The notes beneath the pieces were generated by a model. It did no database searches, was not told the DNA's origin, and worked only from the letters and a program-made list of their open reading frames with translations. A DNA stretch of 64,000 bases from Thioclava sediminum (GTDB lineage: Bacteria > Pseudomonadota > Alphaproteobacteria > Rhodobacterales > Rhodobacteraceae), in NCBI RefSeq assembly GCF_002020355.1, contig NZ_MPZV01000001.1, positions 1,426,001 through 1,490,000 of the forward strand. The letters are read 5' to 3'. The first letter of the stretch is position 1; the number at the start of each line of letters is the position of its first letter. Position numbers and translations under genes: made by a program. Positions 1 through 64,000 of the stretch are shown here, piece by piece.

Positions 1-464
1 CCCAGCTGGTCGCGCAGCATCATCAGGCAGCCCAGCGGCGTGCAGGGCACCATCGATTTCTGCCCGGTGCCCAGAAGGCCCACATTGAGGATATGGAAGC
101 CATCGACATCCTTCGCGGGGGTGATCGAGTTGATCACCTTCTCCTCGTCGATATGATCGGGCAACGGCAGCTGCACGAGGATGCCATGCACCGCCGGATC
201 GGCGTTGAGCTTTTCGACCAGTGCCAGCAGATCGGCCTCGGAGGTCTCCGCGGGCAGCTTGTGCTCGTAGGAGTTCATCCCGGCTTCGAGCGTCTGCTTG
301 CCCTTGTTGCGCACATAGACCTGACTGGCCGGGTCTTCGCCCACCAGAACCACCGCGAGGCCCGGCGTGATGCCGTGCTCCTCTTGCAGCCGGGTGACAT
401 GCTCGGCCACTTTCTCGCGCACGCTCGCTGCGAAGGCCTTCCCGTCGATGATCGTCGCCGTCAT
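1..464 (-). CDS. folD: FolD, methylenetetrahydrofolate dehydrogenase/cyclohydrolase (partial, C-terminus outside window)
   Basis: Cytosolic bifunctional enzyme that interconverts 5,10-methylene-THF and 10-formyl-THF using NADP. The visible N-terminal part begins [11 protein letters not shown] and carries the folate-site signatures: YVRNK with the catalytic lysine four residues after the tyrosine, the VQLPLP loop with its glutamine, and the KDVDG motif. All residues expected for both activities are therefore present, unlike in the paralogue just upstream. The ATG at 464 lies 12 bp after the stop of that paralogue (477), so the two are likely co-transcribed. The gene runs off the left edge, so only about 154 codons are visible and the NADP-binding half cannot be judged. 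Confidence 0.95.
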
Positions 465-476
465 TTCATTCCTCCG

Positions 477-1355
477 TCACTCCGCCGCCGCGAAGGTCGT
501 GCGGTAATGGTCCATCTGCATGCGGGTCGCGCGGACCGCGTTGTTCATCAGCGTCGAGACCGTGACCGGCCCCACCCCGCCCGGGACGGGCGTGATCCAG
601 CCCGCCACTTCGGCGCAGCTGTCGAAATCGGCGTCGCCCACGGTGCGCCCCTCGACCCGGTTGATGCCGATATCGATCAGCGCCGCGCCCGGCTTGAGCA
701 TTTCGCCATGCACCAGCCCCGGCTTACCGACCGCGACGAACACGGCATCGGCGGCGCGCGAATGCACCGAGACCTGCCGCGTCATATGGTGGCACACGGT
801 GACGGTGGCGCCGAGTCCCATCATCAGGAAGGCGATCGGCTTGCCCACGATTTCCGAGTGGCCGATCACGCAGACATTGAGCCCTTCGGTCTGGAGCGGA
901 AGGGATTTCAGGATCTCCACCGCCGCGACGGCGGTGCAGGGGCCGAGCTCCAGCTCGTTATAGACGATGTTGCCGATCGAGGACGGGTGCATCCCCTCCA
1001 CGTCCTTGAGCGGATGAACCGCCTTCTGCAGAACCTTGACCGGGATATGGGCGGGCAGCGGGCGCTGGATGATGATGCCGTTGACGCGCGGGTCGGCGTT
1101 CAGACCGGCCAGCACGCCCTGAAGCTGTTCGAGGCTGATCGTCTCGGGGTAGTTGCGCACCTCGAAGGCCACGCCGGCTTTCTCGGCGTATTTCTTCTGA
1201 TTGCGCACATAAAGTTCGGCCGCTGCGACATCGCCGACCGAGATCGAGACGAGGCGCGGCGCCCAGCCTGCCTCCGAAAGCCTCTGTGCCTCGGCATAGG
1301 TCTCGTCCAGCTTGACCTGCGCAAGCGCCTTTCCGTCAATGATCGTGGCGCTCAT
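477..1355 (-). CDS. FolD paralogue with substituted active site
   Basis: A 292-residue FolD-family protein beginning [11 protein letters not shown], in tandem with an intact FolD (start 464). The family fold is clear: the IIIQRPLP loop keeps the active-site glutamine, followed by a Rossmann-type region (VIGHSEIVGKP) and the C-terminal PVPGGVGPVT motif. The catalytic lysine of the YxxxK motif is replaced: the local sequence is YVRNQKK, with Gln four residues after Tyr. The KDVDG motif reads KDVEG. From family knowledge, loss of this lysine removes cyclohydrolase activity while dehydrogenase activity can persist. I infer either a dehydrogenase-only form or a regulatory/partner subunit. It overlaps the upstream chorismate mutase gene by 20 bp, so translation is probably coupled. 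Confidence 0.85.
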   Translation of the reverse strand: MSATIIDGKALAQVKLDETYAEAQRLSEAGWAPRLVSISVGDVAAAELYVRNQKKYAEKAGVAFEVRNYPETISLEQLQGVLAGLNADPRVNGIIIQRPLPAHIPVKVLQKAVHPLKDVEGMHPSSIGNIVYNELELGPCTAVAAVEILKSLPLQTEGLNVCVIGHSEIVGKPIAFLMMGLGATVTVCHHMTRQVSVHSRAADAVFVAVGKPGLVHGEMLKPGAALIDIGINRVEGRTVGDADFDSCAEVAGWITPVPGGVGPVTVSTLMNNAVRATRMQMDHYRTTFAAAE

Positions 1356-1656
1356 CGGGGTCTCCCTTGCCCAGAACCTGTTCTTCCTGCGCGATGAAAT
1401 GCTCGATCATTTCGCGCCACAGACGGTCGGCGAGATCGGGATCGAGCCCGGCAGGACCGGCGGCGGCGCGGACCTTTGCCACCACATCCTCGACCCGGTC
1501 GGGGATGCGTGCGGGCCAGCCATTTCCCTGTTTGAGTTCCGCCGCACGGGCGATCAGCCGGGTGCGCGCACCGAGCATCTCGACCAGCTCCCGGTCGAGC
1601 GCATCGATGGCGACGCGCAGCTCTTCCATCGTGTGCAGGTCTGACGGAGATTTCAT
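1336..1656 (-). CDS. AroQ-type chorismate mutase
   Basis: A small all-helical chorismate mutase of the AroQ class, which converts chorismate to prephenate. From the chosen ATG at 1656 the protein has 106 residues and begins MKSPSDLHTMEELR. The helix with ELRVAIDALDRELVEML and the following arginine match the AroQ H1 pattern. A longer reading frame reaches 1755 but would run back into the end of fhs (stop at 1724) and has an arginine/serine-rich unnatural N-terminus, so the inner start is preferred. It sits between fhs and the two folD genes, overlapping the next gene by 20 bp. Why a chorismate mutase belongs to a one-carbon operon is not evident. The position suggests the operon is co-expressed rather than that the protein acts on folate. 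Confidence 0.8.
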   Translation of the reverse strand: MKSPSDLHTMEELRVAIDALDRELVEMLGARTRLIARAAELKQGNGWPARIPDRVEDVVAKVRAAAGPAGLDPDLADRLWREMIEHFIAQEEQVLGKGDPDERHDH

Positions 1657-1723
1657 CGACAAGGCTCCCGGAACACTCGCGCCCCCTATCGCAGCTTGGC
1701 CCAACAAGCTCAAGACCGCGCCC

Positions 1724-3391
1724 CTAGAACAAACCCGTGATGCGGCCTTCGGCATCGAGGCCGATCGTCTCCGCAGCCGGGTGCCGGGGAAGGCCCGGCA
1801 TGGTCATGATTTCACCGCAGATCACCACGACGAACCCCGCCCCCGCCGAGAGCCGCACTTCGCGGATCGGCAGCGTATGGCCCGAGGGCGCCCCGCGCAG
1901 CGTCGGGTCCGCGCTGAAGGAATACTGCGTCTTGGCCACGCAGATCGGCAGGTTGCCATAGCCCGCGGCCTCCCAGTCGCGAAGCTGGTTGAGGATCTTC
2001 TGATCGGCATAGACATCGCTCGCGTGGTAGATGCGCGTTGCGATGGTCTCGATCTTTTCCAGTAGCGGCATGTCATCGGGATAGAGCGGCGCGAATTGCG
2101 ACGGGCGCTCAGTCAGCGCGACGATCTTTTCTGCCAGCGCCTCGGTCCCCGCGCCGCCATCGGCCCAATGGGTGCACAGAACCGCCTCCACGCCCTGCGC
2201 TTCGGCGGCGGCGCGCACCGCTGCGATCTCGTCCTCGGTATCGGCAGTGAAGCGGTTGATCGCGACCACGACCGGCACGCCGAATTTCTTCATATTCGCG
2301 ATGTGACGCGCGAGATTGGCGCACCCCGCCTCGACGGCGGCCACGTTCTCCGCGCCGAGATCCGTTTTCGCGACACCGCCATTCATCTTCAGCGCCCGCA
2401 CCGTCGCCACGACCACCGCAGCATTCGGGCTTAGCCCGGCCTTGCGGCATTTGATGTCGAAGAATTTCTCCGCCCCCAGATCGGCCCCGAAGCCCGCTTC
2501 GGTCACGACGTAATCGGCCAGCTTCAGCGCGCTTTGCGTCGCGATCACCGAGTTGCAGCCATGCGCGATATTGGCGAAGGGCCCGCCATGCACGAAGGCG
2601 GGCGTGCCCTCCAGCGTCTGCACGAGATTGGGCTGCAGCGCGTCTTTCAGCAGCACCACCATCGCACCATCCGCGCCGATCTCGGCGCAGGTCACGGGCG
2701 AGCGGTCGCGCCGATAGCCTACGACGATCCGACCCAGCCGCTCCTGCAGATCCGTCAGATCGCGGCTGAGGCAGAGGCAGGCCATGACCTCCGAGGCCAC
2801 GGTAATGTCGAAGCCGGTCTGGCGCGGAAAGCCGTTCGAGACGCCGCCAAGGCTGACGACGATGTCGCGCAGCGCCCGGTCGTTCATGTCGAGCACACGC
2901 CGCCATGTGATCCGGCGCGCGTCGATCTCGAGCGCGTTGCCCCAGTGGATGTGGTTGTCGATCATCGCCGAGAGCAGGTTATGCGCCGCCCCGACCGCGT
3001 GGAAATCGCCGGTGAAATGGAGGTTCATCGACTCCATCGGCACGACCTGCGCGTAGCCGCCGCCCGCGGCCCCGCCTTTCATCCCGAAATTCGGACCGAG
3101 CGAGGCTTCGCGCAGGCAGATCGCGGCGCGCTTGCCGATCCGGGAGAGCCCGTCGCCGAGGCCAACTGTCGTGGTGGTCTTGCCCTCGCCCGCAGGGGTC
3201 GGCGAGATCGCGGTGACGAGGATCAGCTTGCCGGTCTCGCGCGCGTCCAGACCCGCGATGAACTCCGCCTCCAGCTTCGCCTTGTCGCGGCCATAGGGGA
3301 TCAGCGCGTCTTCGGGAATATCCAGCTTCGCCGCGATTTCCGGCATCGGGCGCAGCGTCGCGGCACGGGCAATCTCTAAGTCACTCGTCAT
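1724..3391 (-). CDS. fhs: Formate-tetrahydrofolate ligase
   Basis: ATP-dependent ligation of formate to THF to give 10-formyl-THF, or the reverse reaction releasing formate and ATP during C1 oxidation. The protein has 555 residues from the ATG at 3391, chosen because AGGAGG lies 5 nt upstream; an upstream start at 3421 lacks this. The P-loop segment [12 protein letters not shown] lies at about residues 64-75, followed by the family motifs [20 protein letters not shown] and the FTGDFHA block. The length matches the family. It is first in the fhs-chorismate mutase-folD-folD group on the minus strand. Together with FolD it can run formate to methylene-THF or oxidise methyl-derived C1 units. Confidence 0.96.
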
Positions 3392-3472
3392 CGGGTCCTC
3401 CTGCTGAGGGAGGGTAGCCATTTGACGGCGTAGTAAAAGGGAAAGAAGCGACCGTTGCGGGATTAAATCGCC

Positions 3473-4063
3473 TCAGCGGACCTCGTCCATCAGCTCCCAG
3501 GCGCGCTGATCGGGAATATGCAGCCGCAGCGTTTCGCCCACCACCAGACGACCGGGACGCTCCACCCATGCGGTCACGCCGCGCCGACCTTGGGCGGCCG
3601 GTTTGTAGCGTTTGCCCTTCTCGGGATAGTGCTCCTCGATCACCCGGCCCGGCAGGACACAGGGACGGTTCTCCATATCCACCACGAAGGTCAGCCCGGT
3701 CTCGTTCTGCAGCCGCGCCGAGGGCGGGATATGGGTCAGGTCCGGCAGACCGCGCAGCACGATCGTCGCGCCGACCCAGGAAGGGTCGATTTCCGGCACG
3801 CCCATCGCGAAGGCGGTCTCGGCCAGTTCCTCCGCCGAGAGGATCGTCAGCTGGCGGACATTGGCGATCTCGGTGCCCTTGGGATGCTGATCGGTCACCC
3901 GCGAGCAGGAAGGACGCGTGCGCCCGCCATGCAGCTCTCCCACGGGACCGTCGAAGGTGAAGTCGATCTCTTCGACCGGGGTCGAGGTCAGTTGTCCCTC
4001 GGTGGTCACCAGGCCGAGCCAGACGACCTCCCCTTGATATTGCGTGGGTTTCAGCGCGGCCAT
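3473..4063 (-). CDS. MOSC domain protein
   Basis: A 196-residue stand-alone MOSC domain, the fold shared with the C-terminus of molybdenum cofactor sulfurases and with YiiM/YuaD proteins. The conserved cysteine of the family is visible at about residue 135 in ENRPCVLPG, preceded by the LRGLPDLTHIP and ENETGL-like strand region. The exact substrate of such small MOSC proteins is generally unknown; handling of sulfur for a molybdenum enzyme or reduction of N-hydroxylated compounds are the options. Its ATG at 4063 overlaps the upstream methyltransferase stop by one base (TGATG), so translation is coupled. Confidence 0.85.
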   Translation of the reverse strand: MAALKPTQYQGEVVWLGLVTTEGQLTSTPVEEIDFTFDGPVGELHGGRTRPSCSRVTDQHPKGTEIANVRQLTILSAEELAETAFAMGVPEIDPSWVGATIVLRGLPDLTHIPPSARLQNETGLTFVVDMENRPCVLPGRVIEEHYPEKGKRYKPAAQGRRGVTAWVERPGRLVVGETLRLHIPDQRAWELMDEVR

Positions 4064-4872
4064 CAGCCCCTCTTTGACAAGACGACAAACAGACGACGGA
4101 ACGGGAAAAAGACGCTGCCGTCGTCCCGCAGAGGATAAACCGTCTCGAGCGCGGTTTCATAGCGTTCGATGAGAACCTGCGCTTCAGTGTCGCCTAGGAG
4201 TCGCAGGAAAGGACGCATCGCCGTGCTTTCCGTGAAGCGGCGCACCGGATGCGCGCCCTGCGTCGGCTGCAACTCCTGCAGATATTCGGTGTGCCAGATA
4301 TCGACCTCGCCCAGAGGGCTAAGCATTTTCGCGTAATCCACCGCCGGGGCCACGGGCGGCACCCAGCCCGCGAAGTTAAATCGGTCGGGGAACATCTCCT
4401 GCGAAAGGTCGCGCAGGATGCGATGCGACGGCGCGCCATGCTGGGCGGGCATCTGCACCGCCAACACACCGCCCTCGCGCAGCTCTCCGGCCAGACGCGG
4501 AAACAGCGCGGCGTGATCGGGCAGCCAGTGCAGCGCGGCGTTCGAGAAGATCATCGCGGGCGGCTTGTTGGGCACCCATTCGGAAATGTCGACCAGATCG
4601 CAGCGATGATAGGCGCCGGTCGCCGCGGCGCGCTTCAGCATCGCCTCGGAATTGTCGACGCCCACGATCTTGCGCTTGGGGTAGTGGTGGTTGAGCGCCT
4701 CGGCCACCGCGCCATTACCGCAGCCCAGATCGATGATCTTGCCGCGTTCGGGCAGTTGCGGCACCCGCGCCAGAAGGTCGAGTGCCGGGCGCAGCCTCAG
4801 ATTGCGGAACCGCGCATAAGCGTCTGGGTCCCAATCGGCTGCGCCCGGCACTGAAGCGTCACGCGTGACCAT
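4063..4872 (-). CDS. tam: SAM-dependent methyltransferase, trans-aconitate 2-methyltransferase-like
   Basis: A 269-residue class I methyltransferase. Motif I (IIDLGCGNG) is at residues 46-54, the acidic residue after strand 2 is in VGVDNSEAML, and the FSNAALHWLPDH segment is characteristic of the Tam branch. The start region WDPDAYARFRNLRLRPALDLL is also typical of trans-aconitate methyltransferases. Predicted role: methylation of trans-aconitate, removing an inhibitor of aconitase. The gene follows ftsH after only 18 bp on the same strand and is coupled to the MOSC gene. The symbol is by similarity; other carboxylate substrates are possible. Confidence 0.8.
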   Translation of the reverse strand: MVTRDASVPGAADWDPDAYARFRNLRLRPALDLLARVPQLPERGKIIDLGCGNGAVAEALNHHYPKRKIVGVDNSEAMLKRAAATGAYHRCDLVDISEWVPNKPPAMIFSNAALHWLPDHAALFPRLAGELREGGVLAVQMPAQHGAPSHRILRDLSQEMFPDRFNFAGWVPPVAPAVDYAKMLSPLGEVDIWHTEYLQELQPTQGAHPVRRFTESTAMRPFLRLLGDTEAQVLIERYETALETVYPLRDDGSVFFPFRRLFVVLSKRG

Positions 4873-4890
4873 TCTCGCGAACCTTCGCGG

Positions 4891-6804
<1,914 letters not shown>

Positions 6805-6886
6805 GGAATATCCTCCAATCGTATCGGGCGGCTGACCTGCGGTCGCCGCCTCTTCCTCAGTGAAAATAGGCATTACGCGCCGGGGT

Positions 6887-8110
6887 TCAACGTCGAATTA
6901 GCCAAGTGGCGAATGCGTCGCGGGAAATCCGCGCCCGCCAGCCTGCGCCAAAGCCCGCGATCGGGGCCGCGACAAGCGTCTCGCCGCGCCAAATGGCAGG
7001 ACTTGCGGCAAGCGAGGCACGCGGAAGGCCGGTGTCGCGCCAGTCGGGGCATTGGCGCAATCCCGCCTCCCCCAGCGCCGCGACTTCCGCCACGTCGGCT
7101 GCGGGCCCGGTGAGCTCCCAACGGTCCCAAAGCGCGGCGCCAGCTTCGACAGCCACGCGCAGATCAGCCACAGCCTGCGCCTCGCGGGTGATGCGGATCG
7201 CGTCTTTGCTGGAGGTGATGCGGCAGCCATGCAGGGTGCGGTCGCCGGGTTGCGCGACCTCCGACAGCAAGCCCTGCACTTTCGCGGCGCGCGGCGCATA
7301 CTCCGCCCCGGACACCCAGCGCAGCGCGGCCACGATCAGGCGACGTTGCAATTCCGGGTCCATCGCGGCGAAGCCTTTGGCATCGATCAGCAGATCGCCC
7401 GACGCCTCGGAGACGTGACGCGCGACCTCCGCCATCAGCAACCGATGCAGCGCCGCATTCGCAGCCGAGAGGTTCGCCGTCACGCCGGCGATCGCCTGCG
7501 CATCGACGCCCAAAGGCGCGAGCGCCCCGAGCGCCTGACGCGCCTTGACCCGGTCGAAGCGGTCATTCGCGTTGGAGGGGTCGTCGATCCACGTGATGCC
7601 TTCCGCGCGCAGATGGTCGCGCAACGACTCGCGTGTCTGGCCAAGAAACGGACGATGCCATGTCACGCCTTCGGCCTCGAACCGCGGGCGCATGCCCGAC
7701 AACCCCTCCAGCCCAGCCTCTCGGGCGAGCCGCATCAGGAAGGTCTCGGCCTGATCGTTGGCGGTATGCCCCAGCGCGACATGGGCAATCCCGTTTTCGC
7801 GTGCCCAAGCGCCGATCAGCCACAGACGCGCCCGGCGCGCAGCATCCATCAGGTTGCCTTCGGCACTGGCGCCATCCCAACGCAGGACGGTATGCGCAGT
7901 GCCGCGATCCGCGCAGAACCGCCCGACAAATGCGGCTTCCTCGGCGGCCTCGGGGCGCAGCCCGTGATCCACCGTCACCGCGGCAACCTCGAAATGCGCA
8001 GCCAGCAGCACCAGCACCGCCATCGAATCCGAGCCCCCGGAAACGGCAACCCCGACGCGCCGGGGCGCATCGGGGTCAAAACCGTGTCTTGCGATGTCGT
8101 CCAGCGTCAC
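6887..8110 (-). CDS. tilS: tRNA(Ile)-lysidine synthetase
   Basis: Modifies the wobble cytidine of the AUA-reading tRNA(Ile) to lysidine with ATP and lysine, an essential step for decoding AUA. The PP-loop motif SGGSDS is at residues 24-29, with the family segments TVDHGLRPEA and ALGHTANDQAETFLMRL following. The product is 407 residues with a GTG start at 8110, ten bases after the cpoB stop, consistent with the pal-cpoB-tilS-ftsH order common in Rhodobacteraceae. Confidence 0.95.
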   Translation of the reverse strand: MTLDDIARHGFDPDAPRRVGVAVSGGSDSMAVLVLLAAHFEVAAVTVDHGLRPEAAEEAAFVGRFCADRGTAHTVLRWDGASAEGNLMDAARRARLWLIGAWARENGIAHVALGHTANDQAETFLMRLAREAGLEGLSGMRPRFEAEGVTWHRPFLGQTRESLRDHLRAEGITWIDDPSNANDRFDRVKARQALGALAPLGVDAQAIAGVTANLSAANAALHRLLMAEVARHVSEASGDLLIDAKGFAAMDPELQRRLIVAALRWVSGAEYAPRAAKVQGLLSEVAQPGDRTLHGCRITSSKDAIRITREAQAVADLRVAVEAGAALWDRWELTGPAADVAEVAALGEAGLRQCPDWRDTGLPRASLAASPAIWRGETLVAAPIAGFGAGWRARISRDAFATWLIRR

Positions 8111-8120
8111 CGGACCGCGC

Positions 8121-8954
8121 TCACTGGCATCCCAGCGATTGCTGCGCGCCCTGCGCCTCGCCCGCCGCCGAAGAGCCCGGGAAGCGTGCGCTCACCTGCC
8201 CCAGAGTGGTACAGGCCTCGCTCTGCTGACCGAGCTGGCCCAGAGCCTTGCCGAGCGACAGCAGGTTGTCCGCCGCCCGCGACCCTTTCGGATCGGCGGA
8301 GAACCCGTCGAGCCACGCGCGCGCGGCCCCCGCCTCATCGCCCTGCTTTTGCAGCGCCATTCCGCGATAATACATCGCGTCGCTGGTTAGCGGAGAGCCG
8401 GGATAGGTCTGCCGGAAGGTCGTGAGAAGATCCGCCGCCGAGGCGTAATCGCCATCCTCATAGGCTTTCTTGCCCGCCTCGAAATCCGATTTCTCGTTAA
8501 TCGCAAGATCGGGACCGGGCGTCGAATCCGGCGCGGGGCCAGTGACCGAAGGCGCGTTGGTCGGCGCGTCGCCTCCCAGCGGCTTGGCCTTGCCCAGCTG
8601 CGAGATGTCGCAGTTCTCTTCCATCTCGCAGACCCGGAAGTTCAGATCGCCGATCCGCTTCGTGCCATCGGCGACGACGCGGTTGATCTTGTTTTCCAGC
8701 TCTTCGACACGGTCGGTCATATGCGACAGCGACAGCTCCATCGAATCCATCCGCTGCAGAGCGGAATCGCCGCCCGCTTTCTGCAGACCGGCCTGGCCAG
8801 AGGCTTGCAGTTCCTGACGCAGGCTACCGATTTCGGTCTGAAGCTGTCCCAGTTCGGTCTTGATGTCAGCCAGCGTCTGGGCGCGGTTCGCGTCCTGAGC
8901 CAGCGCGGGCGCGGCTGCGAGAACAGCCGCACCGAGAAGCAAAGCTCTCAGCAT
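8121..8954 (-). CDS. cpoB: Cell division coordinator CpoB / Tol-Pal protein YbgF
   Basis: Periplasmic TolA-interacting protein that couples the Tol-Pal machine to peptidoglycan synthesis at the septum. From the ATG at 8954 the product has 277 residues and begins with a clear signal peptide (MLRALLLGAAVLAAAPALAQ). A coiled-coil segment rich in Glu/Gln/Leu follows (about 25-110), then a linker and a C-terminal TPR region starting near FEAGKKAYEDGDYASAADLL. A longer frame to 9020 overlaps pal and lacks a signal sequence at its end, so it is rejected. The gene lies directly downstream of pal with only 5 bp between them. Confidence 0.93.
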   Translation of the reverse strand: MLRALLLGAAVLAAAPALAQDANRAQTLADIKTELGQLQTEIGSLRQELQASGQAGLQKAGGDSALQRMDSMELSLSHMTDRVEELENKINRVVADGTKRIGDLNFRVCEMEENCDISQLGKAKPLGGDAPTNAPSVTGPAPDSTPGPDLAINEKSDFEAGKKAYEDGDYASAADLLTTFRQTYPGSPLTSDAMYYRGMALQKQGDEAGAARAWLDGFSADPKGSRAADNLLSLGKALGQLGQQSEACTTLGQVSARFPGSSAAGEAQGAQQSLGCQ

Positions 8955-8959
8955 CGCGA

Positions 8960-9493
8960 TCAGCTCCCGACCGCCGATTGCGAGATCACCGTCACGGCGC
9001 GACGGTTCTTCATGTAGCACTCTTCAGTGGAGCAAATCGCCAGCGGGCGTTCCTTGCCGTAGGAGACCGTGCGCAGACGGTTGCCGGCCACGCCCTGGCT
9101 GATCAGGTATTCCTGCACGGCCGAGGCACGGCGTGCGCCGAGCGCGAGGTTGTATTCGCGGGTGCCCTGCTCGTCGGCATGGCCTTCGATGATCGCAGTG
9201 TAGCTCGGGTGGCTCACAAGCCAGCTTGCCTGCTGGGACAGAATGCCGCGCGCGGTGTCGGTCAGCGTCGACTGGTCAACCTGGAAATGCACCATGTCGC
9301 CGATGGTCTGGCTGAAATAGGCCGGCGAGTTGGGATCGTTGATCCCGCCTTGGCTGACGCCGTCCATGCCAGCGCCGCCCGGGCCGAGCGCGCCGCCGGG
9401 GCCGGTCGCGCCGGAGCCGTATTGATCGGGGTTCGAACAGGCCGCGAGGCCCAGCATCGAGATGGCCAACACGGCCTTCACTGCAAAATTCAT
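8960..9493 (-). CDS. pal: Peptidoglycan-associated lipoprotein Pal
   Basis: Outer-membrane lipoprotein that binds peptidoglycan through an OmpA-like domain and is pulled by TolB/TolA during division. From the ATG at 9493 the product has 177 residues: signal peptide with lipobox LGLAACSN (Cys about 19), then a glycine-rich linker and an OmpA domain containing IIEGHADEQGTREYN and the LRTVSYGKERP segment. It lies in the order tolB-pal-cpoB. The frame extends to 9520, but the inner ATG gives the proper lipoprotein signal. Confidence 0.96.
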   Translation of the reverse strand: MNFAVKAVLAISMLGLAACSNPDQYGSGATGPGGALGPGGAGMDGVSQGGINDPNSPAYFSQTIGDMVHFQVDQSTLTDTARGILSQQASWLVSHPSYTAIIEGHADEQGTREYNLALGARRASAVQEYLISQGVAGNRLRTVSYGKERPLAICSTEECYMKNRRAVTVISQSAVGS

Positions 9494-9564
9494 TGGTTCC
9501 GCCTTTGTTGATCTGCCCATTGCGGGCGAGCCTACCAGTTTCTCTAACGCTTGTTAATCCGCCC

Positions 9565-10887
9565 TCAGGGCAGAAGCGGCGACCAGGCCGGGTCCGATGC
9601 GGCTCCCGGCGTGGAGACTTTCTTCAGGTTGCGCCCGGAGATGTCGACCGAATAGAGCGAGGCCGACCCTTGGGCGCCAGGGCTCTCCCGGGTGAACATG
9701 ATCACGCGGCCATTGGGCGACCAGGTCGGCCCCTCGTCGAGGAAGGACGAGGTCAGCAGACGCTCCTCCGAGCCATCGGTGCGCATCACGCCGATATGGA
9801 AACGGCCCTGATTTTGCTTGGTGAAGGCGATCATGTCGCCGCGCGGCGACCACACGGGGGTCGAATAGCGCCCGTCGCCAAAGCTGATCCGCGTCGCGTC
9901 ACCGCCGCCCGCGGGCATGATGTAGAGCTGCTGCGTGCCCGAGCGGTCGGATTCGAACACGATCCGCGAACCGTCGGGCGAGAAGCTGGGCGAGGTTTCG
10001 ATCGCAGGCGAGGTCGTCAGGCGCTGGGTCTGTCCCGAGCTGATATTCATCATCCAGAGATCGGTATTGCCGTTCTGCTCCATCGAATAGACGATCTTCG
10101 TGCCATCTGGCGAGAAGCGCGGCGCGAAGGTCATCGTGCCGGGCACTTCCGGCAGAAGCCGCGCCGAGGCGGTGGCCACGTCGAGCATCTTGATGCGCGG
10201 GAAGCCGGTCTCGAAGGTGGTGAACAGCACCTTGGTGCCGTCACGCGAGAAGCGCGGGGCGAGCACGATGGTCGAGGCATCGGTGAGATAGGTCACGTTC
10301 GCGCCGTCGTAATCCATCACGGCGAGCCGCTTCTGGCGGTTGTCCTTCGGCCCGCTTTCCGAGACGAAGACCACGCGGCTATCGAAGTAGGGGCCCTCGC
10401 CCGTGATGCGCGAATAGATCACGTCCGAGACCTTGTGCGCCAGACGCCGCCAGCTGGCCGGCGAGGCTGCAAGTTGCTGCCCGTCGCCCATCTGCTGACC
10501 GGAGAACACGTCGAAGAGGCGGAACTTCACGACCACCTTGCCGCCCTGCATCCCGACCGAGCCCACGACCAGCGCCTGCGCGTTGATCGCCTGCCAGTCG
10601 GAATATTTCACCGGCGTATCGAAGCTCGACACGTTCTGGATATAGGCGGATTTCGGGATTTCGCGGAACAGGCCCGTGCCCGTCAGATCGCTCGAGATCA
10701 CCTGCGTGATCTGGCTCGCCATATCGGCGGCCTCGGAACTTTCGGGGATGAAGCCCGCGATCGCGAACGGCATCGGCTCGATCACACCGTCGGTGATCTC
10801 GATATGCAGCGGTTCGGAATCCTGCGCGGTTGCGGCGATGGGTGCCAGCATCACAGCCGCCAGCAAACTGAGAACGAAACGCATCAT
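9565..10887 (-). CDS. tolB: Tol-Pal translocation protein TolB
   Basis: Periplasmic beta-propeller protein that links TolA to Pal. The ATG at 10887 gives 440 residues (a second ATG follows directly at 10884) and a signal peptide ending near APIAATAQ. An N-terminal domain is followed by repeated propeller blades with the SPDGTKIVY / SPDGSRIVF / SPRGDMIAF / SPNGRVIMF signatures. GGGAG lies about 8 nt before the ATG. The frame continues to 10938 but without a plausible leader. Confidence 0.96.
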
Positions 10888-10989
10888 GTCACACACTCCC
10901 TTTCCGGGTCTTGCCCGGTTTGTAACGCGCTGCGGCACGATCGTGCATCACAACCCCATGACACCGCGCGGAAATTCGCCGATCCACCG

Positions 10990-12234
10990 TCATTTCATCC
11001 TCATTTTTTCGGGATTGAAGTCGATGGTGATCGTTTTCCAGCGGTCGTATTTCTCCGGCGGCAACGGGAACCCGTCCGAGCCGCACAGAACGATAGCGCG
11101 ACGCCCGGCCTCGAAGGCCTGATCGACCGCGTTGCCGGTGCCGCCCGTCGCCCCGACCAGCTTGATCGAGGAGATGATCGGGTGGCCGTCGGGCTGCATG
11201 TCGACCGACAGCGTCACCGTGGTACGCAGCGCATCCGAGCTGAGCGCGCCGGTATTCCAGCACTGCTTGATATCGACGATCAGCGCGTCTTTCTCGCCTG
11301 CGGTGATCGGCGGACCGGTCGGCGCGGAGCCGGTGCCGCCCGTGCCCGCGCCACCCAAAGCTGCCGCCAGAGCATCGTTCACCGAGGCGCTGTCGACTTT
11401 CTTCGGCTCGCTCGGCGCGGGCTTGGTCTCTGCCGGTTTCTTCTCGGCGGGCTTGGGTTCTTCAGGCTTCTTCTCGGCAGGCGCGGCGGCCGTCTGCGTC
11501 TCTTTCGGCGCGGGCGGCTTGGGCTTGGCGCTCGGACGCGGCGAGGCCAGCGGCGCGGAGCTTTCTGGCTTGTCTTCGGTCTTGTTCGCCTCGGTCACAA
11601 TCTCCGTCGAGGCTTCCGGCGGCGCGGTCGCCTCCTTCGGCTTCTCGACCGGCTGATCGGGCGTGTCGGCGGGCTTGGGGGCCTCTTGCGGCTGCGCCTG
11701 CGGGTCGACCTTCGCTTCGGGCGGCGGCTCGGGCGCAGGGGTCGGCGCAACGCGCGGCGCCTGTTTCGGCTTCGGCGCGGGAGAGATATCGGGCGTGACC
11801 GTCGGCGAGGGCTCCTCGACCGGCGGGACGATTTCGGGCGGCGTGTCGCTCACCTCTGCGGGCGGCGTCGGCTCTTGCAGGGCCGAGACGTCGGGCTGCG
11901 CATCAGGGGCCGGATCGGGCTGCTGCATCGCCTGCGGCTCGGGTTCCGGCTTGGCCTGCGGCTCGGGCGCGGGCGTCTCGGGCGGCGGTGTCGTCTCGGA
12001 AGGTGTATCGGGCGCCGTGGGCGCAACCGGATCCGGCGTCGGCTGCGGCGCATCCTTCGGCGCCGAGGCCATCATCGTGTTGAAGTCCTGCTCGGACATC
12101 ACCGCGACCTGACTGATTACCACCGGCTCGTTCGGCTTCGGGAAGAACCACTGCCCCCCTGCAATGACCCAGAAGAGCACGCCCACATGCAGCGCGCCCG
12201 ACAGGCCGTAACCGATCTTGTCCGCACGGTTCAT
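10990..12234 (-). CDS. tolA: TolA-like energy-transducing protein
   Basis: Inner-membrane protein that spans the periplasm and transmits TolQR-derived force to TolB-Pal. The 414 residues contain one N-terminal membrane span (about 10-30, GYGLSGALHVGVLFWVIAGG), then a very long low-complexity domain rich in Pro/Glu/Ala/Lys (about 60-300) and a C-terminal globular domain ending MRMK with the WNTGALSSDALRTTVTLSV segment. The proline-rich arm replaces the Ala/Lys helical arm of the enteric protein, a common alphaproteobacterial variation. Assignment rests on position between tolR and tolB plus this layout. Confidence 0.92.
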   Translation of the reverse strand: MNRADKIGYGLSGALHVGVLFWVIAGGQWFFPKPNEPVVISQVAVMSEQDFNTMMASAPKDAPQPTPDPVAPTAPDTPSETTPPPETPAPEPQAKPEPEPQAMQQPDPAPDAQPDVSALQEPTPPAEVSDTPPEIVPPVEEPSPTVTPDISPAPKPKQAPRVAPTPAPEPPPEAKVDPQAQPQEAPKPADTPDQPVEKPKEATAPPEASTEIVTEANKTEDKPESSAPLASPRPSAKPKPPAPKETQTAAAPAEKKPEEPKPAEKKPAETKPAPSEPKKVDSASVNDALAAALGGAGTGGTGSAPTGPPITAGEKDALIVDIKQCWNTGALSSDALRTTVTLSVDMQPDGHPIISSIKLVGATGGTGNAVDQAFEAGRRAIVLCGSDGFPLPPEKYDRWKTITIDFNPEKMRMK

Positions 12235-12253
12235 GCGATGCTGCCCCCTGGGC

Positions 12254-12733
12254 TCAGTTCCCCGCAGGCGCCGTCAATTGCGGCCCTCCGGTATCGGTGA
12301 CGAGCGTGATGTTCGAGAACCCCGCGCCGTTGAGCGCGCCCATCACCTGCACCACCTGAGAATAGGAAATCTTGCCATCCGCGCGCAGGAACACCTTGTT
12401 GCTGTTACGCTCGGCCGAGATCGCCTTGAGACGGTCGATCAGCTGATCCTGCGGCACTTCCGAGTTCATCAACGAGACTTTCCCGTCCGCCTGAAGCGAG
12501 ATCGTCAGCGGCGTTTCCTGCTCGGTCGGCACGGCCTTGGCTGCGGTCTTCGGCAGCTCCAGCGGCACGCCCACGGTCATCATCGGCGCGGCGACCATGA
12601 AGATCACCAAGAGCACCAGCATCACGTCGACCATCGGCGTGACGTTGATCTCGCTCATCGCGGCATGACGGCCCCGTCCGCTCCTGCGGCGCCGCGATCC
12701 GCCCGATCCGCGTTTTGCAACACCCGCGCCCAT
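12254..12733 (-). CDS. tolR: Biopolymer transport protein TolR (ExbD family)
   Basis: Stator subunit that with TolQ converts proton flux into movement of TolA. The 159-residue protein has an arginine-rich cytoplasmic N-terminus, SEINVTPMVDVMLVLLVIF with the membrane aspartate of the ExbD/TolR family, and a periplasmic C-terminal domain. It begins 2 bp after the tolQ stop and is followed by tolA after about 20 bp. Confidence 0.96.
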   Translation of the reverse strand: MGAGVAKRGSGGSRRRRSGRGRHAAMSEINVTPMVDVMLVLLVIFMVAAPMMTVGVPLELPKTAAKAVPTEQETPLTISLQADGKVSLMNSEVPQDQLIDRLKAISAERNSNKVFLRADGKISYSQVVQVMGALNGAGFSNITLVTDTGGPQLTAPAGN

Positions 12734-12735
12734 GA

Positions 12736-13431
12736 TCAGCTATCCAACTGGCGCGACAGGATGGTCGAGAACTCGTCCGCGAAGGCCTCGTAGTTGCCCG
12801 CGATGCGATCGGCATCGGACGACAGCTTGTTGTAGAAGATCACCGCCGGGATCGCCGCGAGCAGGCCCAGCGCGGTCGCGACGAGCGCTTCCGAGATGCC
12901 GGGCGCCACGACGGCGAGCGAGGTGTTCTGCGAGATCGCGATTTCCTCGAAGGCGACCTTGATCCCCCAGACCGTGCCGAACAGGCCCACGAAGGGCGAG
13001 ATCGAGCCCACGGTCGCAAGGAAATTCAGCCCGTAATTGAGGTTCTCGGTGGCTTTCTGGATCGCGACATCCATCGAGCGTTCGATCCGCGCCTGCGCGC
13101 CGGTGATCAGCGCGCCGTCCTGACGGTGCGACCGGCGCCATTCCAGCATGCCGGCGGCGAAGATCTTCTGGCTCGCACCCTCGGGCGCGGGGCCGATCTG
13201 GTCGAACAGCTCATCGAGCGGCTCACCCGACCAGAAGGCCCGGTCGAAGGCTTCCGCCTCGGAGCGCGCTGCGCGGTAGGCGATGAATTTGCGGATGATG
13301 ATCGCCCAGGACCAGAAGCTGGCCACCACGAGAATGATCATCACGAGTTTGACGGTCAGCGATGCGCGCAGAAAGAGCGCAAGCAGGGAGAAGTCGATCT
13401 CCTGCGCCATCGCAAGCGAAGATTGGTCCAT
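12736..13431 (-). CDS. tolQ: Proton channel protein TolQ
   Basis: MotA/ExbB-family inner-membrane protein. The 231 residues show membrane spans at about 15-40 (FLRASLTVKLVMIILVVASF), about 135-160 (LATVGSISPFVGLFGTVWGI) and about 170-195. The family segment with GLFGTVWG and the APGISEALVATALGLLAAIPA block are clear. It is the first gene of the tolQRAB-pal-cpoB run. Between tolQ and ybgC (13432-13546) lies a 115-bp gap that could hold an additional promoter; I see no strong element in it. Confidence 0.96.
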   Translation of the reverse strand: MDQSSLAMAQEIDFSLLALFLRASLTVKLVMIILVVASFWSWAIIIRKFIAYRAARSEAEAFDRAFWSGEPLDELFDQIGPAPEGASQKIFAAGMLEWRRSHRQDGALITGAQARIERSMDVAIQKATENLNYGLNFLATVGSISPFVGLFGTVWGIKVAFEEIAISQNTSLAVVAPGISEALVATALGLLAAIPAVIFYNKLSSDADRIAGNYEAFADEFSTILSRQLDS

Positions 13432-13546
13432 AGGTACTGCTCGCCGGTTGGGGCCACGTTATCGGGCCTCTGATTACCAGCGATTCTATATCAGCAGTAA
13501 GGGGAACGCCATAACAACAATGTAACCGGCGAAACCCCGCCGCTTT

Positions 13547-13948
13547 TCAATGCAGTTTCGGGGCCAGTTTCCGGCGAATATCGGCGGGAAGCCGCTGAGC
13601 CGCGCCCGCCTCATTGAGACAGACGATGGTGACCTGCGCGGTGAACAGCACCTCGCCGTCGCGCTGCACCGTCTGCTCCATCACGAAACGCGCGCCCGTT
13701 TCGGCGACCAGATCGGTCGTGACCACCAGCTCGTCGTCGAATTTCGCGGGGCGCAGATAGTCGGCCTCGACCCGGCGCACCGCGAAGACCACGCCGTGAT
13801 CGGCCTTCAGCGCGACCTGATCCACGCCCAGCGCGCGGACGAATTCGGACCGCCCGCGCTCGATGAACTTCAGGTAATTGGCGTAATAGACGATCCCCGC
13901 AAGATCGGTGTCCTCGTAATAGACCCGGATCGGAAACTCATGCGCCAT
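13547..13948 (-). CDS. ybgC: Tol-Pal associated acyl-CoA thioesterase YbgC
   Basis: Hotdog-fold thioesterase of the 4-hydroxybenzoyl-CoA thioesterase/YbgC type, acting on short acyl-CoA or acyl-ACP. From the ATG at 13948 the product is 133 residues beginning MAHEFPIRVYYEDTDLAG. The catalytic aspartate lies in the YYEDTDLAGIVYYANYL motif (about D15). The longer frame reaching 14113 has an arginine-rich N-terminus that overlaps the upstream gene and is rejected. It is in its standard position upstream of tolQ. Confidence 0.94.
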   Translation of the reverse strand: MAHEFPIRVYYEDTDLAGIVYYANYLKFIERGRSEFVRALGVDQVALKADHGVVFAVRRVEADYLRPAKFDDELVVTTDLVAETGARFVMEQTVQRDGEVLFTAQVTIVCLNEAGAAQRLPADIRRKLAPKLH

Positions 13949-14663
13949 TCTCGTTCTCCTGATCGTCCGGCTCCGCCTCGCCCACTTCGCGCGACAATTC
14001 CCGCACCGCCTCTGCGGCCTCGCCCTGACGCAGACCTGCGCGGGCGGCAAGGCGCAGCGCGTGGCTCGGATCTTTCGCCACAGCCGGCATCGTCGGATCG
14101 TAGCCCGCCGCAATGATCGCCGCGATCTCGGGGCGCAGCACGGTCACGCCGCGCGCCACCGCAAGCGGCGAGCGTTTCACGAAAGCCTTGTCGGACCAGA
14201 GCAGGATCATCTGCACCGCCTGGCTCAGCGCAATCACCTCGGCGGGCACCTCGTCGAGCCCCGCATCCATCCGCACGAAGGCGAAACAGGCCCGGATCGC
14301 GCCGTCCTTGTCGAAGCGGAAGACGCGATACTGGTTCGCGCCTTGATCGTCGAGCCGGATCACCAGATCCTGCAGCCCGTCGATCAGATGATCGAGATTG
14401 GGCACCTCGAGCAATTCCTGCCAGTCACGGAAGAAGAAGATCATCAGGTTCGCACCGAGCTCAGGATCGGTCTCGGCCATCTTGTGCCCGGCCAGTGCCA
14501 CGACCGCCTCGACCGCGCCCTTCACGGTCGCCAGCGTCGCAGCCTCCACCCCGAACACCACCGGCACGACCGGACGCCCCCAGCGCGCGAACAGATACTC
14601 GTCGGAAGAGCGCCGGAAGAGCTGCTCCACCATTTCGCCCGTGATCTCTGCCTGTTCCGACAT
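13938..14663 (-). CDS. Conserved hypothetical protein upstream of ybgC
   Basis: I do not recognise the family. The ATG at 14663 gives 241 residues starting MSEQAEITGEMVEQLF; the longer frame to 14936 crosses a repeat-like intergenic region and is unlikely. No signal peptide, membrane span or obvious catalytic motif is visible. The sequence is acidic, with hydrophobic stretches such as PVVPVVFGVEAATLATVKGA typical of a soluble alpha/beta protein. Its 3' end overlaps the ybgC start by 11 bp, so it is translated with the ybgC-tol operon and may serve the envelope. Function unknown. Confidence 0.75.
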   Translation of the reverse strand: MSEQAEITGEMVEQLFRRSSDEYLFARWGRPVVPVVFGVEAATLATVKGAVEAVVALAGHKMAETDPELGANLMIFFFRDWQELLEVPNLDHLIDGLQDLVIRLDDQGANQYRVFRFDKDGAIRACFAFVRMDAGLDEVPAEVIALSQAVQMILLWSDKAFVKRSPLAVARGVTVLRPEIAAIIAAGYDPTMPAVAKDPSHALRLAARAGLRQGEAAEAVRELSREVGEAEPDDQENENGA

Positions 14664-15047
14664 GCCGCCTCCCTCGCTTCGCCCTGACCCTAAGAGATCG
14701 CGCCGGAGGGGGAAAGGGGCCAACCCCATCTGCCGCGCATCCCCGGCTCTTGCCTCCAGCCTTATTTCGGCTTGGCACAAATATCCCGGGGGAGCGCCCG
14801 ACAGGGCGTGGGGGCAGCGCCCCCTCTTCTTCGGCATCTCGGGCCCCCACAGAGACGGGCGGCAGCGCTTCCTGATCTGCGCTTGCCGCCCTGCGGTCGC
14901 ACGCCTATAAGGGCGGCATGTTCTTGCTGGCTGCATATCCGCGAATTACCTGCCCGGCGCTCTGACGCGTCAGGGTAGCCGGGATATTGCGCCAAGCCCC
15001 GAGGCGTGCGCGCGCACGCCCTTCCCTTTCCCAAGGACGACAATTCC
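14664..15047. other. Intergenic region between divergent genes, with tandem hairpins
   Basis: A 384-bp gap between the hypothetical gene (start 14663, minus) and ileS (start 15048, plus). Frames that cross it are arginine/proline-rich shadows. The middle part (about 14780-14824) contains two adjacent GC hairpins described separately. The ileS start is preceded by AAGGACGA. I cannot identify -35/-10 elements with confidence. Confidence 0.6.
14794..14824. repeat. Tandem GC hairpins, REP-like intergenic element
   Basis: Two consecutive small hairpins. The first pairs GCGCCC (14794-14799) with GGGCGT (14804-14809) over a 4-nt loop. The second pairs GGGGGC (14810-14815) with GCCCCC (14819-14824) over a 3-nt loop. 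The preceding AAATATCCCGGGGGA is reminiscent of short repeats scattered in Rhodobacteraceae intergenic DNA. Only one copy is seen in this window, so repeat status is inferred. Confidence 0.5.
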
Positions 15048-18032
15048 ATGAGTTCCGACCAGACCACCGAGACGACCGCCCCCGATTATCGCGGCACCGT
15101 CTTCCTGCCGAAAACCGATTTCCCGATGCGCGCGGGCCTGCCCATGCGCGAGCCCGACTGGCTGGCGCGTTGGGAGAAGATCGGCGTCTATGACCGCCTG
15201 CGCGAGAAGGCCGCGAAGGACAACCGCCCGAGCTTCGTGCTCCATGACGGCCCTCCCTATGCGAACGGCCATCTCCATATCGGTCACGCGCTCAACAAGA
15301 TCCTGAAGGACTTCATCACCCGCTCGCAGCAGATGATGGGCCGCGATGCGCGCTACGTTCCGGGCTGGGATTGCCACGGCCTGCCGATCGAGTGGAAGAT
15401 CGAAGAGCAGTATCGTGCCAAGGGGCTCGACAAAGACGCGGTCGACGTCGTGGACTTCCGCCGCGAATGCCGTGCGTTTGCCGAGAACTGGGTCGACATC
15501 CAGCGCGAGGAATTCAAGCGTCTGGGCGTCTATGGCAACTGGGCCGATCCGTATCTGACGATGAACTACCATGCCGAGGCGGTGATCGCCGAGGAGTTCA
15601 TGAAGTTCCTGATGAACGGCACGCTCTATCAGGGCTCCAAGCCCGTGATGTGGTCGCCGGTCGAGAAGACCGCGCTGGCCGAGGCCGAGGTCGAATATCA
15701 CGACCACACCAGCCACACGATCTGGGTGCGCTTCAAGGTCCGCCGGGGCGGCAACGCGGCAATGCCGACCGAGGATGCGGTCGAGTATGATGCAGCCGAT
15801 CAGGCGCTGCTGGCCGATCAGTTGCATGAGGCGAGCGTCGTGATCTGGACCACGACGCCCTGGACGATTCCGCAGAACCGCGCCGTCTCCTTCCATCCGA
15901 CGATCGGCTACGGCCTCTACCGGGTCGACACGCTGGGCGAGAAATCGACCGCCGAAGAAGGCGAGCTGCTGCTGATGGCCGATGCGCTGGCGCAATCGGT
16001 GATGGATCAGGCGAAAGTCGAGAGCTTCACCCGCGTGCGCGATGTGTCGGCGGCGGAGCTGGAAGGGCTGACGCTGTCGCACCCCTATGCCGGCGTCGAT
16101 GGCGCGAATGGCGAATGGGATTTCGACGTGCCGGTCCTGCCGGGCGATCACGTGACCGACGAGGCGGGAACGGGCTTCGTGCACACCGCGCCGTCGCACG
16201 GTGACGACGACTATCAGATGGGCCTCAAGTTCGGCCTGCCGATGACCTACAACGTCGAGCCCGACGGCAGCTACCGCAAGGATCTGCCGCTGTTCGGCGG
16301 CGAGGCGATCGTCGCGGCGGACGGCAAGGACGGCCCGGCAAATGTGTCGAACATCAAGCAACTGGCCTGGGCCGGTGCGCTTCTCGCCAAGGGCAAGATC
16401 AAGCACTCCTACCCGCATAGCTGGCGCTCGAAAGCGCCGCTGATCTATCGCAACACGCCGCAATGGTTCGCCGCGATCGACCACACGCTCAACGATGGCA
16501 TGGGCACCTATGGTGACACGATCCGCAAGCGCGCGCTGACCTCGATCGAGGAGCTGGTGACTTTCACGCCCGAGAAGGGCAAGAACCGCCTGCATTCGAT
16601 GATCGAGAACCGTCCCGACTGGGTGCTGAGCCGTCAGCGCGCCTGGGGCGTGCCGCTGACCTGCTTCGTCAAGAAAGGCGCCAAGCCTACCGACGAGGAC
16701 TTCCTGCTGCGCAATGCCGAAGCCAATGCGCGCGTCATCGCCGCCTTCGAGACCGAGGGCGCGGATGCGTGGTATGAGGACGGCTTCAAAGCGAAGGTTC
16801 TCGAAGGTCTGGTGAACCCCGACGATTACGAGCAGGTCTTCGACGTGCTCGACGTGTGGTTCGACAGCGGGTCCACCCATGCTTTCGTGCTGCGCGACCG
16901 CGCAGACGGGGCCGAGGATGGCATCGCCGATGTCTACCTTGAGGGCACCGACCAGCACCGCGGCTGGTTCCACTCCTCGCTGCTGCAGGCCTGCGCCACG
17001 AAGGGCCGCGCGCCCTATCGCAACGTGGTGACGCACGGGTTCACGCTCGACGAGAAGGGCATGAAGATGTCCAAATCGCTGGGCAACACGATCGTGCCCG
17101 AGGAAGTCATCAAGCAATATGGCGCGGATATCCTGCGCCTCTGGGTTGCGCAGACCGACTTCACCGAGGATCAGCGCATCGGCCCGGAAATCCTGAAAGG
17201 GGTCGCGGACAGCTACCGCCGTCTGCGCAACACGCTGCGCTTCATGCTGGGCAATCTCGACGGGTTCTCCGACGCCGAGCGCGTCGATCCGGCGGAGATG
17301 CCGGAGCTGGAGCGCTGGGTGCTGCATCGTCTGGCACAGCTCGATGTGGAAGTGCGCAAGGGCTATGACGCGTTCGACTTCCAGGGCGTATTCCAGCAGC
17401 TGTTCAACTTCTGCACCGTGGACCTGTCGGCCTTCTATTTCGACATCCGCAAGGACGCGCTCTATTGCGACCCGGAAGACGGCCTGCGTCGCCGTTCGGC
17501 GCGCACGGTGCTCGATCTGCTGTTCCACCGCCTGACGACCTGGCTCGCGCCGATCCTCGTCTTCACGATGGAAGACGTGTGGCTGTCGCGCTTCCCGGGC
17601 GATGACGCCTCGGTCCACCTGCAGGACATCCCCGAGACGCCCGCGGACTGGGCCAACGCGAGCCTTGCCGCGAAATGGGACGGCATCCGCCGCGCCCGTC
17701 GCGTGGTGACGGCGGCGCTCGAAGTGCAGCGCTCGGCCAAGGTGATCGGGGCCTCGCTCGAGGCGGCACCTGTCGTGCATGTCGAGGATGCTGACGTTCT
17801 GGCGGCGCTGAAATCGGTGCCCTTCGAGGATCTCTGCATCACCTCGGATATCGCGCTGACCGCCGATCCGGCCCCGCAGGAAGCGTACCGCCTGCCCGAA
17901 GTCTCGGGCATCTCGGTGGTCTTCGAGAAGGCAGATGGCCAGAAATGCGAACGCTGCTGGAAGATCCTGCCCGATGTCGGCACGCATAAGCATCCCGGCA
18001 CCTGCAAACGGTGCGACGCGGCGCTGGACTGA
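15048..18032 (+). CDS. ileS: Isoleucyl-tRNA synthetase
   Basis: Class Ia aminoacyl-tRNA synthetase charging tRNA(Ile), with editing of valine. The ATG at 15048 gives 994 residues. Landmarks: HIGH at 77-80, KMSKS at about 673-677, the WTTTPWTIP and TAPSHGDDD segments of the editing domain, and a C-terminal zinc ribbon (CERCWKIL ... CKRC). The longer frame from 15006 adds a non-conserved arginine-rich stub; AAGGACGA before 15048 supports the inner start. A strong intrinsic terminator follows 27 bp after the stop. Confidence 0.98.
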   Translation: MSSDQTTETTAPDYRGTVFLPKTDFPMRAGLPMREPDWLARWEKIGVYDRLREKAAKDNRPSFVLHDGPPYANGHLHIGHALNKILKDFITRSQQMMGRDARYVPGWDCHGLPIEWKIEEQYRAKGLDKDAVDVVDFRRECRAFAENWVDIQREEFKRLGVYGNWADPYLTMNYHAEAVIAEEFMKFLMNGTLYQGSKPVMWSPVEKTALAEAEVEYHDHTSHTIWVRFKVRRGGNAAMPTEDAVEYDAADQALLADQLHEASVVIWTTTPWTIPQNRAVSFHPTIGYGLYRVDTLGEKSTAEEGELLLMADALAQSVMDQAKVESFTRVRDVSAAELEGLTLSHPYAGVDGANGEWDFDVPVLPGDHVTDEAGTGFVHTAPSHGDDDYQMGLKFGLPMTYNVEPDGSYRKDLPLFGGEAIVAADGKDGPANVSNIKQLAWAGALLAKGKIKHSYPHSWRSKAPLIYRNTPQWFAAIDHTLNDGMGTYGDTIRKRALTSIEELVTFTPEKGKNRLHSMIENRPDWVLSRQRAWGVPLTCFVKKGAKPTDEDFLLRNAEANARVIAAFETEGADAWYEDGFKAKVLEGLVNPDDYEQVFDVLDVWFDSGSTHAFVLRDRADGAEDGIADVYLEGTDQHRGWFHSSLLQACATKGRAPYRNVVTHGFTLDEKGMKMSKSLGNTIVPEEVIKQYGADILRLWVAQTDFTEDQRIGPEILKGVADSYRRLRNTLRFMLGNLDGFSDAERVDPAEMPELERWVLHRLAQLDVEVRKGYDAFDFQGVFQQLFNFCTVDLSAFYFDIRKDALYCDPEDGLRRRSARTVLDLLFHRLTTWLAPILVFTMEDVWLSRFPGDDASVHLQDIPETPADWANASLAAKWDGIRRARRVVTAALEVQRSAKVIGASLEAAPVVHVEDADVLAALKSVPFEDLCITSDIALTADPAPQEAYRLPEVSGISVVFEKADGQKCERCWKILPDVGTHKHPGTCKRCDAALD

Positions 18033-18059
18033 GCAGACCGCTACCAAAGACAGAATGAA

Positions 18060-18085
18060 GGGCACCCCGCGCGGGTGCCCTTTTT
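18060..18085 (+). terminator. Rho-independent terminator of ileS
   Basis: Perfect 8-bp stem GGGCACCC (18060-18067) with GGGTGCCC (18073-18080), 5-nt loop, then five T residues (18081-18085). It separates ileS from the convergent DUF805 gene. Confidence 0.93.
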
Positions 18086-18094
18086 CATGTCACC

Positions 18095-18487
18095 TCAGGA
18101 CGGCATCTGATGCGGCGGCAGAGCCGGAGGCCCGAACCGGTTGCCGCCCGTGGAGCCGCGCTGAACGGTGAAGAAGAGCAGAACCAGCGTCCCGATCACC
18201 GGGATCAGCGCGATCAGGGCCCACCAGCCGGTCCGGTCGAGATCGTGCAGCCGCCGCACCAGCACCGCGAGCGCTGGCAGGAACACGACGAGAGAGAAGA
18301 TCCCGCCGAGCAGCGACGCGTCGTGCCGCATCATCATCGGACCAAAGAGGATACGGTCCAAGATGCCGAAGACGATGTTGCCTAGAAAGATGAACAGAAC
18401 GAACCACCAGAATTCGGGCCGGGCTGCGCGGCCAGTGAATGTCACGTAGTTCGAGAAACATTTGCGGATTGCGTCGCTGAACTCCAT
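18095..18487 (-). CDS. DUF805 membrane protein
   Basis: A 130-residue inner-membrane protein of the DUF805 (YhaH/YhaI) family, recognised by the opening FSNYVTFTGRAARPEFWWF and the LHDLDRTGWWALI segment between membrane spans. Three to four hydrophobic spans are visible (about 25-47, 60-80, 90-108). The C-terminus is Pro/Gly rich. Biochemical function of the family is not established. It is monocistronic, between ileS and the flagellar cluster. Confidence 0.88.
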   Translation of the reverse strand: MEFSDAIRKCFSNYVTFTGRAARPEFWWFVLFIFLGNIVFGILDRILFGPMMMRHDASLLGGIFSLVVFLPALAVLVRRLHDLDRTGWWALIALIPVIGTLVLLFFTVQRGSTGGNRFGPPALPPHQMPS

Positions 18488-18566
18488 CGGAGCGTCTCCC
18501 TCTGTTTATATGCCGTAGGGAAAGCTTAGCCGCAGGGTCGCTCTCGACGCCAGCCTCAATGCAGGT

Positions 18567-18998
18567 TCAGACGACATCCCTGTCGCGCAGCCAGCGCTGT
18601 AGCGTGCGCTCCTCGGCCTGTGCCTGCTCGCGCTTTGCCAGTTCCGCCGCGCGTTCGGCGCGGGCACGGTCGAGAAGCGTGTCGTAGGTCTTCGCCTCTC
18701 GAAACAGCTCTCGCATCCGGTCTTCGAGCGGCACGCGGCGTTCGTTCAGCGTGCCGATTTCCTGATCGAGCCACGAGACCGTCTCGCGCACCGCCTCGCG
18801 AAACCCGGCCGCATAGGGCGCGGTCTCGGGCGAGGTGACGTGAAGCTCGGCGCGGGCGCGCTCCGTCAGCGTATCACGCTCGCCTTCCAGCCGCGCGACC
18901 TGCGCATTCAGTTTCGATAGCTCGCCAGCCTGCTCTTCGAGCTCGCGCCGCCGCAGCCGCCCGATCACTTCCAGAGCTGCGATCCGGTTGCGCGCCAT
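18567..18998 (-). CDS. FliJ-like flagellar export coiled-coil protein
   Basis: A 143-residue, highly charged, largely helical protein starting MARNRIAALEVIGRL at the ATG at 18998. Charged heptad-like stretches (RRRELEEQAGELSKLNAQVARLEGE and a C-terminal RAERAAELAKREQAQAEERTL-type segment) predict a coiled coil of the size of FliJ, the central stalk of the FliI/FliH export ATPase. It begins 7 bp after the motA stop and so is in the motA operon. FliJ sequences diverge strongly, so the call rests on length, coiled-coil nature and location. An extended frame to 19121 overlaps motA and is rejected. Confidence 0.6.
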   Translation of the reverse strand: MARNRIAALEVIGRLRRRELEEQAGELSKLNAQVARLEGERDTLTERARAELHVTSPETAPYAAGFREAVRETVSWLDQEIGTLNERRVPLEDRMRELFREAKTYDTLLDRARAERAAELAKREQAQAEERTLQRWLRDRDVV

Positions 18999-19005
18999 CG
19001 CCTGT

Positions 19006-19875
19006 TTACGCCGCCTGCGGCAGCTCTTTCTGCGCCTGTTCGACGGCGTAGAAATCGGGCTGATAGACGGTGGGGATACTGCCGCGACCGATCTCGATGC
19101 AGATATTCGGCGGGTGGTCACTCACCAGCGCCACGAAGATATCGCGGATCACGGCATAGAACGCGGAATCCTCTTCCTCGATCTGGCGCAGACGCCCGGA
19201 CATCGGCTGCACGAAGCAATAGGCAAGGAACACGCCAAGGAAGGTACCGACGAGCGCGCCGCCGATCATGCCGCCCAGAATTTCCGGCGGCTGGTCGATC
19301 GCCCCCATCGTTTTGATCACGCCCAGAACGGCCGCGATGATCCCGATGGCGGGCAGTGCATCAGAGACGGTCTGCAGCGCCGAGGCCGGCGCCATGACCT
19401 CGCGGTGATGCTTCTTGAGCTTGCGGTTGATGACGTCCTCGGTCTGGTATTTGTCATCGAAGTTCATCGCCAGCATCCGGAAGCTGTCGGTAATCAGCTG
19501 GATCGCGAAATGGTCCTTCAGGATGCGCGGATAGCGACCGAAGATCTCGCTCTCTTCCGGGGTCTCGATATGCGAGTCGAGCGCGATGATCCCCTTGTTG
19601 CGATACAGCCGCGACAGTTCGAACAGCAGATTGAGCAGATCGGTGTAATCCGCGGTCTTCCACTGGCTGCCCTTCATCACTTTCACAAGCCCGCGCCCCG
19701 AGCGGCGGATCATGCTGAACGAGTTCGCGATCAGGAAAGAGCCCAAGGCCGCGCCGCCGATCATCATCCCCTCGAAGGGCAGAGCGTGAATGAGAACGTC
19801 CATGCTGCCGCCGGAGAGAAGGAAGCCGCCGAACACGAGGCCCACGACGGCCAACAGGCCAAGGATGATCGTCAT
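19006..19875 (-). CDS. motA: Flagellar motor stator protein MotA
   Basis: Inner-membrane stator subunit that with MotB conducts ions and drives the rotor. The 289 residues show an N-terminal span (about 2-22), a second near 32-52, a large cytoplasmic loop, and two C-terminal spans around the ALPAIGIIAAVLGVIKTMGAI and MIGGALVGTFLGVFLAYCF segments, the latter two carrying the conserved proline and glycine pattern of MotA. motB is not adjacent but lies at the other end of the cluster (61381). The upstream region is shared with a divergent gene (20108). Confidence 0.96.
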   Translation of the reverse strand: MTIILGLLAVVGLVFGGFLLSGGSMDVLIHALPFEGMMIGGAALGSFLIANSFSMIRRSGRGLVKVMKGSQWKTADYTDLLNLLFELSRLYRNKGIIALDSHIETPEESEIFGRYPRILKDHFAIQLITDSFRMLAMNFDDKYQTEDVINRKLKKHHREVMAPASALQTVSDALPAIGIIAAVLGVIKTMGAIDQPPEILGGMIGGALVGTFLGVFLAYCFVQPMSGRLRQIEEEDSAFYAVIRDIFVALVSDHPPNICIEIGRGSIPTVYQPDFYAVEQAQKELPQAA

Positions 19876-20107
19876 TATTCTTTGTCCGTGTGTTTCGCGC
19901 CCTGCGGTCTTTCACCGACAGCCGCCGTTTCCTGAAATTCTTGGCTAAATCTCCGGTGACGCTCCCGTTAAGTCAAGTATAAATGCCGATATTGAGAGCA
20001 AGTTTAAGCATAAATCTAATATTTCAGAGGCTTAACAAGGAAACTTGACCGATTATCCATGAATAGATAGATTCAATCCAACACGGATCTTGCATTCAGG
20101 GCATTTC
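19876..20107. promoter_or_regulatory. Divergent promoter region motA / modification locus, near-CtrA site
   Basis: An AT-rich 232-bp region. TTAA-N7-ATAA at 19968-19982 differs from the CtrA consensus in one base. Further on, ATTATCCATGAATAGATAG (20052-20070) shares TATCCATGAA with the flgB upstream region (25880-25889) and contains GATAG-type elements related to the recurring cluster motif. No confident -35/-10 pair could be chosen. Confidence 0.5.
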
Positions 20108-21244
20108 ATGAGCGCCAGCGCGGAAGCCATAGCCTTTCTGCTCGAAGAGCAGGACCTGCGTCATCTGTTCCAGCAATGGCCGCAGCAGATGTGTCTGGCC
20201 GTCGGCCTCGACCCGGAAGGCGGCTGCGCGATGCTGGTCTTTCACGCGAGCGAGGCCGAGCGCGTCCTGCCCCGGCTCGCGCGCTCGATGAACTGGCGGG
20301 CGGATGAGTACGCCGTCATCCCGAAGGTCGAGGGCTACCGGCCCCGGCGGATGCTGTTTTCCGACGAGCAGAAGATCCTGTCCCTCGTGCATGAGACCGA
20401 CGATCTTCCCGAGGTCGCGCGCGATTACGCGATCAATTTCGCCTATGCCGCCGATGAGGGGCTCGACCCGGAAGCGCTGACCGATGCGAAATCGGCCTCT
20501 GTCTCGCCCGCGATGCGAGAGGTGGAGCGGCTTCTGTCGGAGCTGAACCCGGAGCAATCCACGACCACGCCGCCCGCAAGCAAGATCGCCGCGCCCGCGC
20601 CACGTGCCAACGCGAAGCCCGCGCGCCCCGCCGGCGAGGATGGCGGCCCGCCCGGCTTCCGGCGGTTGAGCGATACGCACCGGGCCGAAGCGCTGATGGC
20701 GACGTGCGAACTGAGCCTCAGCGCCGATACCGTACGCATTTCCATCGAAGACGCCGGTGCCGATGCGCAAAGCTTCGGGGTGCGGGACGTGTATTTCCGG
20801 GACGACCTGCACAGCTTCGCCATTCCGGTCGCCGAACTGGCACGACAGGGCGCGACCGCCATGCCCGGTCAGATTCACGCCCCCGCAGACCATTTCCCTG
20901 CCTCGCTTCTTGCGACGCTGCGGCGGACCCCGCTTTCGGCGAGGCTGACGGCACTCGACCATTTCATCTTCATCGCGCCCGAAGCCGCGAAACCGCAGGC
21001 TGCCCCCCTCGCCGCCCCGCCGCGCGAGGCCACCGGCAAGCTCCCGGTGAAGCGCGCAGGCGCGAAGCCGCAGATGCGCACGATGCTGGGTGGTGCGGCG
21101 CTGATCTTCTTCTCCGCGCTGGCGCTGCAACTTGGCCTGACGCCCGCGCTCAGCCACGGCGAGGCGCGGAAGGTCTCGCTCGATACGATCCGCGAGTCCG
21201 TCTTCCAGTCGCTTGCGGACGACCAAACAGGCGAGGAGCGCTGA
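20108..21244 (+). CDS. Unknown single-span membrane protein in flagellar cluster
   Basis: Not recognised. The ATG at 20108 gives 378 residues (a TTG at 20090 is possible). The first 145 or so residues look globular (FLLEEQDLRHLFQQW, LDPEGGCAMLVFH). A Pro/Ala-rich linker follows at about 150-185, then a second globular part (about 190-300), another linker, and a single hydrophobic span at about 326-346 (MLGGAALIFFSALALQLGL) with a short C-terminal tail. It is the first gene of a plus-strand trio whose next members are a glycosyltransferase/methyltransferase fusion (4 bp downstream) and a TPR-glycosyltransferase. I infer a role connected with modification or anchoring of those enzymes at the membrane; there is no direct evidence. 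Confidence 0.7.
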   Translation: MSASAEAIAFLLEEQDLRHLFQQWPQQMCLAVGLDPEGGCAMLVFHASEAERVLPRLARSMNWRADEYAVIPKVEGYRPRRMLFSDEQKILSLVHETDDLPEVARDYAINFAYAADEGLDPEALTDAKSASVSPAMREVERLLSELNPEQSTTTPPASKIAAPAPRANAKPARPAGEDGGPPGFRRLSDTHRAEALMATCELSLSADTVRISIEDAGADAQSFGVRDVYFRDDLHSFAIPVAELARQGATAMPGQIHAPADHFPASLLATLRRTPLSARLTALDHFIFIAPEAAKPQAAPLAAPPREATGKLPVKRAGAKPQMRTMLGGAALIFFSALALQLGLTPALSHGEARKVSLDTIRESVFQSLADDQTGEER

Positions 21245-21247
21245 GCC

Positions 21248-22594
21248 ATGGATTGCGCCATCATCACCCCCATCGGCCCCGGCCACCGCGCGCTGTTCGA
21301 AGAGAGCTGTGCGCCTTCCGTCGAGACCGCGATCGGCTTTTCCAAGGGCCCGTTCGATCAGATCCATCACTACGCGATGGACGACACGCAAGGGCTTCAC
21401 GGCCGCTCGGCACGCCGCAACGCCGCGATCCGGCAGGCGCAGGAAGCGGGCATCGCGTGGATCTTCTTCCTCGATGCGGATGACGTGCTGACCCCGAACG
21501 CCTTCGAGGCCTTCGGCGCGCGACTTGCGGCGGAGCCTGATCTCGACGCGCTTTGGGGGCTGATCTGCGAATTCGACGCGGCGGGCGAGCCGCAGCTGCG
21601 CGACGGCCAGCCTGCCGAGATATCCGCCTATGCGGAGTTTCTCGCCACGCCGCCCTTCTTCGCGGTTCAGATCGGCGCCTTCATCCGCACCGAACTGGTC
21701 GCGCGCTTCGGCTTCGATGAAGCGATGGATACGGGCGAGGATTACAAGCTCTACCTGCAGCTCTGGCAGACCGGGAATTGCGCGAAACGCCCCGAGATCT
21801 TCTTCGTCAATCGCCGCGATCAACACTCCACCGGTCCGCGCTCTGCGACGGGGGCCGATTGGGCCCGACAAGTCGAACGGATGTGGGCCGACGCGGTCGA
21901 ACGCGATCCGGTTTGGGCGCAGCTCGAACATCGGGGCGTGGCTGCGAAGATGCAGATCACCAACCCGCTCGACATCATCCAGAACACTCATCTTCAGGGG
22001 CGGTTCTTCGAGGATAGCTCGCTCGAGAAGCTGCGCGATCTGATCGGCGTGGCGCACCCGCATATCGTCGAGGTCGGCGCGAATATCGGCAACCACGTCG
22101 TCTGGTATGCGCAGCATCTGAGCCCGGCGCGGATCTATCCGGTGGAGCCGAACCCGGCCGCATTGACGCTTCTGGACGGCAATATCGCCGCGAACAGGAT
22201 CGAAGACCTGATCGACCGGCGCGGGATGGGCTTCGGCGTCGGACGCGCGGAAGGTAGTTTCCGCGCCGAGACGACGGAGGAAAACAACCTCGGGGCTACG
22301 ACACTGGTCGCCGACGAGGCGGGCGAGTTGAAGGTCGTGACGCTGGATGCGCTGATGGCCGATGCCCGCGCCGATTTCCTCAAGATCGACGCCGAGGGGA
22401 TGGAGCTGGACGTGCTCGCCGGGGCAGAGGCGCTGATTGCACGCGACCGCCCACTGATCTGGGTCGAGACCCGCCGCGACAACCTCCTCGCCTTCGCGCA
22501 GGAGTGGTGCCGCGCGCATGACTACGTGCTGATCGACAGCGTGTTCTACGTCCACTCGATCGACTACTTCGCCATTCCGAGGGAACGCGCATGA
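21248..22594 (+). CDS. Glycosyltransferase - FkbM methyltransferase fusion
   Basis: A 448-residue two-domain protein. Residues about 1-215 resemble a GT-A glycosyltransferase: MDCAIITPIGPGH start, the metal-binding acidic cluster FFLDADDVLTP near residue 75, and GEDYKLYLQLW later. Residues about 265-445 are an FkbM-type SAM methyltransferase: IVEVGANIGNHVVWYAQHL (motif I), YPVEPNPAALTLLDGN, and FLKIDAEGMELDVLAGAE. A predicted function is sugar transfer followed by O-methylation of the same glycan. It overlaps the next gene by 4 bp (ATGA). Given the flagellar location, flagellin glycosylation is the most plausible use, but LPS or capsule cannot be excluded. Confidence 0.8.
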   Translation: MDCAIITPIGPGHRALFEESCAPSVETAIGFSKGPFDQIHHYAMDDTQGLHGRSARRNAAIRQAQEAGIAWIFFLDADDVLTPNAFEAFGARLAAEPDLDALWGLICEFDAAGEPQLRDGQPAEISAYAEFLATPPFFAVQIGAFIRTELVARFGFDEAMDTGEDYKLYLQLWQTGNCAKRPEIFFVNRRDQHSTGPRSATGADWARQVERMWADAVERDPVWAQLEHRGVAAKMQITNPLDIIQNTHLQGRFFEDSSLEKLRDLIGVAHPHIVEVGANIGNHVVWYAQHLSPARIYPVEPNPAALTLLDGNIAANRIEDLIDRRGMGFGVGRAEGSFRAETTEENNLGATTLVADEAGELKVVTLDALMADARADFLKIDAEGMELDVLAGAEALIARDRPLIWVETRRDNLLAFAQEWCRAHDYVLIDSVFYVHSIDYFAIPRERA

Positions 22595-24447
22595 CCCAGA
22601 CAACCCTCTCGCGCAGAGACCGGCGCGCCCGGGCCGCCAAGGCGTCGAAGTATTACGGCATCGCTGATGGCGCCGCGGCACTGACGATGCACGAAGCCTA
22701 TGAGGCGCTGGCTGCGGCCGACGGCCCGAAAGCCGCGCGACTGGCGCATGAGGTCAGCCAGACCCACCCGGCCAACCGCCACCCGTGGCTCGTGCTTGGC
22801 ACCGTCGCGCTGGATAGCCGCGAGGCCGAGGCGGCCGCGCAGTTCTTCGACCGCGCGCTGCTGATCGCGCCCACCGATGCGATGGGTTTGGCGGGGCTAG
22901 GCAAAGCGCGGGTTCTGAAAGCCGACATCTTCGCGGCCATCGATCTGTTCGCGCAGGCGATCGAGCGTGGCAGCGAGGACGTCCCGATGGCCCGCCTTTA
23001 TGCCGATCTGATGGGGCGGCTCGATCGCTCGACCACGGCCGGGCGAAATCTGCGCAAGATGGCTCAGCGCATGAAAACGGCCGAGATGTGGCTCATCACC
23101 GCCGATGCCTTTGCCTCCGGCGAAAGCAACGCGGAGGCCGCACCCGCCTATGAGGAAGCCGCGCGTCTCGCCCCGCAGCCGCTTTCCCACCGGATCGGCC
23201 TGCTCAAGGCGAAACTTTTCCGACAGGACTATCAGGGTCTCATCGCCGGAGCTGACGCCCTGCTGTCCGAACTTGAGGAAACGAACGCGCATCGAGACGA
23301 CGTCGTGACTCTGCGAATGGCCGCGCTGCGAGCGCATGGCGATATTCCGCGCGCGCTCGAGACGCTCTCACATCGCTTCCAGGATCCGGCCCAGTTTCAG
23401 CGTGCCCTCGGGTTCTCCGCCAATTGCCACCTCGACCGCGAGGAGTTCCACGAGGCCCATATTGCCTTCCGGGAGGCGCTGCATCTTGTCGATGGTGGCG
23501 GGCTCTGGGTGAAGCGTGCCTATGGCACCTTCCTGATGGGTCAGGGCGATTTCGCTGGCGGCGCGCCTTACTACGCGGGACGCCAACCCGAGGCGAACCG
23601 TCGCCGTATTCCCTACGAGAACTCCGAACCCGATCGCCTCGCCGCGCGCGAGCGTGTCTTTCTGATCGACGAACAGGGGATCGGCGATCAGCTTGCGCTG
23701 CTGCCCATCATCGACCGTGCGCCCCTGCCCCCTGGGGCGAAGGTGACTTTCGTGGGCGAGGCTCGGATGAAGCCGCTGATCGAGCGCTGCGGCCTTGGCG
23801 TCGATTTCGCGGAGACCACCGAGGTCGACAAGATGAACGTCGCGCCGGAAGAGATGATCTTCGTGGGCGATCTGGTGCGCTATCTCAGCGTCGAGGCGCT
23901 CGCGGAACAGCCGCTGGGCGGCTATCTGCGCGCGGATGCCGCGCGGGTCGAGGCGATCCGCGCCCGCTACCGCGAGATGGCGCAGGGCGGCCCGGTCGTG
24001 GGCATCGCCTGGCACAGCAACGACCCGATCACCGGCGCGCATCGCTCCCTCGCGCTCGAGACCCTGCTGACGGCGCTGCCCGAGGGCGCGCTGGTCGTGA
24101 ACCTGCAATATGGCGACCGGGAAGCAGAGCTTGCACAGGCCGCCCGCACGCGCCCCGATCTGACGCTTTTCGACGATCCAGAGATTGACCAGCTCGCCGA
24201 TCTCGACGGGTTCGCGGCGCAGATCATGGCGCTCGACCGGGTGGTGAGCATCGACAACACCACCGCTCATGGCTGTGGCGCGTTGGGGCATCCCGACAGC
24301 CATGTGCTGATCCCGAAAGGGGCGGCGTGCATGTGGTATTGGGGCCGCCACGGAAGCCCGGATCGCTGGTACGGCAATCTGCAGCTTCATCGTCAGACGC
24401 AACTTGGCGACTGGAGCGGTCCGCTCTCCGAGATCGCCGCGCTTTAA
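22591..24447 (+). CDS. TPR-glycosyltransferase, FlmG-like architecture
   Basis: 618 residues. The N-terminal half is a series of helical TPR-type repeats (HEAYEALAAADGPKAARLAHE, AAAQFFDRALLIAPTDAMGL, and others to about 330). The C-terminal part resembles the nucleotide-sugar binding half of GT9/GT41-type enzymes (VVGIAWHSNDP, LVVNLQYGD, and MALDRVVSIDNTTAH near residue 560). This TPR plus glycosyltransferase layout is that of FlmG, the Caulobacter flagellin glycosyltransferase, in which the TPR part recognises flagellin. I infer a comparable role. No nonulosonate synthesis genes are in the window. Translation is coupled to the fusion protein upstream; it ends convergent to fliI. Confidence 0.75.
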   Translation: MTQTTLSRRDRRARAAKASKYYGIADGAAALTMHEAYEALAAADGPKAARLAHEVSQTHPANRHPWLVLGTVALDSREAEAAAQFFDRALLIAPTDAMGLAGLGKARVLKADIFAAIDLFAQAIERGSEDVPMARLYADLMGRLDRSTTAGRNLRKMAQRMKTAEMWLITADAFASGESNAEAAPAYEEAARLAPQPLSHRIGLLKAKLFRQDYQGLIAGADALLSELEETNAHRDDVVTLRMAALRAHGDIPRALETLSHRFQDPAQFQRALGFSANCHLDREEFHEAHIAFREALHLVDGGGLWVKRAYGTFLMGQGDFAGGAPYYAGRQPEANRRRIPYENSEPDRLAARERVFLIDEQGIGDQLALLPIIDRAPLPPGAKVTFVGEARMKPLIERCGLGVDFAETTEVDKMNVAPEEMIFVGDLVRYLSVEALAEQPLGGYLRADAARVEAIRARYREMAQGGPVVGIAWHSNDPITGAHRSLALETLLTALPEGALVVNLQYGDREAELAQAARTRPDLTLFDDPEIDQLADLDGFAAQIMALDRVVSIDNTTAHGCGALGHPDSHVLIPKGAACMWYWGRHGSPDRWYGNLQLHRQTQLGDWSGPLSEIAAL

Positions 24448-24468
24448 GGGCCGCTCGGGATTGGGGGC

Positions 24469-25839
24469 TTACGCGCCCTCGCCATCCACCTCTTCGGGAA
24501 GCGGCACGTCGAACCCCGCTTCCAGTAGCAGCCTGTAGGTTTCCGCGAAGGCCCGCATCGATCCAAGCTGCTCCGATTTCCGCTGCGAGAAGAACACCGT
24601 CGCGCTTTGGTGGAACCGGATCGCGGCATCGGTGTCGGGATCCGCGCCGGGGCGATAGGCGCCCACCCGGATCAGATCCTCCATATCCGCGTATTTTCCG
24701 AGCGCGCGCCGGGCTGCCTGCATGATGCGATACTCGGCATCGGTGTGGCAGTCAGGCAGCATCCGCGAGATGCTTTTCTGCACGTTCACCGCCGGGTAGC
24801 GGTCCTGCTCGGCGATGTGACGATCCAGCACGATATGGCCGTCCACGATCCCGCGCACGGTGTCGGCGATGGGCTCGTTCATGTCGTCGCCATCCACCAG
24901 AACCGTGTAGAGCCCGGTGATATCGCCCGTCCCTTCGACGCCGGGGCCGGCCCGTTCCAGCAGATGCGGCAGCTCGGCAAAGACGGTCGGCGGGTAGCCC
25001 CGGGTGGTCGGCGGCTCGCCCCCGGAGAGACCAATCTCGCGCTGCGCCATCGCGAAGCGGGTAACGGAATCGATCAGCAGCAGCACCTGCTTGCCCTGAT
25101 CGCGGAAATGCTCGGCCACGGCGGTGGCGGTCCAGGCTGCCTGACGGCGCAGCAAAGGCGGCTCGTCCCCGGTCGCCACCACGACAACCGCGCGCGCCAT
25201 CCCTTCGGGGCCAAGGTCGTTCTGGATGAAGTCCTGCACCTCGCGGCCGCGCTCGCCCACCAGACCGATCACGATCACATCCGTATCGGTATTGCGCGCA
25301 AGCATCGCCATCAGCGTCGATTTTCCGACGCCAGAGCCCGCGAAGACGCCCATGCGCTGGCCCCGGCAGATCGGGGTGAAGATATCGAAAACCTTGACCT
25401 GCGTCTCCAGCTTCGCGCCGACCCGCTTGCGGTCGAAGGCGCGCGGGGGCGCGGCCTTGAGGTCGCGCGCCGTCTCGCCGGGAACCCAACTAGTGCCGCT
25501 GCGCACCGGACGACCCAGCGCATCCACGACCTGACCGATCCAGCTTTCATCGGGATGAATCAGATCGCCATGCTGATCGAGTTCGACTCGATCCCCCACC
25601 GAGACGCCATCCCAGCTGCCGAACGGCAGAACGCGGGTTCCGGCCTCGTTCAACCCGACCGCCTCGGCCAGCACTGGGCCGCGCCGACCGTGCACGATGC
25701 ACCGCTGACCGATTCCCATCGCGCGTTCGAGTCCGACGACAGTCAGCGACAGGCCGGTCACCGAATGGACATGACCGACAATTCTTGCCTCGTCGGCCTC
25801 ATCAACCGCATAATTCAAGGAAGAAAAAATCGTATTCAC
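24469..25839 (-). CDS. fliI: Flagellar export ATPase FliI
   Basis: Cytoplasmic hexameric ATPase energising flagellar type III export. With the GTG at 25839 the product is 456 residues, with Walker A GSGVGKST at about 168-175, the GLVGERGREVQDF motif and LLLIDSVTRFA (Walker B). A TTG at 25857 would add six residues but has no ribosome site; AGGG lies about 9 nt before the GTG. The start overlaps the divergent flgB promoter region containing AAGGATAA. fliI stands alone here, away from fliH and the FliJ-like gene. Confidence 0.93.
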   Translation of the reverse strand: MNTIFSSLNYAVDEADEARIVGHVHSVTGLSLTVVGLERAMGIGQRCIVHGRRGPVLAEAVGLNEAGTRVLPFGSWDGVSVGDRVELDQHGDLIHPDESWIGQVVDALGRPVRSGTSWVPGETARDLKAAPPRAFDRKRVGAKLETQVKVFDIFTPICRGQRMGVFAGSGVGKSTLMAMLARNTDTDVIVIGLVGERGREVQDFIQNDLGPEGMARAVVVVATGDEPPLLRRQAAWTATAVAEHFRDQGKQVLLLIDSVTRFAMAQREIGLSGGEPPTTRGYPPTVFAELPHLLERAGPGVEGTGDITGLYTVLVDGDDMNEPIADTVRGIVDGHIVLDRHIAEQDRYPAVNVQKSISRMLPDCHTDAEYRIMQAARRALGKYADMEDLIRVGAYRPGADPDTDAAIRFHQSATVFFSQRKSEQLGSMRAFAETYRLLLEAGFDVPLPEEVDGEGA

Positions 25840-25904
25840 AAGGATAAACCCTACCAATCCATTCTCATACCGATATACTATCCATGAAAACGGAGCGATC
25901 CAAC
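25840..25904. promoter_or_regulatory. fliI/flgB divergent control region with cluster motif
   Basis: Contains AAGGATAA at 25840-25847 on the plus strand and ATGGATAG on the minus strand (25878-25885), both related to the octamer seen before fliF, fliG, flgF and flgI. The segment CTATCCATGAA is shared with the motA upstream region. Confidence 0.5.
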
Positions 25905-26276
25905 GTGAAACTTGATACGATATCCTTTTTTAACCTCGCCTCGGATCGGATGCAGTGGCTTGCGGCCCGCCAGAAGGTGCTGGCCGAGAACATCGCCAAC
26001 GCCGACACGCCGAATTATCGCGCGCGGGATGTGACCGACTTCCAGAGTTTCCTCGAGAAGAGCGACGCGAACCGCTCGGCGGGCGGCCCGCTGCACGAAA
26101 CCACGGTCGAAACCGTGGGTGGCAGCAGCGCGTGGGACAGCAGCCTCGACGGCAACGACGTGGCGCTGGAACAGCAATCCGTGATGGCGAGCGAGAATGC
26201 CGATCAATACCGGCTGGCGGCGAACCTCTATCGCAAAGCCTATCAACTTCTCAACGCCGCCAGCGGCAAGGAATAA
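25905..26276 (+). CDS. flgB: Flagellar proximal rod protein FlgB
   Basis: Rod protein of the basal body. The GTG at 25905 (123 residues, beginning VKLDTISFFNLASDRM) is preferred because GGAG lies about 9 nt upstream and the usual FlgB N-terminus begins here; an ATG at 25884 adds seven residues. The conserved rod/hook signature ENIANADTPNYRARDV is at about 30-45. First gene of the flgB-flgC-fliE-fliQ-transglycosylase-flhA-fliR-flhB operon. Confidence 0.92.
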   Translation: MKLDTISFFNLASDRMQWLAARQKVLAENIANADTPNYRARDVTDFQSFLEKSDANRSAGGPLHETTVETVGGSSAWDSSLDGNDVALEQQSVMASENADQYRLAANLYRKAYQLLNAASGKE

Positions 26277-26291
26277 CGAGCGGAGACGACC

Positions 26292-26708
26292 ATGAGCATG
26301 GACCCTCTGAAATCAATCGGTGCGATTGCGGCAAGCGGGCTGCGGGCGCAGGGGGAGCGGCTGAAGGTCGTCTCCGAAAACGTGGCGAACGCGGATTCGA
26401 CCGGCTCGACGCCGGGCGCGGATCCGTATCGCCGCAAGACCATTTCCTTCGGCGAAATGGTCGATGACGCCTCGGGCGCCTCGATGGTCGATGTCACCGA
26501 AGTCGGGCGCGACACGTCGGATTTCGTGCTGAAATACGACCCTGCTCATCCGGCCGCCAATGCCGACGGCTTCGTGAAACTGCCGAACGTCAATCCGATC
26601 ATCGAGATGAGCAATATGCGCGAAGCGGCGCGCAGCTACGAAGCCAACCTGAACATGCTCGAGACCGGTCGCCAGATGCGCCGCGAGATGATCGACCTCC
26701 TCAAATAG
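26292..26708 (+). CDS. flgC: Flagellar proximal rod protein FlgC
   Basis: 138-residue rod protein. The N-terminal signature SENVANADSTGSTPGADPYRRKT and the C-terminal helix MREAARSYEANLNMLETGRQM are typical of FlgC. It follows flgB by 15 bp with a purine-rich site, and precedes fliE. Confidence 0.96.
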   Translation: MSMDPLKSIGAIAASGLRAQGERLKVVSENVANADSTGSTPGADPYRRKTISFGEMVDDASGASMVDVTEVGRDTSDFVLKYDPAHPAANADGFVKLPNVNPIIEMSNMREAARSYEANLNMLETGRQMRREMIDLLK

Positions 26709-26715
26709 GTGAAGC

Positions 26716-27036
26716 ATGAGCGATCCAGTCCTCTCCAATGCAGCGATCCGGGGCGCCTATGGCGCGTCGCGCAGCCTGAGCGGCGGCCCGGCCTCCGCAC
26801 ATGAAGCCAAATCTGCCGGGCAGAGCTTCGGCGACATGCTCAAAGGCGCCGCCGAAGAGGCGGTGCAGACGATGCGCACGGCCGATACGACGGCGCAGGC
26901 AGGTCTGACCGGGCAGGCCAGCACGCAGCAGGTCGTCGAGGCGACCATGGCGATGGAATCCACCGTCAAGGTCACGGTGGCGATGCGCGACAAGCTGGTC
27001 GAGGCCTATCAGGAAATCATGCGGATGCCGATCTGA
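26716..27036 (+). CDS. fliE: Flagellar hook-basal body protein FliE
   Basis: 106-residue protein joining the MS ring to the rod and needed for export gate opening. The C-terminal part (QQVVEATMAMESTVKVTVAMRDKLVEAYQEIMRMPI region) is the conserved FliE segment, ending in the usual MRMPI. It lies 7 bp after flgC. Confidence 0.95.
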   Translation: MSDPVLSNAAIRGAYGASRSLSGGPASAHEAKSAGQSFGDMLKGAAEEAVQTMRTADTTAQAGLTGQASTQQVVEATMAMESTVKVTVAMRDKLVEAYQEIMRMPI

Positions 27037-27052
27037 GGCAGGCGGGGGCGAC

Positions 27053-27322
27053 ATGGAAGAAGCCGATGTCTATGCGATCATGTCGGACACGATCTGGACG
27101 ATCCTTATGGGGGCCGGCCCTATTCTTGCGCTCGCGCTGCTCGTCGGGCTCGGCATCGCAATCTTTCAGGCGCTGACCCAGGTTCAGGAGATGACGCTGA
27201 CCTTCGTGCCGAAGATCGTCGCGATCTTCGTCGGTCTCGTGCTTGCCCTGCCCTTCATCTACGCAACGCTGTCGCATCTGTCGGACACCGTCTTCGATCT
27301 CATCATGAACGGACCCGCGTGA
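27053..27322 (+). CDS. fliQ: Flagellar export gate protein FliQ
   Basis: 89-residue two-span membrane protein of the FliPQR export gate. Spans about 17-38 and 50-75; the AIFQALTQVQEMTLTFVPKI segment between them is the family hallmark. Its TGA overlaps the ATG of the next gene (TGATG). Confidence 0.96.
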   Translation: MEEADVYAIMSDTIWTILMGAGPILALALLVGLGIAIFQALTQVQEMTLTFVPKIVAIFVGLVLALPFIYATLSHLSDTVFDLIMNGPA

Positions 27323-28134
27323 TGGCGCGGGCGAGGTGGTTTCGGGCCTTGGCGGCGCTTGCGATTGCGAGCCTCGCCGCGACAGGCCCCGCACGGGCCG
27401 AAGGCTGGGCAGGGTTCTACACCTCCAGCCGCCCCAGCGTGCCGGAGGCAACCACGCCACTTCCCGCCACCCTCGGCAATGACCAGCAATGCCTGCGCCA
27501 GATTTTCGCGGCGCAGGACCGCTACGGCATCCCCGATAACCTGCTGCTCGCAATCGGACTGCAGGAGGCAGGGTTTCGCAACGAAGGCCGCCTGACGGTC
27601 TGGCCGTGGAGCGTCAACGCCGCTGGCGAAGGGCGCGTGTTCGACAGCCGCGAGGCGGCGATGGCGTGGGTGCACCAGAAACAGGCCGCGGGCGTCTCCT
27701 CAATCGATACGGGCTGCATGCAGGTGAACCGCAAATGGCACCCGGACGCCTTCGACTCGCTGGCCCAGTCCTTCGATCCGGCGGCGAATGTGGATTATGC
27801 CGCGCGGTTTCTGGTCGATCTGCACCGGCGGACGGGGGATTGGTGGCTCGCGGCGGGCTCGTATCACTCCTTCACGCCAGAGGCGCGCCAAACCTATCTG
27901 ACCGCGCTCAAGCGCAATCTCGCGGTGGCGCAGAAACGCGGCGATTATTTCGTCCAGCTCGCAGGCGCCGCCGCCGTGGACACGCCCGCGCCGAGCCCCT
28001 CGCCGCGCCCTGCGCGCCGGAAACTGCCCGTCTTCTGGTCGGCCGACCTGACGGCGGATCAGGACATGCGGCTGTCGATCTATTCGACCAATGACCTGCA
28101 ACCCGTGCTTCCCAATTTCACGCGAACGAATTGA
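27322..28134 (+). CDS. Lytic transglycosylase, flagellum-associated
   Basis: 270-residue secreted protein with a signal peptide (ALAALAIASLAATGPARA) and a transglycosylase-type domain: GIPDNLLLAIGLQEAGF contains the presumed catalytic glutamate, followed by SSIDTGCMQVNRKWHPD and the NVDYAARFLVDLHRRTGDWW segment, matching SLT family motifs. Predicted role: local opening of peptidoglycan for the growing rod, as for SltF in Rhodobacter. The FlgJ-like rod-binding protein in this cluster (42892) has no muramidase domain, so this enzyme probably supplies the activity. Located between fliQ and flhA. Confidence 0.88.
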   Translation: MARARWFRALAALAIASLAATGPARAEGWAGFYTSSRPSVPEATTPLPATLGNDQQCLRQIFAAQDRYGIPDNLLLAIGLQEAGFRNEGRLTVWPWSVNAAGEGRVFDSREAAMAWVHQKQAAGVSSIDTGCMQVNRKWHPDAFDSLAQSFDPAANVDYAARFLVDLHRRTGDWWLAAGSYHSFTPEARQTYLTALKRNLAVAQKRGDYFVQLAGAAAVDTPAPSPSPRPARRKLPVFWSADLTADQDMRLSIYSTNDLQPVLPNFTRTN

Positions 28135-28141
28135 GCAACGG

Positions 28142-30232
28142 ATGAGCCAAAATCAGACCAGTTTCGGCAAGAACCTCGTAGGGCTTGGTATCAAGAACCG
28201 CGATATCGGCTTCGCGATTGGCGTGACGCTGATCCTCGGGATGCTGTTCGTCCCGCTGCCGCCAATTATCCTCGATTTCGGCCTCGCGATCTCGCTGTCG
28301 CTGTCGGTGCTGATCCTGATGGTGGCGCTGTGGATCCCGAAGCCGCTGGAGTTCAACTCCTTCCCGACGTTGCTGCTCGTGGTGACGATGCTGCGGCTGT
28401 CGCTCAACATCTCCTCGACGCGGCTTATTCTCAGCCAGGGCCATACTGGGCCCGGCGCGGCGGGCGGCGTCATCGAAGGGTTCTCGCGCTTCATCGTGGG
28501 CGGGGATTTCGTGATCGGGATCGTGATCTTCGCGATCCTCGTGGTGATCAACTTCGTCGTCATCACCAAGGGTTCGACCCGGATCGCCGAGGTCTCCGCG
28601 CGGTTCTCGCTCGATGCGATGCCGGGCAAGCAGATGGCAATCGACGCCGATCTCGGTGCCGGGCTGATCGACGAGGTTGAAGCCAAGCGCCGCCGCAAGG
28701 AGCTGGAGGACGAGAGCGGCTTCTTCGGCGCGATGGACGGTGCGTCGAAATTCGTGCGCGGCGATGCGGTAGCGGGGATCATCATCACGCTGATCAATGT
28801 CGTGGGCGGGATTCTGATCGGCGTCGTCCAGCACGGGCTGAGCGTCTCTCAGGCGGCGGGCAATTACACCGTTCTGACGATCGGCGACGGCCTCGTGACA
28901 CAGATCCCGGCGCTGGTGGTCTCGCTGGCGGCAGGCCTGATCGTCACGAAAGGCGGCACGGAAGGCGCAGCGAACGAAGCGGTGCTGGGGCAGCTGTCGA
29001 ACTTCCCCAAGGCGCTCTACATGGCGGCGGTGCTGCTGTTCGGGATCGGCCTGCTGCCCGGCTTCCCGATCGTGGTGTTTTTCGCGCTGGCCGGGCTGCT
29101 CGCCGGGCTGGGCTATGTGATGCAGGAGCAGGCTGCGCTGCGCGCGAGCGACGAGGCGGCAGCGGAGGCCCGCGCGGCCCAGATGGAAGAGACATCGGCC
29201 GAGACGACGCAGCAGCAACTCAAGCTCGACGAGCTGCGCCTCAGCCTCGGCGCGGGTCTGGTACCGCTGATTTCGAGCATGGATGCCGCCCTGCCCGGCA
29301 AGGTCAAAAGCCTGCGCAATCTCTTCATGAAGGATTACGGCTTCGTCCTGCCATCGGTGCGCATCAAGGACGACCCGATGCTGCCGACGAACAGCTATTC
29401 GATCCTCGTGCAGGGCGTCGAGGCGGCGAAAGGCGAGCTGCGCCCCAATCTGGTGATGGTGATCGACCCGTCCGGCGATCAGGTGAAGCTGCCCGGCGAA
29501 CGGATCAAGGAGCCCACCTTTGGCCTCAGCGCGGTCTGGATCGACCCGGCACGCGCGTCCGAGGCCGAACAGCAGGGTCATACGGTCGTCGACCCCGAGA
29601 GCGTGATCACCACCCACCTCACCGAGATCATCAAGGAGCATATGTCCGAACTGCTCACCTATGGCGCGGTGAAAAAGCTCTTGGCCGAACTGGACCGCGA
29701 CTACCAGAAACTTGCGAGCGATATTTCCAACTCCGCGCCGGAGATTCTGCTGCAACACGTGCTGCAATCGCTGTTGGCCGAGCGCATTTCGATCCGCAAT
29801 CTGCCGCTGATCATCGAGGCGGTGGCCGAGGCTGCGCCGTCTAGCACCAACCCCGCCGTCATCACCGAGCGGGTCCGCGCCCGCCTTGCGAACCAGATTT
29901 GCCGCGCGCTGGCGGATGGTTCGGGCTTCGTGCCGGTGCTGACCATGTCGGGGGCTTGGGAGCATGAATTCGGCGAGGCGGTGAAGATCAACGGCAAGGA
30001 CCGGACCTTCCTGATGTCGCCGCAGCGCGTGCAGGAATTCGTGCTGGAAGCGCGACAGGAAATCCAGCGCCACGCGGCGCGCGACGAATGGCCCGCGCTG
30101 ATGGTCGCGCCGGAAGTGCGTGGCTATGTCCGCTCGATGCTCGAACGCGTGAGCCCGATGACGCAGGTAATCTCGCACAACGAGGTGCACCGGAAGGCCG
30201 CGATGAAGACGGTCGGGACGATCGGGGCCTGA
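28142..30232 (+). CDS. flhA: Flagellar export gate protein FlhA
   Basis: 696 residues from the ATG at 28142. Eight predicted spans occupy the first 330 or so residues, with the family signatures LSLNISSTRLIL and FVVITKGSTRIAEVSARFSLDAMPGKQM, followed by the large cytoplasmic export-platform domain. An upstream frame start at 28091 lies inside the transglycosylase gene and is rejected. Confidence 0.97.
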   Translation: MSQNQTSFGKNLVGLGIKNRDIGFAIGVTLILGMLFVPLPPIILDFGLAISLSLSVLILMVALWIPKPLEFNSFPTLLLVVTMLRLSLNISSTRLILSQGHTGPGAAGGVIEGFSRFIVGGDFVIGIVIFAILVVINFVVITKGSTRIAEVSARFSLDAMPGKQMAIDADLGAGLIDEVEAKRRRKELEDESGFFGAMDGASKFVRGDAVAGIIITLINVVGGILIGVVQHGLSVSQAAGNYTVLTIGDGLVTQIPALVVSLAAGLIVTKGGTEGAANEAVLGQLSNFPKALYMAAVLLFGIGLLPGFPIVVFFALAGLLAGLGYVMQEQAALRASDEAAAEARAAQMEETSAETTQQQLKLDELRLSLGAGLVPLISSMDAALPGKVKSLRNLFMKDYGFVLPSVRIKDDPMLPTNSYSILVQGVEAAKGELRPNLVMVIDPSGDQVKLPGERIKEPTFGLSAVWIDPARASEAEQQGHTVVDPESVITTHLTEIIKEHMSELLTYGAVKKLLAELDRDYQKLASDISNSAPEILLQHVLQSLLAERISIRNLPLIIEAVAEAAPSSTNPAVITERVRARLANQICRALADGSGFVPVLTMSGAWEHEFGEAVKINGKDRTFLMSPQRVQEFVLEARQEIQRHAARDEWPALMVAPEVRGYVRSMLERVSPMTQVISHNEVHRKAAMKTVGTIGA

Positions 30233-30235
30233 GCG

Positions 30236-30997
30236 ATGGGCGGGCTGAGCGCATTTCTCGACGGGCAGCTCTTCGGCTACTTCATCGTGTTTGCCCGGCT
30301 GGGCAGCGCGCTGATGTTCATGCCGGGCTTCGGCGAGATGCAGGTGCCGACCCGCAGCCGTCTGGCGATGGCGGTGGTGTTCAGCCTCGCGCTTTATCCC
30401 GCCACGCCGGTGATGCCGATGCAGCCCGACAATCTCGTGACCTTCGCGATCTACCTTGGCCTCGAGGTGACCACGGGCCTCTGGATCGGGCTGACGGCGC
30501 GGGTGCTGTTCAGCGCGCTGCAATTCGCGGGCCATCAGGCCGGACAGGTCTCGGGCCTCGCCAATGCTTTCGCACCGAGCCTCGGATCGTTCGAGGGCTC
30601 CACCATGATCGCGAGCTTCCTGCTGATCTCCGGCGTTGCGCTGATCTTCGTCACAAATACGCATCACATCATCATCCGCGCGCTGCTCTATTCCTACGAC
30701 GTCTTCCCGCCGGGCACGCTTCTGCTGGGCGACATGGCGAAGCAGATCGTCAAAGCCGCATCGGCCAGCCTCTATATCGGGGCGGCGATCGCGGCCCCGT
30801 TCTTCGTCATGGGGCTGATCTTCAATCTCGGGATGGGGCTTGCGAACCGGATGATGCCCGCTCTGCCGGTCTTCTTCGTCGCAGCGCCTGCGCTGATCGC
30901 GTCGGGCCTGCTGATCCTCGCGGCGGCCTCCCCCAGCATGCTGCATGTCTTCCTCGGCCAGTTCACCGACTGGCTCGGCACGTTCGTCATACCCTAA
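30236..30997 (+). CDS. fliR: Flagellar export gate protein FliR
   Basis: 253-residue membrane protein of the FliPQR gate with about six hydrophobic spans. The conserved AGQVSGLANAFAPSLGSFEG-like segment is at about 100-120. The start lies 4 bp after flhA; flhB follows after 10 bp. Confidence 0.96.
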   Translation: MGGLSAFLDGQLFGYFIVFARLGSALMFMPGFGEMQVPTRSRLAMAVVFSLALYPATPVMPMQPDNLVTFAIYLGLEVTTGLWIGLTARVLFSALQFAGHQAGQVSGLANAFAPSLGSFEGSTMIASFLLISGVALIFVTNTHHIIIRALLYSYDVFPPGTLLLGDMAKQIVKAASASLYIGAAIAAPFFVMGLIFNLGMGLANRMMPALPVFFVAAPALIASGLLILAAASPSMLHVFLGQFTDWLGTFVIP

Positions 30998-31007
30998 GGA
31001 GCACGCC

Positions 31008-32141
31008 GTGGCCGAAGGCGACGAACAGGACAAATCCTCCAAGACCGAAGAGCCGACAGACAAGCGGCTGAAATCGGCGCGCGAGAAAGGCGACGTGCCC
31101 TCCTCGCGCGAGACCGGCAACATGATGTCGGTCTTCTCGCTGCTGCTCATCGTGGTGTTCGTCCTTCCGGTCGTCGCGGGCCGGGCAATGACATCGCTCG
31201 GTCAGGTCTTCGCCGGGGCGGGCCAGGTGAAGATCGGCCAGGGGTCGGCAGGCGCGCGCGATATCGGCGACATCCTCAGCCTGCTCTTCGGCGAGATCGC
31301 GGGCTGGGCCGCCCCGATCTTCGGCGTGATGCTTCTGGCCGCGGTTTTCGGCGTGTTGATCCAGGGCGAGACCGTAGTCTCGTCCGAGCGCATGAAGCCG
31401 AAACTGTCGAAGCTCTCGCCGCTCGCAGGGCTCAAGAAGATGTTCTCGCCCGGCGCGCTGGTCGAATTCGCGAAAAGCATCACCAAGGTTCTGGTCATCG
31501 GTGCGCTCGCGCTCTGGGTGGCAAAACGCGCGGTGACCGGGATCTGGCAGGGCGAGAATTTCCTGCCCGAGCATATCCCGAGCTACGCGGCTCATTGGGC
31601 GAGCTGGCTGCTGAGCGCGGCGATGGTGTTTCTCGTGCCGATCACCATTGGCGATATCATCTGGAAGCGGTTCGAGTGGCGGCGAAAGCTGCGCATGTCG
31701 CTCAAGGAAATCCGTGACGAGATGAAGGATTCCGAGGGCGATCCGCAGATCAAGGGCCGCCGCGCCGAGATCGCGCGCCAGCGGGCCCGTCAACGCATGG
31801 CGCAGGCGGTGCCGACCGCGAGCGTGATCGTGACGAACCCGACGCATTACGCCGTCGCGCTGAAATACGAGCAGGGCAGCGACGCCGCGCCGGTCTGCGT
31901 CGCGAAAGGGGCCGATGCCGTGGCCGCCCGCATCCGCCAGATCGCGCGCGAGAACGAGGTGCCGATCGTCGAGAACAAGCCCCTCGCCCGCACGCTGCAC
32001 GCCACGATCGAAGTGGACGACACGGTGCCGGTCGAGCATTGGCAGGCGGTCGCGGAGATCATCGGCTACGTCATGGACCTGCGCCGCAACATCCGGCGCG
32101 CGCCGCCGAAAGGCTCGGTGTTGCGGGTCGACGAAGACTAA
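31008..32141 (+). CDS. flhB: Flagellar export switch protein FlhB
   Basis: 377 residues from a GTG at 31008, preceded by AAGGAG. N-terminal KTEEPTDKRLKSAREKGDVPSS motif, four membrane spans, then the cytoplasmic domain with the autocleavage site NPTH at about 277-280, which switches export from rod/hook to filament substrates. A longer frame from 30945 overlaps fliR and is rejected. An intrinsic terminator follows immediately. Confidence 0.97.
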   Translation: MAEGDEQDKSSKTEEPTDKRLKSAREKGDVPSSRETGNMMSVFSLLLIVVFVLPVVAGRAMTSLGQVFAGAGQVKIGQGSAGARDIGDILSLLFGEIAGWAAPIFGVMLLAAVFGVLIQGETVVSSERMKPKLSKLSPLAGLKKMFSPGALVEFAKSITKVLVIGALALWVAKRAVTGIWQGENFLPEHIPSYAAHWASWLLSAAMVFLVPITIGDIIWKRFEWRRKLRMSLKEIRDEMKDSEGDPQIKGRRAEIARQRARQRMAQAVPTASVIVTNPTHYAVALKYEQGSDAAPVCVAKGADAVAARIRQIARENEVPIVENKPLARTLHATIEVDDTVPVEHWQAVAEIIGYVMDLRRNIRRAPPKGSVLRVDED

Positions 32142-32142
32142 A

Positions 32143-32165
32143 AAAGGGGGCTGCGCGCCCCCTTT
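32143..32165 (+). terminator. Terminator after flhB
   Basis: Stem AAAGGGGGC (32143-32151) with GCCCCCTTT (32157-32165), 5-nt loop. It ends the flgB-flhB operon; the symmetric A/T flanks allow use from the other strand too (motE-like gene ends at 32219). Confidence 0.85.
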
Positions 32166-32218
32166 CCCCAATCAGCAACAACTGCGTCGCGCGGCACGGA
32201 CCATGACGCCCGCGCGGT

Positions 32219-32851
32219 TCAGTTGAGCTTGACGTTCACCAGCTTCTGGTCGCCCGGCAGCTTCGAGCGTTCGAGAATGATCTTGGAGACCGCTCGCGCG
32301 CGCACCGGGTTCATCTCGGCCATGATCGGGGCGACGTCGCGCTCCTTCATCGTGGCCAGCACCATGACCGTCACCTCGATATCGAGGTCATTCATGATCG
32401 ACGCCGCCGCCGCGGGCTTCATGTTCTTGTAGATCGACACGAGGCGATCCACGTCGTCGCTATGCGATTTGTCGACCTTGTCGAGCAGCTTGGTCACCGT
32501 GTCCTTCAACTCGGTCAGATGCTGCGACTGGGTGTCGAGACCCTGCTTGGCGAGCTCGATCTCGGCGCTACGGGCGTCGAGTTTCTTCTTCTGCTCGGCG
32601 AGGAGGTCGCGCTCCTGCCGCACGGACATCAGCAGCTCTTCCGGCGTCGGCCCGCAGCCGCCGGTCGCATCGGCGGAGGCATCGCTCGCCGGCGTCGCGG
32701 CGGCATCCTTCTCCGCTCCGCTTGCAAGCGCGGCCTGCAACAGCGAATCCGGAAACGGGATCATGTCGGATGGAAGGCTGGTCGCGAGTTTCGCGCCGCC
32801 AGAGAGCAGCAATACGCCCACGAGAACCTGAACGGGGCGGTTCTTTACCAT
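32219..32851 (-). CDS. MotE-like flagellar protein (MgtE intracellular N domain)
   Basis: 210 residues: an N-terminal hydrophobic anchor (about 6-25), a coiled-coil region (LLAEQKKKLDARSAEIELA), and a C-terminal segment with the MgtE-N/MotE pattern (LVSIYKNMKPAAAASIMNDL followed by MAEMNPVRARAVSKII). In rhizobia MotE is a periplasmic chaperone for the motor protein MotC. The family is also found as FliG-like partners in other flagellar clusters. It overlaps the preceding membrane protein gene by 7 bp and ends the fliL-fliM operon. Confidence 0.75.
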   Translation of the reverse strand: MVKNRPVQVLVGVLLLSGGAKLATSLPSDMIPFPDSLLQAALASGAEKDAAATPASDASADATGGCGPTPEELLMSVRQERDLLAEQKKKLDARSAEIELAKQGLDTQSQHLTELKDTVTKLLDKVDKSHSDDVDRLVSIYKNMKPAAAASIMNDLDIEVTVMVLATMKERDVAPIMAEMNPVRARAVSKIILERSKLPGDQKLVNVKLN

Positions 32852-33225
32852 TGGCCCTGCGCCTCCCGGCGCACGCGGGTCTGCTCGAAGAAGCTTTTGA
32901 CCAGTTCGGCCTTGCCGGTCACGCGGGTCAGACCCATCGGCGCTTTCGGCGCGGCGCGGCGCGAGTTGAAGGTCAGGGCGGGCGCGGCCTCTTGCGAGGG
33001 TGCCGGTTCGGGCGCGGGCGCTTTCTGCGCCTCGGCCACGGCGTCCTTCATCTCCTCGACGGAGAGTTGCGACTTGTCCACGGCCGCGGAGAAGGCCGCG
33101 ACGAGCGGCTCCATCTCTTCGAGAACGAGCATGAGCTTCTTCACCCGCCGCGTGATCACCACGCCATAGGCCATCAGCCCGACAAGAGACACGAGAATAA
33201 TCGCGTTAATCAGCATCGACATCAT
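32845..33225 (-). CDS. Small membrane protein downstream of fliM (DUF6468-like)
   Basis: 126 residues with a single N-terminal span (about 4-25, MLINAIILVSLVGLMAYGVV), a short helix (RVKKLMLVLEEMEPLVAAFSAA) and a proline/alanine-rich C-terminal tail. Layout and position between fliM and the motE-like gene match the alphaproteobacterial DUF6468/PflI-type flagellar proteins, connected in Caulobacter with flagellar positioning. Sequence match is judged by eye only. The start overlaps the fliM end by 20 bp. Confidence 0.6.
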   Translation of the reverse strand: MMSMLINAIILVSLVGLMAYGVVITRRVKKLMLVLEEMEPLVAAFSAAVDKSQLSVEEMKDAVAEAQKAPAPEPAPSQEAAPALTFNSRRAAPKAPMGLTRVTGKAELVKSFFEQTRVRREAQGQW

Positions 33226-34165
33226 TGCTCCACTCGTCCTTTCCCATGAGGTTCGCGGTCACTTTCAGTGCCATCGACCCGTTTTGCTTCTTGCCCATTT
33301 CGCCTTCGAGAACCGGGCTCCCGGCACAGAGCAACAGGACCGGATGACTGTCGTCGATCCGCAGATCGAGCGTGTCGCCCACTTTCCAGTCCAGAATCTC
33401 GCGCATCGGCACCACCAGTTCGTGCAGTTGCGCGGTAAGCGCCACCGAAGACCCTTCGATCTTCTGTTTCAGCTGCGTGCGCCACGAGCTGTCCGCCCCG
33501 AGCCGATCCCCGAAGAAGATCTTGGTGAGCAGCGGGCGCACCGGCTCGAGCGTGGCGTAGGGCAGGATCAAGTGAACCTCGCCATGATAACCTTCGAGAC
33601 TGACCTTGAGCGGCACGCGGACCGTGGGGCTGTTGGGCTGGGCGATATTGGCGAATTGCGGATTGCTCTCCATCCGGTCGACCTGGAAGGAGACCTCGCA
33701 AATCTGCCGGAAACCCACCGCCATATCGGCAAGGATACGTTCGGCGACCTGCTCGCCCATCCGGCGCTCGATCGTCGTGAAGCCGTGCTTGGCATCCTTC
33801 GCCCGGCCCGACGGCTGTCCGCCCAGCATCAGTTCGAGCGCGGAGAACAGGAAGACCGGATCCTGCGAAAGGATAAACTGGTCATCCCAGGGATCGGCCT
33901 GCGCAACCGCGATCAAACCATGTTTGGGCAGGCTTTTCATCGCGTCGGCGAAGGGCAGGTATTCGACCTCGCCCAGCGTCACATCCAGCACCGAGCCGGT
34001 CAGCGATTTAAGTGAGCTGGAGAAGGACAGAACGAAGCGCTCGAAGATCACGTCCAGCATCGGCAGACGCTCGTAATTGAGCATCGACATGCGGATGATC
34101 TCGTCTTCGACCTCTGCCGTCGTCGTGGCCGCCATCGCCATGTCCGCCTGCTCCGCCATCGTCAC
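33206..34165 (-). CDS. fliM: Flagellar motor switch protein FliM
   Basis: C-ring switch protein. 319 residues: N-terminal acidic stretch, the CheC-like middle domain (DPVFLFSALELMLGGQPS and FTTIERRMGEQVAERILADM) and a C-terminal SpoA domain (SSVALTAQLHELVVPMREIL, WKVGDTLDLRI). It overlaps fliL by 4 bp. The typical CheY-binding N-terminal EIDALL-type motif is not obvious (the region reads VEDEIIRMSML), which may reflect lineage divergence. Confidence 0.95.
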   Translation of the reverse strand: MTMAEQADMAMAATTTAEVEDEIIRMSMLNYERLPMLDVIFERFVLSFSSSLKSLTGSVLDVTLGEVEYLPFADAMKSLPKHGLIAVAQADPWDDQFILSQDPVFLFSALELMLGGQPSGRAKDAKHGFTTIERRMGEQVAERILADMAVGFRQICEVSFQVDRMESNPQFANIAQPNSPTVRVPLKVSLEGYHGEVHLILPYATLEPVRPLLTKIFFGDRLGADSSWRTQLKQKIEGSSVALTAQLHELVVPMREILDWKVGDTLDLRIDDSHPVLLLCAGSPVLEGEMGKKQNGSMALKVTANLMGKDEWSNDVDAD

Positions 34166-34698
34166 TGCACCACCAGATCGCTGATGAGAATTTCGCTCGG
34201 CGTGTCGTCGCCCACGACCGCGCGGGCGCGCTTGAGCAGTTCCGCCTTGAGCTTGATGAGGCCGATGCTGCCGCGCAGGTCTTCGACCGTCATCTGACGC
34301 AGGAACCCGGTGAAGGTGTCGCGGATGAAGGGCTTCTTCTCGGCCATCTTGGCCTCGGCATCCGGCGATTCGGGATAGACTAGCGCGAGGTGAATCTTGA
34401 GGTAGCGCGCAGCGGGCGTGCCGTCGGCGGTCGTCTCGGTGATGTTCACCACGATGTCGTCGAAATCCAGCAGCGCATCCGCACCGGCTGCGCCCGAAGC
34501 GCCATGCCCGGCCGGCTCTGCAGCGCTTCCCCCGGTGAGCGCCGAGACGCCGCCGAAGGCCACGAAGCCACCGCAGAACATGGCGACGACCGCGAGCGCG
34601 CCCGCGGCCATCACGAGACGCTTATGGTCGCGCAAGGTCCGCCAGCGCGTTCCGGGCGCCTCGGCAACCTCTTCTTCATCAATGGCCGCATCAATCAT
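34162..34698 (-). CDS. fliL: Flagellar basal body-associated protein FliL
   Basis: 178 residues with one membrane span (about 28-50), a Gly/Ala-rich linker and the periplasmic FliL domain (RYLKIHLALVYPES, KKPFIRDTFTGFLRQMTVEDLRGSIG). It forms rings around the stator. First gene of the minus-strand fliL-fliM-DUF6468-like-motE-like operon, divergent from fliF. A second, shorter FliL-like protein is encoded at 54148. Confidence 0.95.
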   Translation of the reverse strand: MIDAAIDEEEVAEAPGTRWRTLRDHKRLVMAAGALAVVAMFCGGFVAFGGVSALTGGSAAEPAGHGASGAAGADALLDFDDIVVNITETTADGTPAARYLKIHLALVYPESPDAEAKMAEKKPFIRDTFTGFLRQMTVEDLRGSIGLIKLKAELLKRARAVVGDDTPSEILISDLVVQ

Positions 34699-34833
34699 CG
34701 GCTATCGCGCCTCTCTTCGTCGAATTTAAAGATAAAATCCGATCTCAACTGGATATTGTGAAGTATATACATCAGCACTTTACTTGCAATACAAAGATAG
34801 AATAGCTTCTACAGGATCGATTAAGAATAACTG
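34699..34833. promoter_or_regulatory. fliL/fliF divergent promoter region with repeated octamer
   Basis: AT-rich. Toward fliF it holds TTGCAATACAAAGATAGAATAGC (34784-34806; AAAGATAG at 34793-34800, AGAATAG at 34799-34805) and AAGAATAA at 34823-34830, about 29-30 bp on. The first block aligns with the fliG upstream TTGAGAATACAAGGATAGA. TAAAGATAAAA at about 34726 may serve fliL. Proposed binding sites for a cluster-specific regulator. Confidence 0.6.
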
Positions 34834-36546
34834 GTGTTCGCCGTGCAGCAATTCTTGCAGAACCTTCAATCCTTGGGACGACGCAAGCTCCTGATGCTTG
34901 GGGCTGTCGGTGTCGTCAGCGTTCTCGCGCTGGTCTTCGGCCTCTCGGTCGTGACGGCCCCGAGCTACAAGCTGCTCTACAGCCAGCTTTCGCCCTCCAG
35001 CGCCGCCGGAATCGTCGACACGCTCGAACAGGCAGGGTTCAAGACGCAGCTTTCCGCAGACGGTAGCTCGGTGTCGGTGCCCGAAGGGGATATTGCCCGC
35101 GCCCGCATGGCATTGGCCGAGAAGAACCTGCCCGTGGATGGCGAACCCGGCTGGGAGCTGTTCGACAATGCGAGCGGCTTCGGTATGAACACCTTCATGC
35201 AGCATGTGAACCGGCTGCGCGCGATGGAGGGCGAGTTGGCACGCTCGATCCAGACCATCGACGGGGTGCGCAGCGCCCGCGTCCATCTCGTTCTGCCCGA
35301 ACGCGAAGCCTTCTCGCGCACCAGCCCCGATCCGAGCGCGAGCGTCATCGTCCGCGCCGCCTCTTCTCGCGGGATCAGCCGCAAGGAAGCGCTGGCGATT
35401 CGTAACCTGATTGCGGCGGCAGTTCCCAATCTCGACGGCAACCGGGTGACCGTGCTCTCGGCCAGCGGCGAGACGATCCTCGCGGAGAATTCCGACGCGG
35501 CCGGGCAAGCGACGCTGCAGTCGAACAAGGCCGCGACCGAAGACCGGATGGCGCGCTCGATCGAGCAGATCCTGACGGCGCGCGTCGGCGCGGGGAACGC
35601 CCGCGTGCAGGTGAATGTCGACCTGTCCAACCAGCGCGAAGTCGTGGTGCAGCAAAGCTTCGACCCCGATCAGCAGGTCGTGCGCTCCACCCAGAACAAT
35701 GCCGAGCAGCAGAAGGGCGTGCAGAACGGCGATTCCGGCGTGAACACCGGCAACAACATCCCCGGCGCGCTTGGCGGTCCGGGTGCGAGCAGCACGACCG
35801 ACAGCCGCAGCAAGAACGGCGAGTCGGTGCAATACGAGATCGGCAACACCCGGCGCGAGACCACGACCGAAGCCGGTGCGGTGCAACGCGTCTCGGTCGC
35901 GGTGCTGGTGAACGGCATCTACAACGTGCAGGACGACGGCTCGCTGAAATACGAACAGCGCTCGCCGGAAGAAATCGCGCGCCTCACCGCGCTGGTGAAA
36001 TCGGCGATCGGCTATGACCAAAACCGTGGCGATACCGTCTCTGTCGATAGCCTGCGCTTCATCGATTACTCGATGGAGGTCGGCGGCCCCGTTGGCCCGA
36101 CGCTGATGCAGCGGCTGTCGAACAATATCGTCTCGATCCTGCGCTGGGTCTTCGCCCTGCTGATCGTGGTCGCGGTGCTTGTCTTCGGTCTGCGCCCCCT
36201 GCTGAACCGGGCCGACCGCGAGCGCGCGCGGCTGAGCGAGGCGACCGGCGCCGGGGCGCTCGCAGCCCCCGAGGGCGAGGCGGAAGCAGCGGCGCCGGCG
36301 AGTAACAACCTGCCCGCAACGCCCGCCAACGCCGTCGCGCCCCGCACGCAGGAGGCCGCCGAGCCCGCAGCGCCCGTTCAACGTGCGGAGCGCTACGACC
36401 CCGCCGGGGACGAGGAACTGATCACCAATTTCGCGATCAGCGGTGCGATCCTGAAGCGCAAGGTCTCCGCGATCCAGAAGATCGCCGAAGACGAGCCGCA
36501 AGAGGCCCTCAAGGTCCTGCGCGGCTGGCTGTTGAACGAGGCGTGA
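34834..36546 (+). CDS. fliF: Flagellar MS-ring protein FliF
   Basis: 570 residues from a GTG at 34834. First span about 22-42, YscJ-like periplasmic domain with LSPSSAAGIVDTLEQAGF and GWELFDNASGFGMNTFMQ, second span at about 432-452 (ILRWVFALLIVVAVLVFGL), and a C-terminal FliG-binding tail ending VLRGWLLNE. Leads the fliF-fliH-fliN-fliP operon. Confidence 0.97.
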   Translation: MFAVQQFLQNLQSLGRRKLLMLGAVGVVSVLALVFGLSVVTAPSYKLLYSQLSPSSAAGIVDTLEQAGFKTQLSADGSSVSVPEGDIARARMALAEKNLPVDGEPGWELFDNASGFGMNTFMQHVNRLRAMEGELARSIQTIDGVRSARVHLVLPEREAFSRTSPDPSASVIVRAASSRGISRKEALAIRNLIAAAVPNLDGNRVTVLSASGETILAENSDAAGQATLQSNKAATEDRMARSIEQILTARVGAGNARVQVNVDLSNQREVVVQQSFDPDQQVVRSTQNNAEQQKGVQNGDSGVNTGNNIPGALGGPGASSTTDSRSKNGESVQYEIGNTRRETTTEAGAVQRVSVAVLVNGIYNVQDDGSLKYEQRSPEEIARLTALVKSAIGYDQNRGDTVSVDSLRFIDYSMEVGGPVGPTLMQRLSNNIVSILRWVFALLIVVAVLVFGLRPLLNRADRERARLSEATGAGALAAPEGEAEAAAPASNNLPATPANAVAPRTQEAAEPAAPVQRAERYDPAGDEELITNFAISGAILKRKVSAIQKIAEDEPQEALKVLRGWLLNEA

Positions 36547-36547
36547 G

Positions 36548-37198
36548 ATGACGGTTTTCCAGCGCGATTTCGATGAAGAGATGCAGGCGGAAGATGCCCG
36601 CCGCGCCGCCGAACGGCTGAAGGTCTTCACCCAGGCCGATCTCGATGCGGCAGCGGCGGCTGCGCGCGCCGAAGGCTTCGAGGCAGGCCGCGCGCAGGGA
36701 CGCGATGAGGCCACCGCCGAGATCACGGCATCGCTCGAGGCCCGCCAGACCGAGGCGCTGGAGAAATTCGCCCCCGAGATCGCGACGCTTCTGGGCAATC
36801 AGCTGGCCCATCAGGCCGCGCTGGAGCGGCACCTTTGCGGCTTCGCGCTGCGCGTTTGCGAGAAGGTCTTCCCCGAATTCATCGAGAGCTGCTCGACCGC
36901 GCGGGTCGAGACGCAGATCCGGCGGGCGATGGAAATCGCGCTGCGCAAACCGCGGCTCACGATCCGCCTCTCCCCCGCCAATGTCGCGAGGCTGACGCCG
37001 GTGATCGAGGCCAGCGCCGGGCCGAACAGCCCCGCCCTGAACATCGTCGCGGACCCGGCGCTTGCCGATGGCGGCATTCATGCCGACTGGGATGACGGCG
37101 TGATGGACTACAGCTTCGAGACGGTCTGCCGCAGCATCCTCATCGCTCTGCGTCAGACCGTCTCGCCCCAAGCCACACCAATCAGGAAAGCCGTGTAA
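36548..37198 (+). CDS. fliH: Flagellar export regulator FliH
   Basis: 216-residue cytoplasmic protein, helical and alanine/glutamate-rich N-terminal half (QADLDAAAAAARAEGFEAGR, with the repeated AxxxG pattern of FliH) and a C-terminal domain (EIALRKPRLTIRLSP, VVADPALADGGIHADW). Regulates FliI and connects it to the C ring. The start is one base after the fliF stop. FliH families diverge, so the call rests on these features and position. Confidence 0.85.
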   Translation: MTVFQRDFDEEMQAEDARRAAERLKVFTQADLDAAAAAARAEGFEAGRAQGRDEATAEITASLEARQTEALEKFAPEIATLLGNQLAHQAALERHLCGFALRVCEKVFPEFIESCSTARVETQIRRAMEIALRKPRLTIRLSPANVARLTPVIEASAGPNSPALNIVADPALADGGIHADWDDGVMDYSFETVCRSILIALRQTVSPQATPIRKAV

Positions 37199-37600
37199 AT
37201 GTCCGACAACGATACGCCCGAATCCACGCAACCGCCTGAGACGCCGGAAACCGAAGCGCAGCCGACGCAGGACGAAGCCCGCGCGGCTGCGGCGGAGAGC
37301 TTGCTGCACAGCCTCGCCAGCAAGCAGGCCGCGAGCGATGGTGACGGGCAGAACGTCAACGCGATGCTCAATGTCGGGCTCTCGGTTCAGATCGTGCTGG
37401 GCCAGAGCCGCATCCCGATCTCGCAGCTTCTTAACCTGAGCCGCGGCTCGGTCATCGAGCTGGAGAAGAAGATCGGCGAGCCGGTGGACGTGGTGATCAA
37501 TGACCGGCTCGTCGCGCGCGGCGATCTGGTGAAGGTGGGCGAGAACCGCCTCGGCGTCACCCTGACCGAGATCGTCAAAGACTACGTCCCGACACGATGA
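37199..37600 (+). CDS. fliN: Flagellar motor switch protein FliN
   Basis: 133 residues; acidic, Pro/Thr-rich N-terminus, then a single SpoA domain (LNVGLSVQIVLGQSRIPISQ, GSVIELEKKIGEPVDVVIND, LVKVGENRLGVTLTEIV). Starts directly after the fliH stop and overlaps fliP by 4 bp. Confidence 0.96.
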   Translation: MSDNDTPESTQPPETPETEAQPTQDEARAAAAESLLHSLASKQAASDGDGQNVNAMLNVGLSVQIVLGQSRIPISQLLNLSRGSVIELEKKIGEPVDVVINDRLVARGDLVKVGENRLGVTLTEIVKDYVPTR

Positions 37601-38460
37601 CCACCCTCGCGCAGCGATATTTGACGGCGAAGGCTGGCCTGCCGCTTTTTGTCCTGACCCTCGCCGCGTCGCTCGCGTTCAGCGGCGGCGCCGAGGCGCA
37701 GGAGGCGGGCGGCTTGCTTGGCGATCTGGCGCAGGGGCTCAACAACGCCGCCCCGGGCAGCGACGCCGCGGCCAGCCTGAGCGGGCGGATCATCCAGCTG
37801 ATCGCGCTGATGACCGTGCTGAGCATCGCGCCGGGCGTCCTCGTCGTCATGACCAGCTTCACCCGCTTCGTGATCGTCTTCTCGATGCTCCGCTCCGCTC
37901 TGGGACTGAACCAGACGCCGCCGAACATGGTGCTGAGCGCGATGGCGTTGTTCATGACTTTCTTCGTCATGCAGCCGGTCTTCGACGATGCCTGGACCGG
38001 CGGGCTGCGGCCGCTTCTGAACAACACGGTGACCGAGGAACAGGCGCTCGTCGGGATCGGCGCGCCGTTCAAGGCCTTCATGTTTGCCAATACGCGCCCG
38101 AAGGATCTGAAGCTCTTTGCCGATCTCGTCCGCAACAACGAAGCAGGGCAAAACGCCGAGCCCGCGCCCGAGACACCCGCCCCCGCTACGGCAGAGGAGG
38201 CGAGCTGGCGCACCCTCGTGCCCGCCTTCATGATCTCCGAACTGCGGCGCGCCTTCACGATCGGCTTCCTGATCTACCTGCCCTTCATCGCGATCGACCT
38301 CATCGTCGCCTCGGTGTTGATGAGCGCGGGCATGATGATGTTGCCGCCGGTGATGATCTCGCTGCCCTTCAAGGTGATCTTCTTCGTACTGATCGACGGC
38401 TGGTACATGCTCGCAGGGAGCATGATGCAATCCTATGTTGCCTATGGCGGGGGCGGCTAA
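37597..38460 (+). CDS. fliP: Flagellar export gate protein FliP
   Basis: 287 residues with a cleavable N-terminal signal-like segment (to about 36), then four spans with the family motifs LSIAPGVLVVMTSFTRFVIV, LGLNQTPPNMVLSAMALFMT and RRAFTIGFLIYLPFIAIDL. No fliO is seen nearby, as in many alphaproteobacteria. Last gene of the fliF operon. Confidence 0.97.
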   Translation: MTTLAQRYLTAKAGLPLFVLTLAASLAFSGGAEAQEAGGLLGDLAQGLNNAAPGSDAAASLSGRIIQLIALMTVLSIAPGVLVVMTSFTRFVIVFSMLRSALGLNQTPPNMVLSAMALFMTFFVMQPVFDDAWTGGLRPLLNNTVTEEQALVGIGAPFKAFMFANTRPKDLKLFADLVRNNEAGQNAEPAPETPAPATAEEASWRTLVPAFMISELRRAFTIGFLIYLPFIAIDLIVASVLMSAGMMMLPPVMISLPFKVIFFVLIDGWYMLAGSMMQSYVAYGGGG

Positions 38461-38584
38461 GGCTCGGTGCCGCCCCTATCCTTAGAAAACGCCTAACCTC
38501 AAAGAATAGAGTGCGATCCTGATTGAGAATACAAGGATAGACTGCTATTCTCGCCGAGACCTCAGAACAGATCGAGCGCCGACG
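38461..38584 (+). promoter_or_regulatory. fliG upstream region, octamer repeats 31 bp apart
   Basis: AAGAATAG at 38502-38509 and AAGGATAG at 38533-38540 are direct repeats exactly 31 bp apart, each followed by AGTGC or ACTGC. An inverted copy CTATCCTT lies at 38476-38483, and CTATTCT at 38545-38551. TTGAGAATACAAGGATAGA aligns with the fliF element. Likely regulator sites and promoter for fliG. Confidence 0.6.
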
Positions 38585-39601
38585 ATGAAAACCTCCCGGG
38601 ATTACAAGAAACTGCGCGGCCCCGAGAAGGCGGCAATCCTTTTCCTCTGCCTTGGGGAGAAGCATGGCGCCGGGCTGATGCAGAGGCTCGACGATTACGA
38701 CATCCACTCGATCACCCACGCGATCTCGTCTCTGGGTACGATCCCGGCCGATGTCGTGGAAGAGGTGATGAGCGAGTTCATGGAAACCGCAGGCGATGGC
38801 GGCGGTATCGTCGGGTCGATGGAAATGGCCCAAAGCATGCTCAAGGGGTTCCTGCCCGAGGATCGGGTGAGCGACATCATGCAGGAGATCCAGGGCCCGC
38901 TGGTAGGCCGCAATATCTGGGAGAACTTCTCCGCGCTCAACGAACAGGTCATCGCCAATTACCTGAAGGAAGAGCACGATCAGACGGTCGCGGCGATCCT
39001 CAGCAAAGTGAAACCCGAGGTGGCCTCGAAAGTGCTGCCGCTTCTGGGCGAGGAGCGCATGATGGAGGTGCTGGAGCGGATGATCGGCATCGACACCGTG
39101 CCGCGCTACGTCTTCCAGAATATCGAGGAGACGCTGCAGAAAGAGTTCATGAGCTCGGCGACGCGCAACACCGGGCCGGACCCGCAGCAGCGCATGGCCG
39201 ATCTCTTCAACAAGCTCGACAGCAAGCTGTTCGACGACATCACCCAGCGTCTGGAGAAGCGCATCCCGGATGCCTTCGGCGCAATCAAGGCGAAGATGTT
39301 CACCTTCGACGATCTGTGCAAGCTCGACCAGCAGAGCCTCGTCAAAGTCATGCGCGGGGTCGAAGGGCAAACGCTTCCGCTCGCCTTGCGCGGGGCGAAG
39401 AAGGAGGTGCGCGATTACTTCCTGAGCGCCCTGCCCGCCCGCTCGCGCGACATGCTGAACGAGGAAATGACTGCGATGGGCCCAGTGCGCGGGCGCGAAG
39501 TGCAAGAGGCGCAATCCGCGCTGGTGGACTATGCGCTAGAGCTGTCGCGCGATGACGAGATCCGCATCCCGCTCGACGATGATGACGTGATTATCGACTG
39601 A
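38585..39601 (+). CDS. fliG: Flagellar motor switch protein FliG
   Basis: 338-residue C-ring protein that contacts MotA. N-terminal domain (KLRGPEKAAILFLCLGEK), middle domain (EHDQTVAAILSKVKPEVASKVL) with the usual EHPQ-like position, and C-terminal torque domain (FTFDDLCKLDQQSLVKVMRGV). Monocistronic with its own upstream control region; convergent with the DUF1217 gene. Confidence 0.96.
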   Translation: MKTSRDYKKLRGPEKAAILFLCLGEKHGAGLMQRLDDYDIHSITHAISSLGTIPADVVEEVMSEFMETAGDGGGIVGSMEMAQSMLKGFLPEDRVSDIMQEIQGPLVGRNIWENFSALNEQVIANYLKEEHDQTVAAILSKVKPEVASKVLPLLGEERMMEVLERMIGIDTVPRYVFQNIEETLQKEFMSSATRNTGPDPQQRMADLFNKLDSKLFDDITQRLEKRIPDAFGAIKAKMFTFDDLCKLDQQSLVKVMRGVEGQTLPLALRGAKKEVRDYFLSALPARSRDMLNEEMTAMGPVRGREVQEAQSALVDYALELSRDDEIRIPLDDDDVIID

Positions 39602-39625
39602 GGTCAGCCGCGATCTAAGGCAGGC

Positions 39626-40453
39626 TTACCGGTAGCGCGAGGCCGAGAAGGTTGCGATCGCGGTCAGATCGAAGGTCGCGGGCACGAACTGGCCCGAGCC
39701 GCCCTGCACCGCGCTTTGCATCAGCGTCACCGCAGCATTCCCCGCGCCATTCGTTGCGAAACTCTGCGCATCGGACACGGCGACGAAATGAGAGATCAGA
39801 TTGTCGACCTCTTTAGGGTCCTTGAGCTTCGTGATGTCGAACTTGTCCTCGAAGATCTGTTTCTGCCGCTCGACATCGAGCTTCACCACGTCATTCGGGA
39901 TACCGAGGGCCGTGCGCATGAACTGTGCCGTGTCCTTGTCTTTCAGGACCGAATACCACGTTTTGACGCCATCGAGCTTCTGGCGGAATTCGAGCACGGA
40001 CCCGACGGTCGCGTTCTGCTCGCCTTCACCATTGATGAACTGCCGGCTGACATATTGATCGACGATCTTGTCCTGCCACGCGGTCGAGGAGGTATTCGTA
40101 TTCGCCGTCCCGCCGTTGGTGAACCCGAGCGCATCGTAGAGCTTGCGGAAGCGCGGATCGGTGAGCTTGTTCACAAGCGAGGTCTTGTCGGCGGAATCGC
40201 TCGACAGGATTTCGCGCATCATCGCCTTACCGAACATCTGGTCTTCCAGATCGAAGGCTTTCATCACGAAGCTATAGGCGTCGTAATTGTCCACCAGATC
40301 GGCTGCAGTGTGGATATTGGCGATATTCTCGCGGAAACGGCTGATCGCGCGGGCATGTTGCGGCTCTTTCGCCAGCTGATCGAGCTGCTTGGATTGAGTC
40401 CGGTCGATCAGGTTCAGCGCGAGGCGGCTGCTCATTCCCGAAATCGTCAGCAT
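39626..40453 (-). CDS. DUF1217 flagellar cluster protein
   Basis: 275-residue protein of the DUF1217 type, found in alphaproteobacterial flagellar clusters near flaF/flbT. Visible features: helical N-terminus (LALNLIDRTQSKQLDQLAKEP), the motif FVMKAFDLEDQMFGKAMMREIL, and LTDPRFRKLYDALGF. No signal peptide or membrane span. Function not established; possible structural or export-related role. Overlaps flbT by 7 bp. Confidence 0.82.
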   Translation of the reverse strand: MLTISGMSSRLALNLIDRTQSKQLDQLAKEPQHARAISRFRENIANIHTAADLVDNYDAYSFVMKAFDLEDQMFGKAMMREILSSDSADKTSLVNKLTDPRFRKLYDALGFTNGGTANTNTSSTAWQDKIVDQYVSRQFINGEGEQNATVGSVLEFRQKLDGVKTWYSVLKDKDTAQFMRTALGIPNDVVKLDVERQKQIFEDKFDITKLKDPKEVDNLISHFVAVSDAQSFATNGAGNAAVTLMQSAVQGGSGQFVPATFDLTAIATFSASRYR

Positions 40454-40881
40454 TCTTCCCCCTCCAGCGCCACCGCCGGGCTCGCATCTCCGGAGAGGCG
40501 CGCGAAAAGTTCCTCTTCGCGTCGCATGACCGGGCGCAGCGCGCTCAACGCCTTGTAGTAATCGCCCTGGGAGACCCAGTTCGCTGCCTCGAAGACGCCG
40601 CCGACCACGGGGGCACTGAAAATCGTGGCAAGATCGGCAAGCTTTTCCTGAACAACCGGCACCAGCGTGTCGCGCGTATCGGCGCGGATCAGCGCCGTCT
40701 GAATCAGGAAGTAGGCCTGCTTCACCGGGGTCGGCTCGCAGTTTTCATCCAGCAAATCTTCGGCCCGGATCACGTCGGCGGTGTTCTCGATCTGAAGCGT
40801 CTGGCGACGGTTGGCATTTCGGATCACGCATCCATTGACCACGATCCGCTCGTTCGGTTTCAACGTCAGTCGTAATGCCAT
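40447..40881 (-). CDS. flbT: Flagellin translation regulator FlbT
   Basis: 144 residues matching FlbT: start MALRLTLKPNERIVVNGCVI, then LQIENTADVIRAEDLL and AYFLIQTALIRADT. In Caulobacter FlbT acts on flagellin mRNA translation when the hook is incomplete; here it sits in the flaF-flbT-DUF1217 group just beyond the flagellin gene. Confidence 0.95.
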   Translation of the reverse strand: MALRLTLKPNERIVVNGCVIRNANRRQTLQIENTADVIRAEDLLDENCEPTPVKQAYFLIQTALIRADTRDTLVPVVQEKLADLATIFSAPVVGGVFEAANWVSQGDYYKALSALRPVMRREEELFARLSGDASPAVALEGEEC

Positions 40882-40896
40882 GATCCGCGCCCCTTC

Positions 40897-41298
40897 TTAT
40901 TCCGCAGCCACCGGCTCGCCAGCGTCGCCGCTGAGCCCACGGATGATGTTGCGATTCACCTCGACGAGGGGCGAGACCGTGCCACCGCCACCCATCACGA
41001 CTTGCGTCTCCCGCTCGACCCAGAGCGCGAGAGAAATCAGCGCCGCTTTCAGCTCGGCGGGGAACTGGTTCGCCGGCTCCGCGAGGTCATCGCGCAGTGC
41101 GGTCCAGATGCGCTCGTTCTCCCAGAGCGCAGTGCGCAGACCCTGCGCGAGGACCGCCCCTCGCCCGGCCTGCGACGCGCTGTCATAGTCGGCCAGAAAG
41201 GCTTCCAGCTCGCCGGTGACGCGGGACAGGATACGACGCTCGATCTGCCGCGGAGACTCGGTTTCGGAAATGGTTCGCTTATACGCGGCGACGCTCAT
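40897..41298 (-). CDS. flaF: Flagellin regulator FlaF
   Basis: 133 residues, FlaF family: AAYKRTISETESPRQIERRIL and LRTALWENERIWTALRDDLA motifs. FlaF acts with FlbT, promoting flagellin synthesis and secretion. It follows the flagellin gene (downstream on minus strand) behind a terminator. Confidence 0.94.
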   Translation of the reverse strand: MSVAAYKRTISETESPRQIERRILSRVTGELEAFLADYDSASQAGRGAVLAQGLRTALWENERIWTALRDDLAEPANQFPAELKAALISLALWVERETQVVMGGGGTVSPLVEVNRNIIRGLSGDAGEPVAAE

Positions 41299-41408
41299 GC
41301 AAGCTCTCCTCTCGATATTCTTTTCTTCTCTTTCGCCGAACTTAGCACGGCGCGGTTAAAGGCGTTTTTAAACTTTGCCGGAAAAGACAACCCAAGCGCG
41401 GCAAAAGA

Positions 41409-41435
41409 AAAGGCCCCGCAACATACGGGGCCTTT
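41409..41435 (-). terminator. Terminator of the flagellin gene
   Basis: Ten-base stem AAAGGCCCCG (41409-41418) with CGGGGCCTTT (41426-41435), 7-nt loop; on the minus strand followed by TTTTCTTTT-like T tract into 41401. It lies 23 bp past the flagellin stop. Confidence 0.93.
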
Positions 41436-41457
41436 CCATTCAGTTCATCGCCACGAT

Positions 41458-42285
41458 TTAGCGGAACAGGCTCAGAAGGTTCTGAGGGCCCTGGTTCGCA
41501 ATCGAGAGCGACTGCGTCGCGAGCTGCTGCTGGACCTGGTAGGACTGCAGGCGAGCCGCCTCCTTCTCCATGTCCGCATCGACCATGTTGCCGACACCGG
41601 TGTCGAGCTTGTCGGTCAGCTTGCCGAGGAAGTCCTGCTGGGATTCCAGCGACTTCTCCGCAACACCGAGCGAGGTCGCGTTGTCGATGGCCGTCGACAG
41701 GGCGCTTTGGGCGCTCGTCAGCGCGCTGGTCAGAACCGCCGCCGAACCACCAGAGATATCGATCCCGCTCAGCGTCGCCTGAAGCGTAGAGAGATCGACC
41801 GCCTGGAAGGTCATCGACGTGGTCGCGAAGGAACCGCTTGCGCGGCTGATCCCGGTGACGACCGTCACGTTGGCCGAACCGTCGACGAGGCTGTCGCCGT
41901 TGAAGGTCGCCTGGCTGATCGTGGTGCCGATCTGATCGACGATGCTGCGCAGTTCCTTCTGGACCGCAGCATGATCAACCGCGTCGCCCTGAGCGAACGA
42001 AACACGTTCGACGAACTGCTGGGCGAGATCCTTCACCGACTCTGCACCAAGACGCGCGGTCGAAACCGAGTTCTTGGTCAGGGTCAGACCTTCGTTGATC
42101 GACTTGTACATGCCGCTGTCGCTGTTCATCGATTCCGAGATCGAGAAATACGCGGCATTGTCTTTCGCCGAGTTGATCTTCTTGCCGGTCGAAATGCGGT
42201 TCTGCGTGTCTTCGAGACCCTTGTTGACCCCACGGAGGGTCGCAAGAGCATTCATCGCGGAGGTATTGGTAAGAATGGACGACAT
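41458..42285 (-). CDS. fliC: Flagellin
   Basis: Filament protein of 275 residues, short because it consists mainly of D0/D1 domains. N-terminal signature SSILTNTSAMNALATLRGVN with TGKKINSAKDNAAYFSISE; C-terminal helix ESQQDFLGKLTDKLDTGVGN and ending LSIANQGPQNLLSLFR. The middle (about 120-190) is Ser/Thr rich, offering possible O-glycosylation sites. It is the only flagellin gene in the window. A perfect CtrA box lies 91-105 bp upstream of the start. Confidence 0.97.
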   Translation of the reverse strand: MSSILTNTSAMNALATLRGVNKGLEDTQNRISTGKKINSAKDNAAYFSISESMNSDSGMYKSINEGLTLTKNSVSTARLGAESVKDLAQQFVERVSFAQGDAVDHAAVQKELRSIVDQIGTTISQATFNGDSLVDGSANVTVVTGISRASGSFATTSMTFQAVDLSTLQATLSGIDISGGSAAVLTSALTSAQSALSTAIDNATSLGVAEKSLESQQDFLGKLTDKLDTGVGNMVDADMEKEAARLQSYQVQQQLATQSLSIANQGPQNLLSLFR

Positions 42286-42375
42286 TTCTAGTCACTCCTC
42301 ATTCTGAAAGATATTTGTTTTCGTCTTCTGACAGAAAAACGGCGCGAGCCGTGGAGAGGAATTTTGGGCCGAAGA

Positions 42376-42390
42376 TTAAGCGCAGGTTAA
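42376..42390 (-). promoter_or_regulatory. CtrA box upstream of flagellin
   Basis: TTAA (42376-42379), 7 bases, TTAA (42387-42390): perfect match to the alphaproteobacterial CtrA consensus, located between the flagellin start (42285) and the end of the flgN-like gene (42405). Confidence 0.75.
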
Positions 42391-42404
42391 CGAATGCAGG
42401 AAAC

Positions 42405-42905
42405 CTAGAATTCCCTATCGATATGCATCTGCGGACCGTCCTGTCCTGTGACCGGTTTGCCACTCTTTCCATAGAGGCCATCGAGACTGTGCCGGTTCCG
42501 GATCTTCTCGATCTCGCGCACGATCTCGCGGGTCGCCTCGGACATCCGCGACAGTAGAACGCTATTGTCCTGCACGGCGGTCTTCAGTTGGCGGAGCTTT
42601 TCGCGAAGCGCGGGCGCAGCATCCTCAGACGCTTCGAGGAATGGCTCGATCACGGGGATCTTCAACTCGATCCGCTTCAGCAGGTCCGCCTTGCGATCAT
42701 AAAGCTCGGTGACGCGATCCAAATGCCCCGCCTCGACCGCCGCGATTTCCTCATGCAACAGATCGAGCGTCGCATCGATATTCGCCTCGAAAGCGGCGAG
42801 GTTGGCGTCGTCTTGTTCCGTGAGGACAGGACCCTCGGCGGAAATTTCGCGCCGGGCCTGCATGCGCTTGCGAAAACGCGACGGGGTCTCGTCAGCCATG
42901 GTCAT
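42405..42905 (-). CDS. FlgN-like export chaperone
   Basis: 166-residue, all-helical, charged protein (FEANIDATLDLLHEEIAAVE, LYDRKADLLKRIELKIP, LREKLRQLKTAVQDNSVLL), consistent in size and pattern with FlgN, the chaperone for FlgK/FlgL. Last gene of flgI-flgJ-flgN; it overlaps flgJ by 14 bp. FlgN sequences are poorly conserved. Confidence 0.65.
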   Translation of the reverse strand: MTMADETPSRFRKRMQARREISAEGPVLTEQDDANLAAFEANIDATLDLLHEEIAAVEAGHLDRVTELYDRKADLLKRIELKIPVIEPFLEASEDAAPALREKLRQLKTAVQDNSVLLSRMSEATREIVREIEKIRNRHSLDGLYGKSGKPVTGQDGPQMHIDREF

Positions 42906-43209
42906 CTCCGTTCGAGTTGTAGACGCCGATCATCCGCTCGACGCTCTGCGCGATCCCGGTCCGACCGGAGGCGGCGATCTCGTCGGCGATGCCGCGTGCG
43001 AGGAAGGACTTCCACATCTCCTCGGCGTGGCCACCATCGAGACCGCCCATCTTCACGGTTTTCATCATCTCGCCCACGGCCTGCTGCAGGAAGGTCGCCT
43101 CGAAATTCTTGGCGATCTCCTTCGCGTCCTGCGTCTTTGCACCGGTAGCGGCAGGCGCGTTGAGCGATGCGGCCGAAAGCGACGGCTTCGACGGATCGAG
43201 CGGATTCAT
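42892..43209 (-). CDS. flgJ: Rod-binding protein (FlgJ N-terminal domain type)
   Basis: 105 residues containing the FlgJ rod-binding domain (EIAKNFEATFLQQAVGEMMKT, EEMWKSFLARGIADEIA). The C-terminal peptidoglycan hydrolase domain of enteric FlgJ is absent, as is usual in alphaproteobacteria; a separate transglycosylase (27322) may replace it. The ATG overlaps the flgI stop. Confidence 0.9.
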   Translation of the reverse strand: MNPLDPSKPSLSAASLNAPAATGAKTQDAKEIAKNFEATFLQQAVGEMMKTVKMGGLDGGHAEEMWKSFLARGIADEIAASGRTGIAQSVERMIGVYNSNGDDHG

Positions 43210-44366
43210 CAGATGATCTCCAGATCGGCATGAAGCGCACCCGCGGCCTTGATCGCCTGCAGGATCGAGATCGTCTGCCGCGCGCCCACGCCAATCGCAT
43301 TGAGGCCGTCCACGAGGTCCTGAAGGCTGACATCGCCCCCCTGGAGCACGCTGAACTGGGTGTTCCTCTCTTCGACCTGCACATCCGTTTCGGGCACTAC
43401 GACAGTCTCCCCGATAGAGATCGGCTTCGGCTGGCTGACCGCGTAGCTTTCCTTGACCTTCACGGTCAGACCGCCCTGACTGATCGCGACCTGATCGATC
43501 CGAACATTCGAGCCGATCACGATGGTCCCGGATTTCTCGTCGACCACCACCTTGGCAACGGAGTCGGGCGTGACGGGCAGGTTTTCGATCATCGCCAGCA
43601 GCTCCGGCACGCCGTATTTGCCCTTCGCCTGCACCTCGATGGTGGAGGGGTCGAGCATCTGCGCGGTGTTGTGGCCCAGCTTGTCGTTGATCACCCCGGC
43701 GACGCGCGATGCGGTCGTGAAATCGGGCTCGCGGAGGGACAGGCGCACGGAATTCATCGAGTTCAATTCGAATGCGATTTCCTTCTCGACGATGGCGCCG
43801 TTCTCCATCCGCGCGACGGTCGGCACGCCGTCCACGATGCTCGCCGCATTGCCCTTCGCACTATAGCCCGCGACCGAGATCGGCCCCTGCCCCACGGCGT
43901 AGATCTCGCCATCCGCCCCGACGAGCGGCGTCACGATCAGCGTGCCGCCGCGCAGGCTGTCCGCATTGCCGAGCGAGGAGATCGTCACGTCGATCGTCGA
44001 ACCACGGCGGGCGAAGGGCGGCAGCTTTGCCGTCACCATCACCGCGGCCGTGTTCTTCGTCTTGATCGCATCGCCGGAGAGATTGCCGACCCCGAGCCGT
44101 TCGAGCATCCCCTCGATCGACTTCTTGGTGAAGGGGCTGCCGTTGAGGGTGTCGCCGGTGCCGTTCAGGCCGACCACGAGACCGTAGCCCACGAGCTGGT
44201 TCTCGCGCACGCCTTCGAAACTGGCGATATCCTTGATGCGAACCTGTGCGGCGGCCGGGATCGCGCAGAGCGTCCCTGCAATGACGGAGAGCGCGACGAG
44301 CGCCCCACGCACCCCGGCGCGAGAAAACGACGCCCGATTACCTTTTCGGCGCAAAGAAGCAAGCAT
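43209..44366 (-). CDS. flgI: Flagellar P-ring protein FlgI
   Basis: 385-residue periplasmic P-ring protein with signal peptide (ALVALSVIAGTLCAIPAAAQ) and family motifs VRIKDIASFEGVRENQLVGYG, GLNGTGDTLNGSPFTKKS, and TVDVTISSLGNADSLRGG-like segment. First gene of flgI-flgJ-flgN, divergent from the FtcR-like regulator. Confidence 0.97.
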   Translation of the reverse strand: MLASLRRKGNRASFSRAGVRGALVALSVIAGTLCAIPAAAQVRIKDIASFEGVRENQLVGYGLVVGLNGTGDTLNGSPFTKKSIEGMLERLGVGNLSGDAIKTKNTAAVMVTAKLPPFARRGSTIDVTISSLGNADSLRGGTLIVTPLVGADGEIYAVGQGPISVAGYSAKGNAASIVDGVPTVARMENGAIVEKEIAFELNSMNSVRLSLREPDFTTASRVAGVINDKLGHNTAQMLDPSTIEVQAKGKYGVPELLAMIENLPVTPDSVAKVVVDEKSGTIVIGSNVRIDQVAISQGGLTVKVKESYAVSQPKPISIGETVVVPETDVQVEERNTQFSVLQGGDVSLQDLVDGLNAIGVGARQTISILQAIKAAGALHADLEII

Positions 44367-44518
44367 AGTTTCCTCACATCACCAGCACATTCCGCCAAAT
44401 TAAAGCAAAACATAAATAGTGTCCAATATAAATCAGTACTATTCTTGACTAATCCTTTGTGGCAACTTAGCGTGATCTTGCCGCTTGTGCGAGAAACTTG
44501 CCCGGGATGGAGGCCTGC
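44367..44518. promoter_or_regulatory. flgI / FtcR-like regulator divergent region, octamer repeats 11 bp apart
   Basis: On the minus strand AAGGATTAG (44449-44457) and AAGAATAG (44439-44446) are direct repeats 11 bp apart, 73-91 bp before the flgI start and 62-80 bp before the regulator start. Adjacent TTGCCACAAAGGATTAG aligns with the fliF and fliG elements. An 11-bp spacing is what OmpR-family dimers use. Confidence 0.6.
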
Positions 44519-45271
44519 ATGAATATTTACGTCTTTGAGCCTCGCGATGGCCGCGTTCGCGGCCTGCTCAGCGAGCTGGAGAGCGTTGGGCTGCAACCCG
44601 TCCTCGTCCCCGCATCCTTCTTCGCGTCCGATCTCAGCACGCTGAACCAGAAGGGCGTCGACACGCGGGCGATCCTGATCGGCGACTGCCCGGAAGTGAC
44701 CGACTATATCCGGGCCATCCGGAGTTGCGGCTGCCGCAATCCGGTTCTGGTGATGCGCGATTTCAAGAACTCACGCGATGCCTCGGAAGCGCTCGATGCC
44801 GGGGCCGACGACGTCATGGTCAGCCCGATCAAGGGGATCGAGGCACTGTCGCGGATCAACTCGATCATCCGCCGCTCCTATGGCCACGCTGCCGAGAGCA
44901 TCAGTGTCGGCGAGATCACCGCCTTCTTCGACGGGCGCGATCCGCTGGTCTCCGGCGCGCGGCTGAAGCTGTCGAACCGTGAGCACGCGATCTTCCAGCA
45001 CCTGGCGCTTAACGCGAACAAGGTGATTGCGAAAGGCGCGATCTATGACGCGGTCTACGGGATGAGCGACGACCAGCCCTTCGACAAGGTCATCGACGTC
45101 TATATCTGCAAGCTGCGCAAGAAGATCGCCGATGCGGCCGATAGCGGCCACCAATATATCGAGACGGTCTACGGTCGTGGCTACAAGTTCAGCGAGCTGG
45201 AAAGCACGAGAGACGTGAAGCTCGCAGCCTATGAGCAAACCGACGCGCGGGGCACGGTAGCCGCGCGATAA
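44519..45271 (+). CDS. FtcR/Rem-like OmpR-family flagellar regulator
   Basis: 250-residue regulator. The ATG at 44519 has GGAGG 5 nt upstream. N-terminal receiver-like domain (about 1-120) begins MNIYVFEPRDGRVRG. The usual acidic pair after strand 1 reads EPRD, the strand-3 site reads AILIGDCPE, and the conserved lysine near the end is replaced (VMVSPIKG, Ser where Lys-Pro is expected). C-terminal winged helix (about 140-235) with FFDGRDPLVSGARLKLSNRE, YDAVYGMSDDQ and YICKLRKKIADA is close to FtcR of Brucella. FtcR activates fliF there. It is probably the local activator of this cluster; convergent with flgL. Confidence 0.82.
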   Translation: MNIYVFEPRDGRVRGLLSELESVGLQPVLVPASFFASDLSTLNQKGVDTRAILIGDCPEVTDYIRAIRSCGCRNPVLVMRDFKNSRDASEALDAGADDVMVSPIKGIEALSRINSIIRRSYGHAAESISVGEITAFFDGRDPLVSGARLKLSNREHAIFQHLALNANKVIAKGAIYDAVYGMSDDQPFDKVIDVYICKLRKKIADAADSGHQYIETVYGRGYKFSELESTRDVKLAAYEQTDARGTVAAR

Positions 45272-45280
45272 ACGCGCGGC

Positions 45281-46348
45281 TCAGAGATAATTCAGGATCG
45301 ACAGTTTCGACATCTGCGCGGCTACGCTGTAGCTCGCGCTGAGTTGCGTCTGGAGCGCGGTCATCCGGGTCGCGGCCTCATAGGGATCGACCGAGACGTA
45401 ATCCGACAGACGACTGTTCAGCACCGAATCCATCGATTGCTGCTGCGTGAGTTTGATGTCGAGCCGCTTCTGCTTCGCACCCAGCGCAGTCTCGGAATTG
45501 CGCAGCCCTTCGACGCCATCGCTCAGCGCTTTGACGCCGGCTGCCACCCAGCTTTTATAGGCATCCTGATCAGTGATCTTCGACACGTCGGTCGAAGCGA
45601 ACAACGCAAGCCCCTTGATCAGGTTGCGGAACTCGGGATCGTCCGCCTGCATCCCGTAATCGAGCGTCTCGCCATCCCCGATCAGCGCCGTTTTGCGCGG
45701 CGTCCCGGCTGTCGCATCGCCCTGGAAGAAGGTCGAGCTGTAGCGTTTGGCCGGATCGGCATTGGTGTCATCGAACACGCTGTCGATCTGCGACAGCATC
45801 GCCGCGGCCTGGGTCGCATCTGCGGGGCCGCTGCCCACGATCCCCGACAGGACATCCCCCGCCGAGAGACCCGTCGCACCGTTCGTCGCGTCATAGCCCC
45901 GCAGCGCTGCCTTGTCCGAAGCCACCCCGGAGAACAGATGCTCCCCGTCGAGCGAGACATTCAGGCTCGTCATGATGGTGTCGAGGGCGGCGCGCGCGCT
46001 TTGCTGCAGGGTCGCCGCCGAAGCGCCGGGGCGCTCGAGGTTCCCGACGGCGAGACCGAGCACATCCTGCGCCGCCCCGCGCGCCGTCGACGCGCTGGAT
46101 GCGATCATATCCAGCTTGCTCCCGAGGAGCTTGTTCGAGGTAATGAAATGCGAGTTGGTCGTCGCGCGATCTTCCAGCGCGAGCACGAAGGCCGATTTCG
46201 CCCCCATATCCGCATAGACATCGGATTTGCGGCCGGTCGCGACCTCGTCGCTCGTCCGTTGCAGCTCTGCCGTGGTGCGGCTGACCGATCGCCGCGAGAT
46301 CAAGCTCATCTGCAAGGTCGACAGCGAATTCCGGATTAGGGGGATCAT
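45281..46348 (-). CDS. flgL: Hook-filament junction protein FlgL
   Basis: 355 residues, second junction protein. Flagellin-like N-terminus (TLQMSLISRRSVSRTTAELQR) and the DVYADMGAKSAFVLALEDR segment; C-terminal helix (LSASYSVAAQMSKLSILNYL). It follows flgK (46361) after 12 bp. Confidence 0.93.
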   Translation of the reverse strand: MIPLIRNSLSTLQMSLISRRSVSRTTAELQRTSDEVATGRKSDVYADMGAKSAFVLALEDRATTNSHFITSNKLLGSKLDMIASSASTARGAAQDVLGLAVGNLERPGASAATLQQSARAALDTIMTSLNVSLDGEHLFSGVASDKAALRGYDATNGATGLSAGDVLSGIVGSGPADATQAAAMLSQIDSVFDDTNADPAKRYSSTFFQGDATAGTPRKTALIGDGETLDYGMQADDPEFRNLIKGLALFASTDVSKITDQDAYKSWVAAGVKALSDGVEGLRNSETALGAKQKRLDIKLTQQQSMDSVLNSRLSDYVSVDPYEAATRMTALQTQLSASYSVAAQMSKLSILNYL

Positions 46349-46360
46349 CGTTCAGTCTCC

Positions 46361-47773
46361 TCAGACGGCTTCGAGCAGCGTATCCATCATCTTCATGACG
46401 GCAGTCATCATCTTTGAATTCGCGGCATAGCTTTGCTGAATCGTTATCAGCTTCTGCATCTCATCGTCGATGTTCACACCCTGAATGCCCTGGCGCGTGC
46501 CGTTCACCGTCTCGGCGGCGGTGCGCGCGGCGGCAAACCGTTCCTGAGCACGGGTGCCCTCGAATTCCTGCGCCGAGATCATGTTGCTGCCGTAATCGCG
46601 CAGCGACAGCGACGTCTCCAGCCCCGTGCCCGGGTCCGCCGAAAGCGGATCGTCGAACATCGAAACGAAGGCTTCGATCTGGGTCGAGTCGCCTGCGGCA
46701 CCCGGCGCGGTGGCGCCGATCCCGTCGCGCAGGCGCGACAGCTGCCCGCCCTGCGCCGGGTCCACCGCCGCATTGACCGAAATCCGACCCGCCAACCCTT
46801 GGAGATTTGCGGGATCGTAGGCCGCGCCTGCATCCGTGAAGAGCCCCGCCTGCCCCGGCGCGAGCGAGGCATCCGCACTCTCGAAGCCCTGCACGAGCCC
46901 CCGCGCCATCTCATCGAGCTGAAGCTGGAAGCGCGGCAGAACGTCTTTCTTCACTGCGAACAGACCGGCGAGACTGCCATTCTGGAAGCCGCGCGCGTCG
47001 GTAGAGTCCGGGGTGATCTCCGTCTTGCCTGCGAACAGCTTTCCGGCCACCTGATCATAGGTAATGTAGCTGGCCTGATTCCCATCGACGAGCGGCGTGC
47101 CCCCGGCCGTGTAGAGCGTCGCGCGCCCGTCGGTGGAACGGCGTACCTGCATGTCGATCAGCTTCGACGCCTTTTCCACCAGCACATCCATCCGGTCCCC
47201 CAGATCGGCTGCACCGAGCGAGCCGGGTGGCGCGTCCGAGATCTGCTTGTTGAGCGAGGTGATCTTGTGCAGCGTCTCGTTGAAATCGGAGACGTCGTAT
47301 TTGATCTCCATATCGACCTCGCCACCGACCCGCGCGAGCATGACGCTGCTTTGGTTCAGCGAGGTCACCATCTCCTGCGCGGAGGCCGCCACGCCATTTT
47401 GCGCGGCGTTGCTGCCGGGATTGTTCACCAGCGCGATCATCGAGCTGCGCAGGTCGGTCAGCCGGTCCGCGGGCGACAGACCGTCGCCCGGCTGACCGAG
47501 GGTCGCGGTATATTCGCCCACCGCCTCGTAGATCGCCTGCTCGCGCGCCATCGCCGAGGAATGCTGCCGATACATGCGGTTGAGCGAGGCGTCGACTTCG
47601 CGCCGCGCCTCGCCGGTTTGCACGAGGCCACCCGAGGTCGTGACCTGCGGCAACTCCTTGCGCACATAGCCTTCGGTGCTCGCATTCGCGATGTTGCGCG
47701 AGGTCGCTTCCGATTGCATCTGCGCCGTGCGCAGACCGCTCGTGCTCGCCTGGAGGGCGCCCGTGAGGCTCAT
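46361..47773 (-). CDS. flgK: Hook-filament junction protein FlgK
   Basis: 470 residues. N-terminus SLTGALQASTSGLRTAQMQSE with SRNIANASTEGYVRKE is the axial-protein signature; C-terminal VNIDDEMQKLITIQQSYAANSK is typical FlgK. Between flgE and flgL in the flgE-flgK-flgL operon. Confidence 0.95.
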   Translation of the reverse strand: MSLTGALQASTSGLRTAQMQSEATSRNIANASTEGYVRKELPQVTTSGGLVQTGEARREVDASLNRMYRQHSSAMAREQAIYEAVGEYTATLGQPGDGLSPADRLTDLRSSMIALVNNPGSNAAQNGVAASAQEMVTSLNQSSVMLARVGGEVDMEIKYDVSDFNETLHKITSLNKQISDAPPGSLGAADLGDRMDVLVEKASKLIDMQVRRSTDGRATLYTAGGTPLVDGNQASYITYDQVAGKLFAGKTEITPDSTDARGFQNGSLAGLFAVKKDVLPRFQLQLDEMARGLVQGFESADASLAPGQAGLFTDAGAAYDPANLQGLAGRISVNAAVDPAQGGQLSRLRDGIGATAPGAAGDSTQIEAFVSMFDDPLSADPGTGLETSLSLRDYGSNMISAQEFEGTRAQERFAAARTAAETVNGTRQGIQGVNIDDEMQKLITIQQSYAANSKMMTAVMKMMDTLLEAV

Positions 47774-47800
47774 CGGCTTACTCCGTTCTCAGCGTGACGA

Positions 47801-49099
47801 TCAGCGTTTGAGACGCGTGGTCTCGTCGAGCATCTCGTCCATCGTGGTGACGATCTTCGCGTTGGTGGAATAAGCGCGCTGGGTGCGGATCAGATCGCTC
47901 AATTCCTGCGCGATATCGACATTCGACCCTTCAAGCGTCCCCGAGGAAATCGTGCCCACCGGGCCCTCGTTCGCCTTGTGGATCGTGAAGTCGCCACTGT
48001 TGCGGGTCAGCCGATAGGCGTCGCCATCGACCTCCTGCATCCCGTTCGGGTTCGCCACATGGGCGAGCGGGATCTTGTAGAGCGCCTGCCGCTGGCCGTT
48101 ATCGAAGATCCCGTACATCGTGCCGGTATCATCGACCTCCATCCGGGTCAGCGCGCCGGCGGACGAGCCGTCGGTGTCGAATTTCTGCGGGGTGAAATCA
48201 CCAGCGAACTGAGTCATCCCGTCGAAGCTGTTCAGCGCACCGAGCCCGACGTCGATCGGCTGGGTCGTGCCACCGTCATTCATCGTCAGGCTCATGACGC
48301 CCGTGGTCGTGTCCATCGAGAAGGCACCGGGTGCCGTGGCGAGATTGGTCACGCCGGAATAGCTGACCGGGGCGCCCGCATTCGGCCCGCTGGCGGCGAA
48401 ATCGACCGTGACCTGACCGTAGGGAACGCCGTCGCCATCGGACACGGTGACGTCCCACTGGTTCTGGGTCGCGGTCGGCTGCCAGGAATATTCGAGCCGC
48501 TTCGCCGCACCGAGCGGCGTGAAATATTGCGAGGACGAGGTGAAGGGCGCGCCCGGCGTCGCGTTTCCGGTTTCCTGCGAGGGCAGATTGCCTTGCACGC
48601 TGACCGTGGTCGTCGCCTTCGCGCTCAGCGTTGCATCGGTCACGTTCACCGTCTTCAGCCCATTGAAGCTGTTGCCGTCGATCGAGCCGAGCGTGCCGTC
48701 GGTATAGGGGTAGCCCGAGAGGAAATAGCCTGCCGAATTGACAAGATCGCCATTCTCGTCGGGCTTGAACGACCCGGCGCGCGTCAGGACGTAATCGGAC
48801 TCGACGCTCGTATTGGCTCTGTCAGACACGACGAAGAACCCGTTCCCGTTCACCGCGAAATCGGTTGCGGAACTGGTGGGGATCACCGCCCCCCCGTTCG
48901 TCACGTCGGAGGACACGACAGCATTGACGCCCGAGGGTGCATCGAGCCCGCCGCTCGGCGTCATGGTCACCATCTGGGCGAAGCTGCGCTTGTAGCCCGT
49001 GGTATTCGCATTCGCGATATTCTCGGAAATTTCGCCAACGGCGACGGAGTTTGCGTTCAGGCCGCTCACGCCGGTCTGCATCGCGCTCGAAATACTCAT
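47801..49099 (-). CDS. flgE: Flagellar hook protein FlgE
   Basis: 432-residue hook protein. SSAMQTGVSGLNANSVAVGE plus ENIANANTTGYKRSFAQM at the N-terminus; SGTLEGSNVDIAQELSDLI and TNAKIVTTMDEML at the C-terminus. GAGG precedes the ATG. A TTAA-N6-TTAA element lies about 62-75 bp upstream. Confidence 0.96.
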   Translation of the reverse strand: MSISSAMQTGVSGLNANSVAVGEISENIANANTTGYKRSFAQMVTMTPSGGLDAPSGVNAVVSSDVTNGGAVIPTSSATDFAVNGNGFFVVSDRANTSVESDYVLTRAGSFKPDENGDLVNSAGYFLSGYPYTDGTLGSIDGNSFNGLKTVNVTDATLSAKATTTVSVQGNLPSQETGNATPGAPFTSSSQYFTPLGAAKRLEYSWQPTATQNQWDVTVSDGDGVPYGQVTVDFAASGPNAGAPVSYSGVTNLATAPGAFSMDTTTGVMSLTMNDGGTTQPIDVGLGALNSFDGMTQFAGDFTPQKFDTDGSSAGALTRMEVDDTGTMYGIFDNGQRQALYKIPLAHVANPNGMQEVDGDAYRLTRNSGDFTIHKANEGPVGTISSGTLEGSNVDIAQELSDLIRTQRAYSTNAKIVTTMDEMLDETTRLKR

Positions 49100-49160
49100 G
49101 GTTTTATCCTCTCATGTCCGAAGAGAAGGGGGTCCTATCTAGGAGATATGCGACTGATGT

Positions 49161-49174
49161 TTAACTGGAGTTAA
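49161..49174 (-). promoter_or_regulatory. Near-CtrA element upstream of flgE
   Basis: TTAA (49161-49164), six bases, TTAA (49171-49174). It has the CtrA half-sites with one base less spacing than the perfect boxes in this window; in N7 register the second half-site reads TAAA. Confidence 0.4.
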
Positions 49175-49232
49175 AAATATCTGCGTTTTGTCTTTGACGA
49201 TGTTGGTGAGGGGCAATGCATAGCAAAGATAT

Positions 49233-51014
49233 CTACCCGCCAGCTTGCTTCGCCTCCGACCCAACCATCTCAAGCGCGTCATTCGCCTTGCGCAGCCGGT
49301 CCCGCGCAGCCGAGTCCATCAGTGGGCTGAGCTTGGCGGGCTCCGCCAGAAGGCTTGCGACGAGCTTGTTCAGATCCTCACGCCCCGCCAGACGCGGGAA
49401 GACCTCGGCAACGCTGCGGGCGGTGGTCAGGTCGCCCGACCGGTAGGCGGCCAGCAGCAACTCGACCGCGTCGGTCTCGGAGAAATCGTCCGGGGCCTTC
49501 TTCCACAACTCGCGATAGGACTGGGTCGCCGCCTTCCAATCGCCCTTCTTCCAGTGGAGCCGCGCCTGAAGCCGCAGATGATCGGCCGAGTGCGAGGTCA
49601 CCTTGGCCTCCAAGGCCGCGTCGGTCTTCCCGGCCTCGGCCAGAACGCGGGCTTGTAGCGCGTTGAACTGGTTCAGCTCCTGCGCATCGGCGGGGCGCTC
49701 GGAGGCCTCCAACACCTTGGCAGCGCGGGCGAATTGCCCCCCGCGCGCAAGCGCCTCCGCCTCGCGCAGCGCCAGATAAGCCATCCTGTCTTGCGACACC
49801 GCCTCGGGGTTGTCCTTGCGCTGTGCGCTCAGCGCTTCCCGGATCTTGCGATATTCCGTGGCGGCCTGCGTCGTCGCGCCCAGCTCCAGCAGGCGATCCG
49901 CGTATTGCTCGGCATAGGCCTGAAAATCGGGACGGACCTCGTAATAGGCCTCCAACCGCTGATGCCCCTCGGCAAAATCCGTGAGCGAAATCTTCCCCGC
50001 CGCGCCCTTCGCATAAAACGCCTTGAGCAGCTTGTCGGCGGCCTGCGCCGCCGCGCGCGCCTGCGGACGCTCGGGAAACCGGGTAAGGATCTCGCCATAG
50101 GCAATCAGCGCATCCACATCGTGGCCGGAAGTCTCGCCCAGATGCGCGCGCTGTTCGAGCGCCTGAAGGTCGAACCTGTCGCCGCGCCACGCAAGGTTAG
50201 CCTCGGCGAGCATCGACAAACCTTGGTCGGGCGTCAGCGCTCCATGCTCGAGCCCCAAACTGACCAACGCAAGCCGCGCCCGCTGCGCGTAACGATCCTG
50301 CCCCTTCGCCGCTTCGCGATACGCGGCATAGGCCTTGTCGGGATGATGCGATTGCTCCGCCACTCGCCCAATAAGGAAGCTATAGACAGGCTGCGATTTC
50401 AGCTCGGGGTAGTTATCGAAATCCCGGCTCAGCCGCTGGGCCAGCGGCCATTTCCTGACCGCGATCGCGCCTTCCAGAAGCGCGGGCAGGCAGGCCTCGA
50501 CGAAAACGGGCGGATTGGTCGGAAGTCGGTCAGCCGCACCCGCGAGATTGCCTTCAAGCTCTACCGCGTCGCCCTGCGTGATCGCGTTCAGCGCCGCCCA
50601 GAGGTGATAGTCCTGCCAGTTCGCCCAGTCGGCATTCGGCAGGAGGGTGCCAGTCGGCACCCCCGTCCCTTCCATGATGCTGAACCCGGCCGCAATCGCG
50701 CGCCAGCGAGCCTGCTCTGCCGGGATCAAACCGTCGGGCATCTCGTCGCCCAGCAGCGAGCGCCCCTCGGGAAGCATGACATGGGCGAGATAGAATTCCG
50801 CAAGATCGAGCCGCGCAATGGCGCGCGAGGGTCCCGGCTCGGCTGCGGCAACGCCAGCGGCCAGCGCATCGCGATCCGCTAGGAACCCCGCCTGTGTGTA
50901 TTGCGCGAAATCGAAAGGAGGAGGCGCGGGCAGCGTCTCCGCCGCAGCGCCGCCGCACAGAAGACAGAGCGCCAAAACGCCGCCCATGAAGGGAAAACCG
51001 CCTCGCAATTCCAT
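49233..51014 (-). CDS. Large secreted helical-repeat protein in flagellar cluster
   Basis: 593 residues from the ATG at 51014. Signal peptide (FPFMGGVLALCLLCGGAAAE), then almost entirely helical, with TPR/Sel1-like repeats such as DKAYAAYREAAKGQDRYAQR, ATEYRKIREALSAQ, GGQFARAAKVLEAS and WKAATQSYRELWKKAPDD. No catalytic motif. Predicted periplasmic scaffold. In rhizobia the periplasmic motor protein MotC has a comparable location and helical nature and is served by MotE, which has a homologue here (32219); I infer a possible MotC-like role without sequence proof. It is divergent from flgF and downstream-facing toward flgE. Confidence 0.65.
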   Translation of the reverse strand: MELRGGFPFMGGVLALCLLCGGAAAETLPAPPPFDFAQYTQAGFLADRDALAAGVAAAEPGPSRAIARLDLAEFYLAHVMLPEGRSLLGDEMPDGLIPAEQARWRAIAAGFSIMEGTGVPTGTLLPNADWANWQDYHLWAALNAITQGDAVELEGNLAGAADRLPTNPPVFVEACLPALLEGAIAVRKWPLAQRLSRDFDNYPELKSQPVYSFLIGRVAEQSHHPDKAYAAYREAAKGQDRYAQRARLALVSLGLEHGALTPDQGLSMLAEANLAWRGDRFDLQALEQRAHLGETSGHDVDALIAYGEILTRFPERPQARAAAQAADKLLKAFYAKGAAGKISLTDFAEGHQRLEAYYEVRPDFQAYAEQYADRLLELGATTQAATEYRKIREALSAQRKDNPEAVSQDRMAYLALREAEALARGGQFARAAKVLEASERPADAQELNQFNALQARVLAEAGKTDAALEAKVTSHSADHLRLQARLHWKKGDWKAATQSYRELWKKAPDDFSETDAVELLLAAYRSGDLTTARSVAEVFPRLAGREDLNKLVASLLAEPAKLSPLMDSAARDRLRKANDALEMVGSEAKQAGG

Positions 51015-51157
51015 CACCTCTTGCCCAAACGCATCAGAATTCCTTTGCGTATTAAAGAATAGTATTGATTATTCTAAGATTAGCAAACATTATTGAGTGG
51101 AAATTGGCAGCGATCCAAGCACAAAGCCACAAGATCCATTCTCGCGGACGGAAATTC
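51015..51157. promoter_or_regulatory. flgF upstream region, octamer repeats 21 bp apart
   Basis: AAGAATAG (51055-51062) and AAGATTAG (51076-51083) are direct repeats 21 bp apart, about 75-100 bp before flgF. TTGATTATTCTAAGATTAG matches the general layout of the fliF and fliG elements. Confidence 0.6.
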
Positions 51158-51895
51158 ATGGATAGCTCAAATTACGTCTCTCTATCCCTCGCCTCGACGC
51201 TGTGGCGCAGCCTCGACATTTCGGCCAACAACATGGCCAATGCCAACACGGCTGGCTTCAAGGCGGAACGCTCGCTGACCGAGAGCTACAACTCGAAGGG
51301 CAATGCGGGCCCCGAGGATGACGTGAGCTACGTGCTCGACAAGGGCTCCTATCTCGATGACCGCCAGGGCTCGCTGACCAAGACGTCCAACCCGCTCGAT
51401 GTCGCGCTGAACGGGGACGGCTGGCTCGCCTATACCACGCCCGAGGGCCAGACGGCGTTTGGCCGCGACGGGCGGCTGGCCGTAGACCCGCAGGGCAATC
51501 TCGTGACGCTGACGGGCAATAAGGTTCTCGACCGGGGCGGCGCGCCGATCGCGATCCCGCCGGGCGAGAAGATCACGATCTCCCGCGACGGCACGATCTC
51601 GGGGCCCAATAGCGGCACCATCGGCACGCTGGGCATGTTCACCGTGCCCGACATCCAAAGCTTCAACCGGCTGGGCGGCGGCCTCTTTGCCGCGCCCGGA
51701 GGTGCCGCCCCCGCCTTCACCCCGTCTGACACGACGCAGGTCGCGCAGGGCTTCGTTGAGGAGAGCAATGTTCAACCGGTGGTCGAGATGACCCGGATGA
51801 TGGACATCCAGCGCTCCTACGAGCGGGCGGTGAAGTTGATGGATGAACAGAACACCCTTCGTCAGGAAACACTGCGCAGGCTTGGCAAAGTCTGA
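51158..51895 (+). CDS. flgF: Flagellar proximal rod protein FlgF
   Basis: 245 residues from the ATG at 51158 (MDSSNYVSLSLASTLWRSLD). The ISANNMANANTAGFKAERSL signature and the C-terminal QRSYERAVKLMDEQN helix are typical. An upstream frame to 51065 crosses the regulatory region and is rejected. Leads flgF-flgG-flgA-flgH-fliL-like. Confidence 0.95.
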   Translation: MDSSNYVSLSLASTLWRSLDISANNMANANTAGFKAERSLTESYNSKGNAGPEDDVSYVLDKGSYLDDRQGSLTKTSNPLDVALNGDGWLAYTTPEGQTAFGRDGRLAVDPQGNLVTLTGNKVLDRGGAPIAIPPGEKITISRDGTISGPNSGTIGTLGMFTVPDIQSFNRLGGGLFAAPGGAAPAFTPSDTTQVAQGFVEESNVQPVVEMTRMMDIQRSYERAVKLMDEQNTLRQETLRRLGKV

Positions 51896-51918
51896 CCGGC
51901 GCGAAAAGGAGCTGAACC

Positions 51919-52704
51919 ATGAGAGCACTTGGAATTGCCGCGACGGGGATGCTGGCCCAGCAGACCAATGTGGACGTGATCTCGAATAACATCGCGAACG
52001 CGAACACCACCGGCTACAAGAGCAGCCGCGCCGCGTTTCAGGATCTGGTCTACCAGTCGCTGCAACGCGAAGGCTCGCTGACCTCCGCCGACGGGACCGC
52101 GCGCCCTGTAGGCGTCGATATCGGCCTCGGCGTGCAAAGCGCGGGCGTGGTGCGGCTCAACACGCAAGGCGGTCTGGTGCAGACCGAAAACCAGCTCGAT
52201 CTCGCGATCGACGGCGGCGGGTACTTCACCCTCAACATGCCCGATGGCAGTCAGGCCTACACCAGGGCCGGCACCTTCCAGCTGAGCCCCGAGGGCCAGA
52301 TCGTGTCGATGGACGGCTATGAGGTCGCGCCCGGCATCAACGTTCCAGCCAACACCACCAATGTCGAGATCAACCAGCAGGGCCTCGTGATGGCTTATGT
52401 CGGCAAAGACCCGACCCCGGTGCAGATCGGCCAGATCACGATGTCGACCTTCGTCAACGAGGCGGGGATGAAACCGCTGGGCAACAACCTTCTACAGGCG
52501 ACGACCGCCTCGGGCGATCCGACCGAGGCGCTGCCGGGCGATCCGGGCGTCGGCATCCTGCGTCAGGGTTACCTTGAGAGCTCCAACGTCAACATCATCC
52601 AGCAGATCACCGACCTGATCTCGGCGCAGCGCGCCTATGAGATGAACTCCAAGGCGATCGAGACGGCCGACCAGATGATGTCCACCTCGAACCAGATCAA
52701 GTGA
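51919..52704 (+). CDS. flgG: Flagellar distal rod protein FlgG
   Basis: 261 residues. RALGIAATGMLAQQTNVDV and SNNIANANTTGYKSSRAAF, then the C-terminal LESSNVNIIQQITDLISAQR and AYEMNSKAIETADQMM motifs. Standard length. Confidence 0.97.
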   Translation: MRALGIAATGMLAQQTNVDVISNNIANANTTGYKSSRAAFQDLVYQSLQREGSLTSADGTARPVGVDIGLGVQSAGVVRLNTQGGLVQTENQLDLAIDGGGYFTLNMPDGSQAYTRAGTFQLSPEGQIVSMDGYEVAPGINVPANTTNVEINQQGLVMAYVGKDPTPVQIGQITMSTFVNEAGMKPLGNNLLQATTASGDPTEALPGDPGVGILRQGYLESSNVNIIQQITDLISAQRAYEMNSKAIETADQMMSTSNQIK

Positions 52705-52708
52705 TGCC

Positions 52709-53386
52709 ATGATCCCGAAATTCGCCTCTGCGACTGCCGTTCTCGCCACGCTCGTCACCGCGCTTCTCGCCGGTCCCGCGAGCGCGGAATCCGTGCGGGT
52801 ACTCATCGCCGAGAAGGCGGAGCAGTCCTGGGGCCTCGAGATGCCGCCGAGCGGCCATTTCGAGATCACGCTGCAAGACAGCGATCCGGGCGACGCAGAG
52901 ATGATCAGCGATTTCTGGATGGACCGCTCCACGGGGCAGTTTCTCGCGAATGCGGTGGAGGCGTCGGGCGACGTGCGCCGCCTCGCGGGGCTTGCACTGC
53001 TAAACGTGCCCGTTCCTGTCCCGACGCAGCAGATCCTCCCCGGCGCGATCCTGTCGGGCGACGATTTCCAGATGGTCGACCTCCCCTATGGCCAAGTCGG
53101 CGCCTATGCCGTGACACAGCTCGACCACCTGGCCGGGATGCAGGTTCGGCGCGTCTTGGCGCGCGGACGCCCGGTGATGAGCCAGTCGATCACCGAGCCA
53201 GTCATCATCTCGCGCGGCGACCCGGTCTCGATCGAATATTCGAAAGGCCCGATGTCGCTGACCGCGCCCGGCAAGGCGATCTCCGACGCCCATGCGGATC
53301 AGTCGGTGCGCGTGGTCAATCTCGTAAGCAACAAGATTGTCGAAGGCATCGCCAAGCCCGACGGCAAAGTGGAGATTCAGAAGTGA
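52709..53386 (+). CDS. flgA: P-ring assembly chaperone FlgA
   Basis: 225 residues with signal peptide (ATAVLATLVTALLAGPASA). The SAF-like domain is visible: LNVPVPVPTQQILPGAILSGDD, followed by LDHLAGMQVRRVLARGRPV and VVNLVSNKIVEG. Starts 4 bp after flgG; overlaps flgH by 4 bp. Confidence 0.92.
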   Translation: MIPKFASATAVLATLVTALLAGPASAESVRVLIAEKAEQSWGLEMPPSGHFEITLQDSDPGDAEMISDFWMDRSTGQFLANAVEASGDVRRLAGLALLNVPVPVPTQQILPGAILSGDDFQMVDLPYGQVGAYAVTQLDHLAGMQVRRVLARGRPVMSQSITEPVIISRGDPVSIEYSKGPMSLTAPGKAISDAHADQSVRVVNLVSNKIVEGIAKPDGKVEIQK

Positions 53387-54138
53387 GACATCCGTTCTAC
53401 ATCCTGCCGATGCTCGCGCTGGCCGCCTGCGGTCCCGGCACGGCCTTCGAGCGCGACCCGAAAGTGAGCGACATGGTCGTCGATGGAGACACGATCCCAG
53501 AAGTGAACCGGGTCAGCGTTCCGATGCCGCCACTGGAGCCTACGCGCATACCGCAACGGGCCGAGGCCGCGTCGCTCTGGCAGACCGGCTCCACCGGCTT
53601 CTTCGGCGATCAGCGCGCCGACAAGGTGGGCGACCTGCTGACCGTCGATATCGACATCAACGACGAGGCGCAGCTTCAGAACGCTTCCCAGCGCAGCCGC
53701 GACGGCAGCCAGAGCGTCGGCTTCCCGACCTTCCTCGGCTATGGCGGCAAGATCGCGAAGATCCTGCCCGGCGTCAGCGAGAAAGACCTGCCCACGGGCA
53801 GCAACATCGTCGATCTCAGCTCGCAATCGACCTCCAACGGAAGCGGCTCGATCAAGCGCAACGAGACGATCAGCCTCAAGGTCGCAGCCCTCGTGATCCG
53901 GAAGCTGCAAAACGGGAATTTCGTGATCGCCGGACGCCAGGAGGTGAAGGTCAATCACGAGCTGCGCGAATTGCGTGTGGCCGGGATCATCCGTCCCGAA
54001 GACATCCGGATGGACAACACCATCCCCTACGAGAAGATCGCCGAGGCGCGCATCTCCTATGGCGGGCGCGGCCAGATCAGCAAGGTGCAACAGCCCCGCT
54101 ACGGGGAAGACGCGCTCGACGTCGTCCTGCCCTACTGA
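53383..54138 (+). CDS. flgH: Flagellar L-ring lipoprotein FlgH
   Basis: 251 residues. Lipobox LPMLALAACGPG (Cys about 16) and family motifs WQTGSTGFFGDQRADKVGD, DLLTVDIDINDEAQ and GNFVIAGRQEVKVNHELREL. Forms the outer-membrane bushing. Confidence 0.96.
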   Translation: MRHPFYILPMLALAACGPGTAFERDPKVSDMVVDGDTIPEVNRVSVPMPPLEPTRIPQRAEAASLWQTGSTGFFGDQRADKVGDLLTVDIDINDEAQLQNASQRSRDGSQSVGFPTFLGYGGKIAKILPGVSEKDLPTGSNIVDLSSQSTSNGSGSIKRNETISLKVAALVIRKLQNGNFVIAGRQEVKVNHELRELRVAGIIRPEDIRMDNTIPYEKIAEARISYGGRGQISKVQQPRYGEDALDVVLPY

Positions 54139-54147
54139 GCGCGACCG

Positions 54148-54582
54148 ATGCCGCGCTGGAGAACACTCGTGCTGCTCATAGTGGTGGTGCCGATCGTCGC
54201 GGCGGGCCTGGGCTATCTTGGCGGCAGCCAGATCGCGCCGGGGCCCAAAGCGCCCGAAGCCCCGCCCGAGCCTGCCCCGCGCGACATCGCGTTGGGGGCG
54301 ATCACGGTTCCGATCTTCCGGGCCCGCGAGGTCAGCTATCTGACGGTCGATGTGACGCTGGTGCTGAAGGGCAAAGAGCTTCCCGATGGTCCGGCGCTCG
54401 TGCCAAAACTGCGCGACGAGACGCTCGATCTGCTGACCAGACTCGCGGATAATCGGATCTTCGACCCCGATACGGTCACGCCTGACGAGCTCGTCCCGCT
54501 GCTCGAGCGTGGCCTCAAGGACCGTGTGTCCGGCTTAGAGGCGGCGAAGGCGAACAGCGCGGCGCCATTCAAGCAAGGATAG
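54148..54582 (+). CDS. Second FliL-like membrane protein
   Basis: 144 residues: one N-terminal span (about 7-27, LVLLIVVVPIVAAGLGYLGG), Pro-rich linker, and a small periplasmic domain (IFRAREVSYLTVDVTLVLKG, LRDETLDLLTRLADNRIFD) resembling the FliL domain. It follows flgH by 9 bp. Sequence similarity to the other FliL (34162) is weak by eye, so this may be a divergent paralogue or a distinct L-ring-operon protein. Confidence 0.55.
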   Translation: MPRWRTLVLLIVVVPIVAAGLGYLGGSQIAPGPKAPEAPPEPAPRDIALGAITVPIFRAREVSYLTVDVTLVLKGKELPDGPALVPKLRDETLDLLTRLADNRIFDPDTVTPDELVPLLERGLKDRVSGLEAAKANSAAPFKQG

Positions 54583-54587
54583 GAAAG

Positions 54588-54612
54588 CCCCCGCCGCGCA
54601 CCGCGCCGGGGG
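54588..54612. terminator. Hairpin between convergent operons
   Basis: CCCCCG (54588-54593) pairs with CGGGGG (54607-54612), with an inner CGCG/CGCG pairing. Strong stem but no clear T tract on either side; probably assists termination between the fliL-like gene and flgD. Confidence 0.5.
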
Positions 54613-54621
54613 ACACTCGCG

Positions 54622-55296
54622 TCAGCCCGACACCGCAACGATGAGCGAGCTGGGCACTTCCTCGCCGTTGCGCAGAACCAACGACTGCCCCTGCGACGAG
54701 AACCGCACCTGCTCGACCTGCGTGCTGGGATAGGTGTCATAGGAAACCGCATTGCCATTGGTATCCTGCGCGTCGATCTCGACCCGGAACGTGTCATCGG
54801 GCACCGGCAGCCCCGCGGAATCGCGCCCATCCCAATTCAGCGCGATCTTCTCGCCCGAACGTCCGGGCAGGCCTGTGATCCGGCGCAGTTCGGTCCCGTC
54901 CTCTGTCTTGATGATCGCGGTCACCTTGTCGGCGGGTGCGGCAAGCTCGTAGCTGGTGCTGGCCTGACCGTCGCGCAGCTCGATCCGGTCGGAGGCGAGC
55001 GACACCGTCTTGCCCATCAGGGCCACATCCGACATCCCGCCGATCGCGCTCAACTTGGCGTCGATGGTCTTGAGGTTGGTATTGGTCTGCACTGATTGCT
55101 CGACCTGACTGAGCTGCGCCAGCTGCGAGACGAATTGCGTCGAGTCCATCGGCTTCAGCGGATCCTGATTTTTGATCTGCGCCGTCAGCAGCTGGAGGAA
55201 GCTGTTGTAATCCGCCGAGAGCTTCGACTGCGCGGTGTTCGTCGCGGCATCGGTCGTGGCCGCGGTCGGCGTGGTGCTTGTCGGGGAAATGCTCAT
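54622..55296 (-). CDS. flgD: Flagellar hook cap/scaffold protein FlgD
   Basis: 224 residues from the ATG at 55296. N-terminal domain with SADYNSFLQLLTAQIKNQDP and MDSTQFVSQLAQLSQVEQS is diagnostic; C-terminal Ig/tudor-like part with FRVEIDAQDTNGNAV. A longer frame to 55428 overlaps fliK and is rejected. Last gene of the sigma-sulfotransferase-fliK-flgD operon. Confidence 0.95.
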   Translation of the reverse strand: MSISPTSTTPTAATTDAATNTAQSKLSADYNSFLQLLTAQIKNQDPLKPMDSTQFVSQLAQLSQVEQSVQTNTNLKTIDAKLSAIGGMSDVALMGKTVSLASDRIELRDGQASTSYELAAPADKVTAIIKTEDGTELRRITGLPGRSGEKIALNWDGRDSAGLPVPDDTFRVEIDAQDTNGNAVSYDTYPSTQVEQVRFSSQGQSLVLRNGEEVPSSLIVAVSG

Positions 55297-55306
55297 CTGT
55301 AGCTCC

Positions 55307-56677
55307 TCAGGTCCTGATATCCAGTTGTCCGTCGTCGATGGTGGGCTGCCAATCGGCGCCCAGCACGGGGACCTCTTCGTCAATGCTCGCGCCTTGGCCG
55401 GAGGAGCGTTCTTCTTCGCCTTCGTCATGACCGCCGAATTGCTCGAAATCGAGCGTGCCGCTATCCATCTGCAAGCCCTGCCCCGCCAGGATCGCCGCGA
55501 GCGTCTCGCGATCCCCGCGCAATGCGCTCAGCACCGCCGGACTTTCGGCCCGAACGACCACGTTGACCTGACCGCGCTTGTCGCGCTCCACGTCGATCTC
55601 GATATCGCCCAGACCGCGCGGGGTCAGGGCCACGCGGGTGCGTCCCTCCTGCAGATCGGCGCGGCGGAGCTGCGTCGCGACAAAGGCCGCAAAGCGCGGC
55701 GAGGGCTGGGCCGTCTGCCCCGGTTGCGCCGCAGCCTCGCTGCGGGCTGCGTGACTTGCGTCATGCTGCGTGAGCCGTGCCACGGCCGCATCGGGCAGCG
55801 CCCCGGCGCGGGCGGCCTCGGCGAATGGCTGTGTCGGTCTGGGGTCGGCTTTGCTCGGCGCGGCGGGCAGCAGTGCGGCCTGCGCCTCGGCCTTGCCGGT
55901 CTTCCCCGCGCCTTTCGCGGCCGCTTCCAGAACGGCGCGCACGCGCGGGTCCATGTCGTTCTGCGGGACCTCCGGCGCAAGTGGCGCGGGCACTGCCCCG
56001 GCCAGCCCCTGCGGAACGGATGTGATGATCTGCGACTGCGTCTGCGGTGCCTCAGGCTTCGGCTGTTTCGTCAGAGATGACTGGTCGCCAGCGGAGGGCG
56101 CGGGCATGAGACCGGCGACCGATTGGGTCCGCGCGCCGCCCTTTTGCGGCAATGCAGCCGCAGGTGGCTTCGCTTGCAGACCGAGCGAGACCAGAAGGCT
56201 CGCAAAGACCTCGTCGATCGTGTCGCTTTGGTCGTGCGCATGATCCGAAGCGGGCTTTGCCTCCGTACCGCCAGTTTGCAGCGGCATCCCTTTTAGCGCT
56301 TGGGCGAGAGCTTCCTGCAATTTCGTGCCATGCGCGGCGTCGAATTCGGCGAGCACTGTCGCGAGCGACGTGCCCAGCTCTTTCAGCACCGCCCCGATCG
56401 GCTTGCCCTGCGCCAATTCGGCCAGCGCACCGTCCCGAACCTTCTGCAGCTTCCCGGCCAGTTCGGCCTGAAGCGCGGGATTCTCCGCGAGGATCGCCGC
56501 TGTCGCACCCTTGGGCGAGGCGGCCGCAGGCGATGCCCCCGCCTTCGCGGCACTGCCCGCATCCGGTTGCGCGCCCTGCAAAAGCGATCCGAAGCCGGTC
56601 GCCTCCGATGACGACTTCCGCCCGGCCCCTGCGCCAGAGGCCGTCGTCTTCAGCAACGTCGCAGCTATCGCGTCCAT
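55307..56677 (-). CDS. fliK: Hook-length control protein FliK
   Basis: 456 residues, low-complexity Ala/Pro/Gln-rich N-terminal two thirds and a conserved C-terminal Flg_hook domain (FVATQLRRADLQEGRTRVAL, PRGLGDIEIDVE, VVVRAESPAVLSALRGDRET). Molecular ruler and export switch. Ten bp before flgD. Confidence 0.92.
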   Translation of the reverse strand: MDAIAATLLKTTASGAGAGRKSSSEATGFGSLLQGAQPDAGSAAKAGASPAAASPKGATAAILAENPALQAELAGKLQKVRDGALAELAQGKPIGAVLKELGTSLATVLAEFDAAHGTKLQEALAQALKGMPLQTGGTEAKPASDHAHDQSDTIDEVFASLLVSLGLQAKPPAAALPQKGGARTQSVAGLMPAPSAGDQSSLTKQPKPEAPQTQSQIITSVPQGLAGAVPAPLAPEVPQNDMDPRVRAVLEAAAKGAGKTGKAEAQAALLPAAPSKADPRPTQPFAEAARAGALPDAAVARLTQHDASHAARSEAAAQPGQTAQPSPRFAAFVATQLRRADLQEGRTRVALTPRGLGDIEIDVERDKRGQVNVVVRAESPAVLSALRGDRETLAAILAGQGLQMDSGTLDFEQFGGHDEGEEERSSGQGASIDEEVPVLGADWQPTIDDGQLDIRT

Positions 56678-56690
56678 CTCATCGTCCTCT

Positions 56691-57455
56691 TCACACTAAA
56701 CCCAAGCGCTTGCTCCGGCGCCCCGACGCCGCCTGCCACTCCATGAAGGGCGCGAACCAGTCGCGGTTCTTTTCGTAGCCAAGCTGCTCGAGCAGATCGA
56801 ACAGCACCGGGAAGCGCGAGAATTGATCGCAGATGCGCGCCCGATGTTCTTCGTCGCGCCACTTCGCGCGGGCCTTCTCGACCGGGCGGATGCCGTTGAG
56901 CGGCCCTTTCAAATCCTCCGGGATCTCGGCCGCACCGAAATCGGAGAAGTGCCCCTCGAACTTCAGATCGAGCGCATCGCGCAACTTCTCCTGAATCCTG
57001 TCGGGATCATCGGCAAGGTCTTCGTATTTCAGAAGGAAGACGCCTTGCGGGAAAATGCCGGATTTCAGCACGATCGCGATCGCCTCGTGGATCTGCAGCA
57101 GCCCCGGCATGACCGGCGCGGGCGCATCCGCGCCGCCGATGAAATACATCGCATCTGCCGAGATGAAGTAATCGTCCGGCACCGCCGAATGACGGCTCAC
57201 GAGGATGTCGCGCGGATCGCGCAGAGGCACGATCAGATCGATCCGCTTGTTGCGGACATTGGCCCGCGCGATATTCGCGATCTGGAAGATATCCAGCGGC
57301 CGCTTGCTGACCCAGTCGCCCGGTTGCCCGATCGTGGACAGTGCGCTGGTCTCGCGCGGCGGGATCTCGAACCCTTTGAGGGTCTCACGCAGCATATTGT
57401 AGAACAGTGTCGTGCCCGCGCGCCCATGTCCTGCGATCATCAGATGACGTGCCAT
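56691..57455 (-). CDS. PAPS-dependent sulfotransferase family protein
   Basis: 254 residues. The 5'-phosphosulfate binding loop is visible at about 9-16 (GHGRAGTTLF), and the 3'-phosphate binding motif as PLRDPRDILVSRHS at about 78-90. The LLKYEDLADDPDRIQEKL segment follows, all standard for sulfotransferases. Substrate unknown. It lies between the sigma gene (10 bp) and fliK (13 bp) on the same strand, so it is expressed as a flagellar gene. Sulfation of flagellin or its glycan is a reasonable inference; no other sulfur-donor genes are nearby. Confidence 0.8.
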   Translation of the reverse strand: MARHLMIAGHGRAGTTLFYNMLRETLKGFEIPPRETSALSTIGQPGDWVSKRPLDIFQIANIARANVRNKRIDLIVPLRDPRDILVSRHSAVPDDYFISADAMYFIGGADAPAPVMPGLLQIHEAIAIVLKSGIFPQGVFLLKYEDLADDPDRIQEKLRDALDLKFEGHFSDFGAAEIPEDLKGPLNGIRPVEKARAKWRDEEHRARICDQFSRFPVLFDLLEQLGYEKNRDWFAPFMEWQAASGRRSKRLGLV

Positions 57456-57465
57456 CCCAGCCCTC

Positions 57466-58209
57466 TCAGTTCAGCATCGCAGGGCTGAACCCGCGCTTTT
57501 CAAGGCATCGCTTCAACCGGATGAGCGCGCGCTTTTCGACCTGCCGGGCGCGCTCGCGGCTCATCCCGAGATCGCGGGCCAGATCGTCGAGCGATTCCGG
57601 CGGCGTCTGCAGTTTGCGCCGCAGCACCATCTCGCGATCCGGCGCATCCAGATCGTCCAGCGCATCTTCCAGAACCTCATGCGCCGCGCGCGCCGCGGAT
57701 GCGGCCAGAGTCTGTTCCTCGGGTGTGAGGTCCGGGCTGCGCATCATTTCCATCATCTCGGCATCGCTGTCGTCGAACGACTTGGCATCCAGCGCCACCA
57801 GTCCGGTCAGAAGCTGGCTCGCCTCGGGATTGTCGAGCCGCCCCATCCGCGCATCGAGATAGACCCGCGCCGGCACATCTATCACCGTCTTGATCCGGGC
57901 GAGCGCATTTAGGACGCAGGTCATCACCCACCAGTGCGAATAGGTGGAAAATCGAACATCCTGCGTCAGGTCGAACCTCTCGGCGGCACGCATCAGACCG
58001 ATGATCCCTTCCGCCACGAGGTCTTCGAGCTCGACCGGATTGGTCGCCCAGCGACGCGCCTGCGCATAGGCCTGACGGACATGCGAGCGCAGGAGAATTT
58101 CGAGCGAGTCCCGATCCCCATATTCCTGCCAGCGCGAGATGGCCTGCCGTTCTTCTTCAACATTCAGAAATGGCGCATCAAGTGCAGCACGGAAGCTCAA
58201 TGCAAACAT
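57466..58209 (-). CDS. RpoH-like sigma factor of the flagellar cluster
   Basis: 247-residue sigma-70 family protein. Region 2: LLRSHVRQAYAQARRW, ELEDLVAEGIIGLMRAAERF, and VRFSTYSHWWVMTCVLNAL, closest to the RpoH pattern (SFAVHWI replaced by STYSHWW). Region 4: DREMVLRRKLQTPPESLDDLA and GMSRERARQVEKRALIRLKRCL. The canonical RpoH box between them is replaced (RVYLDARMGRLDN). It is shorter than heat-shock RpoH. Heads the operon with sulfotransferase, fliK and flgD, preceded by AAGGATAG and two perfect CtrA boxes. The window has no fliA. I infer that it serves flagellar promoters. Confidence 0.85.
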   Translation of the reverse strand: MFALSFRAALDAPFLNVEEERQAISRWQEYGDRDSLEILLRSHVRQAYAQARRWATNPVELEDLVAEGIIGLMRAAERFDLTQDVRFSTYSHWWVMTCVLNALARIKTVIDVPARVYLDARMGRLDNPEASQLLTGLVALDAKSFDDSDAEMMEMMRSPDLTPEEQTLAASAARAAHEVLEDALDDLDAPDREMVLRRKLQTPPESLDDLARDLGMSRERARQVEKRALIRLKRCLEKRGFSPAMLN

Positions 58210-58219
58210 TACTCCGCCT

Positions 58220-58237
58220 CTATCCGCTCTATCCTTG
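58220..58237 (-). promoter_or_regulatory. Octamer repeat just upstream of the sigma gene
   Basis: On the minus strand CAAGGATAGA (58228-58237) followed by GCGGATAG (58220-58227). Only 19-28 bp before the ATG, so it could be a core promoter part or an operator. Confidence 0.5.
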
Positions 58238-58283
58238 AAGAACAGAAGACCACGGGGGCATGCTTGGAAAAAGCTTTACTTGA

Positions 58284-58298
58284 TTAAAGGCAAGTTAA
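58284..58298 (-). promoter_or_regulatory. CtrA box 1 upstream of the sigma gene
   Basis: TTAA (58284-58287), seven bases, TTAA (58295-58298): perfect consensus. 75-90 bp before the sigma start. Confidence 0.78.
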
Positions 58299-58314
58299 TC
58301 GGAGGCTTTTCTGG

Positions 58315-58329
58315 TTAACCTCGGATTAA
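58315..58329 (-). promoter_or_regulatory. CtrA box 2 upstream of the sigma gene
   Basis: TTAA (58315-58318), seven bases, TTAA (58326-58329): second perfect consensus, exactly 31 bp from the first, that is about three helical turns on the same DNA face. Confidence 0.78.
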
Positions 58330-58340
58330 TGCTGCGGGAG

Positions 58341-58368
58341 GCCGCGCCGCCTCTCGAGACGGCGCGGC
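58341..58368 (-). terminator. Possible terminator of the upstream hypothetical gene
   Basis: Nine-base stem GCCGCGCCG (58341-58349) with CGGCGCGGC (58360-58368), loop of ten containing TCTCGAGA. No T tract on the minus strand. Located between the hypothetical gene (ends 58450) and the CtrA boxes. Confidence 0.45.
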
Positions 58369-58449
58369 ATTCTCATGACTTTGTCAGACTGGCCCGGTCC
58401 GCCAACCGAGCGCAGAACGCATCGCGACCGTTTTCCCCGGCCTTCGCGC

Positions 58450-58857
58450 TCACAGGTGACTGCCCGTCGCGGTCGCGCTGCGATCCCGTGCATCTTCGTG
58501 CAGCGAAAAGCCACCGCGTGCGGGCGACGCCATCGCCGGCAGCCGGAGGTCGATCGCACGGTCCCCAAAACCATGCTTCACCCCTGCGACTTGCGTCGGC
58601 TCGATCACCACGAGGCTTCCATAAGGCACCTCGATTCCAAGCTCTTCCGCAAGAATATCACCAAGCGAGATTCCCGGCAGAAGCTCTTCGGCTTCGGGCA
58701 GCACGAGCAAGCTTGCATCCTTGCGAGTCGAGCGCAGCAAAACACTGTGCGCAGGCAGAAGCGCAGCCGCCACCAAACTTCCCTGAGACCCTGCGCCCGA
58801 TGACGTTTGCGTCACCGAACCTTCCCAAATCTGCGCTAACAAATCGTTATTTTTCAT
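58450..58857 (-). CDS. Hypothetical protein between sigma factor and OmpR-type regulator
   Basis: Not recognised. The ATG at 58857 gives 135 residues starting MKNNDLLAQIWEG, with AGGG 6 nt upstream; another ATG at 58863 is possible. Features: a hydrophobic stretch SLVAAALLPAHSVLLRS, an acidic-hydrophobic repeat (LLVLPEAEELLPGISLGDIL) and a C-terminal tail rich in Arg/Ser. No signal peptide or membrane span; probably a small soluble protein. The neighbourhood (sigma gene downstream, regulator upstream, same strand) suggests a regulatory or secreted role, unproven. Confidence 0.65.
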   Translation of the reverse strand: MKNNDLLAQIWEGSVTQTSSGAGSQGSLVAAALLPAHSVLLRSTRKDASLLVLPEAEELLPGISLGDILAEELGIEVPYGSLVVIEPTQVAGVKHGFGDRAIDLRLPAMASPARGGFSLHEDARDRSATATGSHL

Positions 58858-59205
58858 GGACATCCCTAATCCCCGAGTCCCCAAATTCCAGTAACGGCAG
58901 ATTACCAGCGATTCACGATCCGGTAAGGTTAAGGATTGTTAAACCGTAAGGCGAGTAAGGATAAATTCTACGTGAAGGCGGCGAGCCCGTGACCGCCAAG
59001 TTATCCCCAGACCGACAACGGGCGAAGTGTTGGAAAGCCTATTTTTCTTAGGTTCAAACACTATCGGTTGTGGACACCCCCTCAATCATCCACAGCTTGT
59101 CGATGGTGCGACCACAGATTGTGTGCTCACGATCAGTCGCCGAGATGTTAACAATTAATAGCTTGACAGCGACTACCGCTAAAACAGTCTCAGAGACTCA
59201 ACAAC
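58858..59205. other. Intergenic region with near-CtrA element and DnaA-box-like sites
   Basis: A 348-bp, comparatively AT-rich gap. TTAA-N6-TTAA at 58929-58942 resembles the flgE upstream element; AAGGATAA is at 58957-58964. TTATCCCCA (59001-59009) and TCATCCACA (59086-59094) each differ by one base from the DnaA box, with TGTGGACAC at 59069-59077. AT-rich GTTAACAATTAATAG follows at about 59147-59162. No gene is seen. Confidence 0.45.
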
Positions 59206-59937
59206 TCAATCTGAAGTTGCAAGGCTGCGCGACTTCCCGACGGGAATCTCGTAGAACGAGTAACCAGCCGAACGCACTGTTTCCACGACATATCTCTCGC
59301 CGAACGCGTCACGCAGCTTCTTGCGAATCTTGGTGATGTGAACGTCGAATTTGCGATCACCATAGACCCACATGCAGTTGTCGATTCGTCGCGACAGCGC
59401 GTCCCGCGTGACGATTCGTCCGCCGCTCCGGATCAGCTCGATCATGATCTCCCCCTCCGTGGGGGTAAGCTGCACCGCCTCGACGGCATCAGGGCCGGTC
59501 AGGCGGTTTTCCTCGTCGATCTTGAGGCGAGCGACCCGCTTTTCTTCGCTCGGGAAGCTGATGGGCAGGCTGTTGCCCGCCCGAAGCCAGAGACGCGCGA
59601 CCAATTCCCTCTGAGAATAAGGCTCTCGGATCACATCATCGGCGCCGGCCAGAATCATCTCGGCAGCAAGCTCTCCGTCCGGAGTGGAGTCGACGAAGAA
59701 GATCAGGCTCTCCTTCGTACTGACGCGCGCAGTTCGGATCAGATCCGCGGCACCCTCTGCGTCGGCAAGGCTGATCAGCAAGATACATGGGGTTCCATGC
59801 AGCAGAATATATTGCTCGGCCTCAATCGCAGTTGCGAAAGGCAAAGGCTCCCAGCCGCAGCATGCGCGAAAGAAGTCGGCCAACTGTCCTTGCTTAGCGC
59901 CTTCTTCCGCTACGATGATGACGTTCTGTCTCCGCAT
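59206..59937 (-). CDS. OmpR-type regulator with atypical receiver
   Basis: 243 residues from the ATG at 59937 (a TTG at 59955 is possible). N-terminal receiver-like domain: strand 1 IIVAEEGAKQ, strand-3 end LLISLADAEG (Ser where the phospho-acceptor Asp should be), and IREPYSQRELVARL where the Lys-Pro pair is usual, so phosphorylation is doubtful. C-terminal winged helix (about 140-235): AVQLTPTEGEIMIELIRSG, RRIDNCMWVYGDRKFDVHI, TKIRKKLRDAFGERYVVETV. DNA binding is therefore expected. No histidine kinase is nearby. Role in flagellar or motility control is inferred from location. Confidence 0.82.
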   Translation of the reverse strand: MRRQNVIIVAEEGAKQGQLADFFRACCGWEPLPFATAIEAEQYILLHGTPCILLISLADAEGAADLIRTARVSTKESLIFFVDSTPDGELAAEMILAGADDVIREPYSQRELVARLWLRAGNSLPISFPSEEKRVARLKIDEENRLTGPDAVEAVQLTPTEGEIMIELIRSGGRIVTRDALSRRIDNCMWVYGDRKFDVHITKIRKKLRDAFGERYVVETVRSAGYSFYEIPVGKSRSLATSD

Positions 59938-60277
59938 GGCGTCCGAGCCAAACAAAAGGCAACTCCCCGTATCCCTCAGCGCTTTCGGGGCGAAACTCAG
60001 GCCTCACGCCCATCCCCGTTGCACCGTCACTTCCGAATAACACCGAGCGTCAGATTGGATGGCAGAGCAAAAATCCGCCGAGCCTGACATCTTTGCATTT
60101 TCGAATTATTATCCCTGCGATATGCGATAATTCACGTGTTTTTGCCAGACAAGTCCAGCCTGTGCCTTGAAATAGGACGCATCGACGGACGTTCAGCGGA
60201 AAAATTGGATTTCTTTGACCTAACTTTAAGAATTTCTTCAATCTTTCCCCTAAGAACAAAACCATGTGAGAGTAGAC
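59938..60277. other. Intergenic region before MucR-type gene
   Basis: A 340-bp gap between divergent regulators. It contains an inverted repeat GAATTAT (60103-60109) and ATAATTC (60127-60133), 17 bases apart, in an AT-rich segment, and a T-rich stretch around 60210-60245. MucR proteins bind AT-rich DNA, so autoregulation is possible. No gene is seen. Confidence 0.4.
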
Positions 60278-60547
60278 ATGACGCAACAATCCACGGCTTG
60301 CGCCGGCGCGCCCGCGACTTCCCGCCCCCCAGCGGTGCCGATTTCGGAGAGTGTCTTTCCTGATCGGCTGATCTGCCTGGAGACGGGCCGCCCGATCAAG
60401 ATGTTGAAGCGTCATCTTAAAAACCTGCTCGGAATGACCTTCGAGGAATATCGCGCCAAATGGGGCCTGCCGCCGGACTATCCCACGAGCGCCCCGGACT
60501 ATCAGCTCGCCAAGCAGCGCTGGCGCACGTGCGACAAACTGCATTGA
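60278..60547 (+). CDS. MucR/Ros-family regulator with degenerate zinc finger
   Basis: 89 residues from the ATG at 60278. The family block LICLETGRPIKMLKRHLKN, LLGMTFEEYRAKWGLPPDYP and TSAPDYQLAKQ is plain. The Ros-type Cys2His2 finger is incomplete: Cys33 and His46 are present but the second Cys is Thr36 and the second His position is Leu51. Zinc-less MucR homologues are known. The N-terminal oligomerisation segment is short. Adjacent to a second, intact MucR-type gene. Confidence 0.85.
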   Translation: MTQQSTACAGAPATSRPPAVPISESVFPDRLICLETGRPIKMLKRHLKNLLGMTFEEYRAKWGLPPDYPTSAPDYQLAKQRWRTCDKLH

Positions 60548-60716
60548 TCACCGCCAGGACAGTCGAAGCACTCAACAGAACAATCCTGCGCAGAAAATAT
60601 GTATTTGCAGGAAACCCAAGCACAGACACTCGCGTTTATTGACAGAAACGCATGTTGCACGTAACTTTCTCTACTAATCCGGGGATAGTGCAAAATTTAA
60701 GCATTGGAGAGACCAC

Positions 60717-61181
60717 ATGTCGAAGGATCGGCCCACGGATGCAGCTAACATTATCGCGACAGTGGCTGCCGCCTATGCCGCCCGCGCGGATGTAACGGCG
60801 GATCAAGTGGTCGACCTCGTGGCGAAGCTCTCCGCGCAGTTTGGCGAGGAGCTGGGCGAGGCAAGCGCCTCTCATGCAGCGGACACAGCCACGGCGAACG
60901 CCAGCCATGCACGCCCGCAACCCGCGCTTCCTATTGAAGACGCGGTGACCGAGGATAAGGTCTTCTGCCTGTGCTGCGGGCGCGGCTTCAAGATGCTCAA
61001 ACGCCATCTCGGCTCGGAACACGGGCTGAGCGAAGACGAATATCGGACCCTGTTCAATCTGCCCGCCGATATGCCGCTTGTCGCGCCCAGCTATTCGGCG
61101 CGCAAAGCGGCCTATGCCAAGAAAGTCGGCTTGGGCAAGCACAGCCGCGACGACCTCGAAGCCTCGCTTCACGACGCCTGA
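60717..61181 (+). CDS. MucR/Ros-family transcriptional regulator
   Basis: 154 residues. Zinc finger C84-x2-C87-x9-H97-x4-H102 within FCLCCGRGFKMLKRHLGSEHG, then LSEDEYRTLFNLPADMPLVAPSY typical of MucR. The N-terminal helices (IIATVAAAYAARADVTADQV, VVDLVAKLSAQFGEEL) match the MucR oligomerisation region. MucR proteins are H-NS-like regulators affecting motility and exopolysaccharide. It is placed just before motB. Confidence 0.9.
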   Translation: MSKDRPTDAANIIATVAAAYAARADVTADQVVDLVAKLSAQFGEELGEASASHAADTATANASHARPQPALPIEDAVTEDKVFCLCCGRGFKMLKRHLGSEHGLSEDEYRTLFNLPADMPLVAPSYSARKAAYAKKVGLGKHSRDDLEASLHDA

Positions 61182-61380
61182 GCGCGCGCGGGCCGCACAA
61201 CGCCCGCCGCCCGAAAACGGTTCCAAAGCCACCGTTGCGCGGCTTTGTTTCCAGATCATGAACGATTATCGCCCTCTTTTGGCCCATTTTTAATCCGACA
61301 ACCCACAGTCAGGGGCTGCAGAAGACGTATGCCCTGAGAATACAGCTGGCTCCGGTCGGCGAGGTGGGAAAGGGCAATCC

Positions 61381-62544
61381 ATGGCACGGTCGAACCAAGC
61401 GCCGATCATTGTGAAGCGGAGCGATGACGATCACGAATCCGAGCATCATGGCGGTGCGTGGAAAGTCGCCTACGCGGACTTCATGACCGCGATGATGGCC
61501 TTCTTCCTGCTGATGTGGATCCTGTCGGTGTCGGACGAGAACCAACTGACCGGGATCGCCGATTACTTCGCGCCGGCGAAAATCTCGATGCAGGCGCCCG
61601 GTGGCACCGGTCCGCTCGCTGGCGAGACGATCGGGCCGAAAGGCGTCCTGAACGCCTCGCGTGCCAATGATGCCATCCCCGCCAATCCCGGCGTCGGACA
61701 AGCGACCGATCCCTCGACCGAGATGGCCAACGCCTCCGGCAAATCCAAAGACACCACGCCCGACGCGACGACAGACGAGCTCGCAGCCGCGGCAATGGCA
61801 ACGACTGAGGCCGGAGATGCGACCGACGCGAAGACCGCCGCCGCCACGCCGCATGCTATTGACGACGCCCGCTTCGAGACGCTTCAGACCCGGATCACGC
61901 AAGCGATCCAGCACGTCCCGGACCTCCGCCCGCTGCAGCAAAACGTGCTGTTCCGCCGCACGCCGGACGGGCTGAATATCGAGGTCGTGGATCAGGCTGG
62001 CAAAGCCATGTTCGCCTCGGGCAGCGCGAAGATCGACGGGCCGACGTTGAAGCTGATGGATCAGCTCGGGCGCGCCCTCTCCGATCTGCCCAATGACGTG
62101 CTGATCGCGGGCCACACCGACTCGGTCCCTTATCAGAAAGCTGGCGGCACTTACGGAAACTGGGAACTGTCCTCGGACCGCGCTAATGCGACGCGCCGGG
62201 CGCTCGTGACGGCTGGGGTCGCTCCGGAGCGTATCACCCGCGTCTCGGGCCTCTCGGACACCGATCCGCTGAAACCGGCAGAGCCCCGCGATCCCTCCAA
62301 CCGCCGGATCACCGTGACCCTCGCCTATCTTCATCCGAAAACCGATGCGCCCGCGCCGACCGATACGGCGACGCCGCGGCTCGAGGCGAATGCGGAGCCC
62401 GCGGCCCCGCAACCGGCCCCGGCAGTCGAACACGCCGCCCCCGAAGCTGCCGCGCCCGCTGCACCCGCCGCGCCGAGCACGTCGGAACAGCCGCAGAAAT
62501 TCAGCTCCGTCGCGATGGACGATCTGCGCAGCGCTCTGCAATAA
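61381..62544 (+). CDS. motB: Flagellar motor stator protein MotB
   Basis: 387 residues. GAWKVAYADFMTAMMAFFLLM gives the single span with the proton-carrying aspartate at D33. A long Ala/Thr-rich linker (about 75-160) leads to the OmpA-like peptidoglycan-binding domain (AMFASGSAKIDGPTLKLMDQ, AGHTDSVPYQKAGG, NWELSSDRANATRRALV). A C-terminal Pro/Ala-rich tail of about 75 residues is unusual. Separate from motA, which lies 41.5 kb away at the other cluster edge. Confidence 0.95.
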   Translation: MARSNQAPIIVKRSDDDHESEHHGGAWKVAYADFMTAMMAFFLLMWILSVSDENQLTGIADYFAPAKISMQAPGGTGPLAGETIGPKGVLNASRANDAIPANPGVGQATDPSTEMANASGKSKDTTPDATTDELAAAAMATTEAGDATDAKTAAATPHAIDDARFETLQTRITQAIQHVPDLRPLQQNVLFRRTPDGLNIEVVDQAGKAMFASGSAKIDGPTLKLMDQLGRALSDLPNDVLIAGHTDSVPYQKAGGTYGNWELSSDRANATRRALVTAGVAPERITRVSGLSDTDPLKPAEPRDPSNRRITVTLAYLHPKTDAPAPTDTATPRLEANAEPAAPQPAPAVEHAAPEAAAPAAPAAPSTSEQPQKFSSVAMDDLRSALQ

Positions 62545-62560
62545 CCCCCATCATCAATGA

Positions 62561-62596
62561 AAAACGCCGGCGCGATCCTCATCGCGCCGGCGTTTT
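62561..62596. terminator. Bidirectional terminator motB / dapA
   Basis: Perfect 16-bp stem AAAACGCCGGCGCGAT (62561-62576) with ATCGCGCCGGCGTTTT (62581-62596) and 4-nt loop, A/T ends on both sides, between convergent motB and dapA. Confidence 0.95.
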
Positions 62597-62620
62597 CTTG
62601 TCTTCGCTTGGATCGGAACC

Positions 62621-63493
62621 TCAGATCAGACCGGCATGCGCCATCGCGGCGTCGATCGCGGCCTTCGTCTCGGGCAGAAGCTCGGTCAGCGGCAGACGCA
62701 CTTCGGCCGAGCACATGCCCAGCTTCGACATCGCGTATTTCGCGCCCGCAACGCCCGGCTCGAGGAAGATCGCCATGTGCAGCGGCATCAGCTTGTCCTG
62801 ATAGCTCAGCGCCTTGGCGTAATCGCCCGCAAGCGTCGCCTCCTGGAACTCGGCGCAAAGCTTCGGCGCGACATTCGCGGTCACCGAGATGCAGCCCACG
62901 CCGCCATGCGCGTTGAAGCCGAGCGCGGTCGCGTCTTCACCGGACAGCTGGATGAAATCGGGGCCGCAGGTCGCGCGCTGCATCGAGACCCGCTCCAGCT
63001 TGCCGGTCGCGTCCTTCACGCCGACGATGCGCGGCAGCTTGGCCAATTCGCCCATCGTCTCGGGGATCATGTCGATCACCGAGCGGCCGGGAATGTTGTA
63101 GATCACGATCGGCAATTCGCAGGCATCGTGCAGCGCGCGGTAATGCTCGATCATGCCGCGCTGCGTCGGCTTGTTGTAATAGGGCGTCACGACGAGCGCC
63201 GCATCGGCCCCGGTTTCGGCCGCGTGCTGGATCAGACGGACGCCTTCGGCGGTCGAGTTCGAGCCTGCGCCCGCGATGATCGGGATACGCCCCTTCGCGG
63301 CTTTCACGACCTCGGTGATGACGGTCATATGCTCGGCATGGCTCACCGTCGGGCTTTCACCGGTGGTGCCGACCGGCACGAGGCCGTGGCTGCCCTGGTC
63401 GATATGCCACTCGACGAGTTTCTTGAGCGTGTCCAGATCCAGTTCGCCGTCCTTGAACGGCGTGACCAGTGCGGGAAGAGACCCTTTGAACAT
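62621..63493 (-). CDS. dapA: 4-Hydroxy-tetrahydrodipicolinate synthase
   Basis: Condenses pyruvate with aspartate semialdehyde in lysine/diaminopimelate synthesis. 290-residue TIM barrel: [64 protein letters not shown] and [13 protein letters not shown] with the Schiff-base lysine. Standard length. Confidence 0.97.
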
Positions 63494-63647
63494 GACACGC
63501 TCCTTTTTTTGGTTGGGCCGGGGGGTGAGTCGTCCCGGCGGAAATCGGCCGGGTTATAGGCGGTTGCGCGACGGTTGCCAACTTGTGATTCATCCCCATC
63601 TGTGAGAGGCCCGTATCAAAGGGACAAACCCGCGACCACGAGCAGCC

Positions 63648-64000
63648 ATGATGATCCGACGCCAGTTCCTCGCCGCGCTTGCGGCTTCGAGTTTCGCGCT
63701 CTCGCCGGCCGCGCTTCGCGCCGCGAGTTCGGCGCTGTCCGACGCTTTCGCCGCGGCCAATTCCGGGAACTGGGACGAGGCCGAAAATCTCGCGCGCCGC
63801 GTCGGCCCCCTGGGCTTCGATGTCATCGAGTGGAAACGCCTGCGCGACGGCGAAGGAGACTTCGCCGACTATCTCGATTTCGCCACCCGCCGCGCCGATT
63901 GGCCCGGCATGCCGTGGCTGCGCGAGAAGGGCGAGGCCACGCTCGACGGCATCCCGCCGCGCGAGGTGATCGCCTATTTCAAACTTGGCCCGCCGCAGAC
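63648..64000 (+). CDS. Soluble lytic transglycosylase (N-terminal part, partial)
   Basis: The reading frame opens at ATG 63648 and runs off the window (117 codons visible). It has an N-terminal signal segment (RRQFLAALAASSFALSPAALRA) followed by helical-repeat sequence (FAAANSGNWDEAENLARRVG, DFATRRADWPGMPWLREKGE) like the superhelical N-domain of Slt70-type enzymes, commonly divergent from dapA in Rhodobacteraceae. The catalytic domain is outside the window. Confidence 0.75.
   Translation, partial: MMIRRQFLAALAASSFALSPAALRAASSALSDAFAAANSGNWDEAENLARRVGPLGFDVIEWKRLRDGEGDFADYLDFATRRADWPGMPWLREKGEATLDGIPPREVIAYFKLGPPQ

Follow-up and report, generated by a model that had tools for sequence, protein, structure and literature searches.

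A candidate flagellum-dedicated sigma factor with a conserved putative CtrA box in the fla2-type clusters of Rhodobacterales

What does a sigma factor do at the head of a flagellar operon, and what switches it on? The question is raised by the window, by which we mean the whole stretch of 64,000 nucleotides of Thioclava sediminum DNA analysed here. Its source genome comprises 4.13 Mb in 8 contigs. A flagellar cluster spans approximately positions 19006-62544 of the window and contains, at 57466-58209 on the minus strand, an open reading frame of 247 amino acids that encodes a sigma-70 family protein. ORF calls and Pfam agree with the preliminary description of this DNA in making it the first gene of sigma-sulfotransferase-fliK-flgD. 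All four genes lie on the same strand and are separated by gaps of 10-16 bp. The second gene encodes a sulfotransferase (56691-57455, identified by Pfam), the third the hook-length control protein FliK (55307-56677; Flg_hook, 42.8 bits) and the fourth the hook cap protein FlgD (54622-55290 from its likely start, in an ORF that extends to 55428; Pfam).

According to the accessible part of PMC12826043 (2025), Alphaproteobacteria have no known flagellum-specific sigma factor. The gene as such is already in print, as the available text of PMC12843797 calls it 'rpoD' in the same position of the flagellar cluster in two Marinovum strains and gives no function for it. A search of the open-access PMC literature, subscription papers being outside its scope, found no functional study of it. 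We propose that the protein is an alternative sigma factor of Rhodobacterales which is dedicated to fla2-type flagella, is switched on by CtrA and helps to fire the late fla2 genes, a reading whose chances we judge to be evenly balanced.

The sigma factor and its nearest relatives

The protein matches the Pfam families Sigma70_r2 (55.7 bits) and Sigma70_r4 (31.1 bits), both above cut-off, and its RFSTY-WW motif can be aligned, indicating that the core-binding and melting motifs of the sigma-70 family are present. Its nearest named loci are from Thioclava (99% and 92%). The top curated profiles are of the RpoH, RpoS and RpoD type. The best NCBIfam models are two RpoH models, NF005693 (132 bits, cut-off 315) and TIGR02392 (113.6 bits, cut-off 323.1). 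The broad sigma70-ECF superfamily model scores lower (82.3 bits) and exceeds its cut-off of 42.9, and the FliA_WhiG model TIGR02479 (51.2 bits, cut-off 189.6) also stays below the RpoH models. That RpoH models come first would fit a heat-shock or stress RpoH paralogue which was captured by the operon. We consider this very improbable, since the scores lie far under the RpoH cut-offs, since two further proteins of the genome already belong to the RpoH clade, and since both the phylogeny and the architecture of the protein set it apart.

In a tree of 71 rows, which is midpoint-rooted and has some long branches, 23 fla2 sigmas form one clade (support 100/95), 36 RpoH-like rows another (96/88) and five FliA rows a third (100/99). 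The sigma of the window thus groups with neither RpoH nor FliA, the two families against which the preliminary description had proposed to place it, and its label 'RpoH-type' has to be given up: the protein lies outside the RpoH clade and falls short of the curated RpoH cut-offs. The same description had noted a replaced RpoH box and a reduced length. The RpoH-box segment between regions 2.4 and 3, which we take to be of the QKKLFFNLR type, is absent from the five fla2 sigmas that were aligned and present in both RpoH proteins of the same genome and in E. coli RpoH. Moreover, regions 2.4 and 4 are separated by 55-81 residues in the fla2 sigmas, compared to 109-116 in RpoH, 102 in RpoD and 95-100 in FliA, and the stretch with region 3 falls short of its RpoH counterpart by approximately 30 residues. 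The Pfam family Sigma70_r3, which E. coli FliA matches, is not matched by the sigma, but as it is not matched by one of the RpoH proteins of the same genome either, its absence proves little alone.

The nearest relatives of the fla2 sigma clade are two plasmid-borne sigmas from Rhizobium leguminosarum (L068) and Methylorubrum extorquens (L067), which join it with a support of 99/96. We did not retain them as flagellar relatives, as inspection of their surroundings by eye revealed no flagellar neighbour. Both lie on large plasmids, and their neighbours, again by eye, include genes resembling those for penicillin-binding proteins and, in Rhizobium, also recA-, thymidylate-synthase- and RNase-H-like genes. 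A class-wide search of 385 genomes, with at most seven candidates scored in each, returned 20 matches with E values no higher than 1e-38 outside the source genome. Eighteen of these were placed in the tree, and all 18 group with RpoH. The other two, both from one genome, were left out of the tree; one of them (L091) is the shortest class-wide match and by eye adjoins an ECF-type gene. Finally, a further contig of the source genome (C6, 39.7 kb) carries two divergent sigma-70-like genes (L005 and L008) approximately 4-5 kb apart, which form a long-branched pair of their own in the tree.

The preliminary description had seen no fliA, flgM or RpoN activator in the 44-kb cluster. In the whole genome, the best FliA match reaches 109.3 bits (cut-off 189.6) and no RpoN match was found. 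For FliA this is ordinary, since only 4 of 142 sampled alphaproteobacterial genomes have a FliA that scores over the cut-off.

Distribution of the sigma among fla2-type clusters

The gene blocks of the window match those of the Marinovum algicola pMaD5 cluster (MALG_04521-MALG_04566), mostly in the same order within blocks. The accessible portion of PMC12363192 presents this cluster as the fla2 reference. Since its sigma (MALG_04549) is orthologous to that of the window (44.8% identity) and since both clusters share the order upstream gene-sigma-fliK-flgD, we assign the cluster of the window to the fla2 type. As a marker of cluster type we used FlhA (28091-30232, plus strand), which is 64-75% identical to the FlhA of 21 other genomes in a sample of the family. 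All 16 genomes of the genus Thioclava encode a presumably fla1-type FlhA that is only 39-42% identical to that of the window. Six of the 16 also encode an FlhA which is 94-100% identical to the window's, and the same six hold the sigma.

In the family sample of 394 genomes, for which at most six sigma candidates were scored per genome, fla2-type FlhA is found in 22. The sigma is present in 14 of these 22 and in none of the 372 others. When the eight negatives were searched again with every candidate scored, no sigma was detected; only RpoH- or RpoD-sized proteins with partial matches were recovered, and the 15 of RpoH size all group with RpoH in the tree. The sigma is therefore not part of every fla2 cluster. 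Its tie to flagella, already suspected from the window, is supported by the Thioclava genomes and the family sample, where it occurs only together with fla2-type FlhA.

The order sigma-fliK-flgD is also found on plasmids of Marinovum, Salipiger, Alloyangia, Roseivivax and Sulfitobacter. According to the available text of PMC12363192, the fla2 type has spread by horizontal transfer and is plasmid-borne in 21 of 43 cases.

The eight negatives are of special interest as natural deletions. In six of them the cluster reads upstream gene-fliK-flgD with the sigma gone, and in the remaining two the contig ends. We compared these six sigma-less clusters with 14 sigma-bearing ones; coverage is incomplete in four of the 20, in which fliI to flhB or fliM to flaF lie outside the stretch. 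The sigma-less clusters do not group together in a tree built from seven flagellar proteins; their scatter requires six changes, at least four of them forced by well-supported branches. As the main groups of the sigma tree and of the cluster tree match by eye, repeated loss of the sigma appears likelier than repeated gain. The gene upstream of the sigma (58450-58857, minus strand) is retained in the sigma-less clusters. It encodes 135 amino acids in the window compared to approximately 240 in relatives, and the copy of the window has no Pfam match.

The sigma is not lost alone. An OmpR-type regulator gene between flgL and flgI (44498-45271, plus strand), which we term 'FtcR-like' by position only, is missing from five of the six sigma-less clusters and from none of the 14 sigma-bearing ones, as judged from the cluster regions searched. 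Accordingly, the gap between flgL and flgI measures 64-282 nt in these five clusters and 903-1060 nt in the sigma-bearing ones. Fisher's exact test gives P = 3.9e-4 for this co-absence if the rows are taken as independent, a value that shared ancestry makes rough. RR2, a second winged-helix regulator (59206-59955, minus strand), is unmatched in four of the six sigma-less clusters. The FtcR-like protein of the window has a strong match to a DNA-binding domain and a sub-threshold match to a receiver domain (12.4 bits, cut-off 30.2); the receiver is possibly unphosphorylated. The exception among the sigma-less clusters is that of G153, in which both the FtcR-like gene and, before flgE, an exact CtrA box are retained. 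Its fla2 FlhA (G153:C22:155909-158044) contains an in-frame TGA, and the cluster may therefore be decaying.

CtrA-like boxes and a second motif

Two exact TTAA-N7-TTAA boxes precede the sigma gene on the minus strand, a proximal one at 58284-58298 (-89 from the ATG) and a distal one at 58315-58329 (-120). Their starts are 31 bp apart, precisely as first described. The third exact box of the window is found at -105 of the flagellin gene fliC (box 42376-42390, gene 41458-42285, both on the minus strand), which we regard as a putative target of CtrA and possibly of the sigma. Three exact boxes compare to 0.05 expected, and none of 100 shuffles reached this number.

To measure conservation we used 23 of the 27 sigma loci, leaving out three nearly identical Thioclava rows as well as that of Rhizobium, and defined the box zone as -125 to -60 of the start codon, with expectations taken from simulated sequence. 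With at most one mismatch, a box lies in the zone of 21 of the 23 orthologues (0.49 expected), and an exact box in that of 11 (0.03 expected). The two orthologues without a box are those of Histidinibacterium and Oceanicola granulosus. Since 21 of 23 orthologues keep it, the proximal putative box, which is conserved across genera, is not a chance occurrence as judged by this comparison. The distal box, in contrast, is present 31 bp farther out at all six Thioclava loci, and at none of the sigma loci of other genera among the 27 examined was a second box found at that distance. The sulfotransferase gene is restricted in the same way: a complete copy is found in the window and in four of the five other Thioclava genomes; L016, L017 and the other 19 fla2 clusters yielded no match. 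At one Thioclava locus (L010, genome G004) the sulfotransferase match covers only 51 residues, yet the sigma is 99% identical to that of the window. As distal box and sulfotransferase are seen only in Thioclava, their combination is, by sequence comparison, a local addition to an old arrangement with a single box, and the layout of two boxes on the same helical face is likewise seen in this genus only.

Could the boxes be sites of another regulator, or be kept for other reasons, such as the stop codon of the upstream gene? In several relatives this gene does end near the box. Moreover, a second, presumed fla1 flagellar region of the same genome (C4:280000-335000) has no exact box in 55 kb, so that flagellar genes here do not generally carry the exact box. 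In Thioclava, however, the proximal box persists even though approximately 120 bp lie between the end of the upstream gene and the distal box. The same element precedes fliC and flgE, and the genome encodes a CtrA orthologue (C3:312102; 439 bits, cut-off 350). We thus regard such other causes as scarcely probable. With a TTAA-N7-TTAA near the putative promoter, the sigma operon bears the mark of a CtrA-controlled promoter, and the CtrA control that had been suggested for it is supported in silico by a box kept across genera and by the encoded orthologue. Comparison therefore lends good support to the predicted step from CtrA to the sigma operon.

To see where else such boxes are conserved, we scanned the same zone of 41 cluster genes, tolerating up to one mismatch. 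Four genes have one in at least half of the 14 sigma-bearing clusters: the sigma gene (14/14), flgE (11/14), fliC (10/14) and RR2 (8/14). The hook gene flgE (47801-49099, minus strand), named by its position and its match to annotated fla2 clusters, heads flgE-flgK-flgL and is a putative CtrA target; in the window its box is TTAACTCCAGTTAAA, with one mismatch, at -75 (49160-49174, minus strand). The figure for RR2 is soft, as the placement of this gene outside the window depends on weak matches (39-119 bits), and a part of these may belong to the other OmpR-type gene; with annotated starts it is 5/7, and in the window one-mismatch matches are found only at -285 and -274, outside the zone. Scattered boxes occur before the FtcR-like gene (5/14) and before flaF, fliF, flgI, motA, up and a few others. 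Conserved CtrA-like sites, as putative regulatory marks, are thus characteristic of hook, filament and regulator genes rather than of the basal body.

The late-gene boxes are largely missing from the sigma-less clusters. A TTAAMY element at -70 to -90 of flgE is present in all 14 sigma-bearing clusters and in one of the six sigma-less ones (Fisher P = 3.9e-4, with shared ancestry ignored); a second sigma-less cluster, G192, has TTAAAT at -113. A flgE box with at most one mismatch in the zone is found in 11/14 versus 1/6. For fliC, an exact box is present in 10/14 versus 0/6 (Fisher P = 0.011, with shared ancestry ignored); if one mismatch in the zone is tolerated, the figures become 10/14 versus 2/6. 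The four sigma-bearing clusters without a fliC box even at one mismatch include Marinovum and G103. Repeated loss in common connects the sigma with both the FtcR-like regulator and the putative CtrA control of hook and filament genes.

Joint loss could also have a wider cause. The sigma might serve the early or middle, basal-body class or the other regulators of the cluster, and its co-loss might reflect a wholesale regulatory change, for example where the host has ceased to control motility through CtrA. That the FtcR-like regulator and, in four of six clusters, RR2 are missing as well means that the losses exceed late-gene control, as such a change would predict. We nevertheless hold this explanation to be improbable, considering G276, a sigma-less cluster close to those of the Salipiger and Marinovum type. 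Its basal-body upstream regions still resemble those of its sigma-bearing relatives: the elements upstream of motA, flgF, flgB, fliF and fliL are kept, and the fliC 5' UTR is retained, whereas no CtrA box is left before flgE or fliC. The contrast is weakened by Marinovum and G103, which belong to the same group and have the sigma but no fliC box.

A sequence recognized by the sigma itself would be direct evidence for its role. In the upstream regions of eight sigma-bearing clusters, k-mer and dyad analyses found only two clearly enriched motifs, the CtrA box and YTATNCTTG. The final set consisted of 94 upstream regions, one partner of each shared divergent region having been dropped. YTATNCTTG occurs in eight copies in window positions 18001-63000 (0.6 expected) and precedes many basal-body operons in varying orientation and spacing. 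It is also present in the 5' region of the sigma gene (58229-58237), where several relatives have an inverted repeat, and occurs once in the 55 kb of the presumed fla1 region. We excluded it as the promoter element of the sigma because its orientation and spacing vary and because it persists in the six sigma-less clusters, with 3 to 12 copies per cluster against an expectation of 0 to 1.9; in its strict form, CTATYCTTG, it has 0 to 5 copies there. The motif is possibly bound by MucR2, the MucR-family regulator (60717-61181, plus strand) that was matched in 20 of the 20 clusters compared; a short MucR-like regulator is encoded nearby (60266-60547, plus strand). No third motif at fixed spacing stood out in the 94 regions as a -35/-10 pair for the sigma, and visual inspection of the sequences that follow the CtrA boxes of flgE, fliC and the sigma gene revealed no shared -10 element.

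The CtrA-dependent flagellar promoters of Cereibacter (Rhodobacter) sphaeroides use the housekeeping sigma factor. In the same way, CtrA and the housekeeping sigma could drive flgE and fliC in Thioclava, and the sigma of the operon could be a passenger whose regulon lies elsewhere, for example in stress, surface or envelope genes expressed while the flagellum is built. That no sigma-specific motif was found in the clusters and that fla2 clusters without the sigma exist would fit such a role, as would the five C. sphaeroides flagellar promoters described as CtrA-dependent in the accessible part of PMC6180460. However, the sigma was never found without fla2 FlhA in the sampled genomes, and it travels with the cluster onto plasmids, which would be odd for a regulator of unrelated genes. 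We therefore consider a passenger role unlikely, although of the alternatives it is the one to be taken most seriously.

The proposed circuit and known flagellar systems

In the circuit that we favour, with the sigma dedicated to fla2 flagella, CtrA would bind the conserved TTAA-N7-TTAA approximately 90 bp before the start codon and switch on sigma-fliK-flgD, both the binding and its sign being predicted. CtrA would also act on flgE(-flgK-flgL) and on fliC through the putative boxes that precede them. The sigma, in the least certain step, would direct RNA polymerase, alone or with CtrA, to promoters of the hook and filament stage. It is because of its linkage to fla2 clusters and the joint loss that the sigma probably joins at this late stage. 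The circuit would be a CtrA feed-forward loop in a place where other bacteria use FliA or RpoN.

The fla2 sigma is thus a candidate flagellum-dedicated sigma factor with a defined home, a conserved putative CtrA input and natural deletions. The joint loss predicts a CtrA-to-sigma step that imposes an order on the hook and filament genes of a genome without a FliA over the cut-off or an RpoN match. If this is true, it would account for the way in which a flagellar cluster, when moved horizontally, brings along a regulator which the CtrA of a new host can switch on. A broader claim would be that Alphaproteobacteria do have a flagellum-dedicated sigma, which forms a separate clade with a shortened region 3, acts as feed-forward partner of CtrA on hook and filament genes, moves between chromosomes and plasmids and has repeatedly been discarded together with the FtcR-like regulator and the late-gene CtrA boxes. 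We advance it tentatively, as somewhat more doubtful than the role proposed for the sigma in Rhodobacterales.

The system closest to that of the window is Marinovum pMaD5, in which a CtrA-like box likewise precedes the sigma, at -88. Unlike in the window, this is a single box with one mismatch, and the cluster has no sulfotransferase match. Alphaproteobacterial RpoH (sigma-32) supplies the nearest curated profile, but differs from the fla2 sigma in clade, in its RpoH box and in the spacing given above.

CtrA acts at or near the top of the hierarchy, as proposed here, at the Fla2 promoters of C. sphaeroides, which have TTAA-N7-TTAA sites according to the accessible text of PMC6180460. The 'Fla2' of that species seems to correspond to the fla1 type of PMC12363192 and not to the fla2 type of the window, since the parts of both papers that are available describe a plasmid-borne flagellin gene; one passage of PMC12363192 differs. 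In Caulobacter, CtrA stands at or near the top as well, but control passes to RpoN and FlbD, and RpoN was not found in the Thioclava genome.

RpoE6 of Azospirillum brasilense is another sigma factor encoded in an alphaproteobacterial flagellar cluster, and it regulates a minor flagellin, as far as the accessible text of PMC12826043 goes. It is of the ECF type, has an anti-sigma factor and neighbours FlgK, FlgL, FliD, FliS and FliC2. The fla2 sigma, in contrast, is nearest to RpoH, RpoS and RpoD profiles and lies with fliK-flgD under a putative CtrA box.

Finally, the FliA (sigma-28)/FlgM system resembles the one described here in that an alternative sigma is encoded in a flagellar cluster and possibly serves late genes. 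The available text of PMC13386836 mentions a 'flagellar-specific sigma28' on flagellar plasmids of S. pontiacus, which is possibly the fla2 sigma. FliA itself belongs to a different clade, and E. coli FliA has the region 3 match that the fla2 sigma lacks. The fla2 sigma would thus be an alternative sigma factor tied to flagella whose clade and whose putative input, CtrA, both differ from those of FliA.
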